From contig CANQCS010000010.1 in assembly GCA_947589745.1 (NCBI GenBank), positions 1 through 62,736 on the forward strand: a stretch of 62,736 nt of DNA, in the 5' to 3' direction. Position 1 is the first letter of the stretch. The number at the start of each line of letters is the position of its first letter. Positions 1-62,736 of this stretch are shown here, in pieces. This DNA comes from an uncultured Oscillospiraceae bacterium (lineage in GTDB: Bacteria; Bacillota; Clostridia; Oscillospirales; Oscillospiraceae). A program made the translations under genes and the position numbers. The notes under the pieces were generated by a model. It saw only the letters and a list, made by a program, of their open reading frames with translations, did not search any database and was not told the DNA's origin.

Positions 1-291
1 CCTGATGTGACGCCTCCGACAACGGATATTCCCGACGAGCAGCCCCCGCTGACGGATATTCCCGATGAGCAGCCGCCTCTGACCGACATTCCCGATGAGC
101 AGCCGCCTCTGACGGAAATCCCCGACGAGCAGCCGCCTCTGACGGAGATCCCCGATGAGGAAGTCCCGATGGACGACGTGCCTCAGACCGGTGACAAGAG
201 CAAGAAGGGCCTCTGGATGCTGATGGCCATTCTCTCCATGCTCGGTATGGCCTTCTCCTTCAAGAAGGACAACGAGGTCGAGGACAAGTAA
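1..291 (+). CDS. C-terminal part of a sortase-anchored surface protein (partial)
   Basis: The reading frame is open from base 1, so only the last 96 codons are visible. About five tandem ten-residue units of the type TDIPDEQPPL form an acidic, proline-rich stalk. They are followed by VPQTGD, a hydrophobic stretch of about 17 residues and a charged KKDNEVEDK tail. That is a cell-wall sorting signal of the PxTG kind used by class B/D-like sortases in Clostridia. The stalk presumably holds an adhesive or enzymatic domain encoded outside the window. The class B sortase gene 200 bases downstream is the likely anchoring enzyme. This is host chromosome, outside the prophage. Confidence 0.8.
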   Translation, partial: PDVTPPTTDIPDEQPPLTDIPDEQPPLTDIPDEQPPLTEIPDEQPPLTEIPDEEVPMDDVPQTGDKSKKGLWMLMAILSMLGMAFSFKKDNEVEDK

Positions 292-306
292 TTGAAACAC
301 AGCACA

Positions 307-335
307 GGGGGACAGCCTGATACGGGCTGTCCCCC
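307..335 (+). terminator. GC-rich hairpin after the surface protein gene
   Basis: An 11-bp perfect stem (307-317 with 325-335) with a 7-base loop begins 15 bases after the stop codon. It has no T-tract, so it may be a weak terminator or an mRNA-stabilising or processing hairpin between the substrate gene and the sortase gene. Confidence 0.5.
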
Positions 336-490
336 GTACTGGTTCATGGCGGAGAGACACTTTTTCAGTATAACACCGAAACCGGCGGACGGTCAACCCC
401 GGCCCTATTTCCCGCCAGGGCGACGGGATACGGCTCCCATGGAGGGGCCGCATCGGGCCGGGTATTTACGAAACAGGTGGGATGCAGAAC

Positions 491-1339
491 ATGACGAAAA
501 ACAGGAACCGATACCGCGGGCTGCGGAAGATCGTGGGCGTGTGCTGCCTGCTGGTCTTCTGCGTCTCCGTTTATATGGTCGTCTCCCAGACCATTCAGGA
601 GAGACAGGCCGCGGAGGCGTTCGAGGCGCTTCTGGCGCAGGTCGAGCAGGAGGAACAGGAGGAGCCGCCGGAAATGACAACGCCGACGGAGATGACGGAG
701 CCGGAGCCAGACAGCACCGGGTCCCAGGAGGATGGACCGGCGGTACTAGAGCCGCCCGTGGTGGAGGAATTCCACAAATATGATGCACTCCATGAGCAGA
801 ACCCGGATTTGTTCGGGTGGATCGAGATCGATGGCACGAAGATAAACTATCCCGTCATGCACACGCCGGATGACCCGGAATACTATCTCCACCGGGCTTT
901 CGACGGGACCAAGTCCTCCAGCGGAGTTCCCTTCCTGGATGGCGACTGTTATGAGGGGTGCGGCAACTACATCGTATACGGACACCACATGAAGAACGGC
1001 AGCATGTTCGCCGCGCTGGCAGATTACAAGGACGAGGATTTCTGGAAGGAGCACCCCGTGATCCGCTTTGATACGCTGACGGAGGCCGGGGAGTACGAGG
1101 TGCTGTCCGCGTTTTATGCGAAGGTGTACCGGGTGGACGACGAGAATGCGTTCCGCTTCTATGCTTATACTGATTTGACGGACGAGGAGACCTTCAACGA
1201 ATTCGTCAGCCGGGCCAGTGAGGCGTCGCTCTACGATACCGGTGTGACGGCTGCGTATGGCGATACCCTGCTCACCCTGACCACATGCAGCTATCACACC
1301 TCAAACGGACGGTTCGTGGTGATCGCCAGGAAGCGTTGA
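491..1339 (+). CDS. srtB: Class B sortase
   Basis: Membrane-anchored transpeptidase that cleaves a sorting signal and attaches the protein to peptidoglycan. In the 282-residue product an N-terminal membrane segment lies at about residues 13-32. It is followed by a glutamate/proline-rich linker to about residue 90 and the sortase barrel. The catalytic set is visible: His in YGHHM (about 165), Cys in TLTTCSYH (266) and Arg in NGRF (274). ATG 491 is preferred because AGGTGGG lies about 10 bases upstream; an in-frame ATG at 482 is too close to it. The gene directly upstream carries a PQTGD sorting signal and is a plausible substrate. Confidence 0.88.
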   Translation: MTKNRNRYRGLRKIVGVCCLLVFCVSVYMVVSQTIQERQAAEAFEALLAQVEQEEQEEPPEMTTPTEMTEPEPDSTGSQEDGPAVLEPPVVEEFHKYDALHEQNPDLFGWIEIDGTKINYPVMHTPDDPEYYLHRAFDGTKSSSGVPFLDGDCYEGCGNYIVYGHHMKNGSMFAALADYKDEDFWKEHPVIRFDTLTEAGEYEVLSAFYAKVYRVDDENAFRFYAYTDLTDEETFNEFVSRASEASLYDTGVTAAYGDTLLTLTTCSYHTSNGRFVVIARKR

Positions 1340-1595
1340 CAACGGGACAATAGGCTGACAGACCGTGACTGGCCAGGAAATTGAGAAGGTCCCTTTTTGG
1401 TTCAAGTCCGCAAGACACAGCCGATATTTTCCAGCACCCATCCCTTCATTGATAAAAAAATATCGCAGCTTCGGCGGACGGCCAGCTTCTGGGACACGAA
1501 CTCCACTGCTTTTTCGGCCAATTCATCTGTTTGACGGATCGCGGGTGTTCCGCAGTTTTGCCGTTCACATTGTTATTGTTTGATGTAACAGGCTG
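1340..1595. other. Host intergenic stretch with possible decayed coding remnant
   Basis: No convincing gene is visible between the sortase stop and the integrase remnant. On the minus strand about 50 codons (roughly 1400-1555) stay open and read like a helical protein, but there is no start or ribosome site. Together with the truncated integrase next door this looks like debris of an older element. Confidence 0.3.
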
Positions 1596-1970
1596 ATGCA
1601 GATTCCACGCTCCATTGTAGTTGACGGTGCTGCCGTCATGCCAAAATATGTCTTTTGCAGTCCAGAGGGAAAGCCTTATCAACCCAACAACTGGTGCAAC
1701 CGGGTTTTCAGGCCCTATATGCGGGCGTTGCATAAGGCATACCCCGATGTACCGGAACTTTCGCCACATGAGCTTCGGCATACCAGGGCCACCCTTTGGA
1801 TCGCGCAGGGGGTGGACCCCTATATGGTAGCAAGACTGCTTGGCCATAGTGACCTGAAGATGCTGACAAAGATCTATGACCACACCAGCGCGGAAACTCT
1901 GCGTAACGCCTTGCTTGATACCACCGGCAACGCATCCGCTTCGCACAATAAAAAAGAGATGCTTCCCTGA
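1596..1970 (+). pseudogene. Truncated tyrosine recombinase (C-terminal catalytic domain only)
   Basis: About 124 codons match the last third of a tyrosine integrase. HELRHTRATLW carries the His-x-x-Arg pair, LLGHSD the second His, and YDH the region of the nucleophilic Tyr, in the usual order and spacing. The N-terminal arm-binding and core-binding domains and the first catalytic Arg are missing, and there is no good ribosome site before the first ATG, so this is a remnant. It lies outside attL, so it does not belong to the present prophage. It differs clearly from the prophage integrase at 2212-3399. It probably records an earlier element at this tRNA locus. Confidence 0.8.
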
Positions 1971-1985
1971 AGCATCTCTTTTTTT
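1955..1985 (+). terminator. Rho-independent terminator after the integrase remnant
   Basis: A 10-bp perfect stem (1955-1964 with 1970-1979), a 5-base loop and a seven-T run. The hairpin overlaps the last codons of the remnant. Confidence 0.85.
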
Positions 1986-2070
1986 GTCGCCTCTGGACCA
2001 CAGAAGAAGGGCAGATCAGCAAAACTGTCGTATTTTTGTCGTATGATCCAGAGCCCGGGGATACCACAGA

Positions 2071-2106
2071 AAAAAGAAAACCCTCAAAGCCTTGCGGCTC
2101 TAAGGG
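2071..2106 (-). terminator. Original chromosomal terminator of tRNA-Val, left of attL
   Basis: On the minus strand an 11-bp stem (2096-2106 with 2081-2091, two G-T pairs) with a 4-base loop is followed by a T-rich tail (2071-2080). It lies just beyond the 3' CCA of the tRNA copy in attL, so before integration it ended the tRNA-Val transcript. Confidence 0.65.
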
Positions 2107-2112
2107 CTTTCA

Positions 2113-2157
2113 TGGTGGACGCTAACGGACTTGAACCGCTGACCCCCTGCACGTCAA
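2113..2157 (-). repeat. attL core: 45-bp copy of the tRNA-Val 3' half
   Basis: Identical over 45 bp to 60393-60437. It covers the tRNA from the anticodon loop to the 3' CCA, read on the minus strand. The bases on either side differ (2112 against 60392, 2158 against 60438), which fixes the ends of the common core. Confidence 0.93.
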
Positions 2158-2211
2158 CCCTGAATCTATAACCACGGAACCGTTGCAAATACTATACTTT
2201 CCCAACATCTA

Positions 2212-3399
2212 CTACTTTTTAACCTCACTTTTAACCTCAAATGCTTTCGTAACCTCAGACATGAGCCTATCCGGGCTGCGGTCCACCAGATGGGTGTATA
2301 TGTCCATCGTGATCTGGCTGTTGGCGTGGCCAGCGAGATATTGGACCGTCTTAGGGTCTGCGCCGGAAAGAATGAGGTTGGTGATGTATGTGTGCCGCAG
2401 GATGTGCGGGGACACCGGGAAGTCGATGGTGTAGTAGAAATCCCCGCCGCGGCTCTTTTGCCCCTTCTCACGGATGAAGGTCGATTTTTCGTGCGTCTTG
2501 GAATACGGGATGGTGTAGGTCTTCTCACCGACGCGGCGATTCTCCACGACGCGCCACAGGTTCTTGAACTGCGTCTGGGACAGGGGGCTATCCCCCACCA
2601 CATGCCCGGCCGGCTTTTTGATGCCACGGAGGTATTCCGCCAGCGGCGCCGGCAGCGGGATCGTGCGCTGGGCTGCGTCGCTCTTCAGGATGTCATCGAC
2701 CACCGGCTGGCAGTTCTGCCAGCGCAGGGCCCGCTTGACAACAATATACGGGGTCTTCTTTTTGGGCAGGAATACGCAGTCCCATTTGAGCCCCAGTATC
2801 TCCTCGCGCCGCATGCCGGTGTAGAGCCCCAGCATCACGAACGGCTCGGCCCTGGTCCCCGCGACGGCCTCCAGCAGCGTCTTTGTCTGGTCAGGCGTGA
2901 GGGCCGTCTTCTCCTTGGTCTTGTACCCACCGCTTTTGAGCTTCGCGCATGGGTTCTTGGCGATCAGGCCGTTGTCGATGGCGTTCTCAAACATCTTGCG
3001 CATGGTGTTCAGGACCTTGCTCTGGAGCGACGCAGACTTGTCGGCCAGGGCGACCATCACCCGCCGGGCGTCGTCCGGCTGCACGTCCTGGAGGCGTATA
3101 TCTCCGATGACGGGGATGATGTGGAGGTTGACGGCCCCCTGGTAGATCTCCTTGTTCTTGGCCTTCATGTCGGAGGTGGTGAGCTTGAGCCACTTGGCTG
3201 CGTACTCCCTGACATAAGGATTCGCCCGGTTGTCCAGGCCCTCCTGGTACGACGCCTCCGCGCTCCTGATCTTCTCGGTCAGTTCCTCCGGCGTCTTGCC
3301 GTAGAGGGCGACATACCTCCCATCCAGGTCCTTGACGCGCTTCCGGTAGCATTTCAATTTCTCCACATATTCGTATGTGGGCTTCTTGGGACGCGGCAC
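2212..3399 (-). CDS. int: Phage tyrosine integrase
   Basis: Site-specific recombinase that joins attP to attB in tRNA-Val. The 395-residue product has an N-terminal arm-type DNA-binding part (about 1-60), a SAM-like core-binding domain (about 65-170) and a C-terminal catalytic domain. The catalytic residues are visible: Arg in TGMRREEILGL, HILRHTYITN, LAGHAN and the Tyr of DIYTHL. The start is GTG, with AAAGGAG 6 bases upstream. The stop lies 55 bases from attL, and the last codons overlap three TTAACCTCA-type repeats that look like integrase arm sites. It faces left, away from the repressor region. Confidence 0.95.
   Translation of the reverse strand: MPRPKKPTYEYVEKLKCYRKRVKDLDGRYVALYGKTPEELTEKIRSAEASYQEGLDNRANPYVREYAAKWLKLTTSDMKAKNKEIYQGAVNLHIIPVIGDIRLQDVQPDDARRVMVALADKSASLQSKVLNTMRKMFENAIDNGLIAKNPCAKLKSGGYKTKEKTALTPDQTKTLLEAVAGTRAEPFVMLGLYTGMRREEILGLKWDCVFLPKKKTPYIVVKRALRWQNCQPVVDDILKSDAAQRTIPLPAPLAEYLRGIKKPAGHVVGDSPLSQTQFKNLWRVVENRRVGEKTYTIPYSKTHEKSTFIREKGQKSRGGDFYYTIDFPVSPHILRHTYITNLILSGADPKTVQYLAGHANSQITMDIYTHLVDRSPDRLMSEVTKAFEVKSEVKK
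2219..2257. promoter_or_regulatory. Left-side integrase arm-type sites (three)
   Basis: TTAACCTCA at 2219-2227 and 2231-2239, and GTAACCTCA at 2249-2257, spaced 12 and 18 bases. The same nonamer family, in the same orientation and with similar spacing (12, 19, 11), occurs beside attR at 60258-60308. Matching repeat clusters on both sides of the core are what arm-binding sites of a lambda-type integrase look like. Here they lie inside the 3' end of the integrase gene. Confidence 0.65.
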
Positions 3400-3417
3400 T
3401 TGACGCTCCTTTCCCCC

Positions 3418-3446
3418 TTGCGTCCCGTATAAAATTGTGATAAAAT
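3418..3446 (+). promoter_or_regulatory. Candidate plus-strand promoter upstream of the integrase
   Basis: TTGCGT and TAAAAT are separated by 17 bases. Initiation here would give a transcript of only about 80 bases before the strong terminator at 3492-3531, with no coding sequence. See the finding on a possible small RNA. Confidence 0.3.
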
Positions 3447-3491
3447 AACGGATAGCAAGGGCATTCGTTATGGTTTCGGTGCTTTGCTGTC

Positions 3492-3531
3492 GGCCGTTCC
3501 GGGCTCCTACCCCCGGAGCGGCCCTTTTTTT
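3492..3531 (+). terminator. Strong rho-independent terminator between integrase and repressor
   Basis: A 12-bp stem (3492-3503 with 3512-3523, one G-T pair), an 8-base loop and seven Ts (3525-3531) on the plus strand. No plus-strand protein gene lies upstream of it inside the prophage, so its substrate is either a short RNA or readthrough from the host side. Confidence 0.8.
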
Positions 3532-3886
3532 GTTCGCTTTACTTCTACCATAGATTTACAATAGACGTATCTCCTTACTAAGATTATTTATAATAATATA
3601 TATATTATATATTACTATACAGATAAAAGAGAGTGCATAGATAGACTATAGATTAGATACAGACTACAGGTATAGATCAGACTCAGTAACAGTAACAGCG
3701 CGTCGCGCGCGCGCACGCGCGCGTGACACCCTATCGGTGAGTTAGTTAGGGTTTGGCGCTTGTACATCATATCGCGTGTCGAAGTCTGTCAAAAGAGATT
3801 TTATTTCTTTTCTTCCACATCTATACCAGCTCATGGTATATTGTCATTGCGCAAATACATAGCCCTGGCGCCGGGGCGGGAAGGAT
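3532..3886. other. Non-coding stretch with AT-rich block and alternating CG tract
   Basis: After the terminator comes about 150 bases of AT-rich sequence with TATATATTATATATT-type runs. Then follows a run of alternating pyrimidine-purine bases (mostly CG) at about 3704-3725, inside a wider GCGCGT...GCGTG block that starts at 3698. No gene is supported: an open plus-strand frame from 3760 lacks a good start and lies opposite the repressor. The composition is unlike the surrounding genes. Confidence 0.5.
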
Positions 3887-4528
3887 TTACTTTGGAGAAC
3901 CTTGACGCTCAATTTTTGAAACTGCTTCGGAAGCTGACGCCTGATCAGCGCCAGGCTTTCGTTGACTTTCTGCGGCTATTGTCTGTAGGATTGAAAGAGC
4001 GAGAGCCTTCTGGGGAAGTTCAAGCGACCTCACAAGACGAATAGCCTCTTGCTCAATCTCGTCCCTCGGTTCGGATTCGTCCGGGCCGGGGGATTTTTTT
4101 GTGCTTTCAGAAGGAACATCCGGCCCATCGTCACCAAGCAAATGGCTTACCGAGCATCCAACTATTTCTGCCGCTCTGCATGCATTGGCCAGCGTCAATG
4201 CCCTCTGGTCCGCCATAATCTTCTCAAGTTCATAATATCCGGCTAAAGCAAGCTCTTCCTCAGAGAGCGAATTTCTGGCCAGCTCCATCTCGACAGACAG
4301 GTGCTCTTTGAACTTTTCGGAACAACCATCTTGTTTGTCATTGCCAATTAGATAGTCGGTCGATACTCCAAAATAGTTGGCAATTCGAAGAATTGTCGTC
4401 ATATCCGGTTCCCGCTTCTCGGTCTCCCACATGGCAACAGTTCCGTTTGCAACTGCCAGTGCTTGTGCAAGTTGCACCTGGGTCATATTTGCCTCCTTTC
4501 GAAGAGTTTTCAATCTCGCAGCGAACAA
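3887..4528 (-). CDS. Phage repressor, XRE/CI-like
   Basis: Probable lysogeny repressor. The N-terminal helix-turn-helix of the XRE family (about residues 3-58, with the MTQVQLAQAL and GTVAMWE helices) is followed by an acidic, helical C-terminal part with no visible peptidase domain. TTG 4528 is chosen as start because AGGAGGTGAG lies 4 bases upstream of it. A GTG at 4567 has no ribosome site. The gene is transcribed away from the Cro-like gene, and the space between them holds three operator-like sites. The product would be about 213 residues. Confidence 0.8.
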   Translation of the reverse strand: MFAARLKTLRKEANMTQVQLAQALAVANGTVAMWETEKREPDMTTILRIANYFGVSTDYLIGNDKQDGCSEKFKEHLSVEMELARNSLSEEELALAGYYELEKIMADQRALTLANACRAAEIVGCSVSHLLGDDGPDVPSESTKKSPGPDESEPRDEIEQEAIRLVRSLELPQKALALSILQTIAAESQRKPGADQASASEAVSKIERQGSPK

Positions 4529-4602
4529 TGCGCTCACCTCCTGTGATGTTTGGGCACATTCTATCACAATCAGTGAGTGTAAGCAAGAGAAAATAGGCGA
4601 TT

Positions 4603-4668
4603 CTCACGAAATGTTAATTCTCTATTGACAACACTCACAAAATGTTATATTATACTCACGAAGCGTGA
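4603..4668. promoter_or_regulatory. Three operator-like sites between repressor and Cro-like gene
   Basis: Site 3 (4654-4668) is a 15-bp palindrome with CTCAC and GTGAG arms around GAAGC. Site 1 (4603-4616) and site 2 (4633-4646) share CTCACnAAATGTTA, the left arm plus a degenerate right arm. Spacings are 30 and 21 bases. Sites 2 and 3 overlap the promoter at 4624-4652, the arrangement of a lambda-type operator. Confidence 0.7.
4624..4652 (+). promoter_or_regulatory. Early rightward promoter
   Basis: TTGACA (4624-4629), a 17-base spacer and TATTAT (4647-4652), directly upstream of the Cro-like gene. Operator-like sites cover the spacer and the start region, so it should be shut off by the repressor. 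Confidence 0.75.
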
Positions 4669-4685
4669 GAAACGGAGGTGATAAT

Positions 4686-4895
4686 GTGAAATCTCGCTTT
4701 AGGATTGAGGAGTTGAGAAAAAAAGCCGGACTTACACAGCGGGAGTTGGCGGAGAAACTTGGTTTTCAGTCTACCTCAATTGTGACAATGTGGGAAACCG
4801 GAAGTAGGAGCCCCCGAAGTGAAGTGTTGCCTTTGCTTGCAACTGTGTTGCAGTGCAATATTGGCGATCTGTTTCAGTCGGACGCTGCTGAGTGA
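4686..4895 (+). CDS. Cro-like XRE repressor
   Basis: A 69-residue protein that is almost entirely one helix-turn-helix domain (GLTQRELAEKLGFQSTSIVTMWE). It starts at GTG 4686, 5 bases after GGAGGTGA. It is the first gene of the rightward early operon and sits opposite the larger repressor. By position and size it is the Cro counterpart that would switch the phage toward lytic growth. Confidence 0.8.
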   Translation: MKSRFRIEELRKKAGLTQRELAEKLGFQSTSIVTMWETGSRSPRSEVLPLLATVLQCNIGDLFQSDAAE

Positions 4896-4923
4896 AGCAC
4901 CTTAGAAAACAGGGAGGTGAGCG

Positions 4924-5805
4924 ATGCCAATGAACTTGAAGCAGAAGCGGCTGGAGCTCGGACTGACCCAGCAACAGATTGCTGACGCCATGGGGACGGG
5001 CCGAACGACGGTAGCGATGTGGGAAGCCGGTGCGTCTATGCCGCCAGTTCCAAAACTACAGAAACTGGCAAAAGTCTTGGGCTGTTCTATGGATGACCTG
5101 CTTGATGAAAAGAGCTCCCAAGAAGCGCATGAAAACATCGGCATGCAAGAAGGTAAGGACATGAGAACTTGGCTCGTTGAAATCAGAAAGGCAGCAAGAA
5201 AAAGTCAGCAGGCAGTGGCAGATGCAGCAGGAATCAGCCAGACCTATTACGCAGGAATTGAAACCGGCACCAGAGGTAAGCCTCTCGGCGTTCCGGTGGC
5301 GAAAGCAATCGCCGGTGCTCTCGGGTTCGACTGGAAAAAATTCTACGACGAAGACGAGAACGCCCGCACAGTTGACGACCTATATCAGAAAGAAAATGGC
5401 ACTAGAGGCAAGGCTGTCCATGCACCCTATCCAGCCGAAAGCGGCGTTCAAAAGGAACCCGCAAGAAAACGCTCCGAACTGTCCCTAGAGGAACTTGAAG
5501 CCATCTATAAGCGCATACAACCCCGCGCCTTCGAGGAGCACCTGATCCGGTGCGTTGAAAGTGAGGGCCAGCAATGGATGGTTTTCGCGGATGTGTGCCG
5601 CGTCCTGGGGTACAAAAACCCGCAGCACCAGGCAAAGTACCTCAGAGAAGAAGAAAAGTGCAAGTTAGACATCGCCCTCAAAAACACCTTGGTCAACTGC
5701 GTAAACAGGAGCGGCTTGCGCAGGGTATGCCTATTGTCGGCCAAGGATGTCGGGCAAAGGCTGTCCGACTGGGCAGACAGAGAAGTCTTCGTGGAGAGGA
5801 GGTGA
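4924..5805 (+). CDS. Composite regulator: HTH + HTH-like + Bro-N antirepressor domain
   Basis: The 293-residue product combines three parts. Residues 1-58 form a typical XRE domain (GLTQQQIADAMGTGRTTVAMWE). Residues about 80-140 form a second XRE-like domain (KSQQAVADAAGISQTYYAGIE). After a linker, about 195-293 resembles the N-terminal Bro/KilA-N-associated domain of phage antirepressors (WMVFADVCRVLGYKN, then a short ARSK-like end). Such antirepressors usually oppose the lysogeny repressor. The unusual part is the addition of two DNA-binding domains. ATG 4924 follows GGAGGTGAG closely. Confidence 0.65.
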   Translation: MPMNLKQKRLELGLTQQQIADAMGTGRTTVAMWEAGASMPPVPKLQKLAKVLGCSMDDLLDEKSSQEAHENIGMQEGKDMRTWLVEIRKAARKSQQAVADAAGISQTYYAGIETGTRGKPLGVPVAKAIAGALGFDWKKFYDEDENARTVDDLYQKENGTRGKAVHAPYPAESGVQKEPARKRSELSLEELEAIYKRIQPRAFEEHLIRCVESEGQQWMVFADVCRVLGYKNPQHQAKYLREEEKCKLDIALKNTLVNCVNRSGLRRVCLLSAKDVGQRLSDWADREVFVERR

Positions 5806-5810
5806 ACAGA

Positions 5811-6005
5811 ATGGCGGAAGAAAAAACCAGAAATCCGATGGACAGGAATCTGGTGGATGAATACAACCGGAATTTCAAGACGGCAAAAGAAGTAGCCTCC
5901 GTTTTGGCGAAAAATGGAGCCACAGTCGGGGACTTGAATGAAATTTTCAGGCTCGCTGGGCGCTGCTTGGCTGTTGTCCCTGTTCATTCCGGTGACGCGC
6001 AATGA
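5811..6005 (+). CDS. Small helical phage protein, first of a tandem pair
   Basis: 64 residues, with AGGAGGTGAACAGA directly before ATG 5811. Function unknown. The central part (AKEVASVLAKNGATVGDLNEIFR) aligns with the next gene's AKKVASLLAENKVTLAEMEGIIK, so the two are diverged duplicates. No membrane segment or metal motif is visible. Confidence 0.65.
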   Translation: MAEEKTRNPMDRNLVDEYNRNFKTAKEVASVLAKNGATVGDLNEIFRLAGRCLAVVPVHSGDAQ

Positions 6006-6041
6006 CCGCAAAGGAAGATTTCATAGAGAGGAGGCAAAACC

Positions 6042-6239
6042 ATGAGTGAAGAATTAAGCGTTGTAGAAAGACGCCGAATGGAAGCGGAGCTTTATGACGC
6101 TGAACGCAAGCGCCAAAGAGACATCGCAAAAAAAGTGGCCTCGCTCTTGGCAGAGAACAAGGTCACTTTGGCGGAGATGGAAGGTATCATCAAGCGCCTT
6201 CGGTATCTGCTGGAAGTCTCTTTTCCACAATCTCCATGA
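6042..6239 (+). CDS. Small helical phage protein, second of a tandem pair
   Basis: 65 residues, charged N-terminal half and the same A-K-x-V-A-S-x-L-A-x-N core as the preceding gene. It starts after a GAGGAGGC ribosome site. Function unknown; the size and early position suggest a regulatory or host-takeover role. Confidence 0.65.
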   Translation: MSEELSVVERRRMEAELYDAERKRQRDIAKKVASLLAENKVTLAEMEGIIKRLRYLLEVSFPQSP

Positions 6240-6292
6240 TAGCCAGATTACGGAGAACGAAAACCACTGAAAATTTTGTGGAGGTGAACACA

Positions 6293-6520
6293 ATGCGCGC
6301 ACTGTTATCCCGGAAAGAAGCGGCTGCCCGGCTCCAAATATCTGTTGATACCTTGGACGTTGAGCGGGCCAGCGGCCATCTGGCCTATATCCAGCGCAAG
6401 CCCGGCGGCAAGGTCTGGATCACCGAGGACGCTATCGCGGAGTACCTGGAGCGGGCCACCCACCCGGCACGGCCGAAGCTGCGGACGGGCACCGACACCA
6501 TCCGCCGGCGGAGGGTGTAA
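6293..6520 (+). CDS. Excisionase-like DNA-binding protein
   Basis: 75 residues with a winged-helix of the HTH_17 (excisionase/MerR-like) family: LLSRKEAAARLQISVDTLD, a basic wing (YIQRKPGGKVWI) and a final helix, then a basic tail. ATG 6293 follows GGAGGTGAACACA. It could be the directionality factor for the integrase, although it lies 2.9 kb away, or a general transcription factor. Confidence 0.65.
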   Translation: MRALLSRKEAAARLQISVDTLDVERASGHLAYIQRKPGGKVWITEDAIAEYLERATHPARPKLRTGTDTIRRRRV

Positions 6521-6595
6521 GAGACGGTCGAGCCGGAATACATCAAAAGCCGCCCGGAGGCGGCCAACAAATCACAGACAGAAGGAGATACGAAC

Positions 6596-7189
6596 ATGAA
6601 AGAGATCAAAGTGAGACTGACCTTCACGGAGGGCCTGCTGGGCACCAGCCCAGCCAATGAGGACGTTTACCGTGACTTTATCGGCTCGAAGGCCCCGGAT
6701 GCCGCCACGGTGGAGGATGAGGTCGCCGCCCTGGGCACCGATGCCGTGGTCGAGAAGGGTATGACCGTGTTCCCCCGCATGGCGGACGGCACCCCCATGC
6801 TGTATGACTACCAGATCAAGGGCTTTTTTAAGGACACCTGCGGGGGCCTCCGCAGAGTCAAGGGCACAAAGTCCGAGAAGCTCAAAGCCTATAAGAAGGA
6901 GATCGACCGCCTGATCTTCCCGGAGCCCCGCCATATCCCCATTCTCTTTACCGGGGAAATGACCGAGTGCCAGCGGCCCCTCCGGGCCCAGACGCCCCAG
7001 GGTGAGCGGGTGAGCCTCGCCATCAGTGAGCAGATCCCCGCCGGGGCGACGGTCGAGTTCACCATCGTGTGCCTCTGTGATGACCATGAGGACCTGGTCC
7101 GCGAGTGGCTGAACTACGGCAAGTATTCCGGCATCGGTCAGTGGCGGAACAGCGGCAAGGGCCGCTTCACCTGGGAGGAGCTCCAGTGA
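6596..7189 (+). CDS. Conserved-looking phage protein with a RAMP-like glycine-rich end
   Basis: 197 residues; function not known to me. A predicted beta-rich N-terminus (EIKVRLTFTEGLLG) is followed by a central part with many Lys/Arg. The C-terminal segment from IPAGATVEFTIVCL to SGIGQWRNSGKGRF resembles the last strand, helix and glycine-rich loop (GxGxxxxxGxGRF) of Cas5/Cas6/Cas7 RAMP-fold proteins. That resemblance is by eye only, and the protein is short for a Cas7. The start is well supported (AGAAGGAG before the ATG). The phased-pentamer array begins directly after its stop codon, which suggests a functional link. Confidence 0.6.
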   Translation: MKEIKVRLTFTEGLLGTSPANEDVYRDFIGSKAPDAATVEDEVAALGTDAVVEKGMTVFPRMADGTPMLYDYQIKGFFKDTCGGLRRVKGTKSEKLKAYKKEIDRLIFPEPRHIPILFTGEMTECQRPLRAQTPQGERVSLAISEQIPAGATVEFTIVCLCDDHEDLVREWLNYGKYSGIGQWRNSGKGRFTWEELQ

Positions 7190-7203
7190 CCGACCGCGAC
7201 GGC

Positions 7204-7944
7204 GCTGTGCTGTGGAACAGTTGAGCGCAGATTAGTTGGGCGGTGGCATCGTAGGGAAACAGTATCGATAGCCTGGTGATTGCAAAGGAAGCGCTTCGTA
7301 GCGCCCTGCAACGCCACTCAACGACGCGCAGAGGCATGGAATCGAGACGAATAGCACGGGCGGGCCTTGCCGCGAGTAGCGACGGCAAAGCAGGGCGAGG
7401 CAAGGCCGCGTATGGGCGAGGTGTAGCCGGCGCAGCTGTGAGCATCAACGGCAGAGCATCGTGAAGTGAAGAAACGCGAGGGCTTCGCGAGGTACGGAAT
7501 GGCTGTGTATCGGCAGGGCAGGGCTGCGCGGTGAATATCTGCGCAATGGTGAGGCGAAGCGTAGTCAAGAACGGCAAGGGGAAAGCCCGGAGAATCGTGG
7601 ACTGGCAAAGGTTACGCGCTGAGTACCGGAGCCTCGCAATGGAAGTGCTGCGTAAGGCCAAGTACGGCAGGGACATTGCGTTGCGCCGCCCGGCAGAGCT
7701 CCGCAGCGGCTCAGATAGGATACGCAGCGAAAGGCAAAGGAATCGAATGGCAGAGTTTCGTGGTGAACCGTTAGCAAAGGAACAGCTGCGTATTGAACAG
7801 CGACGGTTTGCAAGGGAAACGCGTGGAAAAGCCGGGATTGGCAAAGGAAAAGCCCAGCAGAGAGATGCGGAGCTAAGGAATTGCACAGCCAAGTCCAGCA
7901 TTGCGACGGAAAGGAAATGCCAAGCACTGAGAAGCAGTACATTG
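7204..7944. repeat. Non-coding array with G at every fifth base and a 31-bp superperiod
   Basis: The plus strand can be cut almost without gaps into pentamers of the form NNNNG, with an extra base about every 31 bp. In 7688-7944, 48 of 51 phased positions are G. Eight clean 31-bp blocks consist of one hexamer ending in GG (CAATGG, CAGCGG, CAAAGG, CTAAGG, CGACGG or GCAGGG) plus five pentamers. They lie at 7513-7543, 7544-7574, 7637-7667, 7704-7734, 7735-7765, 7842-7872, 7873-7903 and 7904-7934. The pentamers are not copies of each other; only the phase is kept. Open frames crossing it on both strands are by-products of this composition. The array fills the whole space between the RAMP-like gene and the HNH gene. 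Confidence 0.85.
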
Positions 7945-7990
7945 CCGAACATTTGACCATCAAAAATACAGAAAGGAGGTCACGGCCTTT

Positions 7991-8500
7991 ATGGCCACAA
8001 GAGTCTTTAAGTACGATCTTACAGGGGAACGGTTCGGGAAACTTGTGGCGATTGAAGCAACAGAACAGAGGAAACATGGAAAAGTTGTGTGGCTTTGCCG
8101 GTGCGACTGCGGAAACACTTGCATGGTCATGTCAACACGATTGGTCAGTGGGCATACAAAATCCTGCGGATGCTATAGCAGTGAGCGCACAATCGAGATG
8201 AACACAACGCACGGCGGAACAAGATCGCGTTTGTTTTCAATTTGGGGTTCCATGAAAACTCGTTGTTTCAATCCACGGTCAAAATCTTTTGGTTACTATG
8301 GCGGGCGTGGAATAACGGTTTGCCCAGAATGGGAACACGACTTCTCAGCTTTTCAAAAATGGGCAATGGCGAACGGCTACAGAGACGATCTGACGCTTGA
8401 CCGTATTGACGCAAACGGGAACTACTCTCCAGAAAATTGCCGATGGGCCACATGGCACGAGCAACGTCTCAATAGGAGGGGGGCGGCAAATGCGGTATAA
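7991..8500 (+). CDS. HNH endonuclease-like protein with N-terminal zinc ribbon
   Basis: 169 residues. The N-terminal half has [10 protein letters not shown], found in AP2/HNH phage proteins, and a CRCDCGN...CGC set of cysteines that may bind zinc. The C-terminal half contains [15 protein letters not shown] and [21 protein letters not shown], the core of the HNH nuclease fold. Such genes are usually free-standing homing endonucleases. It starts 46 bases after the pentamer array with AGAAAGGAGGT upstream, and has lower GC than its neighbours, which fits separate acquisition. Confidence 0.8.
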
Positions 8501-8675
8501 AGTTTGCCAGAATTGTGGTGCACACTTGGATTTCGGGGAACGCTGCGATTGCAGGGACAAAAAGGAGGCCGCCCCGCTGGCACGGGAACGGCCCCAGGCA
8601 AAAATACCCGATTCCAGTGTAGCAGTCAGCGCGGCGGATGTCAAGGCCGGGAGGTCCGCAAATGACGAAAGCTGA
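8490..8675 (+). CDS. Small zinc-ribbon protein
   Basis: 61 residues starting at ATG 8490 after AGGAGGGG, overlapping the end of the HNH gene. [16 protein letters not shown] at the N-terminus is a compact four-cysteine metal-binding knuckle; the rest is polar. Function unknown. Confidence 0.65.
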
Positions 8676-9027
8676 GGAGCTGCGGCGGCTGCGTGTCAGC
8701 CGCCAGATACCGGCCAAGGATATGGTCGCCGTGGTCCAGGAGCTCTACCCGCGCTTCGACAAGCCGACGCTGAGCAGGTGTGAGCACGGCGGCGAGTGCG
8801 GCGTATCCATCCCGGACGATGCCCTGGAGCTGCTCTATGACCGGTTTGCCCCGGACCTCAAACAGCACATCCAGGACCGCAGGAAGGACCGGCACCGACT
8901 GACGTGTAAAGTATCGGCCCGGCTGGACGCGACGGTTTTCGAGGCGTTGCAACGGCGCATAGAGGCCGATGGATACGCCACCGTCCAGAGCTGGCTCACC
9001 GATATGGTGATGGCATACATCGAGTAA
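8662..9027 (+). CDS. Phage protein with basic C-terminal domain, possibly DNA-binding
   Basis: 121 residues from ATG 8662 (GGAGGT upstream), overlapping the preceding gene. The N-terminal part ([19 protein letters not shown]...LSRCEHGG) reads like a XRE-type helix-turn-helix. The C-terminal part (ARLDATVFEALQRRIEADGYATVQSWLTDMV) resembles a ribbon-helix-helix. It lies just before the recombination genes and may regulate them. Confidence 0.6.
   Translation: MTKAEELRRLRVSRQIPAKDMVAVVQELYPRFDKPTLSRCEHGGECGVSIPDDALELLYDRFAPDLKQHIQDRRKDRHRLTCKVSARLDATVFEALQRRIEADGYATVQSWLTDMVMAYIE
8945..8954. repeat. Dispersed palindrome CGTTGCAACG, copy 1
   Basis: Perfect 10-bp palindrome that occurs six times in the prophage (8945, 18161, 19989, 28528, 36649, 57171) and not in the flanks. 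See the finding. Confidence 0.6.
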
Positions 9028-9070
9028 TCAGCGGCACAACGCCGCCACCAATAGAAAGGAGATTTTTACC

Positions 9071-10036
9071 ATGATTCGCAACCCCAACGACATCCGAGAG
9101 GGCGAGAAGAAGATCCGCATGCTGATCGCCGGTTATCCCGGCATCGGCAAGTCCACCCTGGCCCTCTCCGCGCCCAACCCCCTGCATATCGACGTGGACT
9201 TCGGCATCGACCGCATCGAGCCCCGCTACCGCAAGCCCTACATCCAGCCCAGCAGCTATGAGGAGATCCTGGGGGACCTGGTGCCTATGAACCTGACCGA
9301 CTTTGACACGCTGGTCTTTGACACCGGCGGCAAGCTGATCTCCCTGATGTCCCTCTGGGCCATCAAGAAAGATCCCAAGTACGGCCAGCGCGACGGCTCC
9401 CTCTCCCTCAAGGGATACGGCTTCGTCGGCAAGGAGTTTGTCCGGCTGATGGACTACTGCTTCTATGAGCTCCAAAAAAACATCGTCATCGTGTTCCACG
9501 CCACGGAGGAAAAGGACGGCGATAACACCCGGCTCCGCATCAAGGTCGAGGGCCAGACCAAGAACAACGTCTGGGAGCCCATGGACCTGGGCGGCTTCGT
9601 GGAGATTTACGGCAATGACCGCACCATCGGCTTCTCCAACTGCGAGCGGTACTTTGCCAAGGGGACCCGCGGCATCAGCGGCGTTCGGAAGATCCCCGCT
9701 CTGACGCCCACCAGCCCCAATGACTTCCTGACCAGACTGTTCGCCGAGTACAACGCCAGGGCCACTGCCGAGGTAGAGCAGGCCGCGGCCGCCAAGGCCG
9801 CCTATGACGCCGCCATGGAGCAGGGCCGCGCCCTGGTGGAGACTATCGTGGATGCTGACAGCGCCAACGCCGCCAAGGCTCAGTACGCCAACATTCAGCA
9901 TGCGCTCACCTCCAACAAGGAGATCGGCGTCCTCTGGAATGCCAAGATCAAGGCCTGCGGCCTGATGTACGACCGAGTGCTCCAGAAGTATACCGTGGCG
10001 CCGCAGGCCGATGGAGGCACAAAGGGGGCGGAGTAA
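9071..10036 (+). CDS. Sak4-like AAA ATPase, recombination mediator
   Basis: 321-residue phage nucleotide-binding protein of the RecA-like AAA_24 group. The Walker A is GYPGIGKST (21-29), and the Walker B is in TLVFDT (about 80-85). A long alanine-rich helical tail lies at about 220-285. Proteins of this type (Sak4) act as single-strand annealing or recombinase-like factors and are usually coupled to an exonuclease and an SSB. Both occur here (10037 and 12347). A ribosome site (AAAGGAGATTTTT) precedes the ATG. Confidence 0.8.
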   Translation: MIRNPNDIREGEKKIRMLIAGYPGIGKSTLALSAPNPLHIDVDFGIDRIEPRYRKPYIQPSSYEEILGDLVPMNLTDFDTLVFDTGGKLISLMSLWAIKKDPKYGQRDGSLSLKGYGFVGKEFVRLMDYCFYELQKNIVIVFHATEEKDGDNTRLRIKVEGQTKNNVWEPMDLGGFVEIYGNDRTIGFSNCERYFAKGTRGISGVRKIPALTPTSPNDFLTRLFAEYNARATAEVEQAAAAKAAYDAAMEQGRALVETIVDADSANAAKAQYANIQHALTSNKEIGVLWNAKIKACGLMYDRVLQKYTVAPQADGGTKGAE

Positions 10037-10648
10037 TTGGACCGCTATCTGATGACCCACTCGCTGCTGTCCTCCTGGCTGTACGCCATCAAGGAGAATC
10101 CTTATGAGGACATGACCACCGAGCGTGACCCCATGGATGAATTTATGACGGTGCTGCGCCGGGAGCCGACGCCGACCACGGAGGCGATGCAGAAGGGCAT
10201 CGACTTTGAAAATCTCGTGACCGCCATCCTCGGCGGCCAGGGGGACCCCAAAAACAAATGGTATGACGCCGCCGTGAAGGTGGCGGGCATCATCCGTGGC
10301 GGCGTTCTCCAGGTGCGGGTGCGCAAGGAGATTCAGGTGGGCGACCTGACCCTTGTCCTCTACGGACGACTGGATGCGCTCAAGGCCGGCGGCGTCTATG
10401 ACATCAAATTCTCCGGCAGCTATGACCGGGGCAAGTATTTCACCAGCACTCAGCACCCCGTGTACCTGGAGATCGTCCCGGAGGCGGAGCACTTCACCTA
10501 CCTTGTGAGCAACGGGTCCGAGGTCTGGACGGAGCAATACCGGCGGGAGGATACGCCCAGCATCTTCCCTATCATATCTGACTTCCTGGACTGGCTGACC
10601 GTTCACGGCCTGCTGGAGCTATACAAGGAGAAGTGGTTGGCCAAATGA
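10037..10648 (+). CDS. PD-(D/E)XK nuclease, Cas4/RecB-like exonuclease
   Basis: 203 residues; TTG start directly after the stop of the ATPase gene. The nuclease signature is readable: Glu in GIDFENLV (about 58), Asp in GRLDAL (113), D-I-K at 122-124 and Gln-His at about 139-140 before a Tyr. This is the RecB/Cas4 order. It should resect DNA ends for the Sak4-like protein next to it. Confidence 0.75.
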   Translation: MDRYLMTHSLLSSWLYAIKENPYEDMTTERDPMDEFMTVLRREPTPTTEAMQKGIDFENLVTAILGGQGDPKNKWYDAAVKVAGIIRGGVLQVRVRKEIQVGDLTLVLYGRLDALKAGGVYDIKFSGSYDRGKYFTSTQHPVYLEIVPEAEHFTYLVSNGSEVWTEQYRREDTPSIFPIISDFLDWLTVHGLLELYKEKWLAK

Positions 10649-11172
10649 AAGGACGGCTGATCGACCTCTCCATGGGCCTTAACCGGCGGCAGCGGGTGAC
10701 CATCGAGATCGACCGGGACTTCCGTGCCGACTATGAGCGGCTGAAAGATGCCGACCTGGACGTGGAGATCAAGAAGCACCGCAACCGGCGCTCCTTGTCT
10801 GCCAACGCTTATTTTCACGTCCTGGTCAACAAAATCGCCGCCGAGACCGGCGAGGGCGACGATGCCGTCAAAAACCGGCTGGTGTGCGAGTACGGGGCGT
10901 TGGCCAAGGACAAAGACGGCCTGACGGTGGGGTTCAAGCTCCCGGTCTCAGTCGATGTGTCCACCATCTATCCCTACGTCAAGTGCTTCGACACCCGCGA
11001 GGAAAACGGGAAACTGTTCCGGTGCTATCTGGTTTACAAGCAGACTCACCTCATGGACAGCAAGGAAATGGCCCATCTGATTGATGGGGCCATTGAGACC
11101 GCCAAGGAGCTGGGCATTGAGACCGATACGCCTGAAGTATTAGCGAGGTACAAAGATGAATGGAACCACTGA
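10645..11172 (+). CDS. Phage recombination-associated protein, NinB/HNHc-like
   Basis: 175 residues; ATG 10645 overlaps the preceding TGA. The protein has an N-terminal MGLNRRQRVTIEI segment, a basic region with SLSANAYFHVLVNKIA, and conserved-looking VYKQTHLMDSKEM. These are features of NinB-like or putative HNHc nucleases found beside phage annealing proteins. The assignment rests on similarity of pattern and position. Its last residues (TPEVLARYKDEW) are repeated at the end of the following HNH gene. Confidence 0.55.
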   Translation: MKGRLIDLSMGLNRRQRVTIEIDRDFRADYERLKDADLDVEIKKHRNRRSLSANAYFHVLVNKIAAETGEGDDAVKNRLVCEYGALAKDKDGLTVGFKLPVSVDVSTIYPYVKCFDTREENGKLFRCYLVYKQTHLMDSKEMAHLIDGAIETAKELGIETDTPEVLARYKDEWNH

Positions 11173-11719
11173 AATCTGGCGGATTGTTTCAGGTTATCCG
11201 TTTTATAGCGTCAGCAACCTTGGAAGAGTTCGCAGCGATAACCCCTACTCGCACAAGGAGCCGTTGATTATGCATCCGTATCCGGATAAAGACGGCCACA
11301 TGAAAGTGAGGCTGTGTAAGGATGGGGCCGTAAAAAACTTCTTTGTCCACCGGCTTGTCGCGGCGGCGTTCATCGACAATCCCCTAGGCCTCCCCATCGT
11401 AAACCACAAGGACGAGAACCCGGCGAATAATTGCGCCGAGAACCTGGAGTGGTGTACCGCCCGCGAGAATACCGTTTACAAGGGAATGCCAGTAAGACGG
11501 GCTGCAAGCCTTCGCCGTCAAATCGCCCAAAAGAGTATGGACGGCAAGGTCATCAGAATTTGGGAGAGCCGCGCCGCCATCCAGAGGCAGACGGGTTTTT
11601 CTGGCGGGAACATCACGATGGCCTGCCAGGGAAAACGAACTTCTGCGCATGGATATTTATGGGAATATGTAACGCCGGAGCAGCTGGCCCGGTACAAGGA
11701 GGAGTGGAGCAGAAGATGA
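11156..11719 (+). CDS. NUMOD4/HNH homing endonuclease
   Basis: 187 residues. NUMOD4-like start (EIWRIVSGYPFYSVSNLGRVRS), then an HNH core (VHRLVAAAFI...VNHKDENPANNCAENLEWC), then a NUMOD1-like DNA-binding helix (AAIQRQTGFSGGNITMAC). The gene begins inside the last codons of the preceding gene. It ends with TPEQLARYKEEW, nearly the same as that gene's end, and it overlaps the next start codon. This looks like a homing insertion at a gene junction that carried or rebuilt the target's tail. Confidence 0.85.
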   Translation: MNGTTEIWRIVSGYPFYSVSNLGRVRSDNPYSHKEPLIMHPYPDKDGHMKVRLCKDGAVKNFFVHRLVAAAFIDNPLGLPIVNHKDENPANNCAENLEWCTARENTVYKGMPVRRAASLRRQIAQKSMDGKVIRIWESRAAIQRQTGFSGGNITMACQGKRTSAHGYLWEYVTPEQLARYKEEWSRR

Positions 11720-12114
11720 GGACCGTCATCTGCGACTACTGTGGCCAGCAGGCCGAATTTGTGGACAGCAAAGCGGTCTACGGCCGCAGCTACGGCATGA
11801 TGTACCTTTGCCGTAACTGCGGGGCCTATGTCGGGGTCCACAAAGGGACCGACGAGCCCCTGGGCCGTCTGGCCAATGTGGAGCTGCGCAACTGGAAGAT
11901 GGCCGCGCACAGAGCATTTGACCCACTGTGGGAGCGAGGCCCGTTCATGGGTTGTCGCAGGGCCGCCTACTGGTGGCTGGCTCAGAGAATGGGCCTCCCC
12001 ATTGAAAAGACCCACATCGGCATGTTCAACGTGGAGCAGTGCCGGAGGGCAATCAACATCATCAACTATGAATCAAAAGGAGATTTTAACCATGGAAGAC
12101 AACTGCATCAATAA
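11716..12114 (+). CDS. DUF3268-type zinc-finger phage protein
   Basis: 132 residues from ATG 11716. A CDYCG...CRNCG zinc-binding pair frames the N-terminus. The following GAYVGVHKGTDEPLGRLAN and FDPLWERG segments are the hallmarks of the DUF3268 family common in phages of Clostridia. Its role is unknown. AAGGAGG inside the preceding HNH gene supplies the ribosome site. Confidence 0.75.
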   Translation: MRTVICDYCGQQAEFVDSKAVYGRSYGMMYLCRNCGAYVGVHKGTDEPLGRLANVELRNWKMAAHRAFDPLWERGPFMGCRRAAYWWLAQRMGLPIEKTHIGMFNVEQCRRAINIINYESKGDFNHGRQLHQ

Positions 12115-12343
12115 GACCGTCCAGGAGGACGTCGAAACCTCTGTGGAGAAGAACGATACCGTTGATGTCGTTATCGACGAGGACTTTCTCTGCATCCCCC
12201 GCACCCGGTATGAAGCCCTGATCCGGACTGAGGTGATACTGGAAATGGTCCACCGCATCCTGGCTGTCATGGATAAGTACGACGCCTACGATGCGCTGAG
12301 GGTCATTCTGGGGTTCAAAAAATCCCGCGAGGACGAGGACTGA
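12092..12343 (+). CDS. Small acidic phage protein
   Basis: 83 residues from ATG 12092 (AAAAGGAGA upstream), overlapping the preceding gene by 23 bases. Acidic N-terminus, then a helical part (LIRTEVILEMVHRILAVMDKYDAYDALRVIL). Directly before ssb. Function unknown. Confidence 0.6.
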   Translation: MEDNCINKTVQEDVETSVEKNDTVDVVIDEDFLCIPRTRYEALIRTEVILEMVHRILAVMDKYDAYDALRVILGFKKSREDED

Positions 12344-12346
12344 CCG

Positions 12347-12874
12347 ATGCTGAACCGCATCATCATCATGGGCCGCCTGGTGCGGGACCCGGAGCTGCGG
12401 AGCACGCAATCCGGGCTGGCGGTCACCAGCTTCACCCTGGCAGTGGACCGGGACTTCAAGGACAGGCAGTCCGGCGAGAAGGCCGTGGATTTCATCGACG
12501 TGGTGGCCTGGCGCAGCACCGCTGAGTTCGTCTGCAAGTATTTCTCCAAGGGGCGCATGGCGGTGGTGGAGGGTCGCCTCCAGATCCGCGACTGGAACGA
12601 CCGTGACGGCAATAAGCGCCGCAGCGCAGAGGTCGTGGCAGACAGCGTTTACTTTGGGGACAGCAAGCGGGACAACAACTCCAGCGGCGACGGCTATGGC
12701 CCGCCCCCCTACGGTGTGCCGGCGCAGTCTGGCAGCGGCTACAACCGGGGCTACGGCGGCGGTCCGTCCACCGGCGGGGCCCCGTCCCCGCAGTCCTCGC
12801 CCTATCCGCCGTCCGATTACAGCGGCCAGGGATTCCAGGACATTGAAGACGACGACGGTGACCTGCCGTTCTGA
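12347..12874 (+). CDS. ssb: Single-stranded DNA-binding protein
   Basis: 175 residues. The OB-fold occupies about 1-108 (MLNRIIIMGRLVRDPELR, FTLAVDRDF, VDFIDVVAWR, GRMAVVEGRLQ). A Gly/Pro/Ser-rich linker follows, and the acidic tip DDDGDLPF recruits partner proteins. It covers single strands in phage replication and works with the Sak4-like ATPase and the nuclease upstream. Confidence 0.95.
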   Translation: MLNRIIIMGRLVRDPELRSTQSGLAVTSFTLAVDRDFKDRQSGEKAVDFIDVVAWRSTAEFVCKYFSKGRMAVVEGRLQIRDWNDRDGNKRRSAEVVADSVYFGDSKRDNNSSGDGYGPPPYGVPAQSGSGYNRGYGGGPSTGGAPSPQSSPYPPSDYSGQGFQDIEDDDGDLPF

Positions 12875-12925
12875 CCATAGAGGGCGCCCCTAACGGGGCG
12901 TCCCTCCATAGGAGGAGGATACGAC

Positions 12926-13717
12926 ATGGCAAATTACAGAAATGTCAGCGTGGCATTCTGGACGGACCCGAAGGTCGTCGATGAGTTTACCCCAGAGGAC
13001 AGGTACATCTACTTCTACTGCCTCACCAATCCGCACACCAACCTCTGCGGCTGCTACGAGGTGAGCGTCAAGCAGATCGCCAACGAGACGGGCTACAACG
13101 AGGACACGGTCCGGCGGCTGTTGAAGCGGCTGGACAAGGACCACGACGTCATCCGGTACAGCGCCACGACGAAAGAGCTGCTGGTCCTCAACTGGTATCG
13201 CTATAACTGGTCGGCATCGGAAAAGCTCAACAAGCCCCTGCTGGACGGTATTTGCGCCGTCAAAAATGACGGATTCCGCGAGTACCTGGCCGACAGGTAC
13301 AACGAGCGGGACAGCGTGACCCAGCCCTATGACGGCCGGGTAGAGGCCCGCCACCGGGAGGCGGCGGCCCTGCCTGTCCCCGCGTCGGATGACGCCCGGC
13401 CAGGAGGAGCGCCGCCGCCGGAGAAACAGGTCAAGCACAAATACGGCCAGTACGGCTGGGTGCGCCTGACGGACGCCGAGTATTCCCGGCTGACCGCAGA
13501 CCTGGGGCCGGAGGAGCTGCAGCGGTGCATCACCTACATAGACGAGAGCGCCCAATCAAACGGGAACAAGAACAAGTGGAAGGACTGGAACCTGGTCATC
13601 CGGAAGTGCAACCGGCAGCGGTGGGGCATATCCCGATACGGAGCACCGGCCAGCCAGGCGCAAGGAGCCCTGGAGGACCTGCAAGTCCTTCACCGGCAGT
13701 TCTCCGAGGAGGGATAG
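12926..13717 (+). CDS. Replisome organiser, DnaD-like
   Basis: 263 residues. The N-terminal winged helix (about 1-95; CGCYEVSVKQIANETGYNEDTVRRLLKRL) is typical of phage replisome organiser proteins. A proline-rich linker follows, then a C-terminal basic domain (EELQRCITYIDESAQ...WKDWNLVIRKC). It probably binds the phage origin and recruits the host helicase. GGAGGAGG lies before the ATG. No iteron-like repeats are evident inside the gene. Confidence 0.7.
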   Translation: MANYRNVSVAFWTDPKVVDEFTPEDRYIYFYCLTNPHTNLCGCYEVSVKQIANETGYNEDTVRRLLKRLDKDHDVIRYSATTKELLVLNWYRYNWSASEKLNKPLLDGICAVKNDGFREYLADRYNERDSVTQPYDGRVEARHREAAALPVPASDDARPGGAPPPEKQVKHKYGQYGWVRLTDAEYSRLTADLGPEELQRCITYIDESAQSNGNKNKWKDWNLVIRKCNRQRWGISRYGAPASQAQGALEDLQVLHRQFSEEG

Positions 13718-13720
13718 CGT

Positions 13721-14233
13721 TTGACCAAGCGGGAAATGACGGAGCTGTTCTCCCTGATGCTGCTGGCATGGCCCAATGCGGAGCTGTTCCGGGGCGGCAT
13801 CGGGAAACTGGGTCCCACGATAAAATTGTGGACGGCATCCACGGCCAACGTGGACTTCTGGACCGGGGGACAGGCGGTCTACCGCTTGATCAGGACCAAC
13901 AAATTCCCTCCCAGCATCAGCGAATTTCTTGACCGGGCCAATGAGGTGGACCTGGAGGTCAAGCGCATATCCGAGCAGACCATCCAAGAGATCAGGAACG
14001 TGCGCTCCCTGGGCCGCTCCCTGGATGACTACTACCGCTCGCTGCGCCGGGGTAGCTTCACCAGAGCAGTCATTGACTCCCTTGGTGGAGTAGGCAAGCT
14101 GTCTATCCCTCTGGCCAACGGACAGGCCATGTGGAACCTGAGCGGCATCGAGGCTGCCTGCCGGAAGGTCATCCAGGACAAGCCAGCGATGGTCGCCGGA
14201 GGGCAGTTCCAAGCACTGCCACCAAAAACATAG
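13721..14233 (+). CDS. Helicase loader/inhibitor-like protein (G39P-type N-terminus)
   Basis: 170 residues; TTG start with GAGGAGGG upstream. The N-terminal 75 residues (MTELFSLMLLAWPN..., FPPSISEFLDRA) resemble the helicase loader-inhibitor G39P of Bacillus phage SPP1. The C-terminal part is basic and helical. It directly follows the replisome organiser, as a loader would. Confidence 0.55.
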   Translation: MTKREMTELFSLMLLAWPNAELFRGGIGKLGPTIKLWTASTANVDFWTGGQAVYRLIRTNKFPPSISEFLDRANEVDLEVKRISEQTIQEIRNVRSLGRSLDDYYRSLRRGSFTRAVIDSLGGVGKLSIPLANGQAMWNLSGIEAACRKVIQDKPAMVAGGQFQALPPKT

Positions 14234-14242
14234 GAGGACACC

Positions 14243-14449
14243 ATGAAACAAGGAAAACCGCCGCGCCAGATGCGGCGCTGGAAAGAAAATCTGTGTATCG
14301 CCGCCTGCGTCCTGGGCTTTCTGCTGATTCTTGGGACCTTCGGCGCGGCGGACCTTGGCCAAATCTCTCTTTGCCAGATGATAGCGCAATCTGTCCTTGG
14401 ACTGGCCCTGTTCGTCGGAGGCGGGATATTGGGAGGTATCATCGACTGA
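14243..14449 (+). CDS. Small membrane protein
   Basis: 68 residues with a basic N-terminus and two hydrophobic segments (about 18-38 and 48-66), the last one glycine-rich. AGGAGGACACC precedes the ATG, and the stop overlaps the next start. Function unknown. Confidence 0.65.
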   Translation: MKQGKPPRQMRRWKENLCIAACVLGFLLILGTFGAADLGQISLCQMIAQSVLGLALFVGGGILGGIID

Positions 14450-14958
14450 TGGTGAAGCGGAAGGACCCGGAGCGTCAGCGGATCGGCGCCGTCAACAGGG
14501 CGCTGGGCAAGCGGTTTGAGGCCCGCCTGGACGCGACCTTTGAATACTACCGCGCCAGAGGATTCGCTTTCGTGGAGAAGACCCCGGAGCCGATGAAGGT
14601 GATCGGCCGGCTGGAGCAGGGCAGGTTCGTTGCCTGCTATGAGAAAAAGGCCCAGCCTGACTACAAGGGCATCATCAAAGGCGGGCGGACGGTTCTGTTC
14701 GAGGCGAAATTTACCACCGATGGCCGCATCGAGCAGAGCCGGGTCCTCCCCAGCCAGGCCGACTACATGACCCAGCATGAGCAATTGGGGGCCCGCTGCT
14801 ATGTCCTGGTGGGGTTTGGGTCCGGTGCAGTCTATCGTGTCCCATGGTCCGTGTGGGCGGACATGAAGACCCACTTCGGTCACAAATACGCCACCGAGGC
14901 TGAGCTTGCCGGGTATCGCGTATCCACCGCGTGGAATGACACGCTGCTGATTTTTTGA
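14449..14958 (+). CDS. Holliday junction resolvase, RecU-like
   Basis: 169 residues from ATG 14449. Nuclease core residues of the RecU/VRR-NUC type: Glu in GKRFEARL (24), Asp in AQPDYKG (71) and E-A-K in LFEAKF (85-87), followed by YVLVGF. It would resolve branched DNA before packaging. It lies at the end of the replication block. Confidence 0.75.
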   Translation: MVKRKDPERQRIGAVNRALGKRFEARLDATFEYYRARGFAFVEKTPEPMKVIGRLEQGRFVACYEKKAQPDYKGIIKGGRTVLFEAKFTTDGRIEQSRVLPSQADYMTQHEQLGARCYVLVGFGSGAVYRVPWSVWADMKTHFGHKYATEAELAGYRVSTAWNDTLLIF

Positions 14959-14976
14959 TTTGAAAGGAGCTATCCA

Positions 14977-15726
14977 ATGAGTGAGATTTCCAAGTATGAG
15001 GCCCAAAAGAAGAAGATGCAGGGCCTCTGCGACGAGCATGAGCTGGTGTATCGGTTCTTGAAGGACCAGTACCCCATCGTGTTCACCATCAGCCCGGCCA
15101 AGGGCATGGACGCCCAGCTCTCCATGCTGGAGAACGTAGAGGAAAAGGGCTACCGCAGCCCCGATTCCCACATGGACTGGATCTTTGAGGACGGCGTTCT
15201 GACCACCAAGGTCACCGGCGGCACGTTCACGATCTCCAAGGTCCTCCGCACGAAGATCGAGAACAGCCTGGCCAAGATGATCTCCTACTGGCAGCAGTAT
15301 TTCTTCCGGGACATCCTGGAGAAGAATGTGCTGCGCGCCAGTCAGATGCCGGTCATCGACGAGGACGAGGCGGAGGACCCGCCCGACGGAGCGGAGCCCA
15401 TCGAGGAATTTGACGGCAAGGATATGCAGCCTGACGACGATGACGGCGCCCAGGACGATGATGACACGGATGACGGCGCCTCCTTGCCGTCCGTCCTCGA
15501 TACGGACGATCCCGACGTCAACCGGGCTATCGCTGTGGTCCGGTCCGAGAACAAGGCTACCACCGCCCTGCTCCAGCGCAGGCTGAACATCGGCTACTCC
15601 AAGGCGTCGCGCATCATGGATACCCTGGAAAACATGGGCGTGGTCAGCGTCTACAAGGGCGGTATGCCGCGGGATGTTCTGCCCTACGACCTGCCCGACG
15701 AGGAACAGGAGGGCGACGATGAGTAA
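14977..15726 (+). CDS. Phage protein with C-terminal FtsK-gamma-like winged helix
   Basis: 249 residues. The first 120 residues are helical (a possible SMC-hinge-like or Gam-like coil, unassigned). Then follows an extremely acidic linker (about 125-170, many Asp). The C-terminal part (VNRAIAVVRSENKATTALLQ, RRLNIGYSKASRIMDTLE) matches the FtsK gamma domain, which in host FtsK reads polar sequence motifs. The translocase motor is absent here, so the domain is used for DNA recognition in another context. Confidence 0.65.
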   Translation: MSEISKYEAQKKKMQGLCDEHELVYRFLKDQYPIVFTISPAKGMDAQLSMLENVEEKGYRSPDSHMDWIFEDGVLTTKVTGGTFTISKVLRTKIENSLAKMISYWQQYFFRDILEKNVLRASQMPVIDEDEAEDPPDGAEPIEEFDGKDMQPDDDDGAQDDDDTDDGASLPSVLDTDDPDVNRAIAVVRSENKATTALLQRRLNIGYSKASRIMDTLENMGVVSVYKGGMPRDVLPYDLPDEEQEGDDE

Positions 15727-15940
15727 GGTGGTCGCCGTACATAAGTACACTGATAACGCCGTCACTGACGCCAAGGAGCTCACCAAGGAGCAGTACAAGA
15801 AGGTCAAGCACATGGACAAGATCCAGCTGATCAACCTCCTGCGCCGCATTTATAAGAGGGGCTACCAGGATGCCCTCAGCGCCATTGCCGCCCAGGAGCA
15901 GCAGGAGGAGGCAGCCGACAGCGGAGGGCCGGAGGAATGA
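15719..15940 (+). CDS. Small charged phage protein
   Basis: 73 residues from ATG 15719, overlapping the stop of the FtsK-gamma protein and the start of the methyltransferase. Lys-rich helical middle (MDKIQLINLLRRIYKRGYQD) and an acidic tail. Function unknown; tightly coupled translation suggests a role with its neighbours. Confidence 0.6.
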   Translation: MSKVVAVHKYTDNAVTDAKELTKEQYKKVKHMDKIQLINLLRRIYKRGYQDALSAIAAQEQQEEAADSGGPEE

Positions 15941-17778
15941 ACGCACTGGAGCTGATTTCCACCGGCGAGGCGCGGGAGGGGTTTTTCCCCACTCCGCCCC
16001 AGGTGGCGGATAAGCTGTTGGAGGGCATCGACTGGGACATGGCGGAGAACATTCTGGAGCCGTCCGCCGGGAAAGGTGACCTTGTGAAAGCAGCTGTCAA
16101 AAAGTACGTCCTTAACTCACGATACAGTTATCACGACAGGCAGGTCCATGTCGATGCCGTGGAGATCGACCCTTATCTGCGGTCCATCCTCAATTATGAG
16201 TTCTGCGGCCAGCGGATAAATGAGCTTTACGACCTGAAAAAGCAGCTTGACGATTCCAAGACATACGACTGCGACCGGCACGAATATGTGTGGCCCTCCG
16301 AGGATATTTCCATGAAGCTCCGAGAAACGGAACTGGAGATCAAGCACCTGGAGCGGCTGTGGTTCACGGTCGTGCATGATGATTTCCTCACTTTCCAGAG
16401 CCGTAAGCACTACGACCTTATCATTATGAATCCGCCCTTCGCGGACGGGGACGCCCACCTACTGAAAGCTCTGGAGCTGCAGCGGTCCAACGGCGGCCTG
16501 ATCCGGTGCGTCTTGAATGCGGAGACCATCCGCAACCCGTACACCAACCGCCGGAAAGTGCTGCAAAGGCTGCTGACAGAGTACGGGGCGGAAATCTCTT
16601 TCCTGGAGGGCGCGTTCCTGGATAGTGAGAGGAGGACAGACGTCGCCGTCGCCATCGTCAAAGTGGCCATTCCGCAGCCGAAGCGCACCAGCGCCATCTT
16701 TGAGCGGCTGCAAAAGGCAGCCAAGGTGGACGAGGCGGCCCAGCCCGACGTGACGGAGATGACGGTGGCCGATTTTATGTCGCAGATCGTCACCCGGTTC
16801 AATGTGGAGGTAGACGCCGGGATAGAGCTGATTCGGGAGTATGAGGCCATGAAACCATACATCCTGGAGCACTTCAATGACAGCTCCTACAACTACCCGG
16901 CATTGACACTTTCCACCGGTGAGCCGAGCAGCATGGACCGGGGCCGCACCCCATCCATCAATAAGTACATCCGCATCGTGCGAGGGAAATACTGGAGCGC
17001 CCTGTTCTCCAACAAGGAGTTTGTCGGAAAGCTGACCACCAATCTGCGGGAAAAGTACCGAGAGATGGTCGATAGGCTGAAAGACTACGACTTTACCCTG
17101 TACAACATCCAGCAGATCGCCGACCAGATGAACGCCGAAATGAACCAGGGCATCCAGGATACCATCGTGGCTCTGTTCGATAAGCTGACCGAGGAGCATT
17201 CCTGGTATCCGGAAATGCAGAAGAACATCCACTACTACAACGGCTGGAAGACCAACAAGGTCCACAAGATCAACAGCAAGGTCATCATTCCCATCAGCGG
17301 CGTGTTTTCCAGCTATTCATGGTCAAAAGAGACGTTCAACGTCTATGAAGCGGAAAGCAGGATCTCCGACATTGAGAAGGTCTTTGACTTCCTGGACGGC
17401 AACGCCACGTCGGCAGTGGACCTTCACGGAGTGCTGCTGCGGGCGTGTCAGGAGGGGCAGACCAGGAATATCCCCTGCAAATACTTCGATGTTACCCTAT
17501 ACAAGAAGGGGACCATGCACATCAAGTTCCGCAACCTGGAGCTGCTCGACCGATTCAACATCTACTGCGGCCGCAAGAAGAACTGGCTGCCGCCTAACTA
17601 CGGCAGGACCTCCTACGCCAACATGACCGCAGAGGAACGGGCCGTGGTGGACGGGTTCCACGGTGACGGGAGCGAGGGCGCTGGTGAGTCCGCCTATCAG
17701 GCGGTCGTCGCCAAGGCTGCTTATTTCCTCGCGGAGCCCACAAAGAAGCTGCCGGCGCTGATGGCCCCGGCGATCTGA
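15937..17778 (+). CDS. DNA adenine N6-methyltransferase with DUF4942-like C-terminus
   Basis: 613 residues. The SAM-binding motif I is ILEPSAGKGD (39-48) and the catalytic motif IV is NPPF (165-168), the signature of N6-adenine methyltransferases. The C-terminal half (from about 270, VADFMSQIVTRFN onward) resembles DUF4942, probably the target-recognition part. No restriction enzyme is next to it, so it most likely protects phage DNA or controls expression rather than forming a restriction system. Confidence 0.85.
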   Translation: MNALELISTGEAREGFFPTPPQVADKLLEGIDWDMAENILEPSAGKGDLVKAAVKKYVLNSRYSYHDRQVHVDAVEIDPYLRSILNYEFCGQRINELYDLKKQLDDSKTYDCDRHEYVWPSEDISMKLRETELEIKHLERLWFTVVHDDFLTFQSRKHYDLIIMNPPFADGDAHLLKALELQRSNGGLIRCVLNAETIRNPYTNRRKVLQRLLTEYGAEISFLEGAFLDSERRTDVAVAIVKVAIPQPKRTSAIFERLQKAAKVDEAAQPDVTEMTVADFMSQIVTRFNVEVDAGIELIREYEAMKPYILEHFNDSSYNYPALTLSTGEPSSMDRGRTPSINKYIRIVRGKYWSALFSNKEFVGKLTTNLREKYREMVDRLKDYDFTLYNIQQIADQMNAEMNQGIQDTIVALFDKLTEEHSWYPEMQKNIHYYNGWKTNKVHKINSKVIIPISGVFSSYSWSKETFNVYEAESRISDIEKVFDFLDGNATSAVDLHGVLLRACQEGQTRNIPCKYFDVTLYKKGTMHIKFRNLELLDRFNIYCGRKKNWLPPNYGRTSYANMTAEERAVVDGFHGDGSEGAGESAYQAVVAKAAYFLAEPTKKLPALMAPAI

Positions 17779-17841
17779 CCGACCAATATGCTCCGGGTGC
17801 CCGAGCGGGTGCCCGGAGCGAAATACAGAAAGGAGCGAACC

Positions 17842-19731
17842 ATGCAGATCAATGAGAGGTGCCCGCTGTCCAGTGAATGCGGAAAACAGCCGTGCGAGTA
17901 CGCACAGCGTGAGATAGAGTGCAGCTACTACAATGCCAATGCCCGTCCTGGGGCTGAAATCGCAGACCAGGAAATGCTGCGGTGGCAGGGCATTGACGGA
18001 GCCGAGGTCACCGAGGCAATTAGCACGACCGCAGGCCAGCGCATACGAGCCGCCCGCAATCGGGCTGGATTGACGCAAGCCGACTTGGCATCGAGGCTGG
18101 GCATTCCATATCAGAGCATAGGGCAGTGGGAAAGGGACGTCCGCAATCCCAAGTACGAAACGTTGCAACGTATCGCTGATGCGCTGGGAACGCCGTTATC
18201 TAGCCTCCTCGGCGACCCGGAAATATCTCAGGTCCAGATCGATGTGAATAAGAACGGCGGGCTCGTATATCTCCCTGTCGGAAAGCTGCACCCCCACCCC
18301 GACAATCCCCGGAAGGACCTGGGGGACCTGACCGAGCTGGCCGACAGTATCAAGGCCAACGGAATCCTCCAAAACCTGACCGTCGTTCCCTTGGTCAACG
18401 TGGACCCCGATTCCACCATTGACCTGGGCGACGACCACTACACCGTTATCATCGGCCACCGGCGGCTGGCAGCGGCGAAGATGGCCGGCATGACCGAGGC
18501 TCCCTGCGTCATTGCCGATATGGACCAGCGGGAGCAGGTGCAGACCGTGCTCATGGAGAATATGCAGCGTAGCGACCTCACCGTGTATGAGCAGGCCCAT
18601 GGCTTTCAGATGATGCTTGACCTTGGGGACACCGTGGAGCAGATCGCCCAGAAGTCCGGCTTCTCCGCAACTACCGTGCGGCGCAGGGTAAAGCTGCTGG
18701 ACCTAGACCCCAAGGAATTTAAGAAATCTGAGGAAAGGGGCGCCACACTGTACGACTACATGGAGCTGGACAAGGTGAACGACCACGGCGAGAAAAATAA
18801 GCTGCTGAAAGCTATCGGTACTCCGGATTTCAAGGCGAAATTGGAGAAGGTGTTGGCCGAGCAAAAGAAAGCTGCCCGGATCGCCTACATTGAGGAAACG
18901 CTTTCCACCTTCGCAAAAAAGATGGACTCCGTAGAGGGCACCGAGTGGACGTATGTGATGGGACCGGACTTCTGGAGCGACAAGCCCATTGAGATCCCGG
19001 AGGACGCCAATACCCGCGAGTATGCGTTCGTGATTCAACCGTGGGGCAGCAGACTCTACCGCAAAAAGGAAAAGGCAGATTTGGATGCGGAGGCGGAGCG
19101 TGAAGCAAAATGGCGTGAAGACAGTGACAGGAGAAAGGCCAGGGGGGCGGCCGTCAAAGAGATCAGCGACCGGTGCCAGAAGCTCCGCCGTGATTTCGTG
19201 ATGGGCCTGAGTGCTACTGCATGTAAAAAGCTGATGCCGGTGGTTGCGGCCAGGCTCCTGATCTCCAGCGTCTTCTACGATTTCTCCATTGTCAGCGACG
19301 ACTTGAAGCTCCTTTGCCCGTCGCTCAACACAGACGACGATCTTGACCCAGAGGTGCTGACCATCAACAAGATCACCGAAGCTCTGGGCAACGCCGAACA
19401 GGCCATGGTCCGGTTGGCCTACCTGAGCGCAGAGCCGGGTGACGGTTATTTCAGGAGCTGGGGGGAGTACGACTACCGGGAAAACGAGCCGCTGGATATG
19501 TGCTATGACTTCCTGATCAAACTGGGCTACGAGATGTCCGAGGAAGAAAAGGCGTTTCAGAATGGGACACATGAGATATTCGGCGGTGGCAATGCCGAGC
19601 AAAAATCGGACCCTTGCGCTGCCTGCAAATCCGCTCACCCGGAATGCGATAAGTGCTGCGCAGTCTGCGAGGACAAGTGTAACGCTGGCCAGCGGTGCCA
19701 AAAGAAGGCGAATGCGGGAGGGGAGGCATGA
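17842..19731 (+). CDS. HTH-ParB fusion protein with cysteine-rich tail
   Basis: 629 residues from ATG 17842 (AGAAAGGAG upstream). An XRE helix-turn-helix lies at about 65-118 (GLTQADLASRLGIPYQSIGQWE). A ParB N-terminal domain follows at about 140-240 (LHPHPDNPRKD, IIGHRRLAAAKMAG, LMENMQRSDL). Next come the ParB-type KorB helix-turn-helix (QIAQKSGFSATTVRRRVKLL) and a long charged region. The C-terminus has a cluster of about ten cysteines (CAACKS...CDKCCAVC...C). ParB proteins bind CTP and DNA; here the family is probably used for transcription or nucleoid control rather than plasmid-like partition, since no ParA is visible. Confidence 0.8.
   Translation: MQINERCPLSSECGKQPCEYAQREIECSYYNANARPGAEIADQEMLRWQGIDGAEVTEAISTTAGQRIRAARNRAGLTQADLASRLGIPYQSIGQWERDVRNPKYETLQRIADALGTPLSSLLGDPEISQVQIDVNKNGGLVYLPVGKLHPHPDNPRKDLGDLTELADSIKANGILQNLTVVPLVNVDPDSTIDLGDDHYTVIIGHRRLAAAKMAGMTEAPCVIADMDQREQVQTVLMENMQRSDLTVYEQAHGFQMMLDLGDTVEQIAQKSGFSATTVRRRVKLLDLDPKEFKKSEERGATLYDYMELDKVNDHGEKNKLLKAIGTPDFKAKLEKVLAEQKKAARIAYIEETLSTFAKKMDSVEGTEWTYVMGPDFWSDKPIEIPEDANTREYAFVIQPWGSRLYRKKEKADLDAEAEREAKWREDSDRRKARGAAVKEISDRCQKLRRDFVMGLSATACKKLMPVVAARLLISSVFYDFSIVSDDLKLLCPSLNTDDDLDPEVLTINKITEALGNAEQAMVRLAYLSAEPGDGYFRSWGEYDYRENEPLDMCYDFLIKLGYEMSEEEKAFQNGTHEIFGGGNAEQKSDPCAACKSAHPECDKCCAVCEDKCNAGQRCQKKANAGGEA
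18161..18170. repeat. Dispersed palindrome CGTTGCAACG, copy 2
   Basis: Inside the HTH-ParB gene, just after the XRE domain. See the finding. Confidence 0.6.
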
Positions 19732-20174
19732 GAGCTATCACGATCCGGCAGCCCTGGGCCTCGCTCCTGGTGACCGGCAAAAAGCGGTATGAGACCCGCA
19801 GCTGGGCCACGTCCTACCGCGGGCCCATTGCCATCCACGCATCAGCTTTCCCGGTGCGCCGCACCGTTGACCAGCTGGCGAAGAATGGGGCCTGGGGTTT
19901 CCTGGAGAGGCTTGACAGCATCTTCCTGACGCCTCACAGTCTGGACGAGTTACCGATAGGGGCTATCGTCGCAACGGGCATTTTGACCCGTTGCAACGCC
20001 GTTGATGAGGCTTTCCTGTCTCAGCTCTCAGCGCAGGAGACCGACCTGGGGGATTTTTCCCCCGGGCGGTTCGCCTGGGAGTTTGAAAACATAACGCTTC
20101 TGTCCGAGCCGGTCCCGGCGAAAGGGATGCTCGGACTGTGGGAATGGGAAGGAGGACCCGAATATGGAGGCTAA
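19728..20174 (+). CDS. ASCH-domain protein
   Basis: 148 residues from ATG 19728, overlapping the ParB gene. MRAITIRQPWASLLVTGKK, YETRSW and IAIHAS are the conserved strands of the ASCH fold (PUA-like beta barrel), which binds RNA or modified bases. ASCH proteins in phages have been linked to RNA metabolism. The exact role here is unknown. Confidence 0.8.
   Translation: MRAITIRQPWASLLVTGKKRYETRSWATSYRGPIAIHASAFPVRRTVDQLAKNGAWGFLERLDSIFLTPHSLDELPIGAIVATGILTRCNAVDEAFLSQLSAQETDLGDFSPGRFAWEFENITLLSEPVPAKGMLGLWEWEGGPEYGG
19989..19998. repeat. Dispersed palindrome CGTTGCAACG, copy 3
   Basis: Inside the ASCH gene. See the finding. Confidence 0.6.
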
Positions 20175-20610
20175 AACCATGCCCCGCCTGGCCGAGGTGC
20201 TTGGGGTGGACGGCAAGTTCTCAATAAAATGCGGAAAACTTATTTTGGATTGTCATATTGATAGCGACGGTATTTTACGGCTTGATCTTGATATAGGGGC
20301 TCCCCTTCCTGGGCCTATTGTTTGTTACATCGTCAACCATCCGGAATCCATTATCCGAGCCCCGCGGTTGACGGAGGCGGAGCTGTCGATCTGCAAGGCT
20401 GTGGGGGCTAAGTGGGTGAGTAAGGATGCAAATTGTGATGATGGAACAATCAACTTTTGGAGCAGTAAGCCTCTTTATGCTGAAGGAATGTACAATAACC
20501 AGACCGAAGATAATAGCGTGGTCGCAACGCTTATGTGTGGAAGAAAAACACTTTTCGTCAGCGTCCGCCCCGGCGATTGCATCTGCGTGGAGGAGGTGAG
20601 CAGCGAATGA
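20164..20610 (+). CDS. Unknown phage protein
   Basis: 148 residues from ATG 20164 (GGAAGGAGG upstream), overlapping the previous gene. A beta-rich N-terminal half with lower GC than its neighbours, and a middle LTEAELSICKAVGAKWVSKD. No motif recognised. Confidence 0.6.
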   Translation: MEAKTMPRLAEVLGVDGKFSIKCGKLILDCHIDSDGILRLDLDIGAPLPGPIVCYIVNHPESIIRAPRLTEAELSICKAVGAKWVSKDANCDDGTINFWSSKPLYAEGMYNNQTEDNSVVATLMCGRKTLFVSVRPGDCICVEEVSSE

Positions 20611-20876
20611 AAGTAACCATCGATATCTCTGACGAGGAAATCAACCAGGCGGTACAAGAGCTTTTGGTTCGGAGGCTGGCGGACCAGATTTTTAGTGAGC
20701 GGAACAGCTTCGACAAGCACGGCTACCAGCGGATGCTCAAAGAGGCTGTCAAGGAGCTGCTGGCGGGGCATGTGGACGAGGTGGTGGACCGGGCTGTGGT
20801 CTACGCGTCGGACTACATCGGCAAGAAAGGCGTCAGGAAGATTGTGGAGAAGCTGGGGGAGGCGAGCGGACAGTGA
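20607..20876 (+). CDS. Small helical phage protein
   Basis: 89 residues from ATG 20607 (GGAGGTGAG upstream). The start KVTIDISDEEINQAVQELL and the rest are amphipathic helices. Unknown function; part of the tightly overlapped middle operon. Confidence 0.6.
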   Translation: MKVTIDISDEEINQAVQELLVRRLADQIFSERNSFDKHGYQRMLKEAVKELLAGHVDEVVDRAVVYASDYIGKKGVRKIVEKLGEASGQ

Positions 20877-21361
20877 AGCCTATGGATAAAAAGGAATTTG
20901 CAGCAATGCTTTCCGGCAGGTCGTACATGAGCGAGATCACCACCAGTGAAGCGGGCCAGGCCAAAGCCGCCGGCCTCGTGGTAGTGTTCGGGTATTCCGA
21001 TGACTGCATGGAATTCCGGGGCGCCATCGACGCCGAGGTCAGCTGCTACGGGGGCGGGACCGCCTACTTTTCCAAGAGCGGACTCATCAAACCGCCTCTC
21101 TGCGGCGGAGAAGACTGCCCCCACTTCGCCGCCGCCAAGAAGGACGCTACGCCCATCAAGGCGGTGTGGCATGAAAACGGTCCTGGCCCTTGCTGGACCT
21201 ACGAGACGGAGATCCCGCACAAGACATTTGAGATCTTCGACGAAGGTGAGCTCCGGTGCGTTGGCATCGTGTTCGACGTAGAGATGCTATGCAAGAAGGT
21301 GATCGGTGCGGTCTACTGCGAAGGTCGTAAAATCGGAGATCTTGCGATACCACGAAAATAA
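20873..21361 (+). CDS. Unknown phage protein
   Basis: 162 residues from GTG 20873, overlapping the preceding stop. An in-frame ATG at 20882 is an alternative start. A CGGEDCPH motif (about 85) and a few other Cys could bind metal. The fold looks mixed alpha/beta. Similar proteins with VFGYSDDCMEFRG are, to my knowledge, uncharacterised. Confidence 0.6.
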   Translation: MKPMDKKEFAAMLSGRSYMSEITTSEAGQAKAAGLVVVFGYSDDCMEFRGAIDAEVSCYGGGTAYFSKSGLIKPPLCGGEDCPHFAAAKKDATPIKAVWHENGPGPCWTYETEIPHKTFEIFDEGELRCVGIVFDVEMLCKKVIGAVYCEGRKIGDLAIPRK

Positions 21362-21376
21362 TTTTAGGAGGACATG

Positions 21377-21715
21377 ATGAACGCGATACCATATCAGGAG
21401 CGAAAGGCCGTCTATGAGGTCGCGCTGGAGCAGTGGGGTGCCAAGGCCCAGACCATGATGGCGGTCGAGGAAATGAGCGAGCTCACCAAAGAGATCTGCA
21501 AGCTCTTCCGGAACCAGGGCGACAAGGATGCCCTGGCCGACGAGATTGCCGATGTCACCATCACATTGGAGCAGCTGCGGCTGATTTACGACCTCAACGG
21601 CAAGGTATGCGAACGCATGGACTATAAGATTCGCAGGCTGGCCGAACGCCTGGAAACCGCGATTCCTGTCGGGACAGAGAAAAAAGAGCCGCTGACCATG
21701 GAGGCGGGAACATGA
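21377..21715 (+). CDS. MazG-like nucleotide pyrophosphohydrolase
   Basis: 112 residues from the second ATG of ATGATG after AGGAGG. AVEEMSELTKEICK and ADEIADVTITLEQL give the ExxE...ExxD magnesium-binding pattern of the all-alpha NTP pyrophosphatase (MazG) family. Phage MazG proteins hydrolyse nucleotides and may lower (p)ppGpp or clean non-canonical dNTPs. Confidence 0.75.
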   Translation: MNAIPYQERKAVYEVALEQWGAKAQTMMAVEEMSELTKEICKLFRNQGDKDALADEIADVTITLEQLRLIYDLNGKVCERMDYKIRRLAERLETAIPVGTEKKEPLTMEAGT

Positions 21716-22107
21716 CCCCCGAAATCATGATGGTTCGGACCGCTGATATAGTGAGCGGCAATCTGTGGCGCTGTTTCCCGCTTATCAACGTGGATAAGGT
21801 GAAGGATATCCCGGTCGACTATCCGGGACCGATGGCAGTGCCGATTACCATTTTCGACAAGTTGAACCGAGAACAATTCGAGGTCGTAGATATTACGCAT
21901 CATCACGTCCTGAAAAATGGTAGAAGCCCATATAGGCGGATTATAATACGGCATTTGCATCCGGATCTTCCCACCGAAATAGACCTTGCCGCCTGGTTCC
22001 GCCTGATGAATGTGCCCATAGACGTCCAGTTTGTTGCGTCGGCAGAAGATATTCCGGAAGACGCAATGCTGATTTATCGTAGGGGTAAGACAGATGGACA
22101 AGCTTGA
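21712..22107 (+). CDS. EcoRI-methyltransferase-like C-terminal stub
   Basis: 131 residues. The segment PMAVPITIFDKLNREQFEVVD followed by YRRIIIRH resembles the C-terminal end of EcoRI-type adenine methyltransferases, in which GVPITFLDKYNP precedes the final strands. The SAM-binding and catalytic parts are absent. Either a truncated methyltransferase or a free-standing domain. Tentative. Confidence 0.45.
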   Translation: MTPEIMMVRTADIVSGNLWRCFPLINVDKVKDIPVDYPGPMAVPITIFDKLNREQFEVVDITHHHVLKNGRSPYRRIIIRHLHPDLPTEIDLAAWFRLMNVPIDVQFVASAEDIPEDAMLIYRRGKTDGQA

Positions 22108-22327
22108 GTATAGGAAGTGGCAGCTATCCAAGCAGAACGATCTATTGCGGAATTACCCGGATAAGCCCGGAATAGACAGGGACATCTGGAACCTGGAGTA
22201 CATGATAACGCAAATCAGTCCTGGGTCGCCGGCATGGCGGAGCGGCCATATCGGTACGCTGCGCCGAGCGATCCAGGCGCTGGAGTGCCAGAGGCAAAAA
22301 ACGCCACCGGAGAGGGTAGAAAAATGA
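22094..22327 (+). CDS. Small phage protein
   Basis: 77 residues starting inside the end of the previous gene. Tyr/Trp/Leu-rich helical protein with a basic end; function unknown. Confidence 0.5.
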   Translation: MDKLEYRKWQLSKQNDLLRNYPDKPGIDRDIWNLEYMITQISPGSPAWRSGHIGTLRRAIQALECQRQKTPPERVEK

Positions 22328-22842
22328 CCATGTCCAACGAGGAGATCGTCCGCCACTACCGACAGTCGAAAGACCGGGATGCGGACATACAGGTACTGGC
22401 CGATCTGAATATGACCACCAGGGAGGCCATCTGGGCCATCTTGGCCGGGGCGGGCGAGACGCTACCGATTAAGCGGCAACGCCAACCCAAGAGGAACAGC
22501 GGCGACGTGACGTTTTCGGACCAAATCGCGCCGCTTTATGAGCAGAGGCTCTCCGACCAGGAGATCGCCCAGCGGTTGGGATGCTCTGTGCAGACTGTTC
22601 GAAACTGGAGATACCGAAACGGCCACCGCAGCCCGCGCGGCGGCAACACGCGAAAGGAGAAAGGGCCTGTGGAAACGAGCAAAGAGCGCCCGATTTCGGA
22701 CATTTACGCCTTGGTAGATGTCATCCTGGGCGCAATTCCGATGGACACGAGCGAGGTTACGCGGCGTCAGGCATTGGAACTGTGTCTTTCGCTGCTGGCT
22801 GACAACTTATCTTTGCGGCTTGGGCTGGACCCGGCCGACTAA
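22324..22842 (+). CDS. Helix-turn-helix phage regulator
   Basis: 172 residues from ATG 22324, overlapping the preceding stop. The segment LYEQRLSDQEIAQRLGCSVQ and the following residues to WRYRNG form a clear helix-turn-helix at about 65-95. A basic stretch and a helical C-terminus (ALVDVILGAIPMD) follow. Possibly a middle-gene regulator. Confidence 0.6.
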   Translation: MTMSNEEIVRHYRQSKDRDADIQVLADLNMTTREAIWAILAGAGETLPIKRQRQPKRNSGDVTFSDQIAPLYEQRLSDQEIAQRLGCSVQTVRNWRYRNGHRSPRGGNTRKEKGPVETSKERPISDIYALVDVILGAIPMDTSEVTRRQALELCLSLLADNLSLRLGLDPAD

Positions 22843-22859
22843 ATTGGAGGAAAAGTAAT

Positions 22860-23111
22860 ATGCTGATCGTCACACAGAACCGAGAGGCCATCGTCAACAT
22901 GGAGAACGTCTTCCTGTTGTCGGAAGACCAGAGCAGCGATACGGACAATAAGGGTTATCGCATAACCGCCTATGATACGGGTGACGGCCTATTTACCCTG
23001 GGGACCTACCCCACAAAGGAACGGGCCATGCAAGTGCTCCGATTGATTGCCTTCTGCAAGAGCGAGTCCTTCTGGATGCCGCCGGCTGAGGAGGTGAGCG
23101 GTGATGTTTAA
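22860..23111 (+). CDS. Small phage protein
   Basis: 83 residues after GGAGGAAAAG. Begins MLIVTQNREAIVNMENVF, a start frequently seen in short proteins of Clostridia phages. Predicted mostly beta strands with a final helix. No known function. Confidence 0.6.
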   Translation: MLIVTQNREAIVNMENVFLLSEDQSSDTDNKGYRITAYDTGDGLFTLGTYPTKERAMQVLRLIAFCKSESFWMPPAEEVSGDV

Positions 23112-23442
23112 CGCTATCACCTGCAAGTGCGGAACATCATTCGAGATTGAGCCGGAGGACATTCAGATCGTCGTGCGCGACGACCTGCAAGCCAGGTATA
23201 TCCAGTGCCCCGGCTGCCAGGAGAAGTACCTGATCATCGCCACCGACACGGCCATGCGGGAGCTGATCAAGCAGAGGGCGCGCGTCCGGGGCGACATCTT
23301 CATAGCCCGGCAAAAGCACTTCCGAGGGAAGACCAAAACCATCGAAGCCTACATCAGAAAGGACCAGGAGCTCAAGGAGCAGCAGGAGCGTATGCACGCG
23401 GACCTGGTGGCCCGTGGGAGAGAACTGCTGCGGGAAATTTGA
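23104..23442 (+). CDS. Zinc-ribbon phage protein
   Basis: 112 residues; ATG 23104 preferred over GTG 23101 because of AGGAGGTGAG spacing. CKCGTSFEIEP at the N-terminus and CPGCQEKY (about residue 40) form a four-Cys zinc ribbon. The C-terminus is a long charged helix. Confidence 0.65.
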   Translation: MFNAITCKCGTSFEIEPEDIQIVVRDDLQARYIQCPGCQEKYLIIATDTAMRELIKQRARVRGDIFIARQKHFRGKTKTIEAYIRKDQELKEQQERMHADLVARGRELLREI

Positions 23443-23455
23443 AAGGAGCGTTGAA

Positions 23456-23695
23456 ATGCTGAAATTTTACTTTTCCACCGTACTGATCTACGCCATTGTC
23501 ATCTACGCATCCTTGCGGGTGCTGCGCAAGAGCATCGTGGATAACGGCTGGCTGGAGGGCGCCACGGATGCCGGAGAGCCGGGCGGGACCGCCACGAAAC
23601 TGTTCCTGCTGGCCGCCGTGCCGGTCTTCCGCCTGGTCGTGGTCATTATGATATTTGTCATGGCCGACAAGAAAAAGAACGACCTGATAAAATGA
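23456..23695 (+). CDS. Small membrane protein
   Basis: 79 residues from ATG 23456 (AAAGGAG upstream). Two hydrophobic segments (about 3-21 and 46-70) flank a polar loop; ends in KKKNDLIK. Unknown function; could be an exclusion protein or simply structural in the membrane. Confidence 0.6.
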   Translation: MLKFYFSTVLIYAIVIYASLRVLRKSIVDNGWLEGATDAGEPGGTATKLFLLAAVPVFRLVVVIMIFVMADKKKNDLIK

Positions 23696-23718
23696 TTCAA
23701 AGGAGATCGGAGGTCAAT

Positions 23719-23913
23719 ATGGGCAGAGAGTACCGAGGCCGGTACTGCACCGTCTTTTACTGCGAGAAGGTCGTTGACCACCGCTGCTGCGCAGACTGCC
23801 GGCTGCGCAAGAACGGCAAGTGCCGGAACCCTTGCAGAAACCACCCGGCCAGATGCAAGCTGGAAGATGTGAGCCGGAGAATGGAGAGGGCCAGTGAAAA
23901 AGAAAAATCGTAG
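23719..23913 (+). CDS. Cysteine-rich small protein
   Basis: 64 residues from ATG 23719 (GGAGGTC upstream), with eight Cys in CTVFYCEK...CCADC...CRNPC...C, probably a zinc-bound fold. Basic. Overlaps the next gene. Function unknown. Confidence 0.6.
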   Translation: MGREYRGRYCTVFYCEKVVDHRCCADCRLRKNGKCRNPCRNHPARCKLEDVSRRMERASEKEKS

Positions 23914-24124
23914 CAGCGCGGCCCAGGCGCCCGCCGGGCCCAGGACCGTCAGCCTGGGCGATACGGTCACCAGGAGGGTAGAATCCCTGGGAGCTCCAAA
24001 GCTGTGGACAGGCCGCGTGGTCTACATACACCCACAGGGCAGGTTCCATGTGGTATCGTTCCCCGTCGGCTTTGATGGCAGCGGCGGGGCGGTCCGCGAG
24101 AGTTTTCCGGTGGTGACGGGATAA
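23894..24124 (+). CDS. Small SH3-like phage protein
   Basis: 76 residues from GTG 23894. A disordered, basic N-terminus precedes a short beta-rich part (TRRVESLGAP...WTGRVVYIHPQGRFHVVSF), reminiscent of a small beta barrel. Overlaps both neighbours. Confidence 0.5.
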   Translation: MKKKNRSSAAQAPAGPRTVSLGDTVTRRVESLGAPKLWTGRVVYIHPQGRFHVVSFPVGFDGSGGAVRESFPVVTG

Positions 24125-24324
24125 TGCTCTCCATCACTGTTCGCGTCAACGCCCCGTTGGCCAACGCCCTCGGCGTCAAAGAGGACCTGGCCATGTACCT
24201 GGAGCGGTACGGCGATGCCAGAGTGGTATCCGTCACGGAAGAAGCACCGAACCAGATGGACCAAATGACGATTGGAGGGAACTATTATGGCGAACACAGG
24301 AAAATGCCGCGGGTGCGGCGCTAA
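24124..24324 (+). CDS. Small phage protein
   Basis: 66 residues overlapping both neighbours. Beta-alpha start (LSITVRVNAPLANALGVKEDLAMYL). No motif recognised; the start rests on operon overlap. Confidence 0.45.
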   Translation: MLSITVRVNAPLANALGVKEDLAMYLERYGDARVVSVTEEAPNQMDQMTIGGNYYGEHRKMPRVRR

Positions 24325-24541
24325 GATCGTTTGGGTCAAGACTCCGGCCGGGAAGAATATGCCCTGCAACCCCGGCCTGGTCCCGTACCGGGAGGAGTAC
24401 AAGGGCAAGGACAAGGTCGTCACCATGGGCGGTGAGGTGGTGAGCTGCCGGACGTTCCCGGCCTATGGGCCGGTCACGGACATGGGGTATATCCCGCACT
24501 TTGCAACCTGTCCCAATGCGAAGCAATTCAGTCGCAAGTAG
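24287..24541 (+). CDS. Zinc-ribbon phage protein
   Basis: 84 residues from ATG 24287 (GGAGGGAAC upstream). CRGCGAKIVWVKTPAGKNMP begins a zinc ribbon completed by CNPG and the distal CRTF and CPNA cysteines. Proteins of this form are frequent just before the late regulator in Clostridia prophages; the function is unknown. Confidence 0.65.
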   Translation: MANTGKCRGCGAKIVWVKTPAGKNMPCNPGLVPYREEYKGKDKVVTMGGEVVSCRTFPAYGPVTDMGYIPHFATCPNAKQFSRK

Positions 24542-24564
24542 AATCAACATAGGGGGTGGGCCGC

Positions 24565-24969
24565 TTGACGCTGAAAGAACTGTCCTGGTACTTCGACCTC
24601 CAGGAGCGGCTGGCGCGGAACAAGGAAATACTGGTTTCCCTGGAGGCCGCGGCCAGCCCGAAGGGGCAGATGCTCACCGGCATGCCCCACGCCCCCGGCG
24701 TCAGCGACAAGGTGGGCGACCTCGCCATTGAGATCGCCGACATGAAGACCCGCATCCAGTATTTGCAGGAGGAGGCCGAGCGACAGCGGGAGCCGATAGA
24801 GCGGTTCATTGCCGGCATCGAGAACGACCAGACGCGCATGATATTCCGTCTGCGGTTCCTCCGCTGCCTGACCTGGGGAGAGGTCGCCGCCGTCATCGGC
24901 GGCCGGAACACGGAGAACGGCGTCAAATCCGCCTGTTACCGCTATCTGGCAAATTGCTCCCCGGAATAA
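24565..24969 (+). CDS. Late transcription regulator, ArpU/RinA-like (sigma-70 region 4 type)
   Basis: 134 residues; TTG 24565 is preferred because GGGGGTGG lies just upstream (GTG 24556 is an alternative). Coiled-coil N-terminal half, then a C-terminal helix-turn-helix (RMIFRLRFLRCLTWGEVAAV and the following helix), the layout of ArpU/RinA/DUF1492 phage regulators. These switch on packaging and structural genes. It is the last gene before the accessory cluster and the late operon. Confidence 0.75.
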   Translation: MTLKELSWYFDLQERLARNKEILVSLEAAASPKGQMLTGMPHAPGVSDKVGDLAIEIADMKTRIQYLQEEAERQREPIERFIAGIENDQTRMIFRLRFLRCLTWGEVAAVIGGRNTENGVKSACYRYLANCSPE

Positions 24970-25052
24970 GTTGCGTCGGCGCGATACGGTGTGACGCTTG
25001 AAAACGCGCCATCCGGCATGGTATGGTAAACTCGCAATTCTAAATCAAGCCT

Positions 25053-25086
25053 GGCGGTCCTTCTTCACGGGAGGGCCGCCATTCTT
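25053..25086 (+). terminator. Candidate terminator after the late regulator
   Basis: An 8-bp stem (25053-25060 with 25073-25080, one G-T pair) followed by ATTCTTTT. A possible promoter (TTGAAA 24998-25003, TATGGT 25022-25027, 18-base spacer) lies just before it, so an attenuator is also possible. Confidence 0.45.
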
Positions 25087-25197
25087 TTGGAAAGGGGGTT
25101 TGGCCACCGCGTTTCTCCTTTGCGCGGCGGTCTGGTCCGGGCAGGCGCCGGGTCGCCAACCGTGCCGGCAGCGGACACAACAAAAAAGGAGATTTCT

Positions 25198-26199
25198 ATG
25201 TTTTCTAATCTGACACGCAAATTCAAGTCAAATCCCACCATGTACTACGCCATGAGCATCGCGGCGTCCTGGGCAGGCGTCGGGTCGCTCATGAACTTCC
25301 GAACGCTCACCTACGACAACGGACTGGTCCCCGCCATCATCTGGGGACTGGGTAACTCGGTGGCCTGCATCCTGTTTGGCCTGATCGTGCTCCACCTCCC
25401 CACGGTGCGCAGTATCATGCGGACCAAGGCCCTGAAATATATCCTCGGATTCCTGACGCTGTTCCAGGCGTGGACCAACATGAACGGCATCCGGGAGATA
25501 TTCGGGGACACCTCCATCGGGACGAAGGGAGGCACGGTGATCGTCTATGCCGTCTGCATCTTCTTCATCATCCTGCTGCTGCGCTATGGCATGATCCGAA
25601 ACGTCCTGACGGACAGCGCATCCTGGTATATGGTCTATGGCCTTATCTTGCTGCTGACGGTGCTGGCTTATATCCACTCCGGAGGAGCGGTCAAGTCCGT
25701 GCCGATGGGGCTGGAATGGGAGAATCTGAAGGTCGGCATCTGGAAGGGATTCCTCCTGCTGCCCGGGCCGTTCACCTATGCCTATTTCTTTGAGCTGCTG
25801 GATTATAACGACCAAAACAGTGACGCTACCAACAAGGTCAACGTCACTCGCTCGTTTATCCTGGGCGGCCTGATGTTCGGCCTCTACATGCTGTTCTCCT
25901 GCGCCCTGGCCCTGGTAGATTTCAACCCTGCGCTGAACGTCATCAAGGCGGTACTGATCACCATCGTGGCCATATCCAGCATTTCCAGCTTTCTCTATTC
26001 CGAGTATATCCTGTTCGGCAAGCGCGTGGGCCTGCTCATTGACGTGGCCATCGTCGCGTACTGGCCGTATGTCGTGCCTATGGGCGTGATGGGCGTGTGG
26101 ACCCTCATGTCGGAGATCCGCATTTACCTTGTCGCCGCGCTGCTCCTGTTTGCCCTGGTGAAACGGGCCATGGCCCGGAGAGGGGAGGCGGCGGCATGA
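25198..26199 (+). CDS. Polytopic membrane protein of unknown function
   Basis: 333 residues; ATG 25198 has AAAAAGGAG 5 bases upstream. About nine to ten hydrophobic segments can be counted, with short loops and a basic C-terminus. No transporter signature is clear; the spread of segments is reminiscent of permeases. It overlaps the ParB-like gene and appears co-transcribed with the ParB / PAPS-reductase-like / IbrB-like genes, so it probably works with them or is cargo acquired with them. Membrane proteins of this size are unusual between phage regulatory and packaging genes. Confidence 0.7.
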   Translation: MFSNLTRKFKSNPTMYYAMSIAASWAGVGSLMNFRTLTYDNGLVPAIIWGLGNSVACILFGLIVLHLPTVRSIMRTKALKYILGFLTLFQAWTNMNGIREIFGDTSIGTKGGTVIVYAVCIFFIILLLRYGMIRNVLTDSASWYMVYGLILLLTVLAYIHSGGAVKSVPMGLEWENLKVGIWKGFLLLPGPFTYAYFFELLDYNDQNSDATNKVNVTRSFILGGLMFGLYMLFSCALALVDFNPALNVIKAVLITIVAISSISSFLYSEYILFGKRVGLLIDVAIVAYWPYVVPMGVMGVWTLMSEIRIYLVAALLLFALVKRAMARRGEAAA

Positions 26200-26783
26200 A
26201 CGTCGTGGTGAAGAAGCTGGCCGATCTGCATGAACCGGCGAAGAATGTGCGGCGCCACACCGTCAAGCAGCTTGCCGAGTATGTCCGCTCTGTTGAGATG
26301 TTCGGCCAGATCAAGCCCCTGGTGGTCGCGGAGGACGGTGAGATTCTTGCCGGAAACGGTCTGTATCTCGCCTTGAAGCAGATGGGCCGCGAGACTGCTG
26401 ACTGCTACGTCATGGCGGGCCTGACTTCAGCCCAGCGGAAGAAGGTCATGCTGGCCGACAACCGCGTGTTCGAGCTGGGCATCACGGACACCGCCATCTT
26501 CGATGAAATCATCCGGGAGCTGGACGGTGATGTGGATGTCCCAGGCTGGGACGCTGACCTGCTGGAAATGCTAAATGCCAGCGTATCGGATACCAATGAT
26601 GCCGTGGAGAGCTACGGCGTCTACGACCCGACCGATGTGGAGGCTGCCAATAATCGGGACCGTGTGGACCACACCGCGCCGCCGGCACAGCCCGCCCCTT
26701 CCCCGGCTGCCCCGGCAGACGCCGCAGTCCAGGAACAACGGTACATCATCTGCCCGAAGTGCGGTGAGCGGATATGCCTGTAA
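26196..26783 (+). CDS. ParB-like nuclease-domain protein
   Basis: 195 residues from ATG 26196, overlapping the previous stop. ParB N-terminal (sulfiredoxin-like) domain: LADLHEPAKNVRRHT, IKPLVVAEDGEILAGNG, YCVMAGL-type strands, and AQRKKVMLADNR. A linker rich in Ala/Pro and a final CPKCGERIC metal knuckle follow. This short ParB type is common in phages, often near DNA methyltransferases or PAPS-reductase-like proteins, and its biochemical role there is not settled. Confidence 0.75.
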   Translation: MNVVVKKLADLHEPAKNVRRHTVKQLAEYVRSVEMFGQIKPLVVAEDGEILAGNGLYLALKQMGRETADCYVMAGLTSAQRKKVMLADNRVFELGITDTAIFDEIIRELDGDVDVPGWDADLLEMLNASVSDTNDAVESYGVYDPTDVEAANNRDRVDHTAPPAQPAPSPAAPADAAVQEQRYIICPKCGERICL

Positions 26784-27904
26784 GGAAGATGGAAAGCACG
26801 TTAAACGTGCTGGAAGCTGCCCGGCAGCGCATCAAGAATGTGTTTGCCAATGGCTGCAAGGTCTACCTCAGTTTTTCCTCCGGTAAGGACTCCCTGTGCA
26901 TGTCCTCCATCACCTACGACCTTATTCGTGAGGGTGCCATAGACCCCAAGCAGCTGACGGTCATCTTCATCGACGAGGAAGGGCTCTACCCCTCCATGGT
27001 GGACGCTGCGGAGCGGTGGCGCCGGAATTTCCAGTCCGTGGGCGTGAAATTCCAGTGGTTTTGCCTGCCGTTCAAGCAGGTGTCGGTCATCGACCACCTA
27101 TCATCTTCGGAGAGCTGGATCACTTGGGAGCCAGGAAAAGAGGACCTGTGGATACGGAAACCGCCCAAGGGTGCTATCATGTCCAGCCCCTACCTGCAAT
27201 ACCCCGGCCAACTCAACTACCAGACGTTCTGCGAGCGGGCATTCGCTGACGGAATCCAGATGATAGGCCTGCGGACCGTGGAATCCCTGACCCGTTTGCA
27301 GGCTATCTCCCGTGCCGACATGCGGCAGCTGGGGAAGTTTTATCCGATCTACGACTGGAAAGACACCGACGTCTGGCTCTACATCAAGGAGCGCGGCCTG
27401 GAGTTCCCAGAGATATATATGCGGCTCTATGAAGCTGGCGTCAGCCGAAGGCAGCTCCGGCTCTGCGCATTCTTCGGCGACTGCGGCACCCAGGGCCTAC
27501 GCTGGATCGCCGAGACGGACCCAGACCTCTGGGAGCGCATCGAGCGCAGGGAGCCAAACGCCTACCTGGTGCTGCTCTACTGGGACAGCGAAATGTTCCG
27601 CAGGACCACGCATAAGCGCCGGGAGATGGAGAGCGGCGAGGAGGATAAGGACTACTGCGCCCTGTGCAAAGACGTCCTGTTCCTGAACACCGACAAATAC
27701 ACCATCGCCAAGGACACCCGGCGTCACCTCAGCAACTGGCGCACCCTGTTCTTGAAGACCTACGGTGTTGCCACCAATGACCATTACAAGCGCATGTACG
27801 AAGGCATCCTGTATGGTGACCCCAAGTGCCGCATCCTGCGCATCCTCTGGACGATGATCTACAACGACTACAACACGTCCACAAAGGGGGTGAAAGCGGA
27901 ATGA
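26774..27904 (+). CDS. PAPS-reductase-like (IbrA/DUF3440-type) protein
   Basis: 376 residues. The PP-loop SFSSGKDS (33-40) binds ATP, as in the PAPS reductase/N-type ATP pyrophosphatase superfamily. The middle contains YPIYDWKDTDVWLYI, a signature of IbrA-like proteins, and CALCKDVLF and CAFFGDCG cysteine pairs. Related proteins include DndC of the DNA phosphorothioation system. Here DndD/E-type partners are missing, and the partner is an IbrB-like ParB protein immediately downstream, as in the E. coli ibrA-ibrB pair. Confidence 0.8.
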   Translation: MPVRKMESTLNVLEAARQRIKNVFANGCKVYLSFSSGKDSLCMSSITYDLIREGAIDPKQLTVIFIDEEGLYPSMVDAAERWRRNFQSVGVKFQWFCLPFKQVSVIDHLSSSESWITWEPGKEDLWIRKPPKGAIMSSPYLQYPGQLNYQTFCERAFADGIQMIGLRTVESLTRLQAISRADMRQLGKFYPIYDWKDTDVWLYIKERGLEFPEIYMRLYEAGVSRRQLRLCAFFGDCGTQGLRWIAETDPDLWERIERREPNAYLVLLYWDSEMFRRTTHKRREMESGEEDKDYCALCKDVLFLNTDKYTIAKDTRRHLSNWRTLFLKTYGVATNDHYKRMYEGILYGDPKCRILRILWTMIYNDYNTSTKGVKAE

Positions 27905-28428
27905 GCGAGATGGACCTGTTCGCCCCTCTGTCCTCCCTCCAATGGGTGGAGCGAGACAAGCTGCGCGCCAACGACTATAACCCGAACAAGGTCAGCGAGG
28001 ACAACCTGAAGCTACTGACCCAATCCATCCTGACCAACGGCTGGACGCTGCCCATTGTCGTGCGGCCTGACTACACCATCATCGACGGATTTCACCGCTG
28101 GACCGTGGCCGGGCGTGAGCCTCTGCATACGAAGCTGGGAGGCAAAGTCCCCGTCGTGATCGTAGACCACCATGGGGATGGCAGCGCGGACGTGTACGGC
28201 ACTATCACCCACAACCGTGCCCGCGGTACACATCTGCTGGAGCCCATGAAAGCCATCGTCAAGAAGCTGCTGGATGAGGGCAAGACTGTCGCAGAGATAG
28301 GAAAGCAGCTGGGCATGAAGCCTGAAGAAGTCTTCCGGCTCTCCGGCTTCACCCGTGATGAATTCCTTGACCTGATGACCAAAGGACACGAGACATACAG
28401 CAGAGCTGTCGTGTATACGCACATCTAG
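27901..28428 (+). CDS. IbrB-like ParB-domain protein
   Basis: 175 residues from ATG 27901, overlapping the stop of the IbrA-like gene. ParB N-terminal domain: ANDYNPNKVSEDNLKLLTQS, PIVVRPDYTIIDGFHRW, and THNRARGTH, the signature of the IbrB group. A C-terminal helix-turn-helix (KTVAEIGKQLGMKPEEVFRL) follows. Paired with the PAPS-reductase-like gene. E. coli IbrB with IbrA activates surface-protein genes; here a role in regulation or DNA modification is possible. Confidence 0.8.
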   Translation: MSEMDLFAPLSSLQWVERDKLRANDYNPNKVSEDNLKLLTQSILTNGWTLPIVVRPDYTIIDGFHRWTVAGREPLHTKLGGKVPVVIVDHHGDGSADVYGTITHNRARGTHLLEPMKAIVKKLLDEGKTVAEIGKQLGMKPEEVFRLSGFTRDEFLDLMTKGHETYSRAVVYTHI

Positions 28429-28527
28429 CCTCTGGAACGGCCGCAGATGGCGCGCAAGACGCGCTGCGACTTCGGGCATGTTGCGATATGGCAATCGGCG
28501 CGAGGCTCAACCACGGACGCGCAGCGC

Positions 28528-28537
28528 CGTTGCAACG
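28528..28537. repeat. Dispersed palindrome CGTTGCAACG, copy 4
   Basis: The copy in the gene-free stretch before the terminase; only this copy and the one at 57171 lie between genes. See the finding. Confidence 0.6.
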
Positions 28538-28643
28538 GGCACGAAAAAGGTACTGTGAGCGGCACCCCCCAGAAGACGCGGGCTCGCAGACCCCAAAAAA
28601 TGCGCAGTTAGTGACGGGAAATTTTGTCATTTCGTTACGCATT

Positions 28644-28680
28644 CCGGGTAGTACGACACGAAAAACCCGGCATTTTTCTT
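28644..28680 (+). terminator. Candidate terminator after the IbrA/IbrB cluster
   Basis: A 6-bp stem CCGGGT/ACCCGG with a 15-base loop and CATTTTTCTT after it. The long loop makes it weak. Confidence 0.4.
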
Positions 28681-28873
28681 ACTGTCCTCTCTTTCTCACA
28701 GGAAAAACGCGGGAAAGAGTGCGATAATTCGGGCAGCCCATACCCGACTCTCCTTTCTGTCATAAGACCACACGGGGGTAAGGGTCTCACTGTTGGAGGC
28801 GTTAGATATTGCCTCCTGCGGCGCTCCAGTGCAATTCTGGTGAGCCCCCAATCCAAGGAAAGGAGTTTGCTAT

Positions 28874-29446
28874 ATGGCTGGAAAAGCAGCGGAGAAAATC
28901 ACGGCTGACACGACGGTCAGCACGTCGGAGCTTGCTGTGGTCCTGGGTCTGACGGGCCGCAGGATACAGCAGTTGGTCCAGGATGGAACGCTGGTAACAG
29001 TTGAGCGAGGCCGCCTGCCCCTGGCTGATGCCGTCCAGCGATATATCAAGTTCCTATCCGCTGGCACTGTTGACAAGGACGACATCGAGGTTGAGAAAGC
29101 CCGCCGAAAGTCTGAGGCCGTCATAAAGGCCAGCCGCGCAGCTGTGGCCAAGATGGAGGTCGCGGAGCTACAAGGCAAAATGCACCGCAGCGAGGATGTG
29201 GCCGCTATGACGGAGGACATGATATACAACATCCGGTCGATGCTGCTGGCACTGCCCGGCCGCCTGGCTGTGGACACTTCTGCCGCCGAAAGTGCTGCGG
29301 AGGCTGCGGTCATCATCCGCAGAGAAGTGTACGCGGTCATGAATGAGCTGTCCCATTATCAGTACGACCCTAAAAAATATGAGGAGCGGGTCCGCAATAG
29401 GCGGAACTGGGATGCCTCAAATGGGCGTGGTGACGATGACGAATAG
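28874..29446 (+). CDS. Terminase small subunit, Nu1-like
   Basis: 190 residues. N-terminal winged helix-turn-helix (TSELAVVLGLTGRRIQQLVQ), a basic coiled middle and a helical C-terminal part, the layout of lambda Nu1. It recognises the packaging site and hands DNA to the large subunit encoded next, with which it overlaps by 11 bases. AAAGGAG precedes the ATG. Confidence 0.85.
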   Translation: MAGKAAEKITADTTVSTSELAVVLGLTGRRIQQLVQDGTLVTVERGRLPLADAVQRYIKFLSAGTVDKDDIEVEKARRKSEAVIKASRAAVAKMEVAELQGKMHRSEDVAAMTEDMIYNIRSMLLALPGRLAVDTSAAESAAEAAVIIRREVYAVMNELSHYQYDPKKYEERVRNRRNWDASNGRGDDDE

Positions 29447-31376
29447 GCAGGCCACAGAGAATCTCAACCAAGCGATAGTCAACGCCATTGCCGGCATGAA
29501 GCCGCCGGAGGACATCACCGTCACAGAATGGGCGGAGAAGAAGCGGCGGCTGTCCTCGGAGTTCAGTGCGGAGACGGGGCCATGGAGGACCAGCCGGACC
29601 CCCTACCTCCGGGAACCGATGAACGCATTCACCGATCCCAAGGTGCGGAGGATCGTCATGGTTGCCGCGTCCCAGGTGGGCAAGAGCGAGTTCATCAACA
29701 ACTGCATCGGCTACATCATCGACCAGGACCCAGGCTCCATCCTGTTCATCCACCCCGTTACCATCGATGCCAAGGACTACTCCAAGCTCCGTATCGCGCC
29801 GATGATACGCGATTGCCCGACCCTCCGCAAGAAGGTTGTGGCTCCCAAGAGCCGGGACAGCGGGAACACGGTCTTGCAGAAGACCTATCCGGGCGGCATC
29901 CTCACGATGTGTGGCTCTACGGAGGCCCACGCCCTGGCCTCCAAACCTATTCGCTATGTGTTCGGCGACGAGCGGGACCGCTGGGCCAGGTCCGCCGGCA
30001 AGGAGGGCGACCCCTGGGACCTGGCCATGGCCCGGCAGACCACCTTCTGGAACGCGAAGGCAGTAGAAGTCAGTACCCCCACCATCAAGGGCGCCAGCCC
30101 CATCGAGGATTCCTATGCGGAAGGGACGATGGAGCGGTGGAAATCCAAGTGCCCGCACTGTGGCCAGTACAACGAGATACGCTGGGACGATATTCGGTAT
30201 GAGTATGAGGAGGCCGAGGTCAACCGAAAGAAGACGTACAAGGTCACCCACATATCTTACCGCTGCCCGTGCTGCACGGGCGAGTCCGACGAGATCACCA
30301 TGAAGCGGCAGCCCGCCCGCTGGGAGGCAGAGAATCCCGACGCCTATGAGGAACGCGGCGTTCGGTCCTTCTGGTTGAACGCCTTTGTGTCCCAGTGGGT
30401 ATCCTGGAAGACCATCGTTCTGAAATACCTGTCCGCCCTCGGAAACACCCGCAAGCTCCAGGTGGTCTACAACACCTGTTTCGGCCAGCTCTGGGAGGAC
30501 CGGGGCGACCTGGAGGACGAGGATAGCATGATGGCCCGCCGGGAGACGGACATCTACGGATTGCAGGACGGCGGGACGCCGTTCGAGCTGCCGGACGGGG
30601 TGCTGGTACTCACCGCAGGGGTGGACACACAGGATGATCGCATGGAGTATGAGATCGTCGGCCACGGCCATTTTGGAGAGACCTGGGGCATCGAAAAGGG
30701 CGTCGTGATGGGTAGGCCGGACGACGACAAGACCTGGGAGAAGCTAGATGAAATGGTGTTCTACCGGTCCCTCCAGTTCAAGGACGGTGTTAATCTCCAG
30801 GTGTCTATATCGTTCGTGGATGAGGGCGGCCACTTCACAAGGGAAGTCCGAAAGAGGTGTCAGGCGCGCATCGGCAGGAAGGTATTCTGTATCAAGGGCA
30901 TGCCGGGGCCCGACCGGCCCTATACCGCGCCGCCCAAGAAGCAGAAGATCATGGTCAATGAGACATATCTGGGCACATGCTGGCAATACCAGATCGGCGT
31001 AGACGCGGGGAAACAGGTCATCATGGATAACCTCCGGGTCAAGACGCCAGGGTCAAAATACTGCCACTTCCCCAGGAGGGACGACTATGGAGCCGCCTAT
31101 TTTGCCGGCCTGCTGTCTGAACGGCTCGAATACGACGCGAGTAAAAAGCAGCCGTGGGTATGGAAGAAGATACCTGGCCATGAGCGCAACGAGGCACTGG
31201 ACTGCCGCAACTATGCCATGGCCGCGTTCGACGTGCTACCGAAGAATCTGGATATGGTCGAGCGGTGGCTCCGCTCCACGCGGGATAAGACAGCCCCGCC
31301 GGTGCCCAAGGCCCGGCCGGTGAAGCGGCGGAAGGGGACCGGTAGAGGTCTGAACAAATACTATGATGAATGGTGA
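29436..31376 (+). CDS. Terminase large subunit, GpA family
   Basis: 646 residues. The ATPase domain starts with VMVAASQVGKSEF (Walker A-like, about 82-94) and YVFGDERDRW (Walker B region). The nuclease domain carries VLTAGVDTQDDRMEYEIVG (Asp metal ligands) and a final catalytic Asp region. The CPHCGQ...CPCC zinc knuckle in the middle is typical of GpA terminases. It translocates and cuts DNA during packaging. ATG 29436 is taken as start because it overlaps the previous stop; ATG 29421 is possible. Confidence 0.93.
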   Translation: MTNRQATENLNQAIVNAIAGMKPPEDITVTEWAEKKRRLSSEFSAETGPWRTSRTPYLREPMNAFTDPKVRRIVMVAASQVGKSEFINNCIGYIIDQDPGSILFIHPVTIDAKDYSKLRIAPMIRDCPTLRKKVVAPKSRDSGNTVLQKTYPGGILTMCGSTEAHALASKPIRYVFGDERDRWARSAGKEGDPWDLAMARQTTFWNAKAVEVSTPTIKGASPIEDSYAEGTMERWKSKCPHCGQYNEIRWDDIRYEYEEAEVNRKKTYKVTHISYRCPCCTGESDEITMKRQPARWEAENPDAYEERGVRSFWLNAFVSQWVSWKTIVLKYLSALGNTRKLQVVYNTCFGQLWEDRGDLEDEDSMMARRETDIYGLQDGGTPFELPDGVLVLTAGVDTQDDRMEYEIVGHGHFGETWGIEKGVVMGRPDDDKTWEKLDEMVFYRSLQFKDGVNLQVSISFVDEGGHFTREVRKRCQARIGRKVFCIKGMPGPDRPYTAPPKKQKIMVNETYLGTCWQYQIGVDAGKQVIMDNLRVKTPGSKYCHFPRRDDYGAAYFAGLLSERLEYDASKKQPWVWKKIPGHERNEALDCRNYAMAAFDVLPKNLDMVERWLRSTRDKTAPPVPKARPVKRRKGTGRGLNKYYDEW

Positions 31377-31387
31377 GGGGGAGAACT

Positions 31388-31645
31388 ATGGCCAGCAAAA
31401 TCACGATTAAAAAGCGCCTGGCATTCCGGGAGAGGGCGCTGGACCGGCTGTATGATGCATACGAGGCGCTGCTGAAAGGCGGCGTCAAAAGTTATATGAT
31501 CGATGACCGGCAGCTCACCCGCCTGGACCTGCCGGCGCTTGCCGAGGAGATACGCGAGATGGAAAACGAGATCGACGCGCTGACCGCGCAGCTGGCCGGC
31601 ACGAAGGGGCGGCGGGCCTTCGGCGTCCTGCCGAGGGACTGGTAA
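31388..31645 (+). CDS. gpW-like head-tail joining protein
   Basis: 85 residues from ATG 31388. Two helices around a short beta hairpin (IDDRQLTRLDLPALAEEI) match lambda gpW, which sits at the portal and lets the tail attach. Its position between terminase and portal is the standard one. Confidence 0.75.
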   Translation: MASKITIKKRLAFRERALDRLYDAYEALLKGGVKSYMIDDRQLTRLDLPALAEEIREMENEIDALTAQLAGTKGRRAFGVLPRDW

Positions 31646-31657
31646 GGAGGTGAGCTG

Positions 31658-33271
31658 ATGTATTACCAGGACAAGCGGACCGGCTTATATCTGCCGGAGG
31701 CAGACCGCCGGATGGCAAAGGGATACAGCGAGGCCGGGGCGTCCCGCACGCGCCGGTCGATGAAGGGATTCAACCCCAGTAGCGGCTCACCCAACGAGGA
31801 TATCAACTGGAACAACGGCTCCCTGCGCAAGCGCGGCCGGATGCTCTACATGTCCTCCCCACTGGCCACATCCGCCATCAACACCAACCGCACGAAGGTC
31901 ATCGGTGTGGGCCTTTCCCTTCAGAGCTCCATCAACCGGGAGGTGCTGGGGCTCTCTCCAGAGGCAGCCAAGGAATGGCAGAGGCGGACGGAGGCGGAAT
32001 GGCACCTCTGGGCCGACCATAAGGCTCACTGTGACGCCATCGGCATGAACAACTTCGACGCGCTCCAGCAGTTGGCGCTGGTGTCCTGGTTAATGAGCGG
32101 CGACGTGTTCGCCCTCGTCAAGCGGTACAAGCCAACGACATCTTGCCCCTATTCCCTGCGCATCCATCTTGTGGAGGCTGACCGCATCGCCACACCCAGC
32201 GAATTTGGCGGCGTTACCTATCCGGCCATCACCGACGGAAAAAACACGACCACCGGAAACCTCATCTATGACGGCGTGGAGGTGGACGCTGACGGGATGG
32301 TCGTGGCCTACCACATCCGCAGCACCTATCCGTATCAGGTGACGGGTAGGGAGACCCAGTGGACCAGGGTGGAGGCATACGGGCCGCGGACGGGCCTGCC
32401 CAATATCATGCAGATCATGTCCAGCGAGCGTCCGGACCAGTACCGCGGCGTCACCTACTTGGCCCAGGTGATCGAGCCCCTGCTGCAGCTGCGCCGGTAC
32501 ACCGAAAGTGAGCTGATGGCCGCGCTGGTCCAGAGCTTCTTCACCGCGTGGGTCATCACCGAGACCAACCCGTCCGAAATTCCCTTCAATGAGGTCGGCG
32601 GCGGCCTAATCCCCTCTCAAAATCCATCCGACGACGATGACAATCAGTCCGACGACGAGAATGAGTATGAAATGGGGCCGGGCACCGTTCTGCACTTGAA
32701 GGAGAACGAGAAGGTCCAATTCGGCAGCCCCAACATTCCGTCCACCGGGTTTGATACCTTTGTCAAGACCTTCTGCAAGCTGATCGGAGCGGGGCTTGGC
32801 ATCCCCTACGACGTGCTGGTGAAGGAGTACAACGCCAGCTATTCCGCCGCCAGGGCGGCCCTCCTGGATGCCTGGGAGGACTTCCGGATGCGGCGCAAAT
32901 GGTTCATTGACGATTTCTGCCAGCCGATATATATGACCTGGCTGTCTGAGGCCGTGGCCCGTGGGCGCATCAACGCCCCGGGCTTTTTTGGTGACCCGCT
33001 GGTCCGCGCCGCGTGGTGCGGGGCGCAGTGGATCGGGCCGGTGCAGGGCAGTCTGGACCCCAAGAGCGAGGCCCAGGCGGCGGTCATCCAGATCCAGGAG
33101 GGCCTGCGCAGCCGGGAGCAGATCACCCGTGAGACCGGCGGCGGGGACTTCGAGGGCAACATGGAGCGGCTAAAGCGGGAAAACGAGTTGCTGGCGGACG
33201 CCAAGGCCCCGTTGGGCGCCCAAGCCGTCAGCGCCCCGCTGCCCTCGGTCGAACCGGGCGGGAATGAATGA
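31658..33271 (+). CDS. Portal protein, lambda gpB family
   Basis: 537 residues; GGAGGTGAG before the ATG. KRTGLYLPEADRRMAKGY, NPSSGSPNEDINWN, ALVSWLMSGDVFALVK and DVLVKEYNASYSAARAALLDA are the conserved segments of lambda-type portals. It forms the dodecameric DNA channel of the head. Confidence 0.93.
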   Translation: MYYQDKRTGLYLPEADRRMAKGYSEAGASRTRRSMKGFNPSSGSPNEDINWNNGSLRKRGRMLYMSSPLATSAINTNRTKVIGVGLSLQSSINREVLGLSPEAAKEWQRRTEAEWHLWADHKAHCDAIGMNNFDALQQLALVSWLMSGDVFALVKRYKPTTSCPYSLRIHLVEADRIATPSEFGGVTYPAITDGKNTTTGNLIYDGVEVDADGMVVAYHIRSTYPYQVTGRETQWTRVEAYGPRTGLPNIMQIMSSERPDQYRGVTYLAQVIEPLLQLRRYTESELMAALVQSFFTAWVITETNPSEIPFNEVGGGLIPSQNPSDDDDNQSDDENEYEMGPGTVLHLKENEKVQFGSPNIPSTGFDTFVKTFCKLIGAGLGIPYDVLVKEYNASYSAARAALLDAWEDFRMRRKWFIDDFCQPIYMTWLSEAVARGRINAPGFFGDPLVRAAWCGAQWIGPVQGSLDPKSEAQAAVIQIQEGLRSREQITRETGGGDFEGNMERLKRENELLADAKAPLGAQAVSAPLPSVEPGGNE

Positions 33272-33288
33272 ACAGAGGAGGAGATCAC

Positions 33289-34593
33289 ATGAAAGTTCCT
33301 TTTGCACCAGGGCGCAGCCCCGTGAATATCCGTAACACCGCATACGCCATGGCCACCACGGACGGGGACAGCGCGGAGATCACCATGTATGGCGACATCT
33401 ACGAGCAGCGTCCCATCGACTGGTGGACCGGCGAGCCAGCAACAGGTTCCTTTATCCTGCTGGATGATTTTCTGGCGGACTTGAAGCAGGTCTCCGGCTG
33501 TAAGGAGATCACCATCCGCATCAACAGCTACGGCGGTGACGCGGGCGTATCCAACACCATCCACAACCGGCTGCGGGATCTCTCCCGCAGCGGGACCAAG
33601 CTGACCTGCATCGTGGACGGCTACGCCATGTCCGGCGGGTCCATCATCATGTGCGCCTGCGATACCGTCAAAGTCAATCCCTCCAGCCTCATCATGATCC
33701 ACAAATCTCTGGTCGGCCTCTGGGGCGGCTACAACGCCGATGACCTCCGGGCCGCAGCTGACCAGCAGGACGCCTGGGACAAGATGCAGGTGGAAATCTA
33801 CAAGCGAAAGACGAAGATCTCCGATACCGTGCTGATGCACATGATGTCCGATACCACCACCATGACGGGGCGCGAGGCCGTGGATAAGGGCTTCGCGGAC
33901 GAGCTGCTGGATGGCGCAGAGCCGCTTAATATCGTGGCCAGCGCAGACGGGCGCACCCTGTTCGTCCGTGGCAGGAAGTGCCATCTGGCCCCCGGCATGT
34001 TCGCTCCAGACACCATTCCCACAGTCACACCCGAGGCCTCCGCCCCGGTTGAGACAAATAATCCGCCGGATACTACCGGCAACGAAGGAGGAAACTCTAT
34101 GACCCTAGAAGAGCTCCGGGCTCAGTACCCGGACCAGGTCGCGCAGCTGGAGGCGGAGGCCCTGGCGAGGGCTTCGGCTACCCCTCCGGCTGCGGCTGGA
34201 ACCACCCCCACCCCCGCCGCCGCGCCTGACGCTGTGGCCAGTGCCGACGCGGCCAGCGCCGTTCAGGCGGAACGGGAGCGTATGCAGGCCATCGACGCCA
34301 TTGCGGGTGTTATCGACCCCGCCATGGTCAAGGAGGCCAAGTACGGTTCCACGGCATGTTCTGCGGAGGTCCTGGCCCTCCGCGCCGTCAAGGCCGCCGC
34401 CCAGAGCGGACAGTCGTTCTTGACCAATATGATGAAGGACTTCGAGAGTTCCAATTCGGCCCAGGTCAGCGCGACGCCCGGGGAGAACCCCAACGCCCAG
34501 AAAAAGGACGTCAAGGACATGACGCCCGAGGAACGCCTTGAGGACGCCAGGGCCCAGGTCAAGGCTATTTTTCATGGAAAGGATGGCAAGTGA
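33289..34593 (+). CDS. Head maturation protease (ClpP/S49-like) fused to scaffold
   Basis: 434 residues from ATG 33289 (AGGAGGAGATCAC upstream). ClpP-like protease at about 25-225: nucleophile Ser115 in YAMSGGS, His138 in MIHKS. The C-terminal part (from about 270) is helical, Ala/Pro-rich and charged, like a scaffold. As in lambda C/Nu3, the whole gene gives protease plus scaffold, and an internal start gives scaffold alone. Confidence 0.88.
   Translation: MKVPFAPGRSPVNIRNTAYAMATTDGDSAEITMYGDIYEQRPIDWWTGEPATGSFILLDDFLADLKQVSGCKEITIRINSYGGDAGVSNTIHNRLRDLSRSGTKLTCIVDGYAMSGGSIIMCACDTVKVNPSSLIMIHKSLVGLWGGYNADDLRAAADQQDAWDKMQVEIYKRKTKISDTVLMHMMSDTTTMTGREAVDKGFADELLDGAEPLNIVASADGRTLFVRGRKCHLAPGMFAPDTIPTVTPEASAPVETNNPPDTTGNEGGNSMTLEELRAQYPDQVAQLEAEALARASATPPAAAGTTPTPAAAPDAVASADAASAVQAERERMQAIDAIAGVIDPAMVKEAKYGSTACSAEVLALRAVKAAAQSGQSFLTNMMKDFESSNSAQVSATPGENPNAQKKDVKDMTPEERLEDARAQVKAIFHGKDGK
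34099..34593 (+). CDS. Nested in-frame scaffold protein, Nu3-like
   Basis: An in-frame ATG at 34099 is preceded by a full AAGGAGG (34085-34091) with a 7-base spacer, deep inside the protease gene. The resulting 164-residue product begins MTLEELRAQYPDQVAQLE and covers the Ala-rich and helical scaffold region. In lambda, Nu3 is expressed in exactly this way. Confidence 0.8.
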   Translation: MTLEELRAQYPDQVAQLEAEALARASATPPAAAGTTPTPAAAPDAVASADAASAVQAERERMQAIDAIAGVIDPAMVKEAKYGSTACSAEVLALRAVKAAAQSGQSFLTNMMKDFESSNSAQVSATPGENPNAQKKDVKDMTPEERLEDARAQVKAIFHGKDGK

Positions 34594-35000
34594 TGAAGGA
34601 ACTCAACCGCAAGCTCGGTTCGATGGCCTATGACGGCCTTATCACCGACACTACTCCGCCCACCACCGTTCGCGGAGGGCTTATCACGCAGGAGGCCGAG
34701 TCTGAGGCTACCTATAAGCGTGGCACCCTCCTGGGGTTCAAGAGCGGCAGCGAGGACAAGCTGGTCATCATGGCTGAGGGCGGGGATGTCACCCCCACCT
34801 GCGTCCTCTGTGACGATGTCACTGTGGGCACCTCCGGTGATGAGCCGGTGGACGTCTACACCTCCGGGTGCTTCGACCCCCAGAAGCTTATCACCAAGGA
34901 TGGCTACGCCCTTACCGCCAAGGACGTCGACACCCTGCGCATGAGGAACATCTACCTCAAGGCTGCCTCTCCCGCCTGGGATGCTGCCGCCGTAGAATGA
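34593..35000 (+). CDS. Head decoration protein, gpD-like
   Basis: 135 residues; ATG 34593 overlaps the preceding TGA. A tandem-beta structure (KRGTLLGFKSG, TPTCVLCDDVTVG, VDVYTSGCFD) fits lambda gpD, which binds the capsid surface and stabilises it. The order protease, decoration, major capsid is that of lambda. Confidence 0.8.
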   Translation: MKELNRKLGSMAYDGLITDTTPPTTVRGGLITQEAESEATYKRGTLLGFKSGSEDKLVIMAEGGDVTPTCVLCDDVTVGTSGDEPVDVYTSGCFDPQKLITKDGYALTAKDVDTLRMRNIYLKAASPAWDAAAVE

Positions 35001-35015
35001 GAGGAGGATAATCCG

Positions 35016-36107
35016 ATGGAACCTACCCTTAACTTTTTGGACACCTACATGATGATCGCCATCCAGGAGGAGATCACTCCTGTGCCCACCTTCTTCCACG
35101 ACCGGTACTTCGAGACCGGCGCGGATGATGTTTTTAACGCCGACAAGGTCCTGGTTGAAGTCATGCGGGATGGCGAGTACATGGCTCCCTTTGTGTCCCC
35201 CCGCGCCGGGGATATCCCCATGGACCGCGAGGGCTACACCGTCCACGAGTTCGAGCCCCCCTATATCGCGCCCAGCCGCCTGCTGACGGTGGACGAGGTC
35301 AAGAAGCGCGGCTTCGGTGAGGCCCTGTACGCCAACACCCAGCCTGCCGAGCGGGCATCGAGGATCCAGCGCAAGGACCAGGAGGACCTGGACAAGTCCA
35401 TCTCCCGCCGGGAGGAGTGGATGTGCGCCCAGACCATGCTCAACAACGCCTGTGAGATGCAGGAGTACACCGACGATCAGACCGTGGGCCGGAAGCTCTA
35501 CGTCAAGTTCTTCGACGGCGCCCACAGTGAGCACACCTACACCGTCGCCAAGAAGTGGGATGCCGGCGGCAACCCCTACGGCGACGTGGTGGCTATGTGC
35601 AACATGCTGGTTGACCGTGGGCTCCCCGCCGAGGACCTGCTGTTGGGCCCCGATGCCTACGAGGCGCTCATGAATGACGATACCATCATCGAGCGCATCA
35701 AGACCTTCAGCGGCATCAACGGCGGTGCAATCAACGAGCAGCTGACCAGCTATCGCGGCGTCACCTACTGCGGCAAGATCAACTTCGAGGGCAACGTCCT
35801 GGACGTCTTTGTGGTCCGCGAGACTTACGCCACGCGGGGCTCCAAGAAGCGTACTCCCTTCTTCCCGGTAGACGGCGCCATGGTCACCTATCCCGGCTGC
35901 GGCCGCCTCCGCTACGGGCGCATCACGCAGATGGATGACCCCTTCTCCGCCACGCTCACCGACCACACCGGCACCCGCATCCCCAAGCTTATCGTGGACC
36001 AGCCCCACGACATCCGCAAGCTGAGGCTGGCGTCCCGGCCCCTGGCCATGCCCAAGGAGTATACTCCGTGGATCTTCGCTGAGAAGGTCGTGGGCGTGGA
36101 CCCTTGA
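35016..36107 (+). CDS. Major capsid protein, lambda gpE family
   Basis: 363 residues after AGAGGAGG. Conserved segments of the phage major capsid protein E family: LNFLDTYMMIAIQEE at the start, VLVEVMRDGEYMAPFVSPRAG, EFEPPYIAPSRLLTVDEV, and the C-terminal IPKLIVDQPHD. Forms the icosahedral shell. Confidence 0.92.
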   Translation: MEPTLNFLDTYMMIAIQEEITPVPTFFHDRYFETGADDVFNADKVLVEVMRDGEYMAPFVSPRAGDIPMDREGYTVHEFEPPYIAPSRLLTVDEVKKRGFGEALYANTQPAERASRIQRKDQEDLDKSISRREEWMCAQTMLNNACEMQEYTDDQTVGRKLYVKFFDGAHSEHTYTVAKKWDAGGNPYGDVVAMCNMLVDRGLPAEDLLLGPDAYEALMNDDTIIERIKTFSGINGGAINEQLTSYRGVTYCGKINFEGNVLDVFVVRETYATRGSKKRTPFFPVDGAMVTYPGCGRLRYGRITQMDDPFSATLTDHTGTRIPKLIVDQPHDIRKLRLASRPLAMPKEYTPWIFAEKVVGVDP

Positions 36108-36469
36108 TGACCTCCCTGCCCGACGACGCCAAAGTGTTGGGCATGGAGGTATCCAAGCTGCAATCGGACGTCACGGTTGACAGCGACAACACGCTCCATG
36201 GCATATCTCGCTATGTGAAGGGCTTCGACGCTTACGACAAGGACGCCGAGGGCAACTTCATCGCCATGCGGGTGACCGCACCCTCCGATGCAACGGTAAA
36301 GATCACCACGTCCACCGTCAGCGACAAGCCGATGGACGAGGACCGTACCTTGATCTGGAAGGTGACCTCGACGGAGGACACCCTAACAGTCAAGGTGGAA
36401 AAGGGCGAGGAGACCGCCGAGGCAGTCTACCGCGCCAGCGGCCTCACCCTGGAGCAGCAGTCTGAATAG
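36107..36469 (+). CDS. Small beta-rich structural protein
   Basis: 120 residues; ATG 36107 overlaps the capsid gene's stop (TGATGA). Strand-rich (YVKGFDAYDKDAEGNFIAMR, TLIWKVTSTEDTLTVKV). It may be a second decoration protein or an Ig-like surface protein of the head. Confidence 0.6.
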   Translation: MTSLPDDAKVLGMEVSKLQSDVTVDSDNTLHGISRYVKGFDAYDKDAEGNFIAMRVTAPSDATVKITTSTVSDKPMDEDRTLIWKVTSTEDTLTVKVEKGEETAEAVYRASGLTLEQQSE

Positions 36470-36481
36470 GAGGGATGCCCT

Positions 36482-37048
36482 ATGGAGAAAGTAAAGATCC
36501 TCTGCGGCGGCTACGGTCATCATCCTGACAACACTAAGCGAATCAGGACGGTTTATGCTGGTGACACCGTGACCGTATCCGACCATGAAGCAGACCGGCT
36601 CGTTCGCATCGGAGCAGCCGAGCTTGTGCAGGATAGCCCCTGCCTGCCCGTTGCAACGGTCGTAAAGGCCGAGGTAGGCCCTGGGGTATGTTACGACATG
36701 CCCCAGGAAGAAGCCCCCCTGGAGCCCCAGGAGGAGGGCGACAGCGCCCCCGGCGATGACGTCACCGATGGTGGCGTCTCTGACGCCGTCTCTATCGATG
36801 CCTTCGGTGACATCGAGTTCTCGACCGCCGTTGACGTGGTGGACGGTCACTTTGTTGAGGACAGCCTCATGAACCTGACCCAGAGGGAGCTGCTGGCCCT
36901 GGCTGATGACCTGGGCCTGGCCACCTACAAGCGCATGAGCAAGAAGGAGCTCGCCGCCAAGATCTCCGGCGTCCCCATGTATGACGACGAGGCCGTGTCT
37001 GACGGGGAGGCCCCGCCGGACCTCAGCGTGGAGGTCCCTGTGGTATGA
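36482..37048 (+). CDS. Head-tail connector region protein with SAP/Rho-N-like end
   Basis: 188 residues after AGGAGGG. The N-terminal part is beta-like. A long acidic middle follows, and the C-terminal LTQRELLALADDLGLATYKR followed by SKKELAAKI resembles a Rho-N or SAP helix pair that binds nucleic acid. Similar proteins sit at the head-tail boundary in Firmicutes phages; the exact role is unknown. It contains copy 5 of the dispersed palindrome. Confidence 0.55.
   Translation: MEKVKILCGGYGHHPDNTKRIRTVYAGDTVTVSDHEADRLVRIGAAELVQDSPCLPVATVVKAEVGPGVCYDMPQEEAPLEPQEEGDSAPGDDVTDGGVSDAVSIDAFGDIEFSTAVDVVDGHFVEDSLMNLTQRELLALADDLGLATYKRMSKKELAAKISGVPMYDDEAVSDGEAPPDLSVEVPVV
36649..36658. repeat. Dispersed palindrome CGTTGCAACG, copy 5
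   Basis: Inside the connector-region gene. See the finding. Confidence 0.6.
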
Positions 37049-37413
37049 GCGGCTTCAAGGACATGGTCGCCGCCGACGTCCACGACGTGTTCCTCAACCT
37101 GGGGGAGTTCGCCGACAGGCGGACGGTAGAGTATGACGGCGAGAGCTACGAGGATATTCCCATCGTCATCACCGGCCTGAAGCAGCAGGTCCGCCGACAG
37201 CTGACCACGGACCATGCCGAAGGGCTCTACCTGGTGTCCTCTGTCCTCCACTGCGCCATCTCTGACTTGGGCGGCAAGCAGCCGGAAAGAGGGCGGCGTA
37301 TCCGCATCAACGACGAGGAAGGCGGCGGCGGTTTCTTCCGGGAGTTCTATGTCGCCTCGTCCGTGTGCGAAATGGGGATGCTGCGGGTGGAACTGGAGGC
37401 GGTGGATGAATGA
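37045..37413 (+). CDS. Head-tail joining protein
   Basis: 122 residues, overlapping both neighbours. Barrel-like protein (DIPIVITGLKQQVRRQ, GRRIRINDEEGGG, FYVASSVCEMGMLRVELE). By position and style a connector or stopper. No closer family recognised. Confidence 0.6.
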   Translation: MSGFKDMVAADVHDVFLNLGEFADRRTVEYDGESYEDIPIVITGLKQQVRRQLTTDHAEGLYLVSSVLHCAISDLGGKQPERGRRIRINDEEGGGGFFREFYVASSVCEMGMLRVELEAVDE

Positions 37414-37997
37414 GTGAGTACGGACATGGCATCAGCGCCAGTGAGACCGTGGGAGCTCCTATCCTGCTGGATGTAGACGAGGACGCCATCGACAGGGCGC
37501 GTCGGCTCCTGGACGGCATTCCTGCCGGCTGGCAAAAGGCAGTCGGCAGCGCCCTCAAAAGGGCAGCCAGGCATGGCGAGACGGTGGGCTATCGTATCGC
37601 CACAGAGCGATATGCTATCAACTCCGGCGTTCTCAAGCAGTACACCCGCAACTACAACACCCTGACCGACAGCATGATCAAGTTCGGATTCAAGGGTACG
37701 TTGATACCGCTGATGTACTACGACGTGTCCAGGAGCTCTGACGGGCACCTCCGTGCCAGGGTACTGCGAAAAGGTCAGTACACCACGCTGGAGCGGGCGT
37801 TTATATCCACCGGCCTGTCCTACAACCGCATCCGTGAGAGGGTCGGCCCCAAACGGTATCCGACGCGGGAATTGTATGGCCCGTCGGCGGTCAACGCCCT
37901 TTCCGTGGCAGAGGTCCAGGTAGAGGATGCCGTCACGGAAGAGTTCGACAAGCGTATCGACCACGAGATTGAAGTGATTCTAAACGGGTGGAGGTAG
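37410..37997 (+). CDS. Minor tail protein Z-like (tail completion)
   Basis: 195 residues from ATG 37410. Helical N-terminus, then AVGSALKRAARHGETVGYRI and KYPTRELYGPSAVN-type C-terminal segment (RYPTRELYGPSAV), as in lambda minor tail protein Z and HK97 gp10. It would complete the tail end that docks to the head. Confidence 0.7.
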   Translation: MSEYGHGISASETVGAPILLDVDEDAIDRARRLLDGIPAGWQKAVGSALKRAARHGETVGYRIATERYAINSGVLKQYTRNYNTLTDSMIKFGFKGTLIPLMYYDVSRSSDGHLRARVLRKGQYTTLERAFISTGLSYNRIRERVGPKRYPTRELYGPSAVNALSVAEVQVEDAVTEEFDKRIDHEIEVILNGWR

Positions 37998-38003
37998 CAG
38001 TGT

Positions 38004-38594
38004 ATGAGCCATGTTATCCTGCTGAATGAGCTGAAAAAGTTCACCGAGGCTGTCACCTGCGACATCATCCTCCCGGTATCCCAACAAAAGGGCGACCCTG
38101 GGCCTCCTCCTCCCAGGGCCGCCCAAGTCTTTTTGGCCAGGTTGCCGAATGGCAAGACTGACAAGTGGAAAAAGGCCCCCTATATCCTCCACCAAGTCCT
38201 CGTCGGCCGGGACGGCCAGACAGAGGGGCAGCGGCTCAACTCCGTTGCGGTGGTCCGCACTGTCTTCTGCGTCTACGACCCTGACGAACAGGAGGGCGGG
38301 CTGAACCTGCTGAACCTGATGGACCAGTTGCGGATCTCCATGGAGGAGCGGCCCATCGTGGGAGGGCAGTTCCGTCTGGACTTCGAGGCTGGCATTGAAA
38401 TGACGGTCTACGGAGAACAGGAGGACCGCTCCACGGCACCGTACTACCTGGGAGAGATGATGAGCTCCTGGCACATCCCGCCGGTCAACCGGCTGGATAC
38501 GACCCGCGTCATCCACGGGATGCCGCCCTGGGACCCCAAGGCGAGGCATCTGCAAGAAACAATTACGCTGAAAGGAAGCGATCAGAATGGCTAA
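38004..38594 (+). CDS. Tail terminator-like protein
   Basis: 196 residues. Mixed alpha/beta with an inserted proline-rich loop (about 30-40). A C-terminal half with RTVFCVYDPDEQEGGLNLLNL and RPIVGGQFRLDF reads like the tail terminator family. It overlaps the next gene by 8 bases. Confidence 0.55.
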   Translation: MSHVILLNELKKFTEAVTCDIILPVSQQKGDPGPPPPRAAQVFLARLPNGKTDKWKKAPYILHQVLVGRDGQTEGQRLNSVAVVRTVFCVYDPDEQEGGLNLLNLMDQLRISMEERPIVGGQFRLDFEAGIEMTVYGEQEDRSTAPYYLGEMMSSWHIPPVNRLDTTRVIHGMPPWDPKARHLQETITLKGSDQNG

Positions 38595-38934
38595 AAGCAC
38601 CAAGCAGACCGCAGCCGTGAATACGGAACAGGCCGCCGCGCCGGTCGTAGCGGCTGCGCTCAAGCCGGCCGTAGAGGCCGCGCTCAAACCGGCGCTGAAA
38701 ACGTCCGGCTTCTGCATCTACATCGGCCCCAATTTGAAGGGGCTGCTCCAGACCGGCACCATCTTCCGGGGCAGCCGGGAGGATGCGTACCTGAAGGCTG
38801 CCGCCGCAATCGAAAAGTATCCTCTGGTGAAGAGTCTCATCGTGACCGGCGACAGGCTCCCGAAGGCGCGGCTGGAGGTCAAGACCCCCGGCACCGCGCT
38901 GTACGCCAAGTACAAGAAACTGGCGGGAAAGTGA
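38587..38934 (+). CDS. Small tail-region protein
   Basis: 115 residues from ATG 38587. A repetitive Ala/Pro/Lys N-terminus (KPAVEAALKPALK) precedes a globular part (GFCIYIGPNLKGLLQTGTIF). This last segment is common in short proteins encoded just before sheath genes in Firmicutes myoviruses. Role unknown. Confidence 0.6.
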   Translation: MAKSTKQTAAVNTEQAAAPVVAAALKPAVEAALKPALKTSGFCIYIGPNLKGLLQTGTIFRGSREDAYLKAAAAIEKYPLVKSLIVTGDRLPKARLEVKTPGTALYAKYKKLAGK

Positions 38935-38945
38935 GGGAATGACAT

Positions 38946-40802
38946 ATGGCAACTCTCGGTGTAAGAGTCAATGAAGTGGCCACGTCCATCAGCACTCCCA
39001 ACGTGGCCAAGGTGGGGCTGCCCTACTTCGTGGGGGCCGCCCCCGTGCACATGGTGGAAAAGCCCGCCAAAGTCAACACTCCTGTTCTGGCTACCAGCTG
39101 GGACGAGGTCGTGGAGAAGCTGGGCTTCTCCTACGACTGGAAGAAGTACCCGCTGTGCGAGGCTATGTACAGCCACTTCCAGCTGTTCGGCTGCCAGCCC
39201 GCTATCTTCTGCAACGTTCTGGACCAGACGAAGATGAAGGCGACCGTAGAGGCGAAGGACTACGATGTGACCGAGTACAAAGCCGCGCTGCCCTTCGATA
39301 CCATCGAAAGCTCCATCAAGATCGAGCGCGGCCCGAACAACTACCCCAGCCTGGGCCTGACCGTCTCCAAGGAGATGGGCAATGCCGTCCTGTCCCGTGT
39401 GGGTGACAGCGTTTCCGACGCTGCCGCTTACACCTTCTACAAGATCTTCGACGCCAAGCAGAACGGAACCAAGGGCTACCTGTTTGAAATCGAGGCAGGC
39501 GGCAAGCGGTACGGCTGCGCCCACAAGAAGATGGAGCACCGCAAGCTCTATCTCACCCTGGACCCCAGCACCGGTGTCAAGCACATCAATTTTGTGGACG
39601 GCGAGAAGGCGGATCAGTCGCAGGGCATTGACCTCTCCAACTACACCGGCGATGTGACCGTGAAGCTGTTCAGCTTTGCCGCAGTCGATATTGACCCGGA
39701 GACCTACCCCGACGATATGGAGCTGGTGGAGGAGTACACCTGCCATCTGGAGAAAGGCCACGGCCCCGAGTATTTCTATCCGGACGAGGACTACATCGTT
39801 CTCTATGACGAAGATGAGGACGCCTGTGTTATCGAGCTGCTGGAAGACGGCGACGCTTATGAGGAGGCCAAGCTCCGTATCAGCTGTGATGCCGTCACCC
39901 CGGAAAAGGTGGAGGTGGCCGACATCGTGGAGGGCGTGGGCCAGGTGGACGCGGCCATGACCGCGGTGGGCCAGGTCCCCGACCTGATCTGCGCCCCCGG
40001 CTGGTCCAGCAACACCGTGGTCGCGGCGGTGATGGCCACCAAGGCCTCCGCCATCAGCGGGCTCTTCAAGGGCAAGGCCGTCATCGACATCGACAGCAGC
40101 GAGGAGGGCGTCACGGAGTATTCCCAGCTCTCCGGCTACAAGAACCAGAACAACTTCGTGGACGTGGACCAGATCGTCTGCTGGCCCATGGTGAAGCTGG
40201 GCGACTACCAGTTCCACCTGTCCACCCAGCTATGCGGGCTCATGGCCAAGGTGGACACGGACAACCGGGGCATCCCTTACGAGAGCCCCTCCAACAAGAA
40301 CCTCAAGATGGACACCTGCTGCCTGGCGGACGGCACGGAGGTCAACCTGACCTGGCCCCAGGTGGAGATGGTGTCCGGCGACTGGGGCATCGTCACCGCT
40401 GTCAACTTCATGGATTCCGGCTGGGTGGCCAAGGGCAACTACACCGCCTGCTTCCCCGCCAATACCGACGTGAAGGACCAGTTCATCCCCGTGAGCCGGA
40501 TGTTCGACTTCATTGGCAATACCCTGATTCGGACGTTCTGGTCCAAGCAGGATAAGCCCCTGACTCCCGCCCTGCGGGACAACATCCTCCAGACCTGCAA
40601 CATCTGGCTGGGCGGCCTGTACGGCAGTGGCTACCTCTACGGCGCGCGGTGCGTGCTGCTGGCGGCGGAGAATCCCTTGACCAATCTCCTGGCTGGCCAC
40701 ATCACCCTGCATGTCTACAACGCCCCGCCTGTGCCCGCGCAGTTTATTGAGTTCCTGCTGGAGTACGACGTCTCCTACATGGAGACGGCCCTGACGATGT
40801 AA
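38946..40802 (+). CDS. Tail sheath protein
   Basis: 618 residues. The N-terminus (VRVNEVATSISTPNVAKVGLP) and the conserved C-terminal half (LICAPGWSSNT, NRGIPYESPSNKNLKMDTCC, DFIGNTLIRTFW, ILQTCNIWLGGLYGSGYLYG) are those of contractile phage sheaths. About 230 residues between them (roughly 100-330) form extra surface domains, which explains the length above the usual 350-500. It identifies the phage as a myovirus. Confidence 0.92.
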   Translation: MATLGVRVNEVATSISTPNVAKVGLPYFVGAAPVHMVEKPAKVNTPVLATSWDEVVEKLGFSYDWKKYPLCEAMYSHFQLFGCQPAIFCNVLDQTKMKATVEAKDYDVTEYKAALPFDTIESSIKIERGPNNYPSLGLTVSKEMGNAVLSRVGDSVSDAAAYTFYKIFDAKQNGTKGYLFEIEAGGKRYGCAHKKMEHRKLYLTLDPSTGVKHINFVDGEKADQSQGIDLSNYTGDVTVKLFSFAAVDIDPETYPDDMELVEEYTCHLEKGHGPEYFYPDEDYIVLYDEDEDACVIELLEDGDAYEEAKLRISCDAVTPEKVEVADIVEGVGQVDAAMTAVGQVPDLICAPGWSSNTVVAAVMATKASAISGLFKGKAVIDIDSSEEGVTEYSQLSGYKNQNNFVDVDQIVCWPMVKLGDYQFHLSTQLCGLMAKVDTDNRGIPYESPSNKNLKMDTCCLADGTEVNLTWPQVEMVSGDWGIVTAVNFMDSGWVAKGNYTACFPANTDVKDQFIPVSRMFDFIGNTLIRTFWSKQDKPLTPALRDNILQTCNIWLGGLYGSGYLYGARCVLLAAENPLTNLLAGHITLHVYNAPPVPAQFIEFLLEYDVSYMETALTM

Positions 40803-40814
40803 GGAGGGAACACG

Positions 40815-41333
40815 ATGATTTTTCCCAACGGACATGTAGACTACCTGATGTATGAGAACGGCGGCCCCCTCATCGGCGTTGTCCGGGTGGGTTTGCCCTC
40901 CGTCAAGTACAAGACCGTCGAGGTCACTGGTGCCGGAATCATGGGCAGCGTTACCATTCCCCTGGCGGGCATGATCGACTCTATGACCATGAACATCCAG
41001 TTCAGCAGCGTCACCGACGCTATCGTGCAGCTGGGGACCAACGAGTGGCACGACGTGGCTCTGTACGCGGCGGACCAGTATTTCGATTCCGTCGCCCGCA
41101 CGGAGGAGATCGAGCAGAACCGGTTCGAGATGTCCATCCGTCCCACGGAAACCAACATGGGCAATCTCGCCACCGCCTCCGCTGCCGACGCCTCCGGGAC
41201 GTACAGCGTGTGCATGTACACGGTGTACAAGGACGGCGAGAAGGTGACTGAAATTGACCAGTTCGGTCAGGTCCACGAAGTCAACGGCGTAGACAACAAC
41301 GCCAACGTGCGTAAGGCCCTTGGCCTGATGTAA
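40815..41333 (+). CDS. Major tail tube protein
   Basis: 172 residues after AAGGAGGGAAC. VDYLMYENGGPLIGVVRVGLP and the following strands, and NRFEMSIRPTETNMG, match the P2 FII-type tube protein family. It forms the inner tube of the contractile tail directly after the sheath gene. Confidence 0.88.
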   Translation: MIFPNGHVDYLMYENGGPLIGVVRVGLPSVKYKTVEVTGAGIMGSVTIPLAGMIDSMTMNIQFSSVTDAIVQLGTNEWHDVALYAADQYFDSVARTEEIEQNRFEMSIRPTETNMGNLATASAADASGTYSVCMYTVYKDGEKVTEIDQFGQVHEVNGVDNNANVRKALGLM

Positions 41334-41344
41334 CCAGCAATATT

Positions 41345-41385
41345 GCCCGGTGCGGGGAAATATCCGCACCGGGCTCAATTTTTAT
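41345..41385 (+). terminator. Terminator after the tail tube gene
   Basis: An 11-bp perfect stem (41345-41355 with 41364-41374), an 8-base loop and TCAATTTTTATT. It probably reduces downstream expression so that sheath and tube, needed in many copies, are made in excess. Confidence 0.75.
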
Positions 41386-41401
41386 TGAAGGGAGAACAAC
41401 C

Positions 41402-41827
41402 ATGAGCGATGACAAAATCATCAGCGCAATCGACAGCATGGACACGGTCCAGGGCAGCGCCGAGGCTGCTGCTGAATTGGAGCGTGAGGCGGAGCAGACA
41501 TTGGAGCCCAACACTTACACCCACTTCTTCGCCCGGCCTATCGAGTACAACGGCCTCACCATCAAGGACCTGACCTTCGACTTCGGTGCCCTCAGTGGCG
41601 ACGACTTCCTGATCGCGGAGAACGAGTCCCGCATCAGCGGCGTCACGACGGTCACGCCGGAGTTCTCCGGCGCTTTTCTGTGGAACCTGTCCGTCCGGGC
41701 CTGCACCCTGCGCGGCGAGAATGGACGCCGCCTGATCAGGGGCGACTTCCGGAAAAAGATGGATGTGGGTGACTTCTTCGCCATCTACAAGAAGGCCCGG
41801 GCTTTTTTGCTGGTATCGGGGTCGTAG
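41402..41827 (+). CDS. Tail assembly chaperone, short form
   Basis: 141 residues. An acidic N-terminal part precedes a globular domain (YTHFFARPIEYNGLTIKDLTF). The position between tube and tape measure is that of P2 gpE or lambda gpG. The slippery sequence T TTT TTG (41803-41809) near its end allows a -1 frameshift into an extended form (see next entry). Confidence 0.8.
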   Translation: MSDDKIISAIDSMDTVQGSAEAAAELEREAEQTLEPNTYTHFFARPIEYNGLTIKDLTFDFGALSGDDFLIAENESRISGVTTVTPEFSGAFLWNLSVRACTLRGENGRRLIRGDFRKKMDVGDFFAIYKKARAFLLVSGS

Positions 41828-41994
41828 ACAAAAGTGGGCTATGGCTCCGGGAACAGTGCATCATTCTGGCGCGAAACAACCATACACCGGTGTTTGATTG
41901 GCTATCCCTTTCCCTGACAGAGTTAGGAGCTTGGATCACGGCCAACAACGCCACCATCAAAGACGGAAAGAAGGGCGACGATGGCGGAAAGTAG
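41402..41994 (+). CDS. Tail assembly chaperone, -1 frameshift extended form
   Basis: A -1 shift at T TTT TTG (41803-41809) opens 61 further codons that end at TAG 41992-41994. The extension starts AGIGVVDKSGLWLREQCIIL and is acidic and helical at its end. The extended product has about 197 residues, and the stop overlaps the tape measure start. This is the conserved G/GT (E/E') arrangement of tailed phages, in which the ratio of the two forms guides tape measure folding. Confidence 0.82.
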
Positions 41995-44900
41995 AAAAGA
42001 GCACGAAGTATTATTCGCACTCAACGCAAAATACAACGGCAACGGCGCCCTCAGCAAAGCCCAGCAGGAGTTTACGCAGCTGGGCAAAGAAATACAGTCC
42101 CTCAGCAGGATACAGTCCGACGTATCCTCCTATCAAAAGCAGCAGGCGGCGGTGGAGTCTACCAGCGGCAAGCTGGCCAACCTGGGAAAGCAGCAGCAAG
42201 CCCTCCAGGCGGAGCTTGACGCTACTCGCCGCGCCCTGGAGGCCAGCAAAAATGCCACGGACCAGGATGCAGCGAGGACCGCCGAGCTGGAGAAGGAGAC
42301 CGCCTCCCTGGAGCGGGAGAGCGCCAAACTGGAGCAGCGGATCACCAACACCGCAGTTGCGCTGGAGAGGCATAGGCAGAAAGCTACCGAGACAGGGGAG
42401 CGGCTGCGGGCCGCCGGCGTTGACACCAGCAATCTGACGGAGGAGAGCGCGAGGCTGGAGAACGAGCTCCGGGATCTCAAGAACCAGCAGGACGATGTCG
42501 CAAAAAGCTCCCAGGACATGGGTGAAAAAGGCGCATCTGCCTTTGAGGCCGTGGGTGAGGCTATCGCCGCCGCCGGCATCGCTGCCGCGCTTAAGGAGAT
42601 CGGGGATGCCTACATCGAGTGTGTGAAGGTCTCGGCCGAATTTGAGTCGGCCATGTCTGACGTGGAGGCCCTGTCCGGGGCCACGGCGGCGGAGATGGAA
42701 GCCCTGACCGCCACCGCCAAGGAGATGGGCGCGACCACCAAGTTCACAGCCAAAGAATCTGCTGACGCTATGGGCTACATGGCCATGGCCGGTTGGGACG
42801 CCGAGCAGATGATGGACGGCATGAGCGGCGTCATCAATCTGGCTGCGGCATCCGGGGAGGATCTGGCAGAGGTGTCCGACATCGTGACGGACAACCTGAC
42901 CGCTTTCGGCCTGGCTGCATCCGACACCGGGCGGTTCGCCGACGTACTGGCCGCAGCGGCCACCAGCGCCAACACCAACGTGGGACTGATGGGCGAGACG
43001 TTCAAGTACGCCGCGCCTGTGGCCGGGGCCCTGGGGTTCTCAGTGGAGGATGTAGCAGTTGCGGTCGGCCTGATGGCCAACGCCGGTATCAAGGGCTCCC
43101 AGGCCGGTACCGCGCTGCGGTCCGTCATGTCCCGTATGTCCAAACCCACCGACGAGGTGTCCACGGCCATGGAGGCCCTGGGCGTGTCCCTCACCGACGG
43201 CAGCGGACAGATGCTGTCCTTCGCTGACATCATGGAGGACCTGCGAGACGGGTTCAGCGGGCTAACTGAGGCCCAAAAGGCGGAGATGGCGGCGGCGCTG
43301 GGCGGCCAGGAGGCCATGTCTGGGCTGCTGGCTATCGTCAACGCCTCGGATGCGGACTTTGCCAATCTGACCGCCAGCATCAACGAGAGTGCCGGCGCCG
43401 CAGAACGGATGGCGGAGATCAGGCTGGACAACCTCCAGGGCGACCTGACGCTGCTGGATAGCGCATGGTCCGCCTTGAAGACCACCATCGGCGAAGAATT
43501 TAATCCGGAGCTGCGCGCTGCCACGGAGCTGGCCACAGAAGTTATTACCAAACTGGACGAGTTCGCCCAGGAGCACCCCGCTCTTGTGAAGGGCGTCATG
43601 GCTTTTACCGGGGCTATCGGCTTGGCCACCGGCGGCATGATGGCGCTGAACGCCGCGACCAAGCTGTTCTCCGCACTGAATGTGGCGGCACTATTTTCGG
43701 GGCCTACCGGGTTGATAATAGGCGGCGTTGCCGCCGTGGCGGGCCTTACCGCTGCTGTGGTGGGACTGACCACCGCGGCCAATGAATCCCTCCCCTCCGT
43801 TAAGGATCTGACCGAGGCGGCGCGGGAGATGGAGGACGTCATGGGCGAGGCCGGGGACACCTACGGCCAAACCGCAGAGGACGTCCAGGCTGCCGCCAGC
43901 GTGGCCGACACCTACATCACCAAACTGGAGGAGATGGGCGAGTACACGGCCCTCTCCACCGAGGAACAGGAGCAGTACCTCAACACCCTGTCTCTGCTGT
44001 GCAACGCCGTCCCAGAGCTGGCCGGGTATGTGGACATGGAGACCGGGGCCATTGAGGGCGGCACCGCTGCCCTGCGGGCTCACACCGAAGCCTGGGTAAA
44101 GGACGCCCAGGAACAGGCCAAGCAGGACTATCTGAACGAGCTGTACAGTCAGTACAACGGCGTCATGAAGGAGGCCGCCGCCAACTCCATCAAGCTCACC
44201 GAGGCCCAGATCCGGATGGAGAACCTCGAAAAAGACAGGGCTGCCGCGCTGGAGCGGATGAACGAGCTGAACAGCAAGACGGTGGCCCTGACCGCAGAGG
44301 AACAGACGGAGTATTACCAGCTGGAGGACGCCCTACTCCGCTACAACAGCGAGGTGTTCGACGCCCAGGACGCTATTGACACCTACACCGAGGCGGTGGA
44401 TGCCGACAACGAAGCCCTGGCCGCTGCCCAGGCGGAATTTGACGCCGCTGCGGAGGCGGTGGATCGGCTGACCGGGGCCGAGGACACGCAGGCCCAGGCC
44501 CAAGCGGAGCTGGCCTCCCAGACCGAGGCTCTGGGCGGTGTTATCAGCAGCGCGGCGGAAGAAGTCCGGTTGCTGACTGAGGCGTATGGCGAGGCCTACC
44601 ACGCCGCCTATGAGAGCGTCAGCGGTCAGTACGACCTTTGGGATGAGGCCGCAGAGGTAGCCGCGACCAGCGCCGGGGACATCAACTCTGCCCTGGAGAG
44701 CCAGGCCGCCTACTGGCAGGACTACAATGCCAACCTGGCCTCTCTGGCAGACCGGGCCAATGACATTGATGGGCTGCGGGAAGTGATCGCCAGCTTTGCG
44801 GATGGCTCTGCTGAGAGCGTCAATGCTATCGCCGGCATGGCGGCGGCCAACGACGAGGACCTGACCGCCATGGTGAAGAACTGGCAGGACGTCCAAGCGG

Positions 44901-45661
44901 AATGGGACACCACGGCGGACAGCCTTGCGAAACTCCAGACCGACTTTGACACGCAGATGGGCGAGATCGTGAAGGGCGTGGAGGAGGACATCAACTCCAT
45001 GAACTTCAGTGATGAGGCCGCCCAAGCTGCCAGGGAAACCATTCTCAGTTACATCGGCGAGGCGGAGGACCAACTGCCAGAGGTGGAGCGGGCCTACGGC
45101 GACCTGGCCAGAGCGGCCAGGAGGGCGCTCTCGCCAGACCTGCCCAGCCGGACAACAGGGCCAACCGCTATGGTCCAGGCCTACGCCTCCGGCACGGAGG
45201 ACGCCGCGCCGGGCGTGGCCCTGGTGGGCGAGGAAGGGCCGGAGCTAGTGTACTTCGACGGCGGGGAGCAGGTCATCAGCGCAGAGCGGACTGCCCGCAT
45301 CCTGCAAGAAGCGGCGTCGCGTGACGTGCCCCCTGCTCTGCTGGCCATGAGCGATACCGCCCGCAGCAGCGGAAATACGTCGGCCGCGGCGTCCTCTGCC
45401 GCTGCGCCCACCGCTATGGTCCAGGCCTACGCATTGACCGCTGCGCTGCCGGTCCCGGAAACGGCGGCAGCTGAAACGGCTGCGCCATCGTCCGCCCCGC
45501 CGGTGAGCATCCAGCTCGCGGTCCATGTGGACGGTGATGCTTCCACCGAGACGGTGGAGCAGCTGCGGAGCGCCGGGGACGAGATCGCCGAGCGCATCCG
45601 TGAAGTGGTGGAGGACGTCCTGGACCAGCGGGAAGAAGAACGTGTCAGGAGGCGGTATTGA
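41981..45661 (+). CDS. Tail tape measure protein
   Basis: 1226 residues. The N-terminal 180 residues are a coiled coil. The TP901-type core (about 205-420: VSAEFESAMSDVEALSGATA, MGYMAMAGWDAEQMMDGMSG, AADAL-like repeats) follows, and then hydrophobic segments near 530-600. The C-terminal half is Ala/Glu-rich coil with two copies of the segment PTAMVQAYA near the end. Its length sets the tail length; at about 0.15 nm per residue this predicts a tail of roughly 180 nm (estimate). Confidence 0.92.
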   Translation: MAESRKEHEVLFALNAKYNGNGALSKAQQEFTQLGKEIQSLSRIQSDVSSYQKQQAAVESTSGKLANLGKQQQALQAELDATRRALEASKNATDQDAARTAELEKETASLERESAKLEQRITNTAVALERHRQKATETGERLRAAGVDTSNLTEESARLENELRDLKNQQDDVAKSSQDMGEKGASAFEAVGEAIAAAGIAAALKEIGDAYIECVKVSAEFESAMSDVEALSGATAAEMEALTATAKEMGATTKFTAKESADAMGYMAMAGWDAEQMMDGMSGVINLAAASGEDLAEVSDIVTDNLTAFGLAASDTGRFADVLAAAATSANTNVGLMGETFKYAAPVAGALGFSVEDVAVAVGLMANAGIKGSQAGTALRSVMSRMSKPTDEVSTAMEALGVSLTDGSGQMLSFADIMEDLRDGFSGLTEAQKAEMAAALGGQEAMSGLLAIVNASDADFANLTASINESAGAAERMAEIRLDNLQGDLTLLDSAWSALKTTIGEEFNPELRAATELATEVITKLDEFAQEHPALVKGVMAFTGAIGLATGGMMALNAATKLFSALNVAALFSGPTGLIIGGVAAVAGLTAAVVGLTTAANESLPSVKDLTEAAREMEDVMGEAGDTYGQTAEDVQAAASVADTYITKLEEMGEYTALSTEEQEQYLNTLSLLCNAVPELAGYVDMETGAIEGGTAALRAHTEAWVKDAQEQAKQDYLNELYSQYNGVMKEAAANSIKLTEAQIRMENLEKDRAAALERMNELNSKTVALTAEEQTEYYQLEDALLRYNSEVFDAQDAIDTYTEAVDADNEALAAAQAEFDAAAEAVDRLTGAEDTQAQAQAELASQTEALGGVISSAAEEVRLLTEAYGEAYHAAYESVSGQYDLWDEAAEVAATSAGDINSALESQAAYWQDYNANLASLADRANDIDGLREVIASFADGSAESVNAIAGMAAANDEDLTAMVKNWQDVQAEWDTTADSLAKLQTDFDTQMGEIVKGVEEDINSMNFSDEAAQAARETILSYIGEAEDQLPEVERAYGDLARAARRALSPDLPSRTTGPTAMVQAYASGTEDAAPGVALVGEEGPELVYFDGGEQVISAERTARILQEAASRDVPPALLAMSDTARSSGNTSAAASSAAAPTAMVQAYALTAALPVPETAAAETAAPSSAPPVSIQLAVHVDGDASTETVEQLRSAGDEIAERIREVVEDVLDQREEERVRRRY

Positions 45662-45873
45662 TGGCGAAAACCTATACCACCGTACAGGGCGATATGTGGG
45701 ACTCCATTGCATACCACCAGCTGGGGAGCGAGGCCTATGCGGATAAGCTCATTGCCCTAAATCCGAAGTACAGAATGCTCTACACCTTCCCGGCGGGCAT
45801 CGTTCTAACGCTGCCGGAGGCGGAGCGGAAGACGGCGAATAGCCTGCCGCCGTGGAAACGGAGGAGCACATGA
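45661..45873 (+). CDS. LysM-type tail protein X
   Basis: 70 residues. YTTVQGDMWDSIAYHQLGSE and LIALNPKY...FPAGIVLTLPE are the two halves of a LysM domain, as in P2 gpX. It binds the hub region of the baseplate or peptidoglycan. Directly follows the tape measure gene. Confidence 0.85.
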   Translation: MAKTYTTVQGDMWDSIAYHQLGSEAYADKLIALNPKYRMLYTFPAGIVLTLPEAERKTANSLPPWKRRST

Positions 45874-46916
45874 GCGACGATAAGGCCCGCCGGGCGTCGG
45901 TCAGCGTGACCTTTGCCGGCGCGGACATCACCAAGGACATCAAGCCCTATTTTATGTCCCTGACTTACAAGGACGGGGAGGAGGACCTGGCGGACGATCT
46001 GCAGCTGAACCTGGTGGACCGGGACGGGATATGGCTGGAGGACTGGCTAAACGACGCCGTGGACGCGGCGGCGGCCGGGAAGCTGACGATCAGCGCGGTC
46101 ATTGCGCCGGAGAACTGGGGCGGCGGGTCGCTGCCTACCGGTGATTTTGAGCTGGACAGCGTCAGCGCCTCCGGGCCCGGGTCCACGGTGAGCATCAAGG
46201 GCACGTCGCTGCCCTTCTCCGCCTCCATCCGGCAGACCAAGAAGTCGCGGGCCTGGGAGTCCTACAACCTCTCCGGCATCGCCTCGGAGATCGCCGGAAA
46301 CGGCGGGCTGGGGTGTATGTTCGAGTCCGGGAACGACCCATTTTATGCACGGCAGGAGCAATGGAAAGAGAGCGACATCGACTTTCTTTCCCGGCTATGT
46401 CACGATGCCGGGTTGAGTCTGAAGGCCACCGACGGGATGCTGGTCATCTTTGACCAGGCGGACTATGAGAGCCGGGGCGCGGTGCTGACATTGAAGCGCG
46501 CCGGTGGGAAGTACATCAAGTACAAGTTGTCCGCCGGTTCTTCCGGGACGCAGTACGGCTCCTGCCGGGTGAGCTATACGGACCCCGGTACGGGCCAGAC
46601 GGTGGAGGGCACCACAAAAGCGGACGGCTCCGACACCGACAGCAGCCAGTGCTTGGAGGTCAGCGCCAGGGTCAGCAGCGAGGGCGAGGCAAAGGAGCTG
46701 GCGGCCAAGCTGCTGCGGCTCCACAACAAGTTCGAGCGGACGGCGTCTTTCACGCTGCCGGGGGACCCTGGGCTGGTGGCTGGGGTGACCGTCATGCTGG
46801 AGAGCTTCGGGGGGTGGAGCGGCAAGTACATCATCAAGGAGGCCAGTCACACCGTGGACGCCTCCGGCGGCTACACCACCACCATCAACCTGCGGCGGAT
46901 ACTGGAGGGATACTGA
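45870..46916 (+). CDS. Baseplate hub protein, late control gene D-like
   Basis: 348 residues from ATG 45870 (GGAGG upstream). VSVTFAGADITKDIKPYFMS, WKESDIDFLSRLCHDAGLSL and YGSCRVSYTDPGTG mark the P2 gpD / T4 gp27-like hub family. It connects tail tube and spike. Confidence 0.88.
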   Translation: MSDDKARRASVSVTFAGADITKDIKPYFMSLTYKDGEEDLADDLQLNLVDRDGIWLEDWLNDAVDAAAAGKLTISAVIAPENWGGGSLPTGDFELDSVSASGPGSTVSIKGTSLPFSASIRQTKKSRAWESYNLSGIASEIAGNGGLGCMFESGNDPFYARQEQWKESDIDFLSRLCHDAGLSLKATDGMLVIFDQADYESRGAVLTLKRAGGKYIKYKLSAGSSGTQYGSCRVSYTDPGTGQTVEGTTKADGSDTDSSQCLEVSARVSSEGEAKELAAKLLRLHNKFERTASFTLPGDPGLVAGVTVMLESFGGWSGKYIIKEASHTVDASGGYTTTINLRRILEGY

Positions 46917-47272
46917 TGGACGTTGAAAAAATTCTCTCCGGGCTGGTACGGCTGGGGACCGTCACGGCGGTGGACAACGACAAGCGGCTGGCCAGGGTCA
47001 AATTTCAGGACCAAAACCTTCCGTCAGACTGGCTGCCCGTGCTTACCAGTTTGGACGTCATGCACTACTATCCGTATGACGATCCACAGTGGACGGAGTA
47101 TGAGACGGAGCACAAGGGGTCGAAAGAAGGGGACCCGGATTATGCGGAACACCGGCACAAGGTCATTCTCAAGCCCTATATGCCCAAGGTCAATGACCAA
47201 GTGTTGACCGTGTTCCTGCCCGTGGACAACGCGGACGGATTCGTGTTAGGGGGTATCCAGCCATGGCGGTAG
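46916..47272 (+). CDS. Baseplate assembly protein V-like
   Basis: 118 residues; ATG 46916 overlaps the preceding stop. OB-fold start (VRLGTVTAVDNDKRLARVKF), SDWLPVLTS and PKVNDQVLTVFLPVDNADGFV, the N-terminal domain of P2 gpV / Mu gp45 spikes. It is short: the C-terminal spike helix is missing or is supplied by another protein. Confidence 0.8.
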   Translation: MDVEKILSGLVRLGTVTAVDNDKRLARVKFQDQNLPSDWLPVLTSLDVMHYYPYDDPQWTEYETEHKGSKEGDPDYAEHRHKVILKPYMPKVNDQVLTVFLPVDNADGFVLGGIQPWR

Positions 47273-47664
47273 TCGGTTGCCTGGGGGACGTTGTATTCAG
47301 CGCCTCCCGTGAAATGGTCCGAACGCTGGACAAGTTCAAGTGGTCCGGGTCCGCCCGGTATACCACCCACCAGCGCCACGGGGGCAACGCCCTGACGGAG
47401 TTTGTGGGGCTGGACACGGACAAGGTATCCTTCACCATCACTCTCTCCGCCAACCTGGGCGTGGACCCGATGGCGGAGGCGAAAAAGCTGTGGGCATATA
47501 TGCGGGACGGCGAAACGCTGCCGCTGACGCTGGGAGAACACGCCTACGGGCGGTACCGGTGGAGCATCCTCAGCCTGAGCTTTTCAACGCTGGCGTTCGA
47601 CAAGGAAGGGAACCTGTTCACGGTCCAGGTGGACGTGAGCATGCAGGAATATCTGAGGGGGTGA
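47263..47664 (+). CDS. P2 gpU-like tail protein
   Basis: 133 residues. VVFSASREMVRTLDKFKWSG and AYMRDGETLPLTLGEHAYGRY are characteristic of the P2 gpU family. In P2 it helps fix the tail length or attaches the tail completion complex. Confidence 0.8.
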   Translation: MAVVGCLGDVVFSASREMVRTLDKFKWSGSARYTTHQRHGGNALTEFVGLDTDKVSFTITLSANLGVDPMAEAKKLWAYMRDGETLPLTLGEHAYGRYRWSILSLSFSTLAFDKEGNLFTVQVDVSMQEYLRG

Positions 47665-47668
47665 CGGT

Positions 47669-47989
47669 ATGAGTTTTCATGTAAAAGCCTCTGACCTGGG
47701 GAATATCCGGTTCGCGGAGAGTGAGACGGTATCGTCTGTACTCCAGAACATCGCCGTCATCCTCACCACGCCCAGGGGCAGTGTGCCTCTGTACCGGGAG
47801 TTTGGTCTGGATCAGAGTTTCGTCGATAAGCCTATCCCCGTGGCAAGGGCCATGATGATCTCTCTGGTCCGGGAGGCCATCGAGCGGTGGGAGCCCAGGG
47901 CCACGGTGGTGAACGTGACGTTTTCAGGGAACGTGTCCACCCCGGCGAAGCTGGACCCCATAGTGGAGGTGGAGATCAACGATGAGTAG
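47669..47989 (+). CDS. Baseplate wedge protein, gp25/gpW-like
   Basis: 106 residues. VLQNIAVILTTPRGSVPLYR is the signature of the gp25-like lysozyme-related wedge protein (P2 gpW). It forms the inner ring of the baseplate together with gpJ. Confidence 0.88.
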   Translation: MSFHVKASDLGNIRFAESETVSSVLQNIAVILTTPRGSVPLYREFGLDQSFVDKPIPVARAMMISLVREAIERWEPRATVVNVTFSGNVSTPAKLDPIVEVEINDE

Positions 47990-49148
47990 AAACACGCAGC
48001 ATCAATTCGTGTCCACGGACGTGGAGGAAGTCGTATCGGAAGTGACGACCATGTATGAGGCCATCATGCACACCACCGTCCGGCCGGCGGACCCGGAGAT
48101 GCTATTCATTCGGTGGGTCTCGTCCGTCATCGTCCAGGAGCGGACGCTGACCAACTACGCCGGAAATCAGAATGTGCCCAGCCGGGCGGAGGGGGAGAAC
48201 CTGGACGCCCTGGCTGAGCTTTGCTTTGAAATGGCCAGGCCGGAGGCGCGGCCCTCCGGCTGTACCATGCGATTTTATATCTCTGAGCCCCAGGAAAGCG
48301 CCATCCTTATCCCGGCGGGAACGCGGGTCACGGACAAGTCCGGCACGATGGTGTGGGCGACAGAGGAAGATACCTATGTGAACATCGGGGGCAGCTACGC
48401 CGATGCCCACGTCACCTGCCAGACCGTGGGCCTTGCCGGGAATGGGTATGCCATCGGGCAGATCGACACCGTTGTGGATGTGTTCGATTATTACCTGCGC
48501 TGCGAGAATACCACCGTCTCTGACGGCGGCTCCGACGTGCCGACGGACGATGAATTTTACGAGCTGATGCGGGCCTCCATGGACGGTTACAGCTGCGCGG
48601 GCAGTCTCGGCGGGTACGCCTACTTTGCCAAGCGGGCCTCCACGGAGATCGCCGACGTCGTCCCCAACTCCCCCTCCCCGGGCGTCGTGAAGATCTATGT
48701 CCTCATGGCTGACGGCACTATTGCCAGCGAGGAGCTCAAGGCAAAGGTCCTGGAGGAGTGCAACGCCGAGCGGGTGCGGGCCTTCACCGACAATGTGAGC
48801 ATGGGCGACCCGGAAACGGTGGATTACGACATCGACCTGACCTATTATGTGCAGGAGAACACCAACGCCAGCCAGGCGGAGATCCGCGCGGCGGTGGAGG
48901 CTGCCGTGCAGGAGTATGTGCGGTGGCAATGCGGCAAACTGGGGAGAGACATCAACCCGTCGAAGCTCTATCATCTGCTGATGGGGACCGGCATCAAACG
49001 GGTGGACCTGCGCTCCCCCGTCTTTACTCCGCTGCGTGACGGCAAGCTGGCCCTGGCCAAGACCTTCGAGGACCTGTCTGAGACAGTCCCCCAGGTGGCC
49101 AAGCTGAACACCTCCAAGCTGGTGAATGGGGGGTATGAGGATGAATGA
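47982..49148 (+). CDS. Baseplate protein J-like
   Basis: 388 residues. RLAEGENLDALAELC-type start, AGTRVTDKSGTMVWATEED, YAKRASTEIADV-type middle and EIRAAVEAAVQEYVRW followed by INPSKLYHLLMGTGIKRVDL are those of the Baseplate_J family. Forms the wedge on which fibres are mounted. Confidence 0.9.
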   Translation: MSRNTQHQFVSTDVEEVVSEVTTMYEAIMHTTVRPADPEMLFIRWVSSVIVQERTLTNYAGNQNVPSRAEGENLDALAELCFEMARPEARPSGCTMRFYISEPQESAILIPAGTRVTDKSGTMVWATEEDTYVNIGGSYADAHVTCQTVGLAGNGYAIGQIDTVVDVFDYYLRCENTTVSDGGSDVPTDDEFYELMRASMDGYSCAGSLGGYAYFAKRASTEIADVVPNSPSPGVVKIYVLMADGTIASEELKAKVLEECNAERVRAFTDNVSMGDPETVDYDIDLTYYVQENTNASQAEIRAAVEAAVQEYVRWQCGKLGRDINPSKLYHLLMGTGIKRVDLRSPVFTPLRDGKLALAKTFEDLSETVPQVAKLNTSKLVNGGYEDE

Positions 49149-50067
49149 CGTCCACACCCTTACGGCGGGGTCCGTCCTATCCTCTGCCCCTATCGCCCTG
49201 GGCGGGGACGTGTCCGTCGCCGCGCTGGAACAGGTCGCCGCAGAGCTGCTGGCACTCCGGCCGGTGGAGATCGACGAGCTCAGGATCATTTCGCAGATAG
49301 ACCGCCTGGAAGAGCCGCTGTTGAGCATCCTGGCCTATGACTTCAAAATCGACTGGTGGGACCCTGAGTACACCGTCGAGCAGAAGCGGCAGACGCTCAA
49401 AACCAACTGGCTCGTGCATAAGCGCCTGGGGACGCCCTATGCCGTCAAGACGGCTCTGGGCGCCGTGTTCCCTGGGGCAAAGGTCATGGAATGGTTCGAG
49501 TACGGGGGTGACCCGTACTGCTTTCGCATCGACCTGCCACTCCCGGAGGAAGGAGTACCGCAAGACAAACTCCTGCGGGCTATCAACCGCATCTGGTACT
49601 ACAAAAACCTGCGCTCTCACCTGGACAGCATCAATATCCAGACGGAGAGCACAGGTTTTTTGCGTATCGGTGCTTACACCGCCGCCAGCATGGTCATTGA
49701 GATTTGGCCGGAGCTGGTGACCCAGGTAGACGTGACCGGCAGGAACAACGCCGGCGCCGTCACTACGGCGCAGCAGGTCATCGAGGTATTCCCGCAGCTG
49801 CCGACACAGGTGGAGATCGAAGGGGCCGCCGGCACCTCCGCTATCACCACCTCGCAGAATGTCATGCATGTGTTCCCAGAGCTGGCGACCTCCATCGAGA
49901 TCACCGCCGTTGAGGGTGTGGATGCCCTGACGGCATCGAAGCAGGTCGTGGAGGTATTCCCGGAACTGCCGGTGCAGGTGGACGTCAATGCCCAGGCGGG
50001 GGCCGGCGCCATTGCCGCGTCCCGCCAAATCGTGCATATTTACCCAGATGAACAAGAGGAGGTATAG
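49141..50067 (+). CDS. Tail protein I-like with four 28-residue C-terminal repeats
   Basis: 308 residues; ATG 49141 is preferred (GGGGG about 8 bases upstream). The N-terminal 170 residues (LLSILAYDFKIDWWDPEYTV, KRLGTPYAVKTALGAVFPGA) match P2 gpI. The C-terminal part consists of four 28-residue repeats beginning EIWPEL, EVFPQL, HVFPEL and EVFPEL, and a partial fifth (HIYP). The repeats probably form a beta-rich platform for the fibre. Confidence 0.82.
   Translation: MNDVHTLTAGSVLSSAPIALGGDVSVAALEQVAAELLALRPVEIDELRIISQIDRLEEPLLSILAYDFKIDWWDPEYTVEQKRQTLKTNWLVHKRLGTPYAVKTALGAVFPGAKVMEWFEYGGDPYCFRIDLPLPEEGVPQDKLLRAINRIWYYKNLRSHLDSINIQTESTGFLRIGAYTAASMVIEIWPELVTQVDVTGRNNAGAVTTAQQVIEVFPQLPTQVEIEGAAGTSAITTSQNVMHVFPELATSIEITAVEGVDALTASKQVVEVFPELPVQVDVNAQAGAGAIAASRQIVHIYPDEQEEV
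49699..50034 (+). repeat. Four 84-bp coding repeats in the gpI-like gene
   Basis: Units start at 49699, 49783, 49867 and 49951 and encode 28-residue repeats with the core (E/H)-x-(W/F)-P-(E/Q)-L and a TTAQQVI-like end. The spacing is exact, with no indels. Confidence 0.75.
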
Positions 50068-50069
50068 CC

Positions 50070-53000
50070 ATGGCGCAAAACGTCATCGTTACCAAGGATG
50101 AACGAAAGTACAAGACCCTTGTCACCGACAAGGGCGAGGCGAAGATCGCAGAAGCGGTCCTGAACGACCAGAAGGTCAACATCACCACGGCGGTGGTCAC
50201 CGACGGCGGCGGCCAGCCCTTCACCCCGACCTCCGACATGACGGAGATCCCCAACGAGGTGTGGCGCGGCTCCATTGCCAACACGTCCATCAACCCGGCG
50301 TCCAAGAACATGATCGACGTCCGCATCTTCCTGGACGGCACCGTGGGCGGCTTCACCGCCCGCGGCATCGGCCTACTGGACGACGCGGGGGACCTGATCG
50401 CGGTCTGCAACATCCCCGACACCACCAAGGCGGTGATCGTGGACGGTATCGCCGCCACGCTCACCCTCGTTATGCACATCGTGTTCACCAACGTGGACGT
50501 GCTGGAGTTCAAGATCGACCCCTCCGTTGACGTGGTGAGCCCGGCGGAGATGGACGAGGCCATCAACACCCACAACACCAACGAGAGCGCCCACCCGGAT
50601 ATGCGCCGGACCTTGCAGACCATCCAGGGCACCATGGCCAACGTCGGCACCCTCCTGTCCGGCAAGGCGGACCCGACGGAGGAGACCGTCGGCAAGGTCG
50701 GCCAGCACTACCTCAACACGACCACGAAGAAGGAGTTTGTCTGCGTGGCCGTCACGGAGGGCAAGTATGAGTGGCAGTCTTCCGGGGCCAGCAGCGCGGC
50801 CGATCTGACCTACGGCGACAAGAAGCTGTCCGAGGCTCTGGACGAGATCACTGAGGACGTGGCCGAGGCGAAGCCGCTGACCGGCGGCATCCCGCCCACC
50901 ACCGAGACTAAGGGCATCGTCGGCCAGAAGTACACCGACCTCACCAACGGCAACACCTACGTCTGCATCAAGGCCGACGCGGAGACCTACACCTGGAAGC
51001 TCCAGAACAGCGAGGCTTTCGAGGGGAAGGTCAAGGCCACCGGCATGTTGAAGGGCGGCAAGAGCGGCGGCGTGGAGAGCGCCACAGCCGGCACGGACTA
51101 TCAGGCCCCTACCAAGGACCTGACGCCCACCGAGTCGCTGCTGCGTGAGGACGTGATCCCGGTCTACTCCGAGTCCGCCGGTGACCGCAGCATCTCTATC
51201 GCGGCCCTCAAGGACGCCCTGGGCGTGCAGAGCCCCACCATCGTCGTGACCACCTGCGAGGGCGCGACGGTGACGTGTAAGGAGCGGGACGGCGAGGACG
51301 AGCAGACCGCCAGCGGCAGCTGCAAGTTCTCCCTCTCCAAGCCCGGCACCTACACGGTCAAGGCCGAGCTGTCCGGCACCAGCGCCCAGACGGAGGTCGA
51401 GGTGACTGGCGCCCTCCAGTACACCGTGGACCTGATGCTCCTGACGGGTATCGCCGCCTCCGGTGAGCTGAGTAAATCCACGTTCCATGCGCGGGAGTCG
51501 TTCGACCCCAAGGGCCTGACCATCAACGCGACCTACGCCGACCAGACCACGGAGGACGTGACCAGCCAGTGTAAATTCTCCCCTGACCCGCTGACCTTCG
51601 GCACCTCCGAGGTGGAGATCTCCTACACCCGCGCCGGCATCACCAAGACCTGCACCCAGGAGATCACGGTCGAGAAGAACTCCGTCACCATCCCCACCCA
51701 GAACGGGAGCGTGGTCTACAACGGCTCCAGCCGCACTCCCGCGTGGAACGACTACAACAGCAACATCATGGACATCAGCGGCGAGACCAGCGCCGTGGAG
51801 GCCGGGCAGCACAATGTCCAGTTCACGTTGAAGGATACCCAGTCCGACCAGTGGAACGGCGGCAGCACGGAACCGCAGCAGGTGTCCTGGAAGATCGACA
51901 AGGCCGCCGGCAGCCTGTCCGTCACGCCCAAGTCGCTGTCCCTCACCCAGTCCAACAAGACCGGCCAGGTGGCCGTGAACCGCGCTGGCGACGGCACCAT
52001 CACGGCTCAGTCCAGCGCGGACGGCGTGGCCTCCGTGCAGGTCCAGGGCAACAACATCATCGTCACGGGCAAGTCCACCGGCCATGCGGACATTACCGTC
52101 AAGGTGGCGGATGGCACCAACTACACGGCCCCGAACGACACGACCTTCAGCGTGGACGTGGACTTCTCCGCTATCTTCGGCGTCTGCTGGAACAAGACCT
52201 CCTCCACCGCCCTGACCCGGCTGAACAACTCCAATGACCCCAACAATCTGGTGACGGTGAACATCTCCACCGAGCCCGTCCCCGCCGTGGGTAACGGCAA
52301 CGGCAGCTCCCCCTTCGACGAGCATCTGCCCTGGTCCGGCATGGAGGAATACAACGTGTCCGGCAGCGGCGAGCTGACCAAGAAGGGCGCGGGCGGATTC
52401 TCCCGCACCACCAACGACACGGTGGTCTACATTCCGGAATTCTGGTATAAGATCACCGAATCGGACGGCAAGCGGTATTTCTATATCGCCAACGCCCAGA
52501 AGGCCGGCTTCACCAAGCACCCCGGCTCCGGCTGCTACGTCGGCAAGTACAACACCGGCTCCGGCAACGTGACCAAGTCCGGCGTCGCCCCCCTGGCAAG
52601 CCAGACCCGCAAGCAGTTCCGGGATGGCGCCAAGGGCAAGGGGACCGGCTGGCAGCTCCACGACTTCGCCGCGTGGTGCGCGGTCCAGCTCCTGTTCCTG
52701 GTGGAGTTCGCCGACTGGGACAGCCAGTCTGTCCTTGGCCGTGGTTATGTGGACGGCAATTCCTCGCCCATCAAGACCGGCGGCACCGACAGCATGACCT
52801 ATCACACCGGCCGCGCTGCCGGCACTGACGGCAAGACCCAAATCCAATATCGGAACATTGAGGACCCGTGGGGCAATATCTGGGAATGGATCGATGGCAT
52901 CAATTTCAACGACCGCGCCACCTACATCTGCACCGACCCGGCCAACTATGCCGACGACACCTCCAGCAACTACACGGCGGCCGACGTCACCCTCACGACT

Positions 53001-53249
53001 GACGGCTGGACCAAGGACCTGGGGATGTCCACGGTGTTCCCCTGGGCCTACATTCCCACCGCTGTCGGAGGAAGTGAAACCACTTACATCCCGGACTACG
53101 CGTACTCGGGCACCGGCTGGAGGGTCCTGATGGTCGGTGGCATCTACAGCTATGGCTCGCACGCCGGCCTCTGGTGCTTCTACGGCAACAGCACGTCCAG
53201 CAGCAGCTACAGCAGCGTCGGCGGGCGGCTCCTTTACAAAAAACCCTAA
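50070..53249 (+). CDS. Tail fibre with C-type-lectin-fold variable domain (DGR target)
   Basis: 1059 residues. N-terminal phage tail-collar fibre domain (about 1-150; LVTDKGEAKIAEAVLN, RGIGLLDDAGDLIAVCNIPD). A linker follows with repeats containing KVGQHYLNTTTKKEFVCV and VGQKYTDLTNGNTYVCI. Then come several bacterial Ig-like domains (about 395-690). The C-terminal domain (about 700-1059) is of the formylglycine-generating-enzyme / C-type lectin fold, with VYIPEFWYKI, GNIWEWIDG and final GGRLL. The last 45 residues are the DGR variable region. It should be the receptor-binding protein, and the DGR changes its binding surface. Confidence 0.92.
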   Translation: MAQNVIVTKDERKYKTLVTDKGEAKIAEAVLNDQKVNITTAVVTDGGGQPFTPTSDMTEIPNEVWRGSIANTSINPASKNMIDVRIFLDGTVGGFTARGIGLLDDAGDLIAVCNIPDTTKAVIVDGIAATLTLVMHIVFTNVDVLEFKIDPSVDVVSPAEMDEAINTHNTNESAHPDMRRTLQTIQGTMANVGTLLSGKADPTEETVGKVGQHYLNTTTKKEFVCVAVTEGKYEWQSSGASSAADLTYGDKKLSEALDEITEDVAEAKPLTGGIPPTTETKGIVGQKYTDLTNGNTYVCIKADAETYTWKLQNSEAFEGKVKATGMLKGGKSGGVESATAGTDYQAPTKDLTPTESLLREDVIPVYSESAGDRSISIAALKDALGVQSPTIVVTTCEGATVTCKERDGEDEQTASGSCKFSLSKPGTYTVKAELSGTSAQTEVEVTGALQYTVDLMLLTGIAASGELSKSTFHARESFDPKGLTINATYADQTTEDVTSQCKFSPDPLTFGTSEVEISYTRAGITKTCTQEITVEKNSVTIPTQNGSVVYNGSSRTPAWNDYNSNIMDISGETSAVEAGQHNVQFTLKDTQSDQWNGGSTEPQQVSWKIDKAAGSLSVTPKSLSLTQSNKTGQVAVNRAGDGTITAQSSADGVASVQVQGNNIIVTGKSTGHADITVKVADGTNYTAPNDTTFSVDVDFSAIFGVCWNKTSSTALTRLNNSNDPNNLVTVNISTEPVPAVGNGNGSSPFDEHLPWSGMEEYNVSGSGELTKKGAGGFSRTTNDTVVYIPEFWYKITESDGKRYFYIANAQKAGFTKHPGSGCYVGKYNTGSGNVTKSGVAPLASQTRKQFRDGAKGKGTGWQLHDFAAWCAVQLLFLVEFADWDSQSVLGRGYVDGNSSPIKTGGTDSMTYHTGRAAGTDGKTQIQYRNIEDPWGNIWEWIDGINFNDRATYICTDPANYADDTSSNYTAADVTLTTDGWTKDLGMSTVFPWAYIPTAVGGSETTYIPDYAYSGTGWRVLMVGGIYSYGSHAGLWCFYGNSTSSSSYSSVGGRLLYKKP
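53099..53234 (+). repeat. DGR variable repeat (VR)
   Basis: The 3' end of the fibre gene, aligned without gaps to 53465-53600 (offset 366). Between 53103 and 53230 there are 14 differences, and each lies where the template has A: seven or eight become G, others T or C. Of 12 AAY (Asn) template codons, 11 are changed, mostly to Tyr, Ser, Gly, His or Ile. The GC-rich end GGCGGGCGGCTCCTT is the likely initiation-of-mutagenic-homing site. It differs from the template end by one C/T (53231 against 53597). Confidence 0.93.
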
Positions 53250-53256
53250 TGGGGGA

Positions 53257-53276
53257 CCGGGGGCCGCAGCCCCCGG
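53257..53276. promoter_or_regulatory. Hairpin 3' of VR, likely DGR homing element
   Basis: A perfect 8-bp GC stem (53257-53264 with 53269-53276) with a 4-base loop, 22 bases past the end of VR. In the Bordetella phage DGR an 8-bp stem with a 4-base loop just after VR is needed for efficient homing. Confidence 0.7.
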
Positions 53277-53328
53277 AATCTCCCAGGTCAGCAGGCACGA
53301 CCGGCAAAGCGCACCGGGCAATGGGGGT

Positions 53329-53347
53329 CCGGGGGCGAAGCCCCCGG
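53329..53347. repeat. Second copy of the post-VR hairpin
   Basis: The same 8-bp stem (53329-53336 with 53340-53347), with a 3-base loop, within a longer duplicated GC-rich module (53251-53276 and 53323-53347). Confidence 0.6.
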
Positions 53348-53417
53348 TTTATAAAATTTCAAAATAACGAAATGCGTTATTTTCTCCCGTTTCCCCATCC
53401 GCCCGGTCAGCCGGTTA

Positions 53418-53423
53418 TATAAT
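53418..53423 (+). promoter_or_regulatory. Possible -10 element for the template RNA
   Basis: A perfect TATAAT about 45 bases before the template repeat. No good -35 is visible. The template RNA could also be read from the fibre transcript. Confidence 0.3.
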
Positions 53424-53464
53424 CGCGTCGGGAGTACCCGCGCAGCCCGTCGGTATTTTATTCC

Positions 53465-53600
53465 CGCGAACTCGAACACCGGCTGGAGGGTCCTGATGGT
53501 CGGTGGCAACTACAACAATGGCTCGAACGCCGGCCTCTGGTACTTCAACGGCAACAACACGTCCAGCAACAGCAACAGCAACATCGGCGGGCGGCTTCTT
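53465..53600 (+). repeat. DGR template repeat (TR)
   Basis: Non-coding donor copy between fibre and reverse transcriptase genes. It is rich in AAC/AAT codons in the register of the VR, so that A-to-N changes explore many residues while avoiding stops. The match to VR ends at 53600, after GGCGGGCGGCTTCTT (the modified IMH sequence). About 130 bases lie between TR and the RT start and would be part of the template RNA. Confidence 0.93.
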
Positions 53601-53730
53601 GTTTGGCTCTCTGTTTTTATCGCGCGGGTATCCCCACACCACTTGGTGAAAATTTTGTCGTCAGGACGGAATCTAGTAGGCCCCAGGGCTCGAATGATGC
53701 CGCAGACAAACAAGGAGGGCTATTCCTGAC

Positions 53731-54954
53731 ATGCCGAAGCGAGTAGGCTACATCTACCCAAGGATGAACGACCGGGAGTTCATCCGCCGGTGCAAGAAGA
53801 TCGGGACCCGGGAGTGCAAGAAGAAAAAGCGCAAGGACGTCCGTAAGGTACTGGACCACTGGGACCGGTACGAGGACATGACGATGGACATGATTGAGGC
53901 GCGCAGCTTCAAGCCGCGCATTCCTCGCATGAAGACCATCTATGACCCGTCCAGCCAGAAGTGGCGGGACACCTACCGCGTGCCCTTCTGGCCGGACGGG
54001 CTCATGCACATCATGGTCTGTCAGGCCATGATGGACGTGCTCATGCGCGGGATGTCGCCCTGGACCTGTTCCTCTATCCCGCAGCGGGGCGGCAAGCGGG
54101 TGCATAAGCGCCTGCGCCACGCCATGCAGGACAGGCCGGGCCAGAGCACCTACGCCGGCGAGGCCGACGTAAAGAGCTACTATGACTCCATCCACCTGGA
54201 TATGCTGATGACGGCGCTGGAGCGGAAGATCAAGGACCAGGAATTTCTCCTGCTGGTGGCCATCTGCATCACCTGCGCGCAGATCACGCTCCGGGAGGCG
54301 CTGGACCAGGGGCTCAACTGGAGGGACATCACCCGCGGCCAGGTGGGGCTCTACATCGGGCTCTACATCGACCAATGGTTGGCCAACTTCTACCTGGAGC
54401 CCCTGGACCGCATGGTGCTGGCCCATCCGGGAGTGAAATTTACCACCCGACACATGGACAACATCATCATCATTGGCCCCAACAAGAAGAAGCTCCACGC
54501 GGCCATGCGGGATATTGCGCGGGGGATGGACGGCCTGCGGCTCACCATGAAGGGGGACTGGCAGGTCTACCGCACCACCTTTACCCGCAAGGCGAAGGCC
54601 CGGCGGCTGACCATGACGGAGAAGCAGCGCAGATTGCGGCACCCCCGGATGGTGGCAGCGGTGGGCTATCGGTTCGGGCACGACCACATCACCATGCGCA
54701 AGCGGAACTTCCTGCGCTTCACCCGTCAGTGCCGGCGGGTCCAGAAGAAGCTCCGCGCCGGAGCGCGTATCACGGTCAATCAGGCATCCGGGCTCCTGAG
54801 CCGGATAGGACAGCTAAAGCACTGCGATAGCTACGAAGTGCGTGTAAAATACGTTGACCCCATCGGGGTAAGAAATTTGAAGGAGGTTGTACGCTATGAA
54901 AGTAAGAGGCGACTTGCAGCCCAGCAACGCCTTTACGCTGGAGGAGCAGCCTAA
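53731..54954 (+). CDS. DGR reverse transcriptase
   Basis: 407 residues; AAGGAGG precedes ATG 53731. It copies the template RNA with errors at adenines for mutagenic homing into VR. Finger/palm motifs in order: RIPRMKTIYDP, YRVPFWPDGLMHIM, SSIPQRGGK (about 115), motif A with catalytic Asp146 in ADVKSYYDSI, and motif 4 GLYIGLYIDQ (DGR-type, where retroviral enzymes have QG). Motif C is HMDN (241-244) instead of the usual YxDD, so the second metal-binding Asp is Asn. The end overlaps the next gene by 59 bases. The RT fold is clear despite the odd motif C. Confidence 0.9.
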   Translation: MPKRVGYIYPRMNDREFIRRCKKIGTRECKKKKRKDVRKVLDHWDRYEDMTMDMIEARSFKPRIPRMKTIYDPSSQKWRDTYRVPFWPDGLMHIMVCQAMMDVLMRGMSPWTCSSIPQRGGKRVHKRLRHAMQDRPGQSTYAGEADVKSYYDSIHLDMLMTALERKIKDQEFLLLVAICITCAQITLREALDQGLNWRDITRGQVGLYIGLYIDQWLANFYLEPLDRMVLAHPGVKFTTRHMDNIIIIGPNKKKLHAAMRDIARGMDGLRLTMKGDWQVYRTTFTRKAKARRLTMTEKQRRLRHPRMVAAVGYRFGHDHITMRKRNFLRFTRQCRRVQKKLRAGARITVNQASGLLSRIGQLKHCDSYEVRVKYVDPIGVRNLKEVVRYESKRRLAAQQRLYAGGAA

Positions 54955-55273
54955 GAAACCGGGCTATGTCCTGGTGCGGTTCTTCGAGAACCCCAAGCCC
55001 TTCGAGGACCACCAGGGCGACCTCACCATCACGGGCTATGAGTACGACGAGTACCATCTGGAGCTGAAGGACACCGGCGACCTGGAGTCCGACGTGCTCA
55101 ACAACTACGATGCCCTGCTGGCCCAGGCAAAGGCCCTGGAGACCCCGGAGGGCGGCGGCGACCTCGCGGCCAGGGTAGACACTCTGGAGCGGGAGAAGGC
55201 CGGTAAGGACGAGATCCAGGCCGTCTGGGACCAGATGGCCGCAGCGTACAGTGAGGGGGTGCAGAGCGCATGA
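54896..55273 (+). CDS. Tail-associated protein downstream of the RT
   Basis: 125 residues from ATG 54896 (AAGGAGGT upstream), starting inside the RT gene. The N-terminal half is beta-rich with many aromatic and acidic residues (YVLVRFFENPKPFEDHQGD). The C-terminal half is a coiled coil (LAARVDTLEREKAGKDEIQA). Similar short proteins accompany fibre genes in Firmicutes phages. It is not an obvious Avd, the basic four-helix accessory protein of many DGRs. Confidence 0.6.
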   Translation: MKVRGDLQPSNAFTLEEQPKKPGYVLVRFFENPKPFEDHQGDLTITGYEYDEYHLELKDTGDLESDVLNNYDALLAQAKALETPEGGGDLAARVDTLEREKAGKDEIQAVWDQMAAAYSEGVQSA

Positions 55274-55731
55274 ACAGTCAGGGCATGATCTTGGACATCA
55301 TGCGGGCTCAGGGCAAGGCAGACGCGCTGGGCCTGCGGGAGCGGGCGCCGGAAATGGACGGCACCGCCATCATCGCCGAGGAGAACAAGATCCCGGCATT
55401 CGACCCGGAGAAGGACTACACCGGCTGGCCCCAGGGCTCTCCCGTCCAGGACGAAGGCCAGGTGTACGGCCTGCTCCAGCCCTACAACGCCAGCACCCAG
55501 CCGGGGCAGCGCCCGAAGGACCTGCCGGCGCTCTGGTCTATCAAGCACACCAAGGACCCGGCCAAGGCCAAGCCCTGGGTGGCGCCCCAGGGCATCAGTG
55601 GCATCTACGCCAAGGACGAGTGCTGCACCGACCCGAGCGCCGATGACCCGGCCGCTGTCTACCGCTCCAAGGTGGACAACAACGCCTATTCCCCCAGCGC
55701 CTACGCCCAGAACTGGGAGATCGTAGAGTGA
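55270..55731 (+). CDS. Carbohydrate-binding-module-like phage protein
   Basis: 153 residues overlapping the previous gene. YTGWPQGSPVQDEGQVYGLL, YNASTQPGQRPKDLPALW and WVAPQGISG recall the aromatic-rich CBM5/12 (chitin-binding-like) domain, in which surface Trp/Tyr stack on sugars. It could bind host cell-wall glycan. It is followed by a terminator. Confidence 0.6.
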   Translation: MNSQGMILDIMRAQGKADALGLRERAPEMDGTAIIAEENKIPAFDPEKDYTGWPQGSPVQDEGQVYGLLQPYNASTQPGQRPKDLPALWSIKHTKDPAKAKPWVAPQGISGIYAKDECCTDPSADDPAAVYRSKVDNNAYSPSAYAQNWEIVE

Positions 55732-55737
55732 ACATAG

Positions 55738-55767
55738 AAGGACAGCCCCTCCGGGGGCTGTCCTTTT
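55738..55767 (+). terminator. Terminator after the carbohydrate-binding gene
   Basis: About a 10-bp stem (AGGACAGCCC with GGGCTGTCCT) followed by TTTTTGCC. Confidence 0.8.
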
Positions 55768-55790
55768 TGCCAAAATGAGGAGGTTTTATC

Positions 55791-56273
55791 ATGGAGAACG
55801 TGTCTGATGTCAAAAACGTGGTGCTGGCAGTGCTCGCCGCCATCGGCAGCTTTATCGCCAACACCCTGGGCGGATGGGACTCCGCCATGATGCTGCTGGC
55901 GGCTCTTATGATCGCGGACTATGTGACCGGCGTGGCCGTCGCGGCCATCTGGCACAAGTCGGGCAAGACGCCGAGCGGGACCCTCTCGTCCCTGGCCGGG
56001 TTTAAGGGACTGGTCAAGAAAATGGCCATTCTGCTCATGGTGTGGATCGCTGTGCTGCTGGACAATGCGCTGAACACCAGCTACGTCCGCGTGATGGTGA
56101 TCCTGTTCTTCACCGGCAATGAGGGCATCAGCCTTTTGGAAAATCTGGGCCTGATGGGAGTGCCGTTCCCTGACTTCCTGCAAAAAATGCTGGAGGCGCT
56201 GCGAGATGAAGGGAACAGCGGACATGAGCCCGTGAACGGGCGCGAGGAGGGCCAGGACCATGACGGAACTTGA
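55791..56273 (+). CDS. Holin, toxin-secretion/phage-lysis type
   Basis: 160 residues. Three to four hydrophobic helices and the motifs AMMLLAALMIADYVTGV, GLVKKMAILLMVWIAVLLDN and FTGNEGISLLENLGLMGVPF are those of the phage_holin_4 (Cph1) family. It permeabilises the membrane so that the amidase encoded next reaches the wall. AGGAGG precedes the ATG. The end overlaps the amidase gene. Confidence 0.92.
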   Translation: MENVSDVKNVVLAVLAAIGSFIANTLGGWDSAMMLLAALMIADYVTGVAVAAIWHKSGKTPSGTLSSLAGFKGLVKKMAILLMVWIAVLLDNALNTSYVRVMVILFFTGNEGISLLENLGLMGVPFPDFLQKMLEALRDEGNSGHEPVNGREEGQDHDGT

Positions 56274-57009
56274 GGACCTGAGCATCAAGGAGTGTTTCGC
56301 CAACCCCGGTAACTACGGCGGCACCAGGACCGCCAGCCAGATCAAGTACCTGGTCATCCACTACACCGGCAACGACGGGGACCACGACGAGGCCAACGCC
56401 AACTACTACCGGGACAACGTGGTCGAGGCGTCGGCGCACTACTTTGTGGACGACGACAGCATCACCAGGAGCGTGCCGGACCTGCGGGTGGCCTGGGCGG
56501 TGGGCGGCAAGAAGTGGTCTGACTGCGCCCAGACCGGCGGCGGCACCATGTACGGCGTCATCACCAACACCAACAGCATCAGCGTGGAGCTGTGCGACAC
56601 CAAGAGGGACGGCACCCTCATGGTGACGGAGGCCACGCTTGCGCGGGCGCTGCCGCTGTGCCGTGCGCTGATGCGGCGGTACAACATCACCATCGACCGG
56701 GTGTACCGGCACTTTGACGTGACCGGGAAATACTGCCCGGCATACTACATGGACCCCGTGAAGTGGGCCCAATTCAAGAGCCGGCTGGCGGAGGAGGACC
56801 AGGACATGAACGCAGAACGGCTGAACACCATGGAGGAGATCAGGGCAAAGGCCCCCTACGCCCTGCCGACGGTCCAGAAGCTCATTGCCATGGGCGCCCT
56901 CCGGGGCGGTGGGAAGAAGGACGCCGACGGCAACCCGGCGGACATGGACCTGAGCCTGGACATGCTGCGGGTGCTGGTCATGGTGGACCGCGCCGGAGGC
57001 ATCTACTGA
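56260..57009 (+). CDS. Endolysin: N-acetylmuramoyl-L-alanine amidase
   Basis: 249 residues. Amidase_2/PGRP domain at about 20-175, with zinc ligands His34 (VIHYTGN), His151 (YRHFDVTG) and Cys159 (KYCP). Asp or Tyr residues in HYFVDDDSITRSVPD are part of the substrate cleft. The C-terminal helices (LNTMEEIRAKAPYALPTVQK) probably bind the wall. No signal peptide, so it depends on the holin. Confidence 0.93.
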   Translation: MTELEDLSIKECFANPGNYGGTRTASQIKYLVIHYTGNDGDHDEANANYYRDNVVEASAHYFVDDDSITRSVPDLRVAWAVGGKKWSDCAQTGGGTMYGVITNTNSISVELCDTKRDGTLMVTEATLARALPLCRALMRRYNITIDRVYRHFDVTGKYCPAYYMDPVKWAQFKSRLAEEDQDMNAERLNTMEEIRAKAPYALPTVQKLIAMGALRGGGKKDADGNPADMDLSLDMLRVLVMVDRAGGIY

Positions 57010-57029
57010 ACTACATAGTGAACACGAGC

Positions 57030-57071
57030 AACACCCCCTTGGCAGGTCGTCCTGCCGAGGGGGTGTTTTTG
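57030..57071 (+). terminator. Strong terminator at the end of the late operon
   Basis: A stem of about 15-17 bp (57030-57046 with 57051-57067, one mismatch) with a 4-base loop and a T-run. It separates the late operon from the minus-strand cargo genes. Confidence 0.9.
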
Positions 57072-57167
57072 CGTTTATGTGTTTTGCGTTTTTGCGGAAA
57101 CGGCCCACCGTGGCCTTCCTTGGGCCTGAGCCTCTGGGTATATGTCTACATGGGTCAAGTGCTGGAT

Positions 57168-57183
57168 AGCCGTTGCAACGGCT
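57168..57183. repeat. 16-bp perfect palindrome containing CGTTGCAACG, copy 6
   Basis: AGCCGTTGCAACGGCT, the longest of the six dispersed copies, in the gap between the late operon and the cargo genes. Confidence 0.6.
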
Positions 57184-57211
57184 GGAGTGGGGCGGCAGGG
57201 GGCATCCCGCC

Positions 57212-57484
57212 TTATACACCCCCCTCTATCTCCCATCCAATATCCTCCAGATCGTCAAATCCATTCCATACGTCCTCCAGCACCAGGTTCCCGTCCTCGT
57301 CCACAATGACGTTGGCCGCCTCGTCGCCGTAGGTCTCATGCTCCAGCAGAAACAGGTGGGCCCGGACGGTCCGGGCCTCACCCACCGGCGTGTCCTCCGT
57401 CCAGCGGAACCAGCCGTCATCGACGGCGTACCACCGGCCCACATGGCCAGCAACCTTGATGTGCGCACTGTCTCTGGTGACCAT
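57212..57484 (-). CDS. Small cargo protein with EDVWNGFDDLE end
   Basis: 90 residues, last gene of the minus-strand cargo block. Acidic, aromatic-rich (GRWYAVDDGWFRWTEDTPVG). Ends in EDVWNGFDDLEDIGWEI, a segment I recall from small proteins of Firmicutes mobile elements. Function unknown. Confidence 0.55.
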   Translation of the reverse strand: MVTRDSAHIKVAGHVGRWYAVDDGWFRWTEDTPVGEARTVRAHLFLLEHETYGDEAANVIVDEDGNLVLEDVWNGFDDLEDIGWEIEGGV

Positions 57485-57487
57485 GGC

Positions 57488-57934
57488 TCACAACACCGCC
57501 ATTCCATATCCGTACAGATAGCAGCTGGTCTTGCCGTCGGGAGAGACGCAGGCCCGCGCCCCCTCACCCGGAGCCCCGACACAGGCGCCGCCGTTTTCAT
57601 CCCGCCAGAATGGGCAGCAGTCCTCGCCCCTGATCTCGTGCTTGTAGACGTCGTCATACCGCATAGCGGCCCCGGGCTGGGCCACAGCCCAGTCCCGGAG
57701 GGGAATGCTATCACCGACGTACTCTCTGATGGCCTCGTCCATGCCGCAGGCGTCGCAGATGTAGACGGAGGCGTGGCGGCTCAGTGCGTTGGTGCGCAGC
57801 CGGTCCTTGACGGTGAACCGCCCACACCGCGGGCAGAAGTGTACCCCGTCGGCCTGCTCTGCGGCGAAAGCGTCCACCGCTTTCTTCGCGGCCACCGCCA
57901 ATGTGACGTTCTCGGAAAACTGTTTGTACTCCAT
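57488..57934 (-). CDS. Zinc-finger cargo protein
   Basis: 148 residues. CPRCGRFTVKDRLRTNALSR and CDACGMDEAIREYVG form a treble-clef or zinc ribbon with a basic linker, common in mobile elements of Clostridia. A C-terminal part with further Cys (CCPF, CVG, CVS) may bind a second zinc. Function unknown. Confidence 0.6.
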   Translation of the reverse strand: MEYKQFSENVTLAVAAKKAVDAFAAEQADGVHFCPRCGRFTVKDRLRTNALSRHASVYICDACGMDEAIREYVGDSIPLRDWAVAQPGAAMRYDDVYKHEIRGEDCCPFWRDENGGACVGAPGEGARACVSPDGKTSCYLYGYGMAVL

Positions 57935-57936
57935 GC

Positions 57937-58404
57937 TCAGACTCCTTTCCTTGCCTTGGCCGCGGCATCCAGCAGCGGCTCTGTGTTAAACCCGAAGTCG
58001 TCGTATCCCTCCAGGATGACGTCCAGATAGTACCGAGACGGGGGCTCGATGGTGTGCCCCGGCGTCATAACGTAGGCCATGGCCTCAACCTTGCGGCCCC
58101 GGACCTTGATATTGAAGAACTCCTTGGTGTAGAGCCAGGGGTATCCCTCGTATCGGTCCAGGGCGGCCTCGTCGCTCTGGCTGACGGACCAGATGCCGAC
58201 CGGCACGCTCTCTCCGGGGCGCGGCTCAATGTTGGCCACCCCGGACCGGCTGTTGCCCCGGAACGTCAGCTTGTAATCCTGGATGGTGGACTTCCCGACC
58301 AGCACGGCATCCGGGCAGCGGCGGAGCATCTGGTCCGTGTTCAGGTTGCTCCCGTAGGCGATGTAGTATGTGTGCTTCATTCTGTTGTACAGCGTGTGGG
58401 TCAC
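57937..58404 (-). CDS. Gamma-glutamylcyclotransferase-like (AIG2/GGACT) protein
   Basis: 155 residues; GTG start with AAAGGAG upstream. YIAYGSNLN (14-22) is the substrate-binding loop of the gamma-glutamylcyclotransferase fold. ALDRYEGYPWLY carries the expected catalytic Glu, and VEAMAYVM a final strand. Enzymes of the fold remove gamma-glutamyl groups by cyclisation. It lies just downstream of an amidoligase gene, a pairing predicted from comparative genomics to make and remove amide-linked modifications. Confidence 0.8.
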   Translation of the reverse strand: MTHTLYNRMKHTYYIAYGSNLNTDQMLRRCPDAVLVGKSTIQDYKLTFRGNSRSGVANIEPRPGESVPVGIWSVSQSDEAALDRYEGYPWLYTKEFFNIKVRGRKVEAMAYVMTPGHTIEPPSRYYLDVILEGYDDFGFNTEPLLDAAAKARKGV

Positions 58405-58450
58405 TTTGCACTCCTTTCTCCCCGTATGCCCGATAGGTCAGGCGTCTTAT

Positions 58451-59383
58451 TTACGCCGCAGTGTTCTCAGGCTGCGTCCGGAATGCAGCGGTGAGGTGCT
58501 GACGGCAGGTCTTGAACTCCGGGCCGGACAGACCGAGGCGCTTGGCCAGGACGCCTTCCATCAGCGTGGCCTTCTGTTCCTGGGTGTACCCGGCGCAGCC
58601 CTTGAAGTAGAGCCTGTTGTCCTGGCAGTCAATGGACCAGGCGCTCATGGCGAGGCAGAACTGAATGTATGCCTTTATTTTGCCAGCGTGGGTGGTGCCG
58701 TTGAACAGGCGGAACTCTACCGTGCCCTTGGTGAAGAAAGCGTGGAGGTTGATGCCGTGATAGCGGGTCCTGTTGTAGTGCTCGTCGCTGATGCCACCGT
58801 CGTAGCCGTCGTTGACGCTGCTGTACCAGATGCGCTCCAAGCTGTCGTTGCTCTTCTCGCTGTCGTGCTTCATGGCGGCCAGGAGGGCACGGTTCATCTT
58901 TTTGCACCAGCGGTTGGCCCGGTCACCAATCTGGAGGGCCTCATAGAACAGGTCCTGCCGACCGATGGCGAAGTTCATCAGGCGGGTCAGGCTCTCGGGG
59001 GTGTGGTTGGCACCGTCAACGTGGACATGGATGCCGCAGGACTCATTGGCGATGGCACCCGCACCGCGGAGCGCCCGGACCACGTTCTGGAGGTCCTCCA
59101 GGTCCTCGTACTGGAGGACAGGGGTAACGACCTCGCAGGAATACTGGCTGTCGGCGTTGACCATCTGGCCGTTCACCCTGCGCTGGGTTTTGATGCTGCC
59201 GTCGGACATGGCTTTCCAGGTGCGGCCCTTGCGGTCGGTGGCGGTGTAGGTCTGGTAGTAGGTCCCGGCGTAGTAGGCGCTGGTCCCGAAGTAGTTGGCG
59301 ATGACCTTGGCGGCATGGCTGCGGGTGATGCCGGTCAGCTCGATTTCAACGCCGAAGTTCTGCTTCTTCATCATGTCGTACAT
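58451..59383 (-). CDS. Amidoligase-family protein
   Basis: 310 residues; GGAGGT before the ATG. FGVEIELTG (10-18), CGIHVHVDGA and TVEFRLFNGT are the metal- and ATP-binding signature strands of the amidoligase (glutamine-synthetase-like) family. It probably forms an amide bond between an amine and a carboxylate on a metabolite or protein; the substrate is unknown. First gene of the minus-strand cargo operon, next to a promoter with TTGACA. Confidence 0.85.
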   Translation of the reverse strand: MYDMMKKQNFGVEIELTGITRSHAAKVIANYFGTSAYYAGTYYQTYTATDRKGRTWKAMSDGSIKTQRRVNGQMVNADSQYSCEVVTPVLQYEDLEDLQNVVRALRGAGAIANESCGIHVHVDGANHTPESLTRLMNFAIGRQDLFYEALQIGDRANRWCKKMNRALLAAMKHDSEKSNDSLERIWYSSVNDGYDGGISDEHYNRTRYHGINLHAFFTKGTVEFRLFNGTTHAGKIKAYIQFCLAMSAWSIDCQDNRLYFKGCAGYTQEQKATLMEGVLAKRLGLSGPEFKTCRQHLTAAFRTQPENTAA

Positions 59384-59446
59384 TTTCGTGACCTCCGTAT
59401 TATATTTCGTTTAATTAGTATTTTGTTTCGTGTTCTCGTTATCTAT

Positions 59447-59475
59447 ACATTACCACATGCCTACCGAGTTGTCAA
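59447..59475 (-). promoter_or_regulatory. Promoter of the amidoligase cargo operon
   Basis: TTGACA (59475 to 59470), 17-base spacer, TAATGT (59452 to 59447). It shares TTGACAACTCG and TGTGGTA with the promoter facing the other way at 59506-59534. Confidence 0.55.
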
Positions 59476-59505
59476 TACTTATTTTTCACTTTTTGAAAAA
59501 AAGTT

Positions 59506-59534
59506 TTGACAAGTCGAAATAGTTGTGGTAGAAT
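59506..59534 (+). promoter_or_regulatory. Promoter of the small XRE regulator gene
   Basis: TTGACA, 17-base spacer, TAGAAT. A near-consensus promoter, with the start codon 20 bases after the -10 box. The spacer end TTGTGGTA is shared with the divergent promoter. Confidence 0.75.
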
Positions 59535-59554
59535 AGCGATACGGAGGTGTTGAC

Positions 59555-59770
59555 ATGGTAAGCTACAAGCCGTTATGGCATACACTGATCTCGAAAGACA
59601 TGCAGAAGATGGACCTGGTGAAGCGTGGGATCGTCGGACGCGCCACGCTGGCCAAGATGGGGAAGGGCGAGTATGTTGCCCTGGAAATCATCGACCGTAT
59701 CTGCACAACGCTGGACTGCTCTATCGCCGAGGTGGTGGAGGTCGTGCCCGGCCAGGGCCCGGAGGGATAG
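59555..59770 (+). CDS. Small XRE-family (HTH_26) regulator
   Basis: 71 residues; GGAGGTG before the ATG. The whole protein is a helix-turn-helix domain (VKRGIVGRATLAKMGKGEYV, IIDRICTTLDCSIAEVVEVV) of the Cro/CI HTH_26 group. It faces away from the amidoligase operon and probably controls both promoters. Confidence 0.8.
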   Translation: MVSYKPLWHTLISKDMQKMDLVKRGIVGRATLAKMGKGEYVALEIIDRICTTLDCSIAEVVEVVPGQGPEG

Positions 59771-59782
59771 GCCCGGAAAAGA

Positions 59783-59819
59783 AAAGAGGCCCGGACGTGT
59801 GACCGTCCGGGCCTCTTGC
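59783..59819. terminator. Bidirectional terminator between the two small regulators
   Basis: A stem of about 13-14 bp (AAGAGGCCCGGAC with GTCCGGGCCTCTT) between convergent genes; A- and T-runs are short on both sides. Confidence 0.7.
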
Positions 59820-59830
59820 TGTGGTGGGAG

Positions 59831-60091
59831 CTACCGCCTTTTGCGCTTATGTATCGGCTCACCCCTGCGGGACTTGACGCGAATCTCCCTGTTCGGTTCA
59901 CGGATGATGATCTCCGCAATATCGCAGTCCAGGGCCTCGCAGATAAGGTCCAGGTGTTCCAAATTCACTCGCTCGGCAATGTCATGGTAAAGGTCATTGA
60001 TGGTGGATGGCCTGATGCCTGTTGCGCGAGCAAGGTCAGCTTGTGTCCAGCGCCGTTCGCCAAGCAGCGTGGACAATGCAATCCTAATCAT
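59831..60091 (-). CDS. Small XRE-family regulator
   Basis: 86 residues; ATG 60091 has AAGGAG upstream (an in-frame ATG at 60112 has none). RRWTQADLARATGIRPSTIN is the helix-turn-helix. A basic tail follows (REIRVKSRRGEPIHKRKRR). The last prophage gene before attR; it may control its neighbours or the integration region. Confidence 0.75.
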   Translation of the reverse strand: MIRIALSTLLGERRWTQADLARATGIRPSTINDLYHDIAERVNLEHLDLICEALDCDIAEIIIREPNREIRVKSRRGEPIHKRKRR

Positions 60092-60187
60092 AGCCTCGCT
60101 CCTTTTCGTCAAATTCTAACACGGGTATCTGGTCTTGACTTGAATTTGTGAGAAAATAACGTATTTGGTTATGAGGAGAAGGCAAAA

Positions 60188-60237
60188 GGGAGGATACCGC
60201 ATAGGCGATCTATGCGGCATCCTCCCTCTCATTTTTT
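60188..60237 (+). terminator. Long hairpin terminator near the right end
   Basis: 16 pairs with one mismatch (60188-60204 with 60210-60226), a 5-base loop and six Ts. It faces the attR side and would stop plus-strand transcription before the tRNA. Confidence 0.8.
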
Positions 60238-60257
60238 GGCAGTTATTGGAAGAAATT

Positions 60258-60308
60258 TTAACCTCAAATTTAACCCCAAACTTCCGGTTTAACCTCAAAT
60301 TAACCCCA
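60258..60308. promoter_or_regulatory. Right-side integrase arm-type sites (four)
   Basis: TTAACCTCA at 60258-60266 and 60289-60297, and TTAACCCCA at 60270-60278 and 60300-60308. They have the same orientation and nearly the same spacing as the sites beside attL. Together with the core they define attP. Confidence 0.65.
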
Positions 60309-60354
60309 ATTTTTGCGGTTCAATCTGGTCGCTTCCAGTCAGAATCAGGTAAGG

Positions 60355-60389
60355 AAAAAACCTCGAAACCGTTACGGTTTCGAGGTTTT
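60355..60389 (-). terminator. Phage-supplied terminator for tRNA-Val
   Basis: On the minus strand, a 15-bp perfect stem (60375-60389 with 60357-60371), a 3-base loop and a T-run at 60355-60360. It starts only a few bases after the tRNA 3' end in attR, so the integrated phage replaces the tRNA's own terminator (2071-2106). Confidence 0.8.
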
Positions 60390-60392
60390 CAT

Positions 60393-60437
60393 TGGTGGAC
60401 GCTAACGGACTTGAACCGCTGACCCCCTGCACGTCAA
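60393..60437 (-). repeat. attR core: 45-bp copy of the tRNA-Val 3' half
   Basis: Same 45 bp as attL (2113-2157). It restores a complete tRNA gene after integration. Confidence 0.93.
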
Positions 60438-60469
60438 GCAGGTGCTCTAGCCAGCTGAGCTAAGCGTCC
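60393..60469 (-). tRNA. tRNA-Val (GAC)
   Basis: 77 nt including encoded CCA. Acceptor stem GGACGCT pairs with AGCGTCC. The anticodon stem CCTGC/GCAGG encloses TTGACGT, anticodon GAC (Val). The T loop contains TTCAAGT. It is the integration target; its 3' 45 bases come from the phage. Confidence 0.95.
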
Positions 60470-60542
60470 ACATGCGGAACGTTGATATCATAGCGCACCT
60501 GCCCCTTTTTGTCAAGTCCTTTTTTCATATTTCGGGAGATTT

Positions 60543-61367
60543 TTATTTGGCCTTTTCGATGGCCCGCTTTTTGGGGATCTGGATGGTAAGAATGATCTCC
60601 TCGTCGCTCTCCTTTTTGTCATAGCGGGCGTCCACACCGGCCCGGCGGATGGTCTCCATCCCCCGGCTGACGCTGTTGAGGAAGAGGCGCACATCCTTGA
60701 TGATGTAGATGGGACGGCGGGTTGGCGCCTCCCGCTGCTTCTTTTGCAGCAGCTCCTCTATGTACGCCTCCGCCGCCGCCACGTTGAGGCCCTTCTCCCC
60801 GATGTGCCGCGCCGCGTTCAGGCGGTCCTCCTCCCCCTCCAGGCGCAGCAGCGCCCGGGCGTGACGCTCGGTCAGATCATACTGCCGCAGCAGCTCCACA
60901 CACTGGTCGCTGAGCCGCAGCAGACGCAGCTTGTTGGCCACCGCCGACTGGGACCGGCCCAGCCGTTTGGCGGCCTCCTCCTGGCTCATGCCGTAGGCGG
61001 TGATGAGCTTGGAGATGGCCGCGGCCTCCTCCATATAGTGGAGGTCACAGCGCTGGAGATTCTCGATGAGGGCCAGCAGAGCGCTCTCCCGGGCGGTGGC
61101 CCGGACCAGGATGCAGGGCACATGGGTGAGGCCGGCCATCCCGGCGGCCCGCAGCCTCCGCTCCCCCGCCACCAGCACATAGCCTCCGGCGGTCTTCTGG
61201 ACGCTGAGGGGCTGGAGCACCCCGTGCTGGCGGATGGACTCGGCCAGCTCCCGCAGAGACCGCTCGTCAAAGTGGCGCCTGGGCTGGCGGGGGTTGGGGG
61301 CGATGCGGTCGATGGGCAGCTGGCAGATGCGGTTGGACTGGAACAGCCCCGCGTGATTTTGTTCCAT
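60543..61367 (-). CDS. noc: ParB-family nucleoid occlusion protein Noc
   Basis: 274 residues; ATG 61367 follows GGGGGAG. ParB N-terminal domain (IDRIAPNPRQPRRHFDE, VAGERRLRAAGMAGL, LIENLQRCDLHYMEEA), KorB-type helix-turn-helix (MSQEEAAKRLGRSQ, SAVANKLRLLRL) and C-terminal dimer part. The short start and FQSNRICQLP suggest Noc rather than Spo0J. It binds CTP and DNA and keeps division away from the chromosome. Host gene, outside the prophage. Confidence 0.85.
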   Translation of the reverse strand: MEQNHAGLFQSNRICQLPIDRIAPNPRQPRRHFDERSLRELAESIRQHGVLQPLSVQKTAGGYVLVAGERRLRAAGMAGLTHVPCILVRATARESALLALIENLQRCDLHYMEEAAAISKLITAYGMSQEEAAKRLGRSQSAVANKLRLLRLSDQCVELLRQYDLTERHARALLRLEGEEDRLNAARHIGEKGLNVAAAEAYIEELLQKKQREAPTRRPIYIIKDVRLFLNSVSRGMETIRRAGVDARYDKKESDEEIILTIQIPKKRAIEKAK

Positions 61368-61555
61368 AGGAGCTCCCCCTTTCATCGGCTTGTCCCCATT
61401 TTACGGCTTGTCCGCCGTGAAACAGCGCAGATCCTGTCGGGGAGAAAATTTATTTTCCGGGGACAACGATAAAGTTGACTTCCCCGCGGTGACGTGATAT
61501 GCTAACTCATTATGCTTTCTCCAGCTGGACAGGAGAAAGCGGTCAGGAGGGAACT

Positions 61556-62560
61556 ATGAGAACGGTTGCGATTGGAGTGGAAAACCTGTGCGTCCCCTGC
61601 GGGTGCCGGTGCAGATACTGCCTGCTGTCCTATGACGGCCGGCCCGTCGGCGTGGACTATGAGCGGGGAAAGCAGTTCACGGAGCACTTTTTCGGCGAAT
61701 TGGAGCGGACACGGCCGGAGCTGCCGCGTTTTTATTACATCGGCTATTGTATGGAGACGCCCATGCTGACCGACTACATCCGATTTTGCCAGAGCATTGG
61801 CTCCCCCTCGGGGGAGTTCCTGCAGCTCAACGGCCTGGCGATGCGGGAGGAAGAGGCGGCGGACCGCCTCATGGAGCGGCTCGCCGCTGTGGGGATAAAG
61901 ACGATAGATACCACCTTCTACGGCCAGAGGGAATATCACGACCGGTTCGCGGGACGGCAGGGAGACTTCGACCTCCTGCTGCGGCTCCTCGGGTCGGCGG
62001 GGCGGGCGGGGATCCGGCGGCGCGTCAGCCTGCCGATCATCCGGGAGAACATGGCGCAGGCCCAGGCGCTGCTGGAGACGCTGGATGGGTATTCCGTGGA
62101 GGAGTATTTCGCGTTCCTGCCCCACTGCAAGGGGCGCGGGTGGGCGCTGAACAGCCAGCGGCTGACCCGCCCGGAATTCGACGCCCTGCCGGCACCGGTG
62201 CGGGCCCGCTTTTCGCCCCAGGTGGCGTACCGCAGCGAGGAGGAGTGGCTCCGGCTGGGGGAATGGCCGCGGCCGGAGAGCCGGACGCTGACGCTGTCCC
62301 TGACCCCGGAAAACATAGGCCGGCTGGAACAGATGCCGGCGGAGCAAATCGCCGCCATGCTGGAGGACCTGGATGACCGCTACAGCGCGGCGGTCCCCCC
62401 GCCGTCCGAACTGGCGGCCCGGTATGAGGACCCGGCCGGGCAAAGGATGTACCGCCAGCGGGATCTGCTGCTGGAGTGGCGGCGCCGGTATCTGCTGGAC
62501 TCCGGCGATGATGTGCCGGATCTGGACGACGAGAGGGGCAGCTTCAGCGTGAGAAATTGA
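61556..62560 (+). CDS. Radical SAM protein of unknown function
   Basis: 334 residues; AGGAGGGAAC before the ATG. The CGCRCRYC segment (about 17-24) supplies the CxxxCxxC iron-sulphur motif. GYCMETP, a TIM-barrel-like body (FYGQREYHDRFAG) and a C-terminal charged part follow. The substrate is not evident. Host gene. Confidence 0.75.
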   Translation: MRTVAIGVENLCVPCGCRCRYCLLSYDGRPVGVDYERGKQFTEHFFGELERTRPELPRFYYIGYCMETPMLTDYIRFCQSIGSPSGEFLQLNGLAMREEEAADRLMERLAAVGIKTIDTTFYGQREYHDRFAGRQGDFDLLLRLLGSAGRAGIRRRVSLPIIRENMAQAQALLETLDGYSVEEYFAFLPHCKGRGWALNSQRLTRPEFDALPAPVRARFSPQVAYRSEEEWLRLGEWPRPESRTLTLSLTPENIGRLEQMPAEQIAAMLEDLDDRYSAAVPPPSELAARYEDPAGQRMYRQRDLLLEWRRRYLLDSGDDVPDLDDERGSFSVRN

Positions 62561-62568
62561 ATGAAAAT

Positions 62569-62616
62569 ATCCCAGGAGGACCTTTTTCAAGGGAAAGGTC
62601 CTCCTGGGATTTCTCC
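62569..62616 (+). terminator. Terminator after the radical SAM gene
   Basis: A 17-bp perfect stem (62569-62585 with 62594-62610) and 8-base loop; the T-tract is short (TTTCTCC). Confidence 0.75.
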
Positions 62617-62727
62617 ATAAAAATGAATATGGTTATCCCTTTAGCTAAGCAAGTGCAGCGTCCGGATTTTTGGACAGTAAAAGCTGTAGAATAGAGCCAT
62701 GGAAACCGAAAAAAGGAGGAACGGGAC

Positions 62728-62736
62728 ATGGCGAAA
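62728..62736 (+). CDS. Start of a further host gene (partial)
   Basis: AAAAAAGGAGGAACGGGAC and ATG 62728 begin a gene that runs out of the window after three codons (Met-Ala-Lys). Nothing can be said about its product. Confidence 0.5.

Follow-up and report, generated by a model that had tools for sequence, protein, structure and literature searches.

A five-base G-phased array beside a predicted Cas7-fold gene in an Oscillospiraceae prophage, very probably an RNA-guide module of the VIPR kind

The closest described systems are the VIPR systems, which consist of phage RAMP proteins (Vipr) and vrRNAs (bioRxiv 2026.04.26.720920, first posted April 2026, version 2 June 2026; PMC13142463). Each vrRNA consists of 9-16 copies of the repeat YNNGG and ends in a 3′ tail, conserved and structured in type II. 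The NN bases of the RNA pair with DNA, double-stranded DNA is recognised with a 1-nt skip, and the systems are active in competition between phages (PMC13142463). In SUSP1, the vrRNAs co-purify with the RAMP, and an accessory gene, vap, is typical of VIPR (PMC13142463). Its seven types use GGY/NN or a consensus related to it, in some arrays, called staggered, the vrRNAs overlap, hammerhead-interspersed arrays are mentioned, and VIPR is proposed to predate CRISPR as a gapped RNA-guide system (PMC13142463). At the SUSP1 model locus, YNNGG repeats flank a gene of 195 aa whose product carries the glycine-loop motif. The VIPR preprint (PMC13142463) is the only description of this kind of system found in a literature search, and it has overtaken the statement, made in a preliminary description of the DNA considered here, that no such element had been described.

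The window, which is the whole stretch of 62,736 nucleotides analysed (contig CANQCS010000010.1, from an uncultured Oscillospiraceae bacterium), encodes at 6596-7189 on the plus strand a 197-aa Vipr-like protein of the RAMP superfamily, a member of what is here called family A. An integrase, regulators and a Sak4-like protein give the gene a prophage context. The structure predicted for the protein, compared by a structure search plus BFVD, points to a Cas7/Csm3 fold. It contains both the RRM core and the glycine-rich loop by which VIPR proteins are defined, the loop GIGQWRNSGKGRF lying at the end. The Cas7 fold is an RNA-binding fold in CRISPR complexes. Pfam, PHROGs and NCBIfam put no name to the window protein; among 60 family A members, ten have weak matches to Cas7 III-D in PADLOC (best E 4e-4) and eight have matches to cas5_csm4 in NCBIfam (best E 0.0067). 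The preliminary description of the array does not mention this adjoining gene.

On the other side of the array, 56 nt past its end, begins an HNH endonuclease gene (7991-8500, plus strand; phrog_374, E 2.5e-69), which is not a conserved partner. In the fetched flanks of family A, no neighbour gene is conserved across the family, and no vap-like partner is found among them. PADLOC finds no cas family among ten neighbouring proteins, with matches only for two HTH-type proteins. Positions 3500-10500 contain no CRISPR-type repeats; the nine direct-repeat families there have 2-3 imperfect copies each. Rfam finds nothing in the window array. Elsewhere in the window, Rfam matches an RT-18 RNA at 53637-53717 (65.6 bits; gathering 41.3), and a coding tandem repeat of 30 bp, which reads DIPDEQPPLT, lies at the contig start (22-159) beside an ORF (482-1339) that we take to be sortase-like.

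The array begins 14 nt past the end of the RAMP gene and extends from 7204 to 7934 on the same, plus strand, where it is proposed to specify a vrRNA-like guide RNA. It was read with a hidden-Markov phase decoder that replaced a permissive earlier version, which had scored up to 139 in shuffled loci. The decoder finds one track with 143 phased positions, 134 of them G, connected by 122 five-base and 20 six-base steps. The region scores 42, as against 0 in 300 mononucleotide shuffles; codon-shuffled controls score 0 in 81 loci, and no G-phased array is decoded in 1.82 Mb of the same genome. The autocorrelation of G over 7204-7944, relative to 300 dinucleotide shuffles, is high at lags 5 (z = 10.3) and 10 (z = 7.1) and again at lags 36 (z = 8.4), 31 (z = 8.0) and 26 (z = 7.3). 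In a scan of the whole window, the top 30 G-scoring 250-bp stretches all start within 7126-7851. The five-base G phase claimed earlier for 7204-7944 is therefore borne out, none of the 300 shuffles giving a track. The near-complete phase in 7688-7944 also stands, although the decoder counts 48 G among 49 phased positions there instead of 48 among 51.

The pentamers vary in sequence, as was seen at the outset, but they are not arbitrary. In the window, the base after the G is C in 50% and A in 28% of pentamers (together 78%), and the second is A in 45%. The third and fourth bases are near uniform, which leads to the consensus G[C/A]A/NN. The combination of biased bases 1-2 and near-uniform bases 3-4 matches the scheme of a conserved triplet followed by NN. 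The unit with an extra base, first characterised as a GG-ending hexamer, does exist and is better described as mostly GCAANG; one of the 20 six-base steps, for example, is the GCAAAG at 7605-7610. Of the 19 distances between neighbouring six-base steps in the window array, 11 measure 31 nt. In the best-preserved part of the array (7445-7934), the 13 distances between hexamers comprise ten of 31 nt, two of 36 nt and one of 76 nt. An irregular block at 7740-7815, which the decoder reads as 14 pentamers plus a hexamer, is better read by eye if a 4-nt unit, GTTA (7770-7773), is allowed immediately before GCAAAG (7774-7779).

The 31-bp superperiod proposed for this array holds for those 11 cases, but it is not universal. 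Across the arrays of loci L002-L080 and the window, with five near-duplicates left out, four pentamers between hexamers are commonest (26 nt; 351 cases), followed by five (31 nt; 277) and six (36 nt; 185). In the same arrays the mean step is 5.155 (sd 0.028), and the hexamers are evenly spaced, the variance of the gaps being 6.2 compared with 30.8 under random placement (n 1228). RNA folding at ten positions in 71 loci is not clearly above that of shuffles (mean z -0.60 to 0.01), and the 60-nt stretches at the 3′ ends of the arrays in these loci reveal no structured tail (mean z 0.01 and -0.26).

Comparison of related phages, proposed in the preliminary description as a check, gives a clear result: in family A arrays the phase is kept, the sequence drifts and no reading frame is kept. 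If the phase is taken from one sequence, phased G is changed in 2.9% of cases (n 2162), as against 15.7% for G outside the phase (n 2272), in agreement with the early view that the phase is selected rather than the sequence. In homologous segments, the columns that differ are 29 of 1025 where the position is phased in both sequences, 685 of 4592 where it is unphased and 34 of 234 where it is phased in one. Change at pentamer offsets 0 to 4 is 3.5, 13.4, 15.1, 18.2 and 15.8% (n 814-827), and the hexamer positions G, C, A, A, N and G change in 0, 8.8, 5.3, 4.4, 17.5 and 0% (n 114 each). In eight close relatives, each array is a mosaic assembled from segments that others share. In all 25 pairs compared, 96-100% of the gene can be aligned and 0-100% of the arrays, a difference to be read with the flanks in mind: these are mosaic too, so that turnover of the array is not distinguishable from that of nearby phage DNA.

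The link between gene and array is general in family A. When loci are found through the gene, 75 of 79 have an array (the misses are L015, L016, L026 and L077), and so do 38 of 45 further non-duplicate loci, on the plus strand; in L161, both the RAMP gene and the array are on the minus strand. Ten misses were inspected. L083, L015 and L077 are interrupted by contig ends or splits, L095, L139 and L142 have array-like sequence below the threshold, L126 and L154 have apparent short array remnants only, and L026 and L016 have no array visible on inspection. A search with a DNA pattern modelled on the array gives 84 loci. An array decodes in 54 of them, and the fetched stretch contains the RAMP gene in 47 of these 54 but not in L166, L168, L187, L200, L222, L223 and L236. 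Whole records of four of these seven (L168 via L273, L200, L223 and L236) all contain a match to the RAMP gene, which in L223 is a 17-residue end only, at the contig edge; L187 carries a gene of a second family, family B.

Pooling of both searches, some of whose genes were found through the array pattern itself, gives 157 distinct RAMP genes, of which 140 have a coding-strand array within 250 bp. Among these 140 genes, the array is downstream in 85, upstream in 45 and on both sides in ten. The rest comprise six genes with coding-strand arrays more than 250 bp away, two with an array on the opposite strand only and nine without an array, three of which are at contig ends. Opposite-strand arrays do not decode at all in 119 of the 140. 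The G track follows the coding strand both in upstream and in downstream arrays, which points to a single strand. Arrays in gene-driven loci have 39-261 phased positions. The family has 62 loci in viral contigs, and a profile scan of viral contigs gives 280 relatives, 80 of these 280 being among the matches listed; in a sample of the order, the gene occurs in four of 394 genomes, the window's own included.

Several individual loci have features of their own. The highest-scoring array of the gene-driven and array-driven searches, with 229 phased positions, is at L200:6355-7531; in the record of that locus, a 73.7-kb contig, the RAMP gene lies apart from it at 39256-39885, and a G-phased track decodes there too. 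L024 has a second G-phased array on the opposite strand (6175-6475), near a RAMP locus with its own coding-strand array. A type II hammerhead ribozyme is found by Rfam upstream of the RAMP gene in L022 (4458-4523). Over 15 loci, Rfam finds tRNAs and one hammerhead, all outside the array.

Family B, which corresponds to phrog_4652, was reached from two array loci without family A and also consists of glycine-loop proteins. It occurs in 32 actinophage records, a number that includes duplicate records of the same phage; examples are QUICO_57, UmaThurman gp39 and ODay gp19. The Vipr of SUSP1 matches Gordonia phage Ecliptus gp19, a family B member (E 2e-3), so family B is related to Vipr by sequence. 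For family A, hhalign against the Vipr profile gives a probability of 15% (E 0.0017) over the glycine loop only, and 4% against family B alone; two of 60 family A members reach phrog_4652 (E 0.012). Family B resembles the window family in having the glycine-loop motif and an adjoining G-phased array, but its arrays have the consensus GGY/NN and 5-nt steps with 4-nt units, mostly GGCA. The spacings between the 4-nt units are 34-54 nt in 26 of 33 cases, and the mean steps are 4.87-4.94. A related second gene is beside the family B gene in five of seven loci by BLAST, the exceptions being Quico and L187. The model of a family B member, made from three sequences, is poor (pLDDT 45.5).

In one record, G394 (L273:1940-4492), RAMPs of both families are in tandem, each with its own type of array. 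The family A gene match (14701-15324) has a 5/6-step array downstream that starts within about 15 nt of it, and the family B gene (16277-16936) is followed by a GGY/NN array with 4-nt units. Arrays are also found beside ORF22 of the Listonella phage phiHSIC, which has 31% identity to the SUSP1 Vipr. Two decoded arrays in this phage (L412:1790-2130) are strictly GCA/NN with steps of exactly 5; the arrays have about ten repeats each with tails between them, and a third is seen by eye. Their consensus resembles that of the window array, and since these arrays flank ORF22, a G-C-A triplet is compatible with a relative of Vipr.

The array is a genuine element under selection, and it belongs to a kind whose first description dates from 2026. 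The window module is very probably a prophage-borne RNA-guide system of the VIPR kind. The periodicity, the link to the gene, the strand rule, the conserved phase and the two near-uniform positions are all direct observations. In the mechanism that we propose, one transcript would cover both the RAMP gene and the array, the latter forming an untranslated part that extends the message. By analogy with Cas7 complexes and in keeping with the conserved G, RAMP subunits may line up on this RNA with a spacing of one pentamer, so that every subunit grips the phased G and the C/A and A after it. The two remaining bases of each pentamer would then be displayed and, as in the published VIPR mechanism, could pair with gaps to a DNA target. 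The same mechanism suggests genes of competing phages or prophages as the likeliest targets, which would be repressed. The hexamer GCAANG might act as punctuation, that is, as a boundary, loading or processing signal between mostly 4-6 pentamers. One of the two ideas put forward at the outset, an RNA copy that presents a regular G to a protein counting in 5-6 nt steps, fits both the adjacent protein of predicted Cas7 type and the published VIPR mechanism.

Several points count against a guide system of the VIPR kind: no target is found in the sets searched, the similarity to Vipr is weak, no vap-like partner appears in the fetched flanks and no structured tail at the array ends, and all four non-G positions of the pentamer vary (13-18%), not two only. 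In a masked comparison of the window array with the phage that carries it, the best site agrees at 19 of 25 informative bases within 31 nt, and 13 foreign control arrays give 18-21. In the genome of origin (1.88 Mb, including the window), the best matches of the window array are 16-18 of 20, depending on the rule, and those of four foreign arrays are also 16-18. Six-unit words from 183 arrays show no clear excess in 2.0 Mb of phage loci under gap rules 0-3; in this search, positions 3-4 with skip 1 give 1099 matches compared with 1017 for shuffled units, which is not decisive. Words that bridge the hexamer, at distances of 2-13 over 2035 junctions, do not exceed swapped controls at any distance. 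An exact scan of viral contigs with the 1-nt-skip pattern of one window junction gives 0 sites. The scan with a second junction gives one site in two low-GC (32%) contigs, where the neighbouring units fail to match (2 of 11 and 5 of 11), and this was put down to chance. These target sets are small compared with the diversity of phages.

The alternative that survives best is an unguided ribonucleoprotein, in which the RAMP would form a filament on the array RNA whose role is that of a decoy, sponge or scaffold, with no target information in the free bases. The lack of a target in the searched sets and the similar rates of drift at the four non-G positions are consistent with it, as is the length of the arrays, whose 39-261 phased positions far exceed the 9-16 repeats of published vrRNAs. 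We nevertheless consider it unlikely. Two near-uniform positions beside a biased triplet are what guide positions would show, the published relatives are guided (PMC13142463), and a coat would not require a conserved, evenly spaced hexamer.

Much less probable is a cis-regulatory leader or trailer, through which the RAMP would bind its own message and control its own expression or stability only. Arrays do adjoin the gene on either side and on its coding strand, but ten of the 157 genes have arrays on both sides, six have them more than 250 bp away, and the mosaic arrays of close relatives would not be needed for pure autoregulation. Still less credible is the other idea of the preliminary description, a phased double-stranded DNA element with G on one face of the B-DNA helix for a DNA-binding protein. 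The mean step of 5.155 is near half a helical turn, but the related arrays have steps of 4.87-4.94 or exactly 5, spacings of 26, 31 and 36 nt in one family and mostly 34-54 nt in the other misfit one helical repeat, the polarity relative to the gene is strict, and the partner protein has a predicted Cas7 fold. A protein-coding repeat or low-complexity artefact is scarcely conceivable: the minus strand carries a 261-aa open frame, but a five-base phase fits codons badly, among the 29 indels that separate homologous arrays 5 nt is the commonest length (ten cases) and only five are multiples of 3, and two array ORFs tested have no PHROG matches. On these grounds, the DNA-face and coding readings were rejected. 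What survives of the preliminary interpretation is the conserved phase, the non-coding nature of the array and the RNA alternative; the helix face and the novelty of the kind do not.

If the RNA-guide reading is accepted, the window family extends VIPR to phages of Clostridia and some others. Its repeat consensus is different, its arrays run on without interruption for far longer, and its punctuation unit recurs at even distances. A bolder proposal, which we regard as possible but doubtful, is that the window belongs to a VIPR lineage not described before, whose guide array is punctuated: blocks of mostly 4-6 pentamers would be set apart by a minimal conserved unit, GCAANG in family A and GGCA in the Vipr-related family B, the punctuation shifting the register by plus or minus one base according to the family. 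Because two array grammars go with two RAMP families, once in the same phage, the reading of guides by the RAMP is directly testable.

The window system resembles VIPR in having a single phage RAMP with a glycine-rich loop, in non-coding arrays that adjoin the gene on one side or the other and whose 5-nt repeats combine a conserved triplet with two free bases, and in the occurrence of family A in phages and prophages. It differs in its consensus, G[C/A]A/NN instead of GGY/NN, in an array whose 143 phased positions form a single unbroken track, where VIPR has 9-16 repeats and a structured tail, in the evenly spaced hexamer GCAANG and in lacking a conserved vap gene in the fetched flanks. Since the seven types of the preprint include a related consensus and staggered arrays, the window system may be one of them; a long, tail-less, punctuated array is not described in its main text (PMC13142463). 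The system is thus VIPR-like and probably a distinct variant. In contrast to the type III Cas7 (Csm3) and type VII Cas7 of CRISPR, its RAMP has no CRISPR-type array at 3500-10500 and no cas match among ten neighbours, and the guide period is 5 in the window family as opposed to 6 in class 1 CRISPR (figure from PMC13142463). A small RAMP with a continuous multi-unit array would bear on the possible origin of repeat-spacer arrays. If the blocks between hexamers are separate guides, this would be a repeat-spacer architecture outside CRISPR, placed between single vrRNAs and CRISPR arrays.
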